IMG/VR virus record: IMGVR_UViG_3300044825_000899
Span: 1 to 20,304 of that record
From: a virus
Length of the DNA: 20,304 bases
Reading direction: 5' to 3' (one strand)
A program made the position numbers and the translations under genes. Below, one piece after another: positions 1-20,304 of this stretch; positions within the stretch are counted from its first letter, which is position 1; every line of letters starts with the position of its first letter. The notes below the pieces were generated by a model. That model was not told the DNA's origin. It made no database searches and saw only the letters and a list, made by a program, of their open reading frames with translations.

Positions 1-1645
1 TGGCTAAATGCTGCGCCAGTATCCCGCCCGTCGCCAATCTGCGTGCCGTTGCTGATTGTCCTGTAGCCCCTACTGCTCTCTGCATACTATCGGCAATAGT
101 GGCCGCGTCCGTTGCTGCGCCCTTAATTGCATTTATCTGCTGGGGTGTTAACGTGTTTTCTAACGTTGCGCCGCTGAATCCGGTTGCACGTTGGGCAAGG
201 GTGTCGGGGTTGCGCAATTGCTGGGCTAACGTTCTGTAATTCAAACGTTCAGGGATTTCTGTTGAACCGGCGGGGATTAGTTTTTCTTCAAGGTATTTGC
301 CCACTTGCATTTGATTAATGGGTTTCATCGCCGCTGCGTGTGCTTCTCGGGCGGTCTTATATAAGGGTTGCATATTTTCTAACCCTGTTAATAAATCGTT
401 TTTTAAGCTCATATAAGCATTAGCAACTCTGTTATTTCCTTGATTCACTGCTTTGCTTATTACATCATCGATTGCTTCTTTTAACCAATGCAACCCTTGA
501 ACCGCTGTTTTTTCCGTTAACTCTATCCCTTCTACTTGGGCCAACTTTTGCGCGTGTTGAAAAAGTTCGTTAGGTATCCTTTCCATAAACTTTTTAATGT
601 TCTGTTGTGCCTCTGGGGTGTATGTTTCTGGTACAAATCCGGCGTTTTTGGCGTTTTCGTAACGTACATTACTTTTCTTTTGCACAGCCGCTGTTGCTGA
701 TTCAATATCTTCCGCCGTTCCAGAAATTTTGCGCAACTCTTTAGCCAATATGGCATTTTGTTGACGCACCTTGTTTGATAACGCCCCTGCTGCGTTTTGT
801 GTTGCGATAGCATCTTCCAATGCCGACAGGCCAACATTTCCGCCCATCTGGCCAGCGGACAAAGTTAACCCCGGTGTTTGTGCGCCGCCCTTACGGATAT
901 TTTGCATGGCCTCATAAGCTAATTGAGGCGACCCCGCCATGCTAGTTATTAGCTTGCCCGTAATTTGCTGTTGGTTCATCAATGGATCATAGGCCAGCGC
1001 TTTAACGCCTTTGATAACACCCAATCCGCCCGGTATTGCTGCGCCTATGGCCGCTCCCGTGCCGGCTTCTTCGGGGTTGATTAACGCTGCACTTGTGCCG
1101 CCTGTTATGCCACCGCCGGCCATGCGGGTTGCCACATTGCCGGATCCTTTACCTAGACCGCCAGTACGCAGCGCATTAACCAGTGTGGGCACTCGCCCAG
1201 ATATCTGGGGTATGGCCTGCACGCCTTTAGCCAATGCTCCCCCAACAGGTAACGTGCTGACAATCTCTCCGGCCAATTCTCCGCCGCCTGCCGTGTAGGG
1301 GTTTGCTTCTTTATAGGGTTGTAACTCGGCTTGGATGTTGCGCTTGCCCATGGCTGCATTTTCTTGCAGCCAACGGCCTGCGCTTTCTGCGCCGAGTTTT
1401 TCCAGCCCCATTCCGACTAGGTTTTGTGCTCCTAATGCCACATTACCAACGCCGGCGCCCAAACCTGCGCCCAAAGATTCTAAATAACCCTTGTCGAGTT
1501 TTTGACGCTTTTCAATGGCTGGTTGTGCAACCGGTGCTGCGCTTTGCATTTTGCGAATCTCGGCCGCTATGGCCGTGGCGGCTTCGGTGTCGCCAGCTGA
1601 ATCAGCGTTAATTAAGGCTTGATGCAAACGTTCAATTGTCGGCAT
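1..1645 (-). CDS. Large internal virion / DNA-ejection-type protein, partial (C-terminus beyond window)
   Basis: The reading frame is open from the ATG at 1645 to the left edge, giving at least 548 residues. I checked it codon by codon and found no stop. It begins MPTIERLHQALINADSAG, followed by an alanine-rich acidic helix (roughly residues 10-35). This start is common on large ejection proteins and transglycosylase fusions of short-tailed phages. Glycine/alanine-rich amphipathic stretches at about residues 55-80 and 190-210 look membrane-active. The rest is mostly helical and rich in Ala, Gln and Asn. I see no lysozyme or transglycosylase motif in the visible part, though one could lie further downstream. 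AAGGA sits 9 bases before the ATG, and the stop of the upstream gene is 1 base before it. By position and composition I infer it is carried in the head and ejected with the DNA, like P22 gp16/gp20 or T7 gp15/gp16. The function is inferred and not shown by a diagnostic domain. Confidence 0.7.
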   Translation of the reverse strand, partial: MPTIERLHQALINADSAGDTEAATAIAAEIRKMQSAAPVAQPAIEKRQKLDKGYLESLGAGLGAGVGNVALGAQNLVGMGLEKLGAESAGRWLQENAAMGKRNIQAELQPYKEANPYTAGGGELAGEIVSTLPVGGALAKGVQAIPQISGRVPTLVNALRTGGLGKGSGNVATRMAGGGITGGTSAALINPEEAGTGAAIGAAIPGGLGVIKGVKALAYDPLMNQQQITGKLITSMAGSPQLAYEAMQNIRKGGAQTPGLTLSAGQMGGNVGLSALEDAIATQNAAGALSNKVRQQNAILAKELRKISGTAEDIESATAAVQKKSNVRYENAKNAGFVPETYTPEAQQNIKKFMERIPNELFQHAQKLAQVEGIELTEKTAVQGLHWLKEAIDDVISKAVNQGNNRVANAYMSLKNDLLTGLENMQPLYKTAREAHAAAMKPINQMQVGKYLEEKLIPAGSTEIPERLNYRTLAQQLRNPDTLAQRATGFSGATLENTLTPQQINAIKGAATDAATIADSMQRAVGATGQSATARRLATGGILAQHLA

Positions 1646-1646
1646 G

Positions 1647-2870
1647 TCAATATTTCCTTAACAGTTCGTCAATATTCGGTTTGGCCGGCTGCTGTGCTTG
1701 CTGTTGTGTCGGCTGCAATGCATTTGGTTTGTACAAACCTAGGCCGAACATCTTGTCTAGGTTTTGCAGTGCGTTTTGGTTGGCTTCTAGCGTTAATTTG
1801 GGGTCGGTCGCGGCTTTTAAATACATCTGCATTTCGGCGTTTGAGTTCATCTGTTGCGCACTCATGCCGGTAGCCTCTTTAATTAAATTCAAAAGCAATG
1901 GGCGCGTTTGCTCAATCTTTTGCCGCTCTGCTTGGTTTTCTGTCCCTGCCACGCCGCCTAAGTATTGCCCGACTGCGTTCGCGCCTAACCATGCACCAAT
2001 GTTCTGCAAACCGGTTTGCTTTGAACTAGATATACCACCTCCCTTGGCAAGGTTAGTGTAATTTTCGCTTAATGCTGCAATGGTGTCGGATAGCTGCTGC
2101 TTTGCTTGCTGCTTGGTTTTCTCTTTTTGCAGTTGTGATGCCGCCTGTGGGTTGTACAGAGGCAAACCCTGCGCTTGTGATCTGGGAACGGTTATGGCTT
2201 CACCATTCGGACCCAGTACTGTAGCCGTAGGTTCTGGCCTCATGGCGATGGCGTTTGCTCTAGCTTCACGCTGTGCGGCTAAATTCTGCATCTGCAATTC
2301 TTGCCTGAACTGCCGCTCACGTTCACGTTGCTCGGATTGAAATTGCCGCCCCTGTTCTGCTTCCTGCTGTTTAAATGCAAGGTTTTGCGCGTACTCCTGC
2401 GCCCTTTGCTCTCTGCCGGCTTCTCTCTCAGCTCTGGCGGCTTCCAATTGAGGCAAACTTGATAAACCGGTAATTCCTGCGCTTCGCATGTTGGTGTCGG
2501 GTGCATTTAACAAGGCCCCGTAAGCCGCCCTCATATTTGGGGCCTGAGCGGGTCGTACCGGCCCCATCTCGTCGCCTGGTCGGTTTTCTGCCGTGCCTTG
2601 TGACAATTCCCCAAACTGGCGCAACGCATCCGCTACCGCTTGCCGTCTTGACGTGTGCAAATCCCTTATTTTTTGCTCTTCGGATTGCATACCTAGATTG
2701 CCCTGTCGCTCACGCAAAGCTTTGGCCAAATACTCAAAACCACTAGGAGCAATATACCGCCCGCCAACCATCTGGCCTTGTGGCTCCGGCTGCTGGCGCA
2801 TGGCCTCATAACGCTTTGCCCTTTGTTTGGCAAGTTCTATCTCTAAATCATAATCAGTGTTTTCGTACAT
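1647..2870 (-). CDS. Glutamine-rich internal virion / ejection-type protein
   Basis: A 407-residue soluble protein with no signal peptide. The N-terminal quarter is charged and helical. About residues 130-235 are very rich in Gln, Glu, Arg and Ala (for example EAARAEREAGREQRAQEYAQ) and should form a long coiled coil. A glycine-rich turn (GGGISSSKQTG) near residue 285 precedes a second helical domain, and the C-terminus is Gln/Pro-rich. AAGG and TAGG lie just upstream of the ATG at 2870. The gene ends in TGA one base before the next start. It sits between two other ejection-type genes, and this trio resembles the three ejected proteins of P22 and T7 in order and style. I recognise the type from short-tailed phage late operons but no characterised domain, so the role is inferred from context. 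Confidence 0.65.
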   Translation of the reverse strand: MYENTDYDLEIELAKQRAKRYEAMRQQPEPQGQMVGGRYIAPSGFEYLAKALRERQGNLGMQSEEQKIRDLHTSRRQAVADALRQFGELSQGTAENRPGDEMGPVRPAQAPNMRAAYGALLNAPDTNMRSAGITGLSSLPQLEAARAEREAGREQRAQEYAQNLAFKQQEAEQGRQFQSEQRERERQFRQELQMQNLAAQREARANAIAMRPEPTATVLGPNGEAITVPRSQAQGLPLYNPQAASQLQKEKTKQQAKQQLSDTIAALSENYTNLAKGGGISSSKQTGLQNIGAWLGANAVGQYLGGVAGTENQAERQKIEQTRPLLLNLIKEATGMSAQQMNSNAEMQMYLKAATDPKLTLEANQNALQNLDKMFGLGLYKPNALQPTQQQAQQPAKPNIDELLRKY

Positions 2871-2879
2871 GGCCTACCC

Positions 2880-4229
2880 TTATCCAAACATACCACGAAT
2901 AAATTGAGGCATACCGCCGCCACCGCCTGCAACGCCTCCACCTCCAAACATTGAACCGATTAATTTACCCGCAGTTGCCACTGCTTGCTGTTGTCTGGCT
3001 TGTTGGGCGTTGTAAGCGTCTAACCCTTGCTGATAGCCTAGCTGCCCAGCTTGTACAAAATTCGGGCCGGTGGTGTTTGCTTGTGTTACTCCGCCTTGCA
3101 TGGCATAGGGTTGGAATGTGGGGTTTTGCACTTGAGCGCCTGAACGCAGAGCATTAATTAAATTCAATGGCCGATCTTTTGCCATTGTTTGCTCAGATAA
3201 CAACCGTCCACGCAAATCGGCTAAGTTGCCATAGCGTAAATTTTGTTCATTGAGCGCATTCAATCTTGCGGCTTGATCTAACGTAATGCCTTCACGTGCG
3301 GCCTGTAGTTCTAAATCGTTCCGGCGTTGTCCGGCTAATTGCATCTCTCTGTTATAGGCTTCCGAGCCTAATGTAATGCCCTGATTGGCTAAACGCTGTT
3401 CCAGCTCGTTCTCGCTTTGCTTTAACGTCGGCTGCAAACGTGACATTATCGCTTGCTGCGATGTCATGCCTGCGTTCACGGGTGCTTGGGGTAATGCGCT
3501 TAAGTCAATACCCTGCAACTCGGGCAATTTAGAAAAATCTAGCTCTGGATTTTCTAAGGTTTTTTGTGCTTTTGATAATCCGGATTGTGCAATGTCGGCA
3601 TATTGCCGATCCATTGCCATTTGTTTATCAAGCGTCGCCTGAGCTTCCGGCGTTAACTTCATGGTTTGCGACCACATTGGCTCTCCGCGCTCAAAATTTT
3701 CTTTTATGGGCATGGGAGGCATAATTGTTGGGTTGAAATTTATCAAGTTTCCTTGTTGATCAACGTATTTACTGCCGCCAAACTTACCCCCAGTTACACG
3801 CCTGTATTCTCCGCTTGCTACTTTGCTATTAAAAACATCTCTAGCTTGTTTTTGATTGTTATAGTTTTCAAGCGCTTTGTTATATGCATTTTCATCAAAT
3901 TGTTTGCCGTAGGTGTACTCTAGCGAACCATACGGGGTGTATTGATTAATCCTGTTTGCTTTTGTAGTTGCTTCGGCTAAAGCTAAATTATCAGCCGCCG
4001 TCTGTTTTGCGTATTGCAAATTTCCGGCTGCTGTTTCACGTGCTGCGGATGCGTAATCTACGGGTGGCGGTTCTTTTACCTTGTCTGGACCAATTCCAAA
4101 GCTACGGAACACGTTAGGAATAGTTGACCCCCACGCCGCTATGTAATCTCCGTGGTTTCTGAATAATTCAATAACGTCACTTATGTTGGTGACGGAAGCC
4201 AAAATATCCGGTATTAGACTGAATTCCAC
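2880..4229 (-). CDS. Putative virion / ejection protein, GTG start
   Basis: A 449-residue protein. The start appears to be GTG at 4229, one base after the stop of the acetyltransferase-like gene; no ATG occurs in frame until much later, and a run of G residues upstream may serve as the ribosome site. After about 65 residues comes VDYASAARETAAGNLQYAKQ and then NQYTPYGSLEYTYG. This alanine-rich helix followed by an NQxTPxGSLxY element is a pattern I associate with virion proteins of many short-tailed phages. The middle is Gln/Asn/Leu-rich and helical. The C-terminus is an alanine helix followed by a glycine-rich tail (GSMFGGGGVAGGGGGMPQF), similar to the small-headed ends of ejected pore-forming proteins. 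I infer a structural or ejection role. The first 50 residues could be a poorly chosen start, but no better one is visible. Confidence 0.62.
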   Translation of the reverse strand: MEFSLIPDILASVTNISDVIELFRNHGDYIAAWGSTIPNVFRSFGIGPDKVKEPPPVDYASAARETAAGNLQYAKQTAADNLALAEATTKANRINQYTPYGSLEYTYGKQFDENAYNKALENYNNQKQARDVFNSKVASGEYRRVTGGKFGGSKYVDQQGNLINFNPTIMPPMPIKENFERGEPMWSQTMKLTPEAQATLDKQMAMDRQYADIAQSGLSKAQKTLENPELDFSKLPELQGIDLSALPQAPVNAGMTSQQAIMSRLQPTLKQSENELEQRLANQGITLGSEAYNREMQLAGQRRNDLELQAAREGITLDQAARLNALNEQNLRYGNLADLRGRLLSEQTMAKDRPLNLINALRSGAQVQNPTFQPYAMQGGVTQANTTGPNFVQAGQLGYQQGLDAYNAQQARQQQAVATAGKLIGSMFGGGGVAGGGGGMPQFIRGMFG

Positions 4230-4230
4230 G

Positions 4231-4656
4231 TTACCCCCCCAATGCTTTCAAATATCTGTCTGTTATGAATCGGCATTCATTTTTAAACATCCGATATATC
4301 TGCAAATCCGCATCAAGGGTAGCTTGTTGTAGTGTTGATTCTAAAACAAAGCCGCACCTTTGTGCAAGATTTATGCTTTTTTGATTGTTTGATTTTATAA
4401 ACGCCGTCAATCTGTTTACGTTAGCTTTGTTAAACGGGTAGTCAAACATCATGGCTAAAAATTTACGGTTCATCGGCACATCGCAAGCCAAACTAAGGAT
4501 TAAATGCGCTTCGTTGTAGCCCCCAAATACTGCGCCAGCAACCAATTCACCGTCGTGATTTAGCTGTCCAATGGCTCTAAGGTTTCGTGACAGTATCTCG
4601 TCGCCAATCCTATTTTCCACCCACGGAATAATGACATCATTATCAAACGTGTACAT
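4231..4656 (-). CDS. GNAT-type N-acetyltransferase-like protein
   Basis: A 141-residue protein resembling the Gcn5-related N-acetyltransferase fold. Beta strands around residues 26-58 (RAIGQLNHDGELVAGAVFGG) are followed by a helix and then the typical motif at residues 80-103: VNRLTAFIKSNNQKSINLAQ and then RCGF. The N..SI..A...GF pattern is the usual acetyl-CoA-side helix signature. The classical Q/RxxGxG/A loop is not clearly present, so activity is uncertain. The ATG at 4656 overlaps the TGA of the upstream nozzle-like gene by one base (TGATG), so translation is coupled. Similar GNAT-like proteins occur in late operons of other short-tailed phages. It may modify a virion protein or a host target early in infection, or act only as a structural relic. 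Local G+C is low (22/60 at 4261-4320 and 20/60 at 4381-4440 by my count). Confidence 0.7.
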   Translation of the reverse strand: MYTFDNDVIIPWVENRIGDEILSRNLRAIGQLNHDGELVAGAVFGGYNEAHLILSLACDVPMNRKFLAMMFDYPFNKANVNRLTAFIKSNNQKSINLAQRCGFVLESTLQQATLDADLQIYRMFKNECRFITDRYLKALGG

Positions 4657-6185
4657 CAGTAATCAAGCACGCCGCCTTGCTGATAAGCTGCGCTCCAATT
4701 CATAAATTGAACTTCTGAACCGTTGTTTTGTACTACCATGCTCAACGTTGCAGCGTTACCAATCCGGCCTACTGTTTTCCATCCGCCCGTGAATACAGTC
4801 ATGTCGCCGCCCCATCTCATATTGTTATTGTCCCAATTCATAGCGCCCCAAACCATGCCCGTAGGTGCTTCATAATTTAATTCGCCTGTTGGCGGGGTGT
4901 TTACAAAGTCTACATTGACATCATAAAGTACCGTTGGCCGCCCATTGCTCAGCATATAGGGCTTGACCATAGTAAACATTTTATTCCGTGCCATATTGCC
5001 GAAATACTGGTATGAAGGCAAAATTGTGGCCGTTATAGGCACACCATTATCAGCATTGCCTGTCCATGCTTTCTGAACTGAATTGCTGTTGCCGTAATAC
5101 AAGCCATCGTCGGTCACTAGAAATACGCTTGCATTCCACCCGGTAAACTTAGTCCATGCGCCAGTAATCGTGTTTTGGATGTACTGAAAATTTGCGCCGT
5201 TTCCTTTTGGCACATTCAAAATCAAAGCATTGTTGTCTGCGTTAATTGTTACCTGCCAACCAAAATTATCACGGTATTGACTGGCCGCCAACGATACTGA
5301 GTTTTGAATTTTGTCTGTTAGTGCCGAGGCTCGGTTGATTGTTGCACTGAGCAACGCACCTGACAACGGAAAAACACCGGTAAGTGTGTTCATAATCAAA
5401 TCGCCACCGAGTTTTGTTCCACATCTTCGGCCCAGCGGTATGCCAACGTTAAAGACTCCATGCAAAGCCCATGTGTTTGCATTGCTCGGGTCTGTGCCGG
5501 TAAATACCGCCAGTTCGCCTTTTGTGGTAACGACCACCAAACGATCATCCATGCCATCGCCCGCATCTACTGTCCAGTTAAACACTGCATTAATCGTGCC
5601 GCCGTGGTTAAATACTGCGCCAAGGTCGATCTCGCTTGCTTGTCCGGCGTAAGCGTTAACGGGTAAATAATAAACTTTGAGGCTCGTGCTTTGCCCAAAA
5701 AATAACCGGTTTTTGAATGACACAACGCTTGCAAACGTGGCACTGTCCACACTGTTGACTGTCGGGATAGTGAACGTCGTGCCGTTGTAAGCGTGCATTT
5801 TGTCCACGCCGTTCACCATTATCAGAAACGAACCACCCGGCGTTGTTACCATCGCATCCTGAAAATCGTTGCTCAAAAACCCCGTGTGAATTGGTGCTCC
5901 GGCCGCGCCTTGGTTTGTTGCATCGTAACAGTTGCCGTTGCAAAATGCTAATAGCTTGTTATTGCCAACCGTCGGCGAATACTCCATTAATGAACGCACT
6001 TGCCCCGGTAGTCCCGTTAGCCACGCTGTACTGCCTTTTCGGGTGGCGACATAAGTCGGATACACCCACCAATTCTCAAGCACTATCGCCTCGTTTGGCT
6101 TCATGCCGACAATAGAATCTCGGTCATTTAACCCGCCGACTGGTGCGGGTACTGATGTGAACTCGGCTGGGGAACTAGTTGCCAT
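4656..6185 (-). CDS. Putative tail nozzle / tail hub protein
   Basis: Reading from the ATG at 6185 gives 509 residues. The frame also opens at a TTG at 6203, but I prefer the ATG because AAGG lies 9 bases before it and the residues before it look non-native. Near the N-terminus is PVGGLNDRDSIVGMKPNEAI followed by LENWWVYPTYVATRKG. That segment is typical of the long beta-rich nozzle or hub proteins of short-tailed phages, which close the tail channel (the role of T7 gp12 or P22 gp10). The rest is beta-strand rich with repeated Tyr/Phe/Gly-containing blades (for example FKNRLFFGQS and DRLVVVTTKGELAVFTG), suggesting a beta-propeller. It overlaps the end of the upstream ART-like gene by 11 bases. 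The placement two genes after the adaptor-like gene supports a tail role. The specific equivalence to T7 or P22 proteins is inferred. Confidence 0.7.
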   Translation of the reverse strand: MATSSPAEFTSVPAPVGGLNDRDSIVGMKPNEAIVLENWWVYPTYVATRKGSTAWLTGLPGQVRSLMEYSPTVGNNKLLAFCNGNCYDATNQGAAGAPIHTGFLSNDFQDAMVTTPGGSFLIMVNGVDKMHAYNGTTFTIPTVNSVDSATFASVVSFKNRLFFGQSTSLKVYYLPVNAYAGQASEIDLGAVFNHGGTINAVFNWTVDAGDGMDDRLVVVTTKGELAVFTGTDPSNANTWALHGVFNVGIPLGRRCGTKLGGDLIMNTLTGVFPLSGALLSATINRASALTDKIQNSVSLAASQYRDNFGWQVTINADNNALILNVPKGNGANFQYIQNTITGAWTKFTGWNASVFLVTDDGLYYGNSNSVQKAWTGNADNGVPITATILPSYQYFGNMARNKMFTMVKPYMLSNGRPTVLYDVNVDFVNTPPTGELNYEAPTGMVWGAMNWDNNNMRWGGDMTVFTGGWKTVGRIGNAATLSMVVQNNGSEVQFMNWSAAYQQGGVLDY

Positions 6186-7104
6186 TGCGTAGCGCCTTAA
6201 CAATGGGTTGCGGGTTTATTATTTCGCCGTTGCGTTCAAGGATTGTGAGCATGTTTTCATTGCCTGGGAAAACAACTAAGTTTCTTGTGCCTGTCGTTCC
6301 TGATTTCGTTATATTGTCTAAATATCGCAAACCGGGCACGCCCAAATCCTTTAACAATTCAGAAGCCGCCTTTTGCGCACTTCCTGCATAGTCTGGGTTT
6401 ATTTCTTTGGCTAAATCGCCTATGCCTCCATAGATGTTTTTTCCTAGGGTATTTTGTGAGTAATTCACTAACTCGGGCATGTATTGCTTGATTTCGGGTG
6501 TTGCCAGTGTTTTAAGTTGATTTATTGCTCTTTTAACGCTTTCCGGCTGTTGGCTTAAGGGTTTATCCAAATCAAGCATTTTCGCCAGATGCTCGTCTGG
6601 AATGTGTACTTTGTATAAATAACCATTTGAATAGGCTTTGCCCACATCTTTTGCTTCGCCTAAATATGATCCAATCCCGTAGGCTTGCTCACCAACGCCC
6701 GTTCCAATTTTGCTTGCGTCAAACCTGTCAAATTTGTGCGGCGACCCCTGCCACACAATTGCGCCCCGCTGCCCACCACCAACGCCGCCAGCTCCTACGC
6801 TTTTGGCTAAATTCTCGCCGCCTTTTCTCAATGCCTGCGCTATTTCTTTGGCTTTCATGCCTGCCAATGGCAAAACCAACCCTGTGGCCTCGCCCAGTTT
6901 TTGCGCTATGCCCTCCGGCACTGGTGCGGTCAACCCTTGGCGCTGCATCCATGCGCTTCCGCCTATCGGTTCCTTGGTGCCTAACCCGATTTTTTCCAGT
7001 CCTGCATTAACCAAATCCACCGGACCGGCGACCATGTTAGCCACTTCGTTGTTGGTGGCCTGTGCGTAGTTGCGTAAAGCGTTAATGATTGCTTGCTTGT
7101 CCAT
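6175..7104 (-). CDS. ADP-ribosyltransferase-like (ART-PolyVal type) virion-associated protein
   Basis: A 309-residue protein in two parts. Residues 1-110 are a helical, Ala/Gly-rich region (for example GPVDLVNAGLEKIGLG and GGSAW) of a kind often found in phage internal virion proteins. From residue 115 it carries IVWQGSPHKFDRFDASKIGT, then YGIGSYLGEAKDVGKAY (142-158), and near the end NLVVFPGNENMLTIL. This order matches the ART domain of polyvalent proteins (Pfam ART-PolyVal), which is related to PARP-type ADP-ribosyltransferases. The position that is His in the PARP-like HGS motif is Gln119 here, and the GxYF-like element reads GSYL, so catalysis is uncertain. The gene sits between the adaptor-like and nozzle-like genes, 4 bases after the previous stop. 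I infer that it is packaged and delivered to the cell, where it could modify a host protein. It could also be an inactive structural form. Confidence 0.72.
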   Translation of the reverse strand: MDKQAIINALRNYAQATNNEVANMVAGPVDLVNAGLEKIGLGTKEPIGGSAWMQRQGLTAPVPEGIAQKLGEATGLVLPLAGMKAKEIAQALRKGGENLAKSVGAGGVGGGQRGAIVWQGSPHKFDRFDASKIGTGVGEQAYGIGSYLGEAKDVGKAYSNGYLYKVHIPDEHLAKMLDLDKPLSQQPESVKRAINQLKTLATPEIKQYMPELVNYSQNTLGKNIYGGIGDLAKEINPDYAGSAQKAASELLKDLGVPGLRYLDNITKSGTTGTRNLVVFPGNENMLTILERNGEIINPQPIVKALRNGN

Positions 7105-7108
7105 AGTG

Positions 7109-8008
7109 TTACTGGCTGGGGAATGAGCCGTCGATGATGTTACGGTTGGTTAACAAAATGTTGCCGCTCGCTTGGCTTAAATATAATTTCGGTGCGCTCT
7201 TGTCTTGCGCTTTCGCTCGTTCTAACAACGCCCTGAACTCGCCAGCGTCAAAGGTAATATCAAGCCCCTTCGACTGTTTCCACTGGGTTTTGAGCCCTGT
7301 AAGCATGAGCGAATCTGGAAAAACGCAGGTATCATCATCCGCCGTAAATGTTGTTTTGCTCGTGCCGTCGCTTGCATATACCCATGCGTTTGATATGTAC
7401 TCAAACGATGCTGTTTGGCCGGGTGGTGGTGACGGGTTTATCTGTAACGAATTCCCCAAAATCCTAAATCGTTGGCGTGGGCCAGCCGATACTATCCCGC
7501 TTTTGAACGTCTGCCACTCTTGCGCGGATTTCGGACCAAGTAACGGCCAACGGGTAGTGCGATTCCACTCGGTCTGAGGCACTTCCCTGTCCCAATCGCT
7601 CGGCAATGGGTATTTGTTTTGCGTGAACTGAAGCGAAACAGTACCGGTTTCCGTCGCTGCCATGTCCATGTTAACTGTCGAACTTCCGACACTTGTTATC
7701 TGAGCAAAAGGCATTACACCCGTGCCTAATACGGTAAAGTTGGTGTTTAACCCTGCTACTGAAGATAGCCCCGTTATAACGTTGCTGCCTGCTGTTAGTG
7801 TGCCTGTGTAGGTGTATTGAACGGTTGTTAATAGCGCCTCTTTGTTAAGGCGCTGCCATTCAAACTGCTTGACAATATCCCGCCCCAAACGGTTCAATAA
7901 CGCCAGCATTTGGCGTACTTGCTTATCGGTTGAACTGATTACTACCGAGGGCCGATCTAGTGCCAGCTCGTCGCAAGTGTCTTGAATTATTTGGAGCAGT
8001 GTCGTCAT
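7109..8008 (-). CDS. Putative head-tail adaptor / tail tubular protein
   Basis: A 299-residue protein starting TTLLQIIQDTCDELALDRPS, followed by a helical N-terminus (RQMLALLNRLGRDIVKQFEW) and a beta-rich, Thr/Ser/Val-rich middle. Helical N-termini of this sort followed by WQRLNKEA and YPLPSDWDRE-type segments are found in short-tailed-phage proteins that sit between portal and nozzle (the role of T7 gp11 or P22 gp4). The ATG at 8008 overlaps the preceding TGA (ATGA), and AAGGA lies about 10 bases upstream, so it is coupled to the 180-residue gene. Its position, followed two genes later by the nozzle-like gene, fits adaptor-then-nozzle order. The assignment rests on pattern and gene order and is moderately sure. 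Confidence 0.65.
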   Translation of the reverse strand: MTTLLQIIQDTCDELALDRPSVVISSTDKQVRQMLALLNRLGRDIVKQFEWQRLNKEALLTTVQYTYTGTLTAGSNVITGLSSVAGLNTNFTVLGTGVMPFAQITSVGSSTVNMDMAATETGTVSLQFTQNKYPLPSDWDREVPQTEWNRTTRWPLLGPKSAQEWQTFKSGIVSAGPRQRFRILGNSLQINPSPPPGQTASFEYISNAWVYASDGTSKTTFTADDDTCVFPDSLMLTGLKTQWKQSKGLDITFDAGEFRALLERAKAQDKSAPKLYLSQASGNILLTNRNIIDGSFPSQ

Positions 8009-8547
8009 TCAATTAATTCCTTTTTGCGCCGTGCTTTCGCTTCGGATAGCTCGTTAATTTGAACTTGCATATCTGCCAGCATTTGTTTCAATCTGTCGTT
8101 TTCTGCGGCCTGCGCTGTTGCAGCTGCTGAACCCGATGCGGCCTCGATCCATGCTTTTGCCTTAGTGCGTAGTTCACCAAAGCCCATACCCAATTTGGCC
8201 ACGTGAGCATCACTGATATTGCTCAACGCTTCTACCGTGTGAATCTCAAAATACTTGCACTCCTTGAGCAATGAACGGGTAATTTGCGGCCATTGCTCCA
8301 AGGGTGTCCCCTCGGTGGCTTTTGCTTCTGAGTTCTGATATCTCGCCCACGCATTAGCAAAACGATGTTTGTCGCTTTCCTCTGCTATGCGCTCGATAAT
8401 GTTATTCATGTCGCCAGGCACAATGATTCGAACAAAGGGCACATCTTTGAAAATCGGTCGCCCTTCTTTCTCAGATTGCGCTTTAAGCTCAATTGCGTCG
8501 GTGTAAAACTGAACAAACAAATTAGATTCGGCTTGAGGATAGCTCAT
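8005..8547 (-). CDS. Conserved phage protein of unknown function, C-terminal coiled coil
   Basis: A 180-residue acidic, soluble protein. The N-terminal half contains FKDVPFVRIIVPGDMNNIIE, a segment I recognise as recurring in short-tailed-phage late operons but cannot link to a known function. The middle (about 75-140) is helical with WPQITRSLLKECKYFEIHTV. Residues about 145-178 form a charged coiled coil ending in ARRKKELIE. It is the first gene after the terminator at 8568-8590 and has only a weak GAAAG-type ribosome site before the ATG at 8547. It shares an ATGA overlap with the adaptor-like gene, so it probably belongs to the tail/connector block. A head-completion or assembly role is possible but unproven. 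Confidence 0.6.
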   Translation of the reverse strand: MSYPQAESNLFVQFYTDAIELKAQSEKEGRPIFKDVPFVRIIVPGDMNNIIERIAEESDKHRFANAWARYQNSEAKATEGTPLEQWPQITRSLLKECKYFEIHTVEALSNISDAHVAKLGMGFGELRTKAKAWIEAASGSAAATAQAAENDRLKQMLADMQVQINELSEAKARRKKELIE

Positions 8548-8567
8548 AGTCTTTTCTTTCAGAAGTT

Positions 8568-8590
8568 AAAAACCCCCTTTCGGGGGTGGT
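8568..8590 (-). terminator. Rho-independent terminator after the 118-residue gene
   Basis: On the minus strand a CCCCC/GGGGG stem (8586-8582 with 8577-8573) closes a GAAA tetraloop and is followed by a T run (8572-8568). It lies directly after the stop of the 118-residue gene (8593) and before the start of the 180-residue gene (8547). The stem is short but G/C-only and the GAAA loop is unusually stable. It separates the head block from the tail block. Confidence 0.8.
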
Positions 8591-8592
8591 GG

Positions 8593-8949
8593 TTATACGT
8601 TCACCCAACCGCCTGAAGCTCTGCCCAAAAATGTAGCAGAAGCACCTGCGGCTATGGTGTACGCTGCGTTTGCCGCTAGTGCGTTAATGGCTTGACCCGT
8701 AGACGGATATACGTTAAGTGTATTCGCCCCCAAGTTTTTAACCACTACTTCACCTGCGGGTTCACTTGTCATCAACCTTACACCCGTACTCGCTGCCGTA
8801 GTTCCGACAATGTTAAACACTGACGTTAAACCTAAAGCGTCGGTTTGGGTTGTTCCGGTTGCTGTCAAATTATCAGCCAAATCGCCATTGATGGCAACGG
8901 CTGCAAAGGGGCTATTTCCCGCCCCCATTATGCGTGATGTAAAGGCCAT
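8593..8949 (-). CDS. Small beta-rich virion protein, possible decoration or head protein
   Basis: A 118-residue Ala/Thr/Gly/Val-rich protein with almost no charged residues and a strongly beta-sheet composition. The second half contains AGEVVVKNLGANTLNVYPST and then a small-residue strand AAGASATFLGR near the end. This strand-turn-strand style resembles the C-terminal end of the tail fibre in this window. The ribosome site is a full AAGGAGG 5 bases before the ATG at 8949, the strongest in the window, which suggests high expression. It follows the major capsid and the 98-residue protein and precedes a terminator, so high-copy virion decoration is a sensible inference. No domain is recognised. 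Confidence 0.55.
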   Translation of the reverse strand: MAFTSRIMGAGNSPFAAVAINGDLADNLTATGTTQTDALGLTSVFNIVGTTAASTGVRLMTSEPAGEVVVKNLGANTLNVYPSTGQAINALAANAAYTIAAGASATFLGRASGGWVNV

Positions 8950-8962
8950 ATCGCCTCCTTAA

Positions 8963-9259
8963 TTAAACGCTAGCTTTGCCAAACCAAGCCCGATCGCCTG
9001 CACTCATGGCGGTGGCGGGGCTGGTGTAGGAGCCGCCCGTGCTGGTTGCCAAAAATGTGGAGGGGCTAACGGTACACACTGCGGTCGAAGCAGGGATTGA
9101 TCCGTTTGCTTGTGCGTACACGTACAATTTGCCGTCGCTGCCAAACACTTGTTGCCCTAAACGCGCATTGCCAATTTTGCCATTAGCTAAATCAGCGGCC
9201 AAGGTGATGGTGACTAAATCCGCACCACTGAGGGGGGTTGCTGAAAACGGTGTTGCCAT
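8963..9259 (-). CDS. Small virion protein, probable head decoration protein
   Basis: A 98-residue protein. The longer frame from a TTG at 9274 would place the start inside the terminator's T run, so I use the ATG at 9259, which has GAAAGGA 6 bases upstream. The protein is Ala/Thr/Ser-rich with a central LGQQVFGSDGKLYVYAQANG segment and a likely beta fold. Small proteins with a GxDGxxYVYxxANG-type centre lie just after the major capsid gene in many phages and are usually considered decoration or head-stabilising proteins. It sits between the terminator after the capsid gene and the 118-residue gene. The role is inferred from position and pattern. Confidence 0.62.
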   Translation of the reverse strand: MATPFSATPLSGADLVTITLAADLANGKIGNARLGQQVFGSDGKLYVYAQANGSIPASTAVCTVSPSTFLATSTGGSYTSPATAMSAGDRAWFGKASV

Positions 9260-9272
9260 TTTAATTCCTTTC

Positions 9273-9293
9273 AAAAAAAGGGGCTGAGCCCCT
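9273..9293 (-). terminator. Rho-independent terminator after the major capsid gene
   Basis: On the minus strand GGGGC-TCA-GCCCC (9292-9280) is followed by seven T (9279-9273). It begins 6 bases after the capsid TAA. The downstream 98-residue gene has its ribosome site immediately after the T run, so read-through would be needed for its expression from the same transcript. This is a usual way to make more capsid than downstream products. Confidence 0.85.
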
Positions 9294-9298
9294 GTGTA

Positions 9299-10291
9299 TT
9301 AAGCGGATAGAACGCCTTGGAACTGTGCGCCAGAACAAGTTAAATTGCCGGCCCAGCCGATTAGCTTAACCACTGCATCTTGGTTAACCGATTGGCGGTC
9401 TCCGCCAATGGGTACAAAGTTGCGGTCACGATGTGGCCTGAAGAACATAAATTTACTGTTCAAGAAATACATCCGGTTTGAAGGAATTGCACCACCGATA
9501 CCGCCATCAAGGTACACATCACAATTTAGGCCAGCCCCCAAATATTTGATTGAAGTAAAGCCGGCTGCTGCGCTGTCCTCGCTGGTAACGCGCTGAATTG
9601 CTTGCAGGGATTCCAAGAAAAAGCGATAGTAGTTGTTATCAGCTACGATCATATCGGGGCGATCTGTACCGCGAACCAATTGAACGGCCAAACGGTTCAT
9701 GTAGCTCTGGATGTTGGTGCTTGATACTGCTGCTCCGCCGTCGCTCACGCCGCTGAATGCGGCATTGCGCCAAAAGCTCCAGTTTGCACGGTTAATACCG
9801 CCATAAGTGCCACTTGATGGGGTGGTGCTAATAGCTGCCTGCAAACCGGTGATGTCTTTGCCGCTGTTTCCGGTTCCATCGCTGTAAATGCCGGCGCTGA
9901 TCTGGTTTAACAGTTGCGCTTCAGCTACTTGGATACGGCCTTCAAGCATGTCGATGATCTGCTCTTTGCCGCTGTTTTGCAACATTTCAAAGCCGCTGAT
10001 GGATACGCTAGATGCGTACTGCTTTAAGTCAAACTGAGCGGCGCTAATCGGGCTATTAGGCGTGATGTCAATCACGTCATAACCACTGTATGATGAAGCG
10101 GTGATGGTAGAAGCGTCGTTATACATCAGCTCTTGCATAATGACGTTACCGCCGCTGATGGTTTTAACGTTGCCGCGGCCTTTTAACTTGGTAAGTAACG
10201 CGTTATTTTTGGTTACTGAGTCGGCCAAAGTGCCGGAACGGCTTTGAATGGTGGTCGTGACAATGTCACTCAAATTAGCAAAAGTTGCCAT
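9299..10291 (-). CDS. Major capsid protein
   Basis: A 330-residue protein that begins MATFANLSDIVTTTIQSRSG and contains SVSISGFEMLQNSGKEQIID, then QSYMNRLAVQLVRGTDRPDM, and near the end FFRPHRDRNFVPIGGDRQSV. These are hallmarks of a capsid family found in many short-tailed and other phages that I take to have the HK97 fold. The segment RGTDRPDMIVADNNYYRFFL with a Tyr/Phe-rich turn is especially typical. The start has AGGGG 6 bases before the ATG at 10291. It follows the scaffold gene directly and is followed by a strong terminator, both usual for a capsid gene. No N-terminal pro-sequence or protease gene is seen, which fits a separate scaffold. Confidence 0.88.
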   Translation of the reverse strand: MATFANLSDIVTTTIQSRSGTLADSVTKNNALLTKLKGRGNVKTISGGNVIMQELMYNDASTITASSYSGYDVIDITPNSPISAAQFDLKQYASSVSISGFEMLQNSGKEQIIDMLEGRIQVAEAQLLNQISAGIYSDGTGNSGKDITGLQAAISTTPSSGTYGGINRANWSFWRNAAFSGVSDGGAAVSSTNIQSYMNRLAVQLVRGTDRPDMIVADNNYYRFFLESLQAIQRVTSEDSAAAGFTSIKYLGAGLNCDVYLDGGIGGAIPSNRMYFLNSKFMFFRPHRDRNFVPIGGDRQSVNQDAVVKLIGWAGNLTCSGAQFQGVLSA

Positions 10292-10309
10292 GGTTTCCCC
10301 TTATTAGGT

Positions 10310-11284
10310 TCATCTATCAAATTGGGCCTCGAGAATATCTCTCAAACTTCCCGCTACGGTTTGACTGCCTGACGATGTTGGGGAACTGCCTTTAACGCTT
10401 ACGCTTGCGGCTTTCGCTCGCTGGTTTCGTGCTTGCTCTTCCTGTTGTCGTCTTGCTTCTGTCGTTTGCCGCTCGATAAGGGTTTGCCTAATATCGGGTC
10501 GCATCCAAATAGCCATCTCGTATGCGTCTTGCAACGATTGCGCTTTGCCTGATTCCAACAGGTCGGCCATGTCGTTACGCACCGCATCAAAATGCTCTTT
10601 TTCAGCCGTTGCAAATTGCGCCAGTTCGTGGTTCGCTTTTACTTGCTCTTGCTGTTGTAATGAATTTTGCCATAACTGTTGAGTTTGGCGCAACTCATTT
10701 AGCTGGTTCATTAAATATTGCGTTTGCGGGTCGATGTTCTGAGGCTGCTGCGCTAACCCTAGGTCAACGCCATATTCTTGGGCCAATTGCTGTAGATATT
10801 GCGCTTTGGTTACTGGGTCGCTGTTGCGCAAAGTGTTATCGGCGTGCAATAACCTTTGAATCGCTTGAGGCGCATCTAGTCCCGTGCGCTGAATGTTTTG
10901 CATATAAGGTGATATTGCCTGTTCAAATGCCCGCGCCCTGTGTGCATGGCCTTTAAACTCTTCAATCCCTTTCAGAAAATCCGATTCTCGCCGATTAGCT
11001 TCAGCGGTCAGAATCTTGATTTCCTGCGGTGTTAATGCTTCCCCCCGCTCGGCTTTAATATAGGCTTGTTTTGCCTCTGCCTTCCAGCTTGACGGGGCTT
11101 TGATTTCCGGTTGTTCTATCGGTGTGTTTTCACTTTGCTCGGGAGTCGTGTATTTGCCTTGTTCGTCTCGGGGCTGTTCTTGCTGATGGTTAGCTTCGGG
11201 CAGCGTTTCTGTGCTCTCAACAGTTGCTGGCGTTGTTTTTTCAGTGTCAAATGCTTGTTCTAGTGCTTCGCGTAGGTTTTCCAT
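10310..11284 (-). CDS. Capsid scaffolding protein
   Basis: A 324-residue highly charged, Gln/Glu-rich protein with few aromatic residues. The first 85 residues are polar and Pro/Thr/Glu-rich (disordered). Residues about 95-290 are helical with long coiled-coil stretches (for example QTQQLWQNSLQQQEQVKANH). It ends GSLRDILEAQFDR after a basic linker, and the first residues read NLREALEQAF, so the same short helix appears at both ends. A Gln/Glu-rich, mostly helical protein directly before the capsid gene is the standard position and style of a scaffold that guides procapsid assembly and leaves before or during packaging. AGAGAG lies just before the ATG at 11284, and there is a 26-base gap to the previous stop. 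Confidence 0.82.
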   Translation of the reverse strand: MENLREALEQAFDTEKTTPATVESTETLPEANHQQEQPRDEQGKYTTPEQSENTPIEQPEIKAPSSWKAEAKQAYIKAERGEALTPQEIKILTAEANRRESDFLKGIEEFKGHAHRARAFEQAISPYMQNIQRTGLDAPQAIQRLLHADNTLRNSDPVTKAQYLQQLAQEYGVDLGLAQQPQNIDPQTQYLMNQLNELRQTQQLWQNSLQQQEQVKANHELAQFATAEKEHFDAVRNDMADLLESGKAQSLQDAYEMAIWMRPDIRQTLIERQTTEARRQQEEQARNQRAKAASVSVKGSSPTSSGSQTVAGSLRDILEAQFDR

Positions 11285-11310
11285 GAGGTTCTCTCTGGTG
11301 GTTAAAAAAA

Positions 11311-11697
11311 CTAAATGCCCAAACGGTGCATGGCGTTGGCTATGTCTTGCTTGATATTTCCCGCCGGCTTGTTATCTGGCCGGCTGCTCATGTGGTGCTT
11401 TATCTCGTTGCCGACTTCGACTAATCGATGCTCTTTTAAATGTTCTCGATGCTGCGAACGTGAACCAATCCATTCGCCGGTAACCTGACTTTTATAACCT
11501 GCAATATCTTTCATAACCATGGGCGCATTCGTAATATCCGGCTGGTACTCTCCACGGGGCACAAGTTTGCCTGTGATGCGGTCTTGCACCCAGCCGCCCC
11601 GCTGCACTTTTCCGCTAAACACCTGATCAAAATTTGATGAAAATGCCGCATAATCCGTAGGTCGTTGTTTGTCGCCTTTGCCCGCTTCGTGTGCCAT
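11311..11697 (-). CDS. Conserved phage protein of unknown function
   Basis: A 128-residue basic protein beginning MAHEAGKGDKQRPTDYAAFS. Its centre reads MKDIAGYKSQVTGEWIGSRS and QHREHLKEHRLVEVGNE, a His/Arg-rich segment. I recognise this YKSxVTGxxIxSRxxHREHLK pattern as recurrent in phage late operons of this kind, but I know no function for it. It lies just before the scaffold gene, has an AGGGGG ribosome site 5 bases upstream, and is soluble. A role around head assembly is possible only by position. Confidence 0.55.
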   Translation of the reverse strand: MAHEAGKGDKQRPTDYAAFSSNFDQVFSGKVQRGGWVQDRITGKLVPRGEYQPDITNAPMVMKDIAGYKSQVTGEWIGSRSQHREHLKEHRLVEVGNEIKHHMSSRPDNKPAGNIKQDIANAMHRLGI

Positions 11698-11705
11698 AGT
11701 TCCCC

Positions 11706-12062
11706 CTAATATGCCAATAAAAGCATTTCAATTGCTTCTTCTTCTTCCTCATCCTCAAGGCGTTTTAGCTCCATCAAGATAAGGATCTGTTCGGCCACAA
11801 ACCTTTGCGCCTCTAAATTTGTTTTAAGCCCCGTGTAATCAATATTGAATTGTTTTTTTGCCTGCGGCACTGCCGCTAAGGCTTTTTCTGGGGTGCGTTC
11901 TACCGCTTCAATTACTTGTTCTATGGACGGTAATTTTTTTTCGTGCTGTTTTTTCCACCACCGATAATAATAATCGCCGCCATCGTGGGTATCCGCGCCG
12001 GTTATTAAACCCCAAGCATTTCCCCACGCTTTGCCCCATGATTTACCCCATGCGCTGGCCAT
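11706..12062 (-). CDS. WG-repeat small protein, unknown function
   Basis: A 118-residue protein whose N-terminus (residues 3-18) is a tandem repeat of a Trp-Gly unit: SAWGKSWGKAWGNAWG. The repeat is followed by an aromatic cluster YYYRWWKKQ, a helical middle, and an acidic end EDEEEEEAIEMLLLAY. I recognise such Trp-Gly starts on small proteins next to virion genes in some phages, but the function is unknown. Its ATG at 12062 is 3 bases after the previous stop, with only a weak ribosome site. It may bind another virion protein through the aromatic stretch. Confidence 0.5.
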   Translation of the reverse strand: MASAWGKSWGKAWGNAWGLITGADTHDGGDYYYRWWKKQHEKKLPSIEQVIEAVERTPEKALAAVPQAKKQFNIDYTGLKTNLEAQRFVAEQILILMELKRLEDEEEEEAIEMLLLAY

Positions 12063-12065
12063 GTT

Positions 12066-12491
12066 TTATACCGGATTCCACGGGTCAATATCTTGGCCTG
12101 TGCCTTTGACTTGAACATCATTAACATATTGGATGTTTGCATCAACCATGCCAGATAGAGTGAATGTGAGGCCGTCTGTCTTGGCTTTGATTGCCGTCGA
12201 GGTTGCTTGCAATGCCAAATCAGCCGATTTAATCTCTGCCGTTCCGTCCCATTGTAATGTTCCGCCGCCCACCACGTTGGCCCCGTCTTTTACGACAATT
12301 GCATACACCCCAGCAACTGGTGCTGGTGATGTGGGTACGCTGCCCCAGTAAACGCCTGCACTGGTGGTATCGCTCATGGCTATTGGGCCGATACCTGATG
12401 CACCTGCGCCAGCCGCTCCTGACTGGTAAAGGTACGCTTGTAATGTCGTTAATCCGTTTTGGGTGTACGGAAATTGAAGCTCGTTCGCCAT
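12066..12491 (-). CDS. Small virion-associated protein, unknown function
   Basis: A 141-residue, mostly beta protein rich in Ala/Gly/Thr/Val. A conserved-looking end reads SGMVDANIQYVNDVQVKGTG and then DPWNP. I recognise VDANIxYVNDVxVxGxG-type endings from small structural proteins of phages, often beside fibre or neck genes. TAGGAT lies 8 bases before the ATG at 12491 and inside the end of the fibre gene, so translation is coupled. It may be a fibre-attachment or head-tail accessory protein. This is inference only. Confidence 0.52.
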   Translation of the reverse strand: MANELQFPYTQNGLTTLQAYLYQSGAAGAGASGIGPIAMSDTTSAGVYWGSVPTSPAPVAGVYAIVVKDGANVVGGGTLQWDGTAEIKSADLALQATSTAIKAKTDGLTFTLSGMVDANIQYVNDVQVKGTGQDIDPWNPV

Positions 12492-12493
12492 GG

Positions 12494-15400
12494 TTATATC
12501 CTATATGTGGTAAACGTATTGGCTGCCGTTTTAATCGTCCTAAAACTTGCGCTGGTATTGGCTGCGATTGTTGTGGTGCCTACGTACGTCATACCTGTGT
12601 TTCCCGCCATAGTCACCGTAAACGCAGCCGTGTTAACAATTGACCACGTAAAACTTCTAAATGTTTCTAAACCAGACATAACGCCAGCATCAGCATTTGT
12701 GCCCGTGGGCAAGGTAAACGTGATATTAGCTGTCGGAGTTGTTCGGATAACCAAGGTTAATATCTGTGCAATTGTCAATGTAACGGCGGTGTTTTGGGTT
12801 GTTATTGCACTGCTGCCTTCGTAAACAACGCCACGAGAGGATGTCCCGGAATTGCCATTTATCAAACTTACCGTTGTTCCCGTATAAAAAGTATGAAACG
12901 ATGTCGTCGTGTCTACCGAGTACCACTGGGATGAATTGGTGGCTCCAATTGCAAAATCTACCGCAGCAGAAGCTACCGTGGGACGTGTTACTATTTTTGT
13001 TCCAACCGACCTTGTTGTGACCGCCGGTATCGCAAGGCCAACATCTTGGAATTCAATACGAGAACCAATGTCCCCCGCCATTAAAAGCCCGGGCTGATTG
13101 TTCGCCGCATCCCAAAGATTGGCTGCGGTTATCGGACCTATCGCACCAACACTGTAAAAAGTCGCATTCATGTAATTAGTCAAAATATTGTCTAAATACA
13201 AAATGAAAGCATTACCAATTGGGATTGTTGATCCAACGTTTGTTCCCGAGTGTGTCCAAGAACCACCAGAAATATTTATTACATAAGCCCCGTTTCCAGA
13301 TGCAACGCCTGTAAATACACTCACATAAATATCATATTCAGTATTACTTACTTGAATAACTCTTGCATTCGCTGGGTCTAACGCCCCACCCTCACCTAAA
13401 GTAAAACCTCGCCCCCAACCATAAAAATTTCCCGTGCTCCCAATAGTAAAATCGACGCCATCACTTGTATTAAAAAAGAACATATATTCAGATGTTCTTC
13501 TCGTAGCTGTAAGTAATGAATTGTTATACAGAATTTTTAAACTTAACTTTTCTCGTGTCTGCGTTGTCGTCCATCTACCGACATACATATACGTATCGGT
13601 TCCGCCAGTGTTTGCGGGTAAAGTATTAGTGTAGAAGTCAGCATTACCGCCCGTTAAAGTAGTTGCAGTGGAAGCGTTGCCCGTCAAGTTTGCTGTTATT
13701 GTGCCTGCGCTAAAATTGCCACTGCTATCACGGGAAACAATTGCCAAGGCTGTGTTTGCGTTTGTTGCTGTGGTTGCCGAATTGCTAACTTTGCCCGCCG
13801 TTGTTATGGTGTTAAGCTTTGTGTCCGCAATACTTCCGGCCAGCATCGTATTTGTTACGGTGCCAGTGTCCCCCGTTGATACCAAAGTACCGTTAACGTT
13901 GGGTAGCGTGTAGGTTCTGGTTGTCGCCGTAGTGATTCCCGCTGCATCAAACTTGGCTTTTTTGGTGTTGTCCGTATCGTCCTGTATTGTGAAACTGGCA
14001 TCAGTTACGGTTTTATTTGTCAGGGTTTCAGTGCCAGTCAATGTCGCAGCATCCGTAATCCCGTAGCCGCTTACCGTCGTGGGTTTGCTGGTAATGCTTG
14101 AAAACGCTGGTGTAATGGTAACGTTCGTTGCTGTTGTAATTCGCCCTTTAGCATCCACAATAACCTGCGCCGATTGTGTAGCGTTTCCATATGTTCCGGC
14201 TGTCGCTCCCGAGTTGGCCAAGGTCAAAGTTATAGCCGTCGCTCCACTTCCCGTAGCATCCCCTGTTACTGTGATATTTTGATTGCCCGTCAAATAGTTA
14301 GGTGTCCAGTTCACCCACTGTGTGCCATTGTTTCGGAGTAGTTGACCGCTGCTAGGCGTTGCAACCGTGACGTCACTCAGTTGGGTTAATGAGTAATCTC
14401 CCTCAGTCGCCGTAATTGGCCCCGTGCGCCCAAACACTGATGTGACTGCGTCGGTGTTCAAATCGCTCCAGCTGGCTGTGATGTTTGTGCCGTCTTGCTT
14501 GTTTAATGTTAGGGTTTTGGTTGTTGTTCCGGTTACCGCCGCAGATGTCAACGATCTGTCATAGGCTGTGTTCCAGTTTGCCGAATTGTCGGTTAAATAA
14601 GTAATGGTTCCATTAGTTGACTTGACAAGGCCAAGACCGGACAATACCGCCTGTTTGTTGTTGAATGTTGCCCAATCCGTTGCGCTAAGTGCGCCCGTAA
14701 TGGTGCTGCTAGCTGTGGGCAATCCAATTGTCGTTGCGCTGCCGCCATTAAACGAAGTGCCCGTCAATGGTCCAGATATCGTTAATACGTTCGTTGTGTT
14801 AGCTGTTACCGTGATATTTCCCGTACCATCAAAAGTAACCCCGTTAATCGTTCTGGGTGTTTGCAATGCCGTAGCCGTCGCTGCATTGCCCGTCGTGCTT
14901 TGGTTGAGTGTGGGTACATCCGCCGCTTGAATGGCCGACATTGTTACGTTTGTTCCAGTTCCTCTTAAATATTGCCCTGCGGTTGTTGCGCCTGCAAGTG
15001 CGTTAATTGCTGCCTGTTGCGTTGATGCGCCTGTGCCGCCGTCAGCAATTGCCAAATCAATGATGCCTGCAATTGAGCCACCTGTAATCGCTACGGTGCT
15101 AGCGTTTTGCGTTGCAATTGTTCCTAAACCAAGCGATGTCCTTGCCTGCTCTCGCGTTTCTTGTATCCATGCTGTGCCATTACCAACAATAAAATTATCT
15201 GCTAATGGTGACAATGCTGCAATTGCTGTAAGGTCTGAATCTAATGGTTGTGCATCAATTATTCCGTATCCAGATAATGTTGTAGGTTTGTCCGTTACGT
15301 TTGAAAAAGCAGGAGTAATTGTGACATTGGTAGAAGATGTTAGCCGTCCCTGTGCGTCAACTGTGTATTGTGGTGCTTGAGTAGCATTACCGTATACACC

Positions 15401-15565
15401 TGCGGCTACCGTAGTGTTGGGCAAATTGGATATTGGTAATTTTTCATTACCGTCCAGGGGCGCATAGCCGTTGGCAGCTCCTTTATTGGCTGCGTTTTCT
15501 GGAGTAAAACCCAATGCCGCTATTATGTCGGCATATAAAATTTTTAATTTGGTTATAAAAGCCAT
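12494..15565 (-). CDS. Tail fibre protein (receptor-binding candidate)
   Basis: A 1023-residue, Thr/Asn/Gly-rich protein with about no Cys, starting at the ATG at 15565, 2 bases after the upstream stop (a TTG at 15571 in the same frame overlaps that stop and is less likely). Residues 20-105 contain GFTPENAANKGAANGYAPLD and a first beta-helix-like unit. Residues 459-506 carry a second copy of that unit (YGNATQ, DAKGR, NVTITPAFS, KPTT, GYG). Further segments such as ATATALQTPRTINGV are common in fibres. Residues about 635-810 are aromatic and unlike the rest (YMFFFNTSDGVDFTIG) and AT-rich in DNA. The end (about 940-1023) is a beta-strand unit with TAAFTVTMAGNTG and ASFRTIKTAANTF, typical of fibre C-termini. 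Placement between a membrane protein gene and head genes is unusual. The receptor role is inferred. Confidence 0.8.
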   Translation of the reverse strand: MAFITKLKILYADIIAALGFTPENAANKGAANGYAPLDGNEKLPISNLPNTTVAAGVYGNATQAPQYTVDAQGRLTSSTNVTITPAFSNVTDKPTTLSGYGIIDAQPLDSDLTAIAALSPLADNFIVGNGTAWIQETREQARTSLGLGTIATQNASTVAITGGSIAGIIDLAIADGGTGASTQQAAINALAGATTAGQYLRGTGTNVTMSAIQAADVPTLNQSTTGNAATATALQTPRTINGVTFDGTGNITVTANTTNVLTISGPLTGTSFNGGSATTIGLPTASSTITGALSATDWATFNNKQAVLSGLGLVKSTNGTITYLTDNSANWNTAYDRSLTSAAVTGTTTKTLTLNKQDGTNITASWSDLNTDAVTSVFGRTGPITATEGDYSLTQLSDVTVATPSSGQLLRNNGTQWVNWTPNYLTGNQNITVTGDATGSGATAITLTLANSGATAGTYGNATQSAQVIVDAKGRITTATNVTITPAFSSITSKPTTVSGYGITDAATLTGTETLTNKTVTDASFTIQDDTDNTKKAKFDAAGITTATTRTYTLPNVNGTLVSTGDTGTVTNTMLAGSIADTKLNTITTAGKVSNSATTATNANTALAIVSRDSSGNFSAGTITANLTGNASTATTLTGGNADFYTNTLPANTGGTDTYMYVGRWTTTQTREKLSLKILYNNSLLTATRRTSEYMFFFNTSDGVDFTIGSTGNFYGWGRGFTLGEGGALDPANARVIQVSNTEYDIYVSVFTGVASGNGAYVINISGGSWTHSGTNVGSTIPIGNAFILYLDNILTNYMNATFYSVGAIGPITAANLWDAANNQPGLLMAGDIGSRIEFQDVGLAIPAVTTRSVGTKIVTRPTVASAAVDFAIGATNSSQWYSVDTTTSFHTFYTGTTVSLINGNSGTSSRGVVYEGSSAITTQNTAVTLTIAQILTLVIRTTPTANITFTLPTGTNADAGVMSGLETFRSFTWSIVNTAAFTVTMAGNTGMTYVGTTTIAANTSASFRTIKTAANTFTTYRI
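14048..14191 (-). repeat. Fibre internal repeat, copy 2
   Basis: This encodes fibre residues 459-506, a second copy of the unit at residues 58-105. Both begin YGNATQ and share DA(Q/K)GR, NVTITPAFS, KPTT and SGYGI. The DNA copies have diverged more than the proteins, so the duplication is old or the unit came in separately. Confidence 0.7.
15251..15394 (-). repeat. Fibre internal repeat, copy 1
   Basis: This encodes fibre residues 58-105 near the N-terminus and pairs with the copy at 14048-14191. It probably forms one structural unit of the fibre shaft. Confidence 0.7.
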
Positions 15566-15567
15566 GA

Positions 15568-15798
15568 TCAACCCAATTTTATAAAGTACGCAACCAATCC
15601 ACTAAATGCACCAATGGCCGCACTGCCGGCACTTATCATCATCAATGCGCCTTTCATTTTGCCTCGGCCTTCCGCTAAAAGGATTTTTATTTCATGTACT
15701 TCGGCGGCTACTGCTTCCACTTTTTTATCCATGTGGGTGATGCGGTTTTCCATGTGTATAAATCGTTCTTCATGTCTTGCAAGGTCTGCGTTAGTCAT
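15568..15798 (-). CDS. Small coiled-coil membrane protein (XhlA/holin-like)
   Basis: A 76-residue protein. Residues 5-45 form a charged helix (ERFIHMENRITHMDKKVEAV) with coiled-coil spacing. Residues about 52-73 form one hydrophobic span (GALMMISAGSAAIGAFSGLV). This coiled-coil-then-single-TM layout matches hemolysin XhlA-type proteins and some holins. The ATG at 15798 overlaps the portal TGA (ATGA), so it is coupled to the portal. Lysis genes are not usually between portal and fibre, so it may instead be a virion or membrane accessory. The fold assignment is moderate and the role is open. Confidence 0.55.
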   Translation of the reverse strand: MTNADLARHEERFIHMENRITHMDKKVEAVAAEVHEIKILLAEGRGKMKGALMMISAGSAAIGAFSGLVAYFIKLG

Positions 15799-18080
15799 TC
15801 ACTCACCTCAATAGCTGCAATGGCTTTGCCGTTTTGATCTCGCTGTATTACCCGTTTTTTAGGCTTTTTCATTTCTTCCGCCGTGCCTAGTAATACCTGC
15901 GCTACTGTCCCTAATTGGTTAACTGCCTCGGCTATGCCTGCGCCGTGCGCTGCGCCTGCTTGGCTGATGATGTCTGCAATTCCGTTGAGTTTGTCTTGTG
16001 CGTCAATTTGAAGAACTGCGGCTGGTTTCTGCTGCGCCTGAGTTTGCATTTCGGCTATCTGTAATCGGGTTTGCGCGTCTAGTTGGGCTTTATATGCCTG
16101 CCTCTCTGTCTCGGCTTGTTGTTTCATTAGCTCGATCTCTTTGGCGTTCTCGGCTTTAAATTGCTCAATCTGCGCTTGTGCTTGTAGCTTTATCTGCTCT
16201 ACCTGCTGTTGCGCCTGAAGTTTGGCTGATTCCAATTGCTGGCGCGCTTGCTCAATACCCTGCTCATGCTGCAATCGCATTTGATCGGCCTGTTGCTGCG
16301 CTTGTGCCTTCATCATCTCGGGGTTTGGCTGCTCGGGTTTGGGCTGGCGCATCTGCTCTAACGTGTTTTCCAGTGCCGCTTCTAATGTCCGCCCGCTCTT
16401 AAATGTCCTCACTACGAACATCAACGCTTCGCCTACTAATGGCGCTAACTCCGGTGATTGCTGCATAATTGGCAAACTGTTTTGCATTGCCTGGCCAAAC
16501 GCACTCAGAAACTCAATCCGGCTTTGTTTTTCTGCCAATTCATTCATCTCGGCCAAACTCTCCGCCTCGATGTCAATCCGGTAATTTCTGGCCGGCTCAG
16601 CCTTGATTAGCTCCAATGCTGCTTGTGCATATTGCGCATCATCGGTACCTTGAATTCCGCTCATGTTAATGAAAGTCTGTGGGCTGTACAAATCCATCAT
16701 TAACTGCGCTTTGATTCGTAGCGTTTCGGTAACGAACAGAGCCACGCTATGCTGTAATGCCTTCAGCCTCATGGAGGCATACTGGCCTTTTATCTGCTGC
16801 GCCGTGGCGGTCTCGCTTGCCATGCTGGAGCCTCTGATAATATCGCTTAGGCCCGTCACGTCATACACTACCTGCTTGGCTCGCTCTAAGCTGTCATAAC
16901 ATGCCTGCAACGCTTTAACCACGATGTCAAGCGGCAAGAATTGGACTGTGCCTTGTAATCCGCCTTTTTCCGAGAATGCCGCCCATGTGTCCACGGGTAT
17001 CAGAACGTTATCCACGCCCTCGTTCAGCATCCGTTGAACGCCCGCTGCTGATGCGTCATACACGCCCACGATCTTGATCGCATCCACCAACAACCCGATG
17101 CGCTTGGTTAGATCGTCAATCTGGTCGGCTTGGTCTTGATATAACTTGTAATCAGGCACCGGCACTAGCGTATCCGTGGTCATCGTGGCAAACAAAGGCT
17201 TTGGGCACGGCCAGAAACCATCCAGCCCGTAAGGGTCTGGTTTATGGTCAAGTATCTCATCACACCCTTCGGCCACCCAGTAAACGCACTCCTCGGCCTT
17301 GTCCCAGATCTCCCACACTTGCGCTTTCTTCATGCGGTCAATCTCAGATTGATTCATGCCCTGGCTGCGCATCTCGTCCAGCCCGATTGGTTCATGCGTC
17401 ATGGGTATGCGCTTTGTAATGTCCTCGCCAAAGCGTTTTTCTAGCTCTGATCTAGCCATGTATTCACGCTTTGCCACCCAGCTCACTTCATCCCAGCATC
17501 GTGCGGGGGAGCATCTGAAATCCTCCCAATACACGTAATCTACTGGAGTGGTTTCCGTCTGCATCTCGCCAGCTTGCGGAGTTATGCCTGTGGGTAAATT
17601 GTGGATAACTTCTTGATGCTCGTATTGGTCATCGTTTGCGCCAACGGTCTCTATCTCCTTGGCTTCAAACCGCACCCACACAGTACCACGGCCGCACAAT
17701 AAGCGGTCTAATGTTGCAGCCCTTGTCGCATTTTCAAAATCGCCGTAATTGTCGATCTCGTATTGGAGCGCCCGTTCCATAATCGTCGCTGCTGTCCGTG
17801 CCACTGGGTCTTTATCTTTCCAACGCCTCTCCACTATTGCCCGTGGCGTTTTCGCATACAACGCAGGGTAAAGCGTTTGTATATTGCTCCACAAAATGTT
17901 ATATCGCTTGTTACCGTCGTAGCTGCTGCTGCGGTCGTCCCTGTATCGCTTGACGATCTTCTTGCTAGCCTTCACCCATTTATCATCTGCCTTTTTGGCG
18001 TTAGACAATTCCTGATGCAGCTGCTGCGCCGTTTTTCTCGGCTTCATATCCTGTTCGAAATACGGGGGGTTTGTTTCCAT
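15795..18080 (-). CDS. Portal protein (large, P22/T7-type)
   Basis: A 761-residue portal, the ring at one capsid vertex through which DNA enters and leaves. The N-terminus has ADDKWVKASKKIVKRYRDDR and YNILWSNIQTLYPALYAKTP, typical of large portals of short-tailed phages. The middle has TGLSDIIRGSSMASETATAQ, a strongly conserved portal helix region. About residues 589-688 (DNA 16017-16316) are a very Gln/Glu-rich coiled coil with repeated KLQAQQQVEQ-like units, which would form a long C-terminal barrel like that of P22. The start is uncertain: the ATG at 18080 overlaps terL by 37 bases, while an in-frame ATG at 18047 (MKPRKTAQQ) overlaps it by 4 (ATGA), the style used elsewhere here, and could be the true start. 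The gene sits directly after terL, as usual. Confidence 0.9.
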   Translation of the reverse strand: METNPPYFEQDMKPRKTAQQLHQELSNAKKADDKWVKASKKIVKRYRDDRSSSYDGNKRYNILWSNIQTLYPALYAKTPRAIVERRWKDKDPVARTAATIMERALQYEIDNYGDFENATRAATLDRLLCGRGTVWVRFEAKEIETVGANDDQYEHQEVIHNLPTGITPQAGEMQTETTPVDYVYWEDFRCSPARCWDEVSWVAKREYMARSELEKRFGEDITKRIPMTHEPIGLDEMRSQGMNQSEIDRMKKAQVWEIWDKAEECVYWVAEGCDEILDHKPDPYGLDGFWPCPKPLFATMTTDTLVPVPDYKLYQDQADQIDDLTKRIGLLVDAIKIVGVYDASAAGVQRMLNEGVDNVLIPVDTWAAFSEKGGLQGTVQFLPLDIVVKALQACYDSLERAKQVVYDVTGLSDIIRGSSMASETATAQQIKGQYASMRLKALQHSVALFVTETLRIKAQLMMDLYSPQTFINMSGIQGTDDAQYAQAALELIKAEPARNYRIDIEAESLAEMNELAEKQSRIEFLSAFGQAMQNSLPIMQQSPELAPLVGEALMFVVRTFKSGRTLEAALENTLEQMRQPKPEQPNPEMMKAQAQQQADQMRLQHEQGIEQARQQLESAKLQAQQQVEQIKLQAQAQIEQFKAENAKEIELMKQQAETERQAYKAQLDAQTRLQIAEMQTQAQQKPAAVLQIDAQDKLNGIADIISQAGAAHGAGIAEAVNQLGTVAQVLLGTAEEMKKPKKRVIQRDQNGKAIAAIEVSE

Positions 18081-19399
18081 AGCTCTTCAAGCGGTGCGGT
18101 AATAATTCGCCCATTTTGCATTGAAACGGGGAAAATATCCATCTTTTTCGCAGATTCTGGGGGTTTTTCCGCTATTTTTTGCGCTCCATAACAAAAACTG
18201 TCAGCCGGATGGCTTGCCCAGTTATGCACCGGCTCTCGGCTCATTACCCCTGTTTCTTCGTTATAACTGAATTCCCACGCGCGTAATCCGTCCAGCCCTG
18301 CCTCGCATAACCCCCGATTAAATGCGCATCGATTGATCACAGTTCTGGCCGCCTCAATCTGGTCTTGCTTCTTGCTCTGGGGGACTATCTCGCAACTGCC
18401 TGCGCCAAACGCACTCAAGAACTTCTCTAGGGTCGTGTGGCGGCTTTGAAATGTCTTAGCTCTAGCGTCGTGCGGTAGCCATATCTTCGCCTTTTTGGCT
18501 CCCAGCTCTCTTATATTGTCTTGAATTCGGGGTATCCATTCCTCTGCATCCAGTCCGGTGTCTGCGTCGTATTTCAGTAAATGAAACCCGCCAGGCACTG
18601 CCTGCCAATACCAGAATGAAGCGGTATCCCTAAAGCCAAGGTCGGCACTCACGCCCATTGTGTCGCCGTGTGCGTCATATTTCACATCGTCGTGAATTCT
18701 GCCCTCTCGCTCGGCACGATTAACCCACTTGGCAAGAATTGCCCCGACTGATGCGCCATAATGCCCGCCCCAAACGTGCTCGGCTCTGTCCTCGTCTGCT
18801 TTGTAATCGGCTTCCATGTCCGCCCGCAGTGGCGTTTGATCAAACCACGGATTGTCGTTCCAGTTCACGTTCACGCAAATCATGTCCGTCCGCTGCTCGC
18901 CCCTGAAGAACTTGTCTACTGCGTCGGTTTTAAATCGTGGATTCCAGGTAAACCAAAGCTCTGAGTTTGGCTTTCGTATTGTCGGGCGCAGTAAATCCAG
19001 ACTGTACTGGCTCAGTGTCTGCGCTTCCTCCACCCATGCGCAATCATAGCCCTCCAGTGATTTAATACTGTCGGCTGTGTGATTTTGCATGCCCTGAAAT
19101 ATTATCAGCCCTGTGCCGCGTCGGCTCCTGATCTGGGTGTCCAACACTTCAAAGTAATCGCCGGCGTTTAATGCGCTGATCTTATCCTCAATCAAGCGTT
19201 TAACAGATTGGCCTAATGACTTCTGAATCTCACGAACGCAGACTGTGCGCCGGTCTGGGTCAATGATGTGGGCTTCAATAACCATCTCGGCCATAAATTG
19301 GGATTTCCCGCCGCCTCGTCCGCCGTAAGCGCCTTTATATCGGCATGGCTCCAGCAATGGCAAAGCCCATGCGGGGGTTTGAATCTGGAGCACGGTCAC
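18044..19399 (-). CDS. terL: Terminase large subunit
   Basis: A 451-residue ATPase/nuclease that packages DNA into the procapsid. Walker A is GGRGGGKS (residues 26-33), Walker B with the catalytic Glu is VEEA (123-126), and the coupling segment is WFTWNP (149-154). Nuclease acidic residues are visible as D253 and D258 in SADLGFRDTASF, as D311 in WLPHDARAKTF, and in HPADSF near the C-terminus. Length and motif order fit the PBSX/Terminase_3-type large subunit. The start is GTG at 19399 overlapping the terS TGA by 4 bases (GTGA), so the two are translationally coupled, and there is little ribosome site. It is followed by the portal. Confidence 0.95.
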   Translation of the reverse strand: MTVLQIQTPAWALPLLEPCRYKGAYGGRGGGKSQFMAEMVIEAHIIDPDRRTVCVREIQKSLGQSVKRLIEDKISALNAGDYFEVLDTQIRSRRGTGLIIFQGMQNHTADSIKSLEGYDCAWVEEAQTLSQYSLDLLRPTIRKPNSELWFTWNPRFKTDAVDKFFRGEQRTDMICVNVNWNDNPWFDQTPLRADMEADYKADEDRAEHVWGGHYGASVGAILAKWVNRAEREGRIHDDVKYDAHGDTMGVSADLGFRDTASFWYWQAVPGGFHLLKYDADTGLDAEEWIPRIQDNIRELGAKKAKIWLPHDARAKTFQSRHTTLEKFLSAFGAGSCEIVPQSKKQDQIEAARTVINRCAFNRGLCEAGLDGLRAWEFSYNEETGVMSREPVHNWASHPADSFCYGAQKIAEKPPESAKKMDIFPVSMQNGRIITAPLEELWKQTPRISNRI

Positions 19400-19806
19400 G
19401 GCTTGACAATCACCCGTTCAATTTTCTGAATTTGCAACCCGCCCGATAGCTCTACTTGGGTAGGCGCATTAAAACCGTGCATTGCGTTAAGCTCTTTAAC
19501 GGCTGCTGTCATGCCTGTGGATTGCTGCCGCTCCTGTGCTACTGCGTAGGCCTCTTTCAGCGCTTGTACGCTTTCTTCGCGCGTCCAAAGCGCCTTTGAT
19601 TCTAGCTTCTGTCTTAGTTCGGCTACCCTCTGGGCGACCTCTGGGCGTGCCATTACTTTGCTGGCGCTGTCCCAAATACTTGCCGGCTTTGTATCTGGTC
19701 TTGGATTGTAAGCTGTTCGGTATGCATCGGCCTGGGTCATACCGTCCGCAATGCATTGTGCAAACTTTTCTTTTTTGTCCGTTAGTTTTAATGCTTTTGG
19801 CTCCAT
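19396..19806 (-). CDS. terS: Terminase small subunit
   Basis: A 136-residue DNA-recognition partner of the large subunit. The N-terminal region LTDKKEKFAQCIADGMTQAD and AYRTAYNPRPDT is the helix-turn-helix pattern of Terminase_2-type small subunits. A helical middle (WTREESVQALKEAYAVA) leads to LNAMHGFNAPTQVELSG, which is typical near the end of these proteins. It is the first gene of the leftward late unit. The start is ATG at 19806, with no clear Shine-Dalgarno but an extended -10 element only 6 bases before it, so a leaderless message is possible. Confidence 0.9.
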   Translation of the reverse strand: MEPKALKLTDKKEKFAQCIADGMTQADAYRTAYNPRPDTKPASIWDSASKVMARPEVAQRVAELRQKLESKALWTREESVQALKEAYAVAQERQQSTGMTAAVKELNAMHGFNAPTQVELSGGLQIQKIERVIVKP

Positions 19807-19889
19807 AACTCAATTGTAGCACGTTCACAAATTTATTTAATAGGGTTTTAATCGTGTAAATGTTTGTTTTATATCGTTAAAATTTTGCC
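19807..19889. promoter_or_regulatory. AT-rich divergent intergenic region, likely promoters
   Basis: An 83-base AT-rich gap between terS (leftward) and the HNH-like frame (rightward). On the minus strand TGCTACAAT (19821-19813) is an extended -10-like element, with a weak ATTAAA at the expected -35 distance. On the plus strand TTGTAG (19815-19820) with an AT-rich TTTAAT or TTAATA about 16-17 bases downstream is a weak promoter candidate. No operator palindrome or strong repeat is clear. Confidence 0.4.
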
Positions 19890-20304
19890 ATGAACGTATT
19901 TGACAAAATAGCGGCTCGTACTATTGAAGAGGGTGACTGCCTGCTATGGACTGGAACCATGTGCGCTGGCGGTACCGTCCCCTCTATTTTCAATAAAGGC
20001 AAACTGACTTCAGTTTGTAGGCTTTTGTGGGAAAAGAAAAACGGGTGAATACCGGCTGGCATGCTCATTTATCGCACATGCGGCAATATCCAATGTGTCC
20101 GACCTGCTCATCTTGGCATATGCACGGTGTCAGAACTTGGGCGTTTCAGTGGTTCGCTTGGCAAACAGAAAAAAAGCGAACTTCAAAAGGTTGCCATATC
20201 GTTAACCATGCGCAAACTCTCCAAGCTGACTCAATCTGATGTTGATGACATATTGACATCACCGGATAAGGTGTCAGCCCTTGCTGAACGTTTTAACGTG
20301 TCGG
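19890..20304 (+). pseudogene. HNH homing-endonuclease-like gene split by an in-frame TGA, partial at right edge
   Basis: The frame from the ATG at 19890 reads 52 codons (MNVFDKIAARTIEEGDCLLW and then TSVCRLLWEKKNG) to a TGA at 20046-20048, then stays open in the same frame for 85 codons to the window end. The continuation reads IPAGMLIYRTCGNIQCVRPA followed by HL, and later KLTQSDVDDIL and LAERFNVS. This order (CLLWTG start, (K)NGxIPxGM, C-x4-C-x4-H, then a KLT-type DNA-binding helix region) is that of phage HNH homing endonucleases, so the two parts are one gene. In the core the usual first His is Arg62 (YRTC) and the usual Asn is Arg71 (CVRP), while His74 is kept, so catalysis may be impaired. 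No clear ribosome site precedes the ATG. A downstream restart at the ATG at 20061 is possible. Most likely this is a recent nonsense mutation (for example CGA or GGA to TGA), or read-through. Confidence 0.7.

Follow-up and report, generated by a model that had tools for sequence, protein, structure and literature searches.

A small HNH-fold gene beside the putative terminase small-subunit gene of a phage, probably broken by a recent nonsense mutation

Introduction

The structural zinc of I-PpoI, an endonuclease of the His-Cys box type, is bound by C41, C100, C105 and H110. H98 and N119 are the catalytic residues of this enzyme, and H110 is part of the motif (PMC9587614). Genes of the homing type were described to pass through a homing cycle, in which function is lost when selection lapses (PMC1654191). 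The MH1 domain of Smad proteins was proposed to be a degraded homing endonuclease (Grishin 2001, as cited in PMC4999995), and NFIX was found to retain a zinc ion (PMC12854730).

Here we describe a gene with similarity to these proteins that is interrupted by an in-frame TGA in a viral record with a length of 20,304 bases, referred to as the window (the whole stretch of DNA that was analyzed). Its closest described counterparts are the members of Pfam HNH_3 and the HNH homing endonucleases found in T7-like phages, such as 7.7C of Citrobacter phage CR44b, which have the HNH/His-Me finger region, the C-terminal helix-turn-helix and all four zinc ligands in common with it at about 27–35% identity. 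However, the four active-type phage members compared keep the catalytic His and Asn, whereas the window and its close relatives (the window clade) have Arg and Leu, and the window copy is interrupted. Residues 1–93 of the predicted protein can be aligned with I-PpoI (Z 7.3, 3.6 Å over 91 residues) and with I-HmuI (Z 7.2, 3.0 Å over 81 residues). In contrast to these two enzymes, with which identity is 12–16%, the window family lacks equivalents of H98 and N119, and no intron is evident. The next structural neighbors after the endonucleases are Smad MH1 and nuclear factor I (NFI), with modest Z scores of 4.8–5.2. Both are eukaryotic transcription factors, whereas the phage proteins add a helix-turn-helix, and the likeness described here is one of structure. 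Degenerate genes of the homing cycle resemble the present case in that a homing-type gene has likewise lost its function, but introns and inteins were the elements for which the cycle was proposed, while the gene in the window is free-standing and its intact relatives are already devoid of the catalytic residues. The explanation that we favor, with a probability of about 85%, is a recent, lineage-specific nonsense mutation in a small, dispensable HNH-fold gene beside terS, the decay of which is under way.

Results

The original prediction had placed a start codon at 19890 and a TGA at codon 53, and these coordinates were confirmed (Table 1). The C-x4-C-x4-H motif and an ATG in codon 58 were also located where they had been reported, and the 85 codons following the TGA (codons 54–138) are indeed free of stops as far as the window extends. 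By simple arithmetic (61/64 per codon), a stop-free run of this length would be expected by chance in about 2% of cases. The end of the window falls inside the gene, which continues to codon 163–164 in the relatives.

Table 1. Coordinates of the interrupted gene and adjoining features in the window
Feature	Position	Strand	Basis or comparison
terS (putative terminase small subunit)	19396..19806	-	named by position before terL
Intergenic stretch of 83 bases between the divergent terS and HNH-fold genes	19807..19889	.	near-identical in all close relatives
5' part, 52 codons plus TGA, with the first putative zinc ligand C17 (19938-19940)	19890..20048	+	open frame, combined profile match
In-frame TGA, codon 53	20046..20048	+	Ser (TCA) in L003 and L004; Ala (GCA) in L010, L011 and L094; TGA in L002
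Downstream part in the same frame, truncated by the window end; includes C64, C69 and H74, the His-Me finger core and the beginning of the helix-turn-helix	20049..20303	+	
Candidate restart ATG, no Shine-Dalgarno-like sequence upstream	20061..20063	+	by eye
Codon 62 (CGC, for Arg), in place of the catalytic His (H98) of I-PpoI	20073..20075	+	
Codon 83 (for Leu), in place of the catalytic Asn (N119) of I-PpoI	20136..20138	+	

Profile searches bore out the assumption that both parts constitute a single HNH-fold gene, as the E-values obtained for the joined parts were far better than those for either part alone. The 52-residue part by itself gave a weak match to phrog_1872 (E 0.02), and Pfam HNH_3 was not found with it. 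With the 85-residue part alone, phrog_1872 was matched with E 3.1e-4 and Pfam HNH_3, weakly, with E 0.015. When both parts were searched as one protein, the E-values were 3.8e-13 for phrog_1872 and 6.8e-7 for HNH_3, and both matches spanned codon 53. The comparison with HNH_3, which had been proposed as a check, yielded 29.3 bits for the joined protein, above the curated cut-off of 24.8 bits, and thus places it in the HNH_3/phage HNH endonuclease family; the intact relative L003 scored 31.2 bits.

Structural and packaging genes, among them terL and the genes for the portal and the major head protein, form a block on the minus strand of the window. Amid the structural genes, a GNAT-like acyl-CoA N-acyltransferase is encoded at 4231–4656 (minus strand; phrog_4470, E 1.9e-32). 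The HNH-fold gene lies on the opposite strand, divergent to terS, and the two genes adjoin each other in all close relatives in which the region is present. The HNH-fold gene is the only visibly broken one in the window, as the reading frames of the 19 other complete genes are open. Upstream of its start, no Shine-Dalgarno sequence was recognizable by eye in the window or in the intact relatives, and no match to a sigma-70-type promoter was obtained in 19807–19889; initiation is possibly leaderless or of another type. In three loci (L013, L017 and L025), the HNH-fold gene is absent beside terS and another gene directly precedes terS, which by eye resembles the C-terminus of a DNA methyltransferase. 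A clean empty homing site was not established from these three loci. Megablast of window positions 12000–20304 against phage records returned zero matches, indicating that this phage collection contains no close cultured relative, and the scan of genome contigs with alignment A3 detected no relative and no pointer to the host.

Three very close loci (L002, L003 and L004) were obtained by scanning viral contigs; when the region around codon 53 was used in a pattern scan, the same three contigs and no further ones were recovered. The TGA was found in near-identical L002 only. L003 and L004 have a serine codon at this position and remain intact to codon 163, and the copy with 74% identity in L010, L011 and L094 has an alanine codon and is intact as well. 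No internal stop is present in 26 loci with more distant relatives (28–35% identity, including a few duplicates), and the only internal stop among the 30 tabulated relative loci is that of L002. The residue at codon 53 varies within the family (alignment of 22 relatives). The original prediction had expected a sense residue here in family members and had suggested a comparison of related phages; both the expectation and its suggestion of a recent event agree with a TGA that is confined to the window and L002. The gene thus contains a derived in-frame stop where its relatives have sense codons, as is characteristic of a nonsense pseudogene.

A sequencing or assembly error had been named as another option, in which case the gene would be intact in the real phage. 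Such an error would require a single-base change only, and the TGA is located 256 bases upstream of the window end, contig ends being error-prone. However, the same TGA is present in L002, a contig that differs from the window in sequence and continues past its end. A further in-frame stop of L002, a TAA at codon 144, lies beyond the window end and was seen in no other locus, so that the gene is disabled in L002 regardless of codon 53. The two sequences differ at seven positions in 2,038 bases. Because six of these fall within the initial 51 bases of L002, the evidence for separate strains consists mainly of the difference at 19270 and the extension of L002 past the window end. In consideration of the shared TGA, we regard an error as improbable.

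With L094 as outgroup to polarize the changes, S27G, the stop at S53 and the stop at Q144 (the latter in L002 only) were derived on the branch leading to the window and L002, with zero synonymous changes. The contrast between this branch and the intact copies hints at relaxed selection on the broken branch, but the changes are too few for a firm test (Fisher p 0.09). Between intact copies, dN/dS was 0.10 (L003–L004) and 0.16 (L003–L094). The values before and after codon 53 were similarly low (0.18 and 0.14, respectively), indicating that constraint acts along the full length of intact copies. Judged by these ratios, the intact relatives are maintained by purifying selection.

The selection on the post-TGA frame in relatives, together with its intact state in the window, would also fit read-through or recoding of the TGA with formation of some full-length protein, which the original prediction had considered. 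Programmed read-through implies a stop that is conserved across relatives, whereas this TGA does not occur beyond the window and L002, at a codon that is otherwise variable, and read-through in L002 would meet the second stop downstream. Genome-wide recoding was ruled out, since TGA terminates 8 of the 19 other complete genes and thus serves as an ordinary stop in this phage. A suppressor tRNA was ruled out because a tRNA was found neither in the window nor in those related phage loci that were examined. The lack of a stable structure after the TGA likewise ruled out a selenocysteine element or a stimulatory hairpin: the RNA following this codon folds worse than shuffled sequences (z +1.4). 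No match was obtained in Rfam. Taken together, read-through is very improbable.

In the alignment of 22 relatives, C17, W20, P31, C64, C69 and H74 are invariant. C17, C64, C69 and H74 are putative zinc ligands and are also present in 8 of 8 sequences of alignment A2. Positions 62 and 83 (two residues before C64 and nine after H74) form with H74 a spacing that fits H98, H110 and N119 of the I-PpoI motif. A His at position 62 was found in a single family member of 22 and an Asn at position 83 in none; the window clade has Arg62 and Leu83. In contrast, all four active-type members compared, which come from T7-like or other isolated phages, have His and Asn at these positions. A fifth member from an isolated phage (MW202462) has lost both, and its tail groups with the present family. 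In the profile match to I-HmuI, which is weak (E 0.027), I-HmuI has its own His and Asn in the same columns. Thus, the catalytic His and the metal-binding Asn of an active HNH/His-Me finger are missing, and the zinc ligands are retained. The Pfam model for the zinc-binding loop of homing endonucleases matched 3 of the 22 members, and helix-turn-helix models matched several. The designation as HNH homing endonuclease in the original prediction consequently fits the fold family but goes too far on function, given the residues in codons 62 and 83 of the window and likewise in its intact relatives. Retention of the predicted fold and the zinc ligands together with the loss of the catalytic His and Asn suggests a DNA-binding protein derived from a homing endonuclease, so that the gene probably encoded a degraded endonuclease acting in DNA binding rather than an active homing endonuclease.

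L002 contains a second HNH-fold ORF of the same phage (L002:3578-3931, minus strand; phrog_1872, E 3.3e-16). By eye, the catalytic His of its motif (VILCGN) and the matching Asn are missing, and the ORF is without a helix-turn-helix tail.

A first structural model built from three sequences was poor (pLDDT 45) and was set aside. AlphaFold2 with the 22-sequence alignment gave a pLDDT of 81 overall and of about 90 over residues 1–80. In this predicted model, two strands and a helix occupy the expected His-Me finger site, position 62 is at the end of a strand, position 83 in the next helix, and the C-terminal helices fit a helix-turn-helix. The first five rows of VIA-align were I-PpoI and I-HmuI (Z 7.0–7.3), above the next rows with the NFI DNA-binding domain (Z 5.2) and Smad4 MH1 (Z 4.9), all Z scores being below 8. 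Foldseek listed I-HmuI first with E 0.024, and no match passed 1e-3. A search of solved structures with the single protein sequence gave no match, and the corresponding profile search found I-HmuI only, with an E-value (0.027) that is too weak by itself. As the structure matches are modest, the assignment of the fold leans on the sequence profile and the structure together; the predicted fold appears to resemble that of I-PpoI and I-HmuI.

The position of C17 in the 5' part and of the other zinc ligands in the downstream part also bears on re-initiation at the ATG of codon 58, by which two polypeptides could be made that act as a split protein, a two-gene expression that had been put forward in the original prediction. 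This ATG is in the same frame, at most 13 codons past the stop, and Met58 is conserved in close relatives. However, this conservation does not extend to the wider family, no Shine-Dalgarno-like sequence precedes the ATG, and the stop itself is not conserved. In L002, the second polypeptide would end at codon 144, inside the helix-turn-helix, and splitting would separate C17 from the remaining zinc ligands. We therefore consider re-initiation highly unlikely.

Discussion

A nonsense mutation at codon 53 would end translation from 19890 after 52 residues. The stop precedes C64, C69, H74, the predicted beta-beta-alpha core and the C-terminal helix-turn-helix, and because all of these lie downstream, no folded HNH-like protein is expected. 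We infer both that the product is absent and that the gene is dispensable. Decay appears to be continuing, as L002 shares the TGA and adds the nonsense codon 144. The stop as such is an ordinary kind of event, the loss of a gene that the phage can do without. The case illustrates that a real nonsense allele can be distinguished from an error or from read-through by means of one near-identical contig and a small number of relatives.

A by-product of the comparison outweighs the stop in importance. Proteins annotated as HNH endonuclease in many phages fall into a subfamily that is without the catalytic His and Asn and has kept the zinc ligands, with the signature T-[IV]-E-E-G-D-C ... C-x4-C-x4-H ... 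helix-turn-helix ... NPFAGL. The label "HNH endonuclease" is doubtful for all members of the subfamily; if these proteins bind DNA and are not nucleases, the annotation is wrong. Tentatively, and with somewhat less than even odds, we propose a widespread phage family that descended from homing endonucleases, lost the nuclease site and kept a zinc-stabilized fold under purifying selection as a DNA-binding regulator, a counterpart of Smad MH1 and NFI; the gene in the window would then be one member that is being lost. If true, bacteriophages would offer a parallel to Smad MH1, in which a homing endonuclease turned into a DNA-binding module. We infer this parallel by analogy with the view of MH1 as a degraded endonuclease. 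With the search terms used, we found no paper describing inactive phage HNH proteins as regulators, which does not prove that none exists.

The sequence of L002 changes from L003-like to L094-like toward the 3' end of the HNH-fold gene (L002:2080-2110), which suggests recombination between related phages. The right end of the window (20304) is 15 bases short of the site in codon 144 at which L002 differs from L003 and L004, and strain variation may have broken the assembly at this point.
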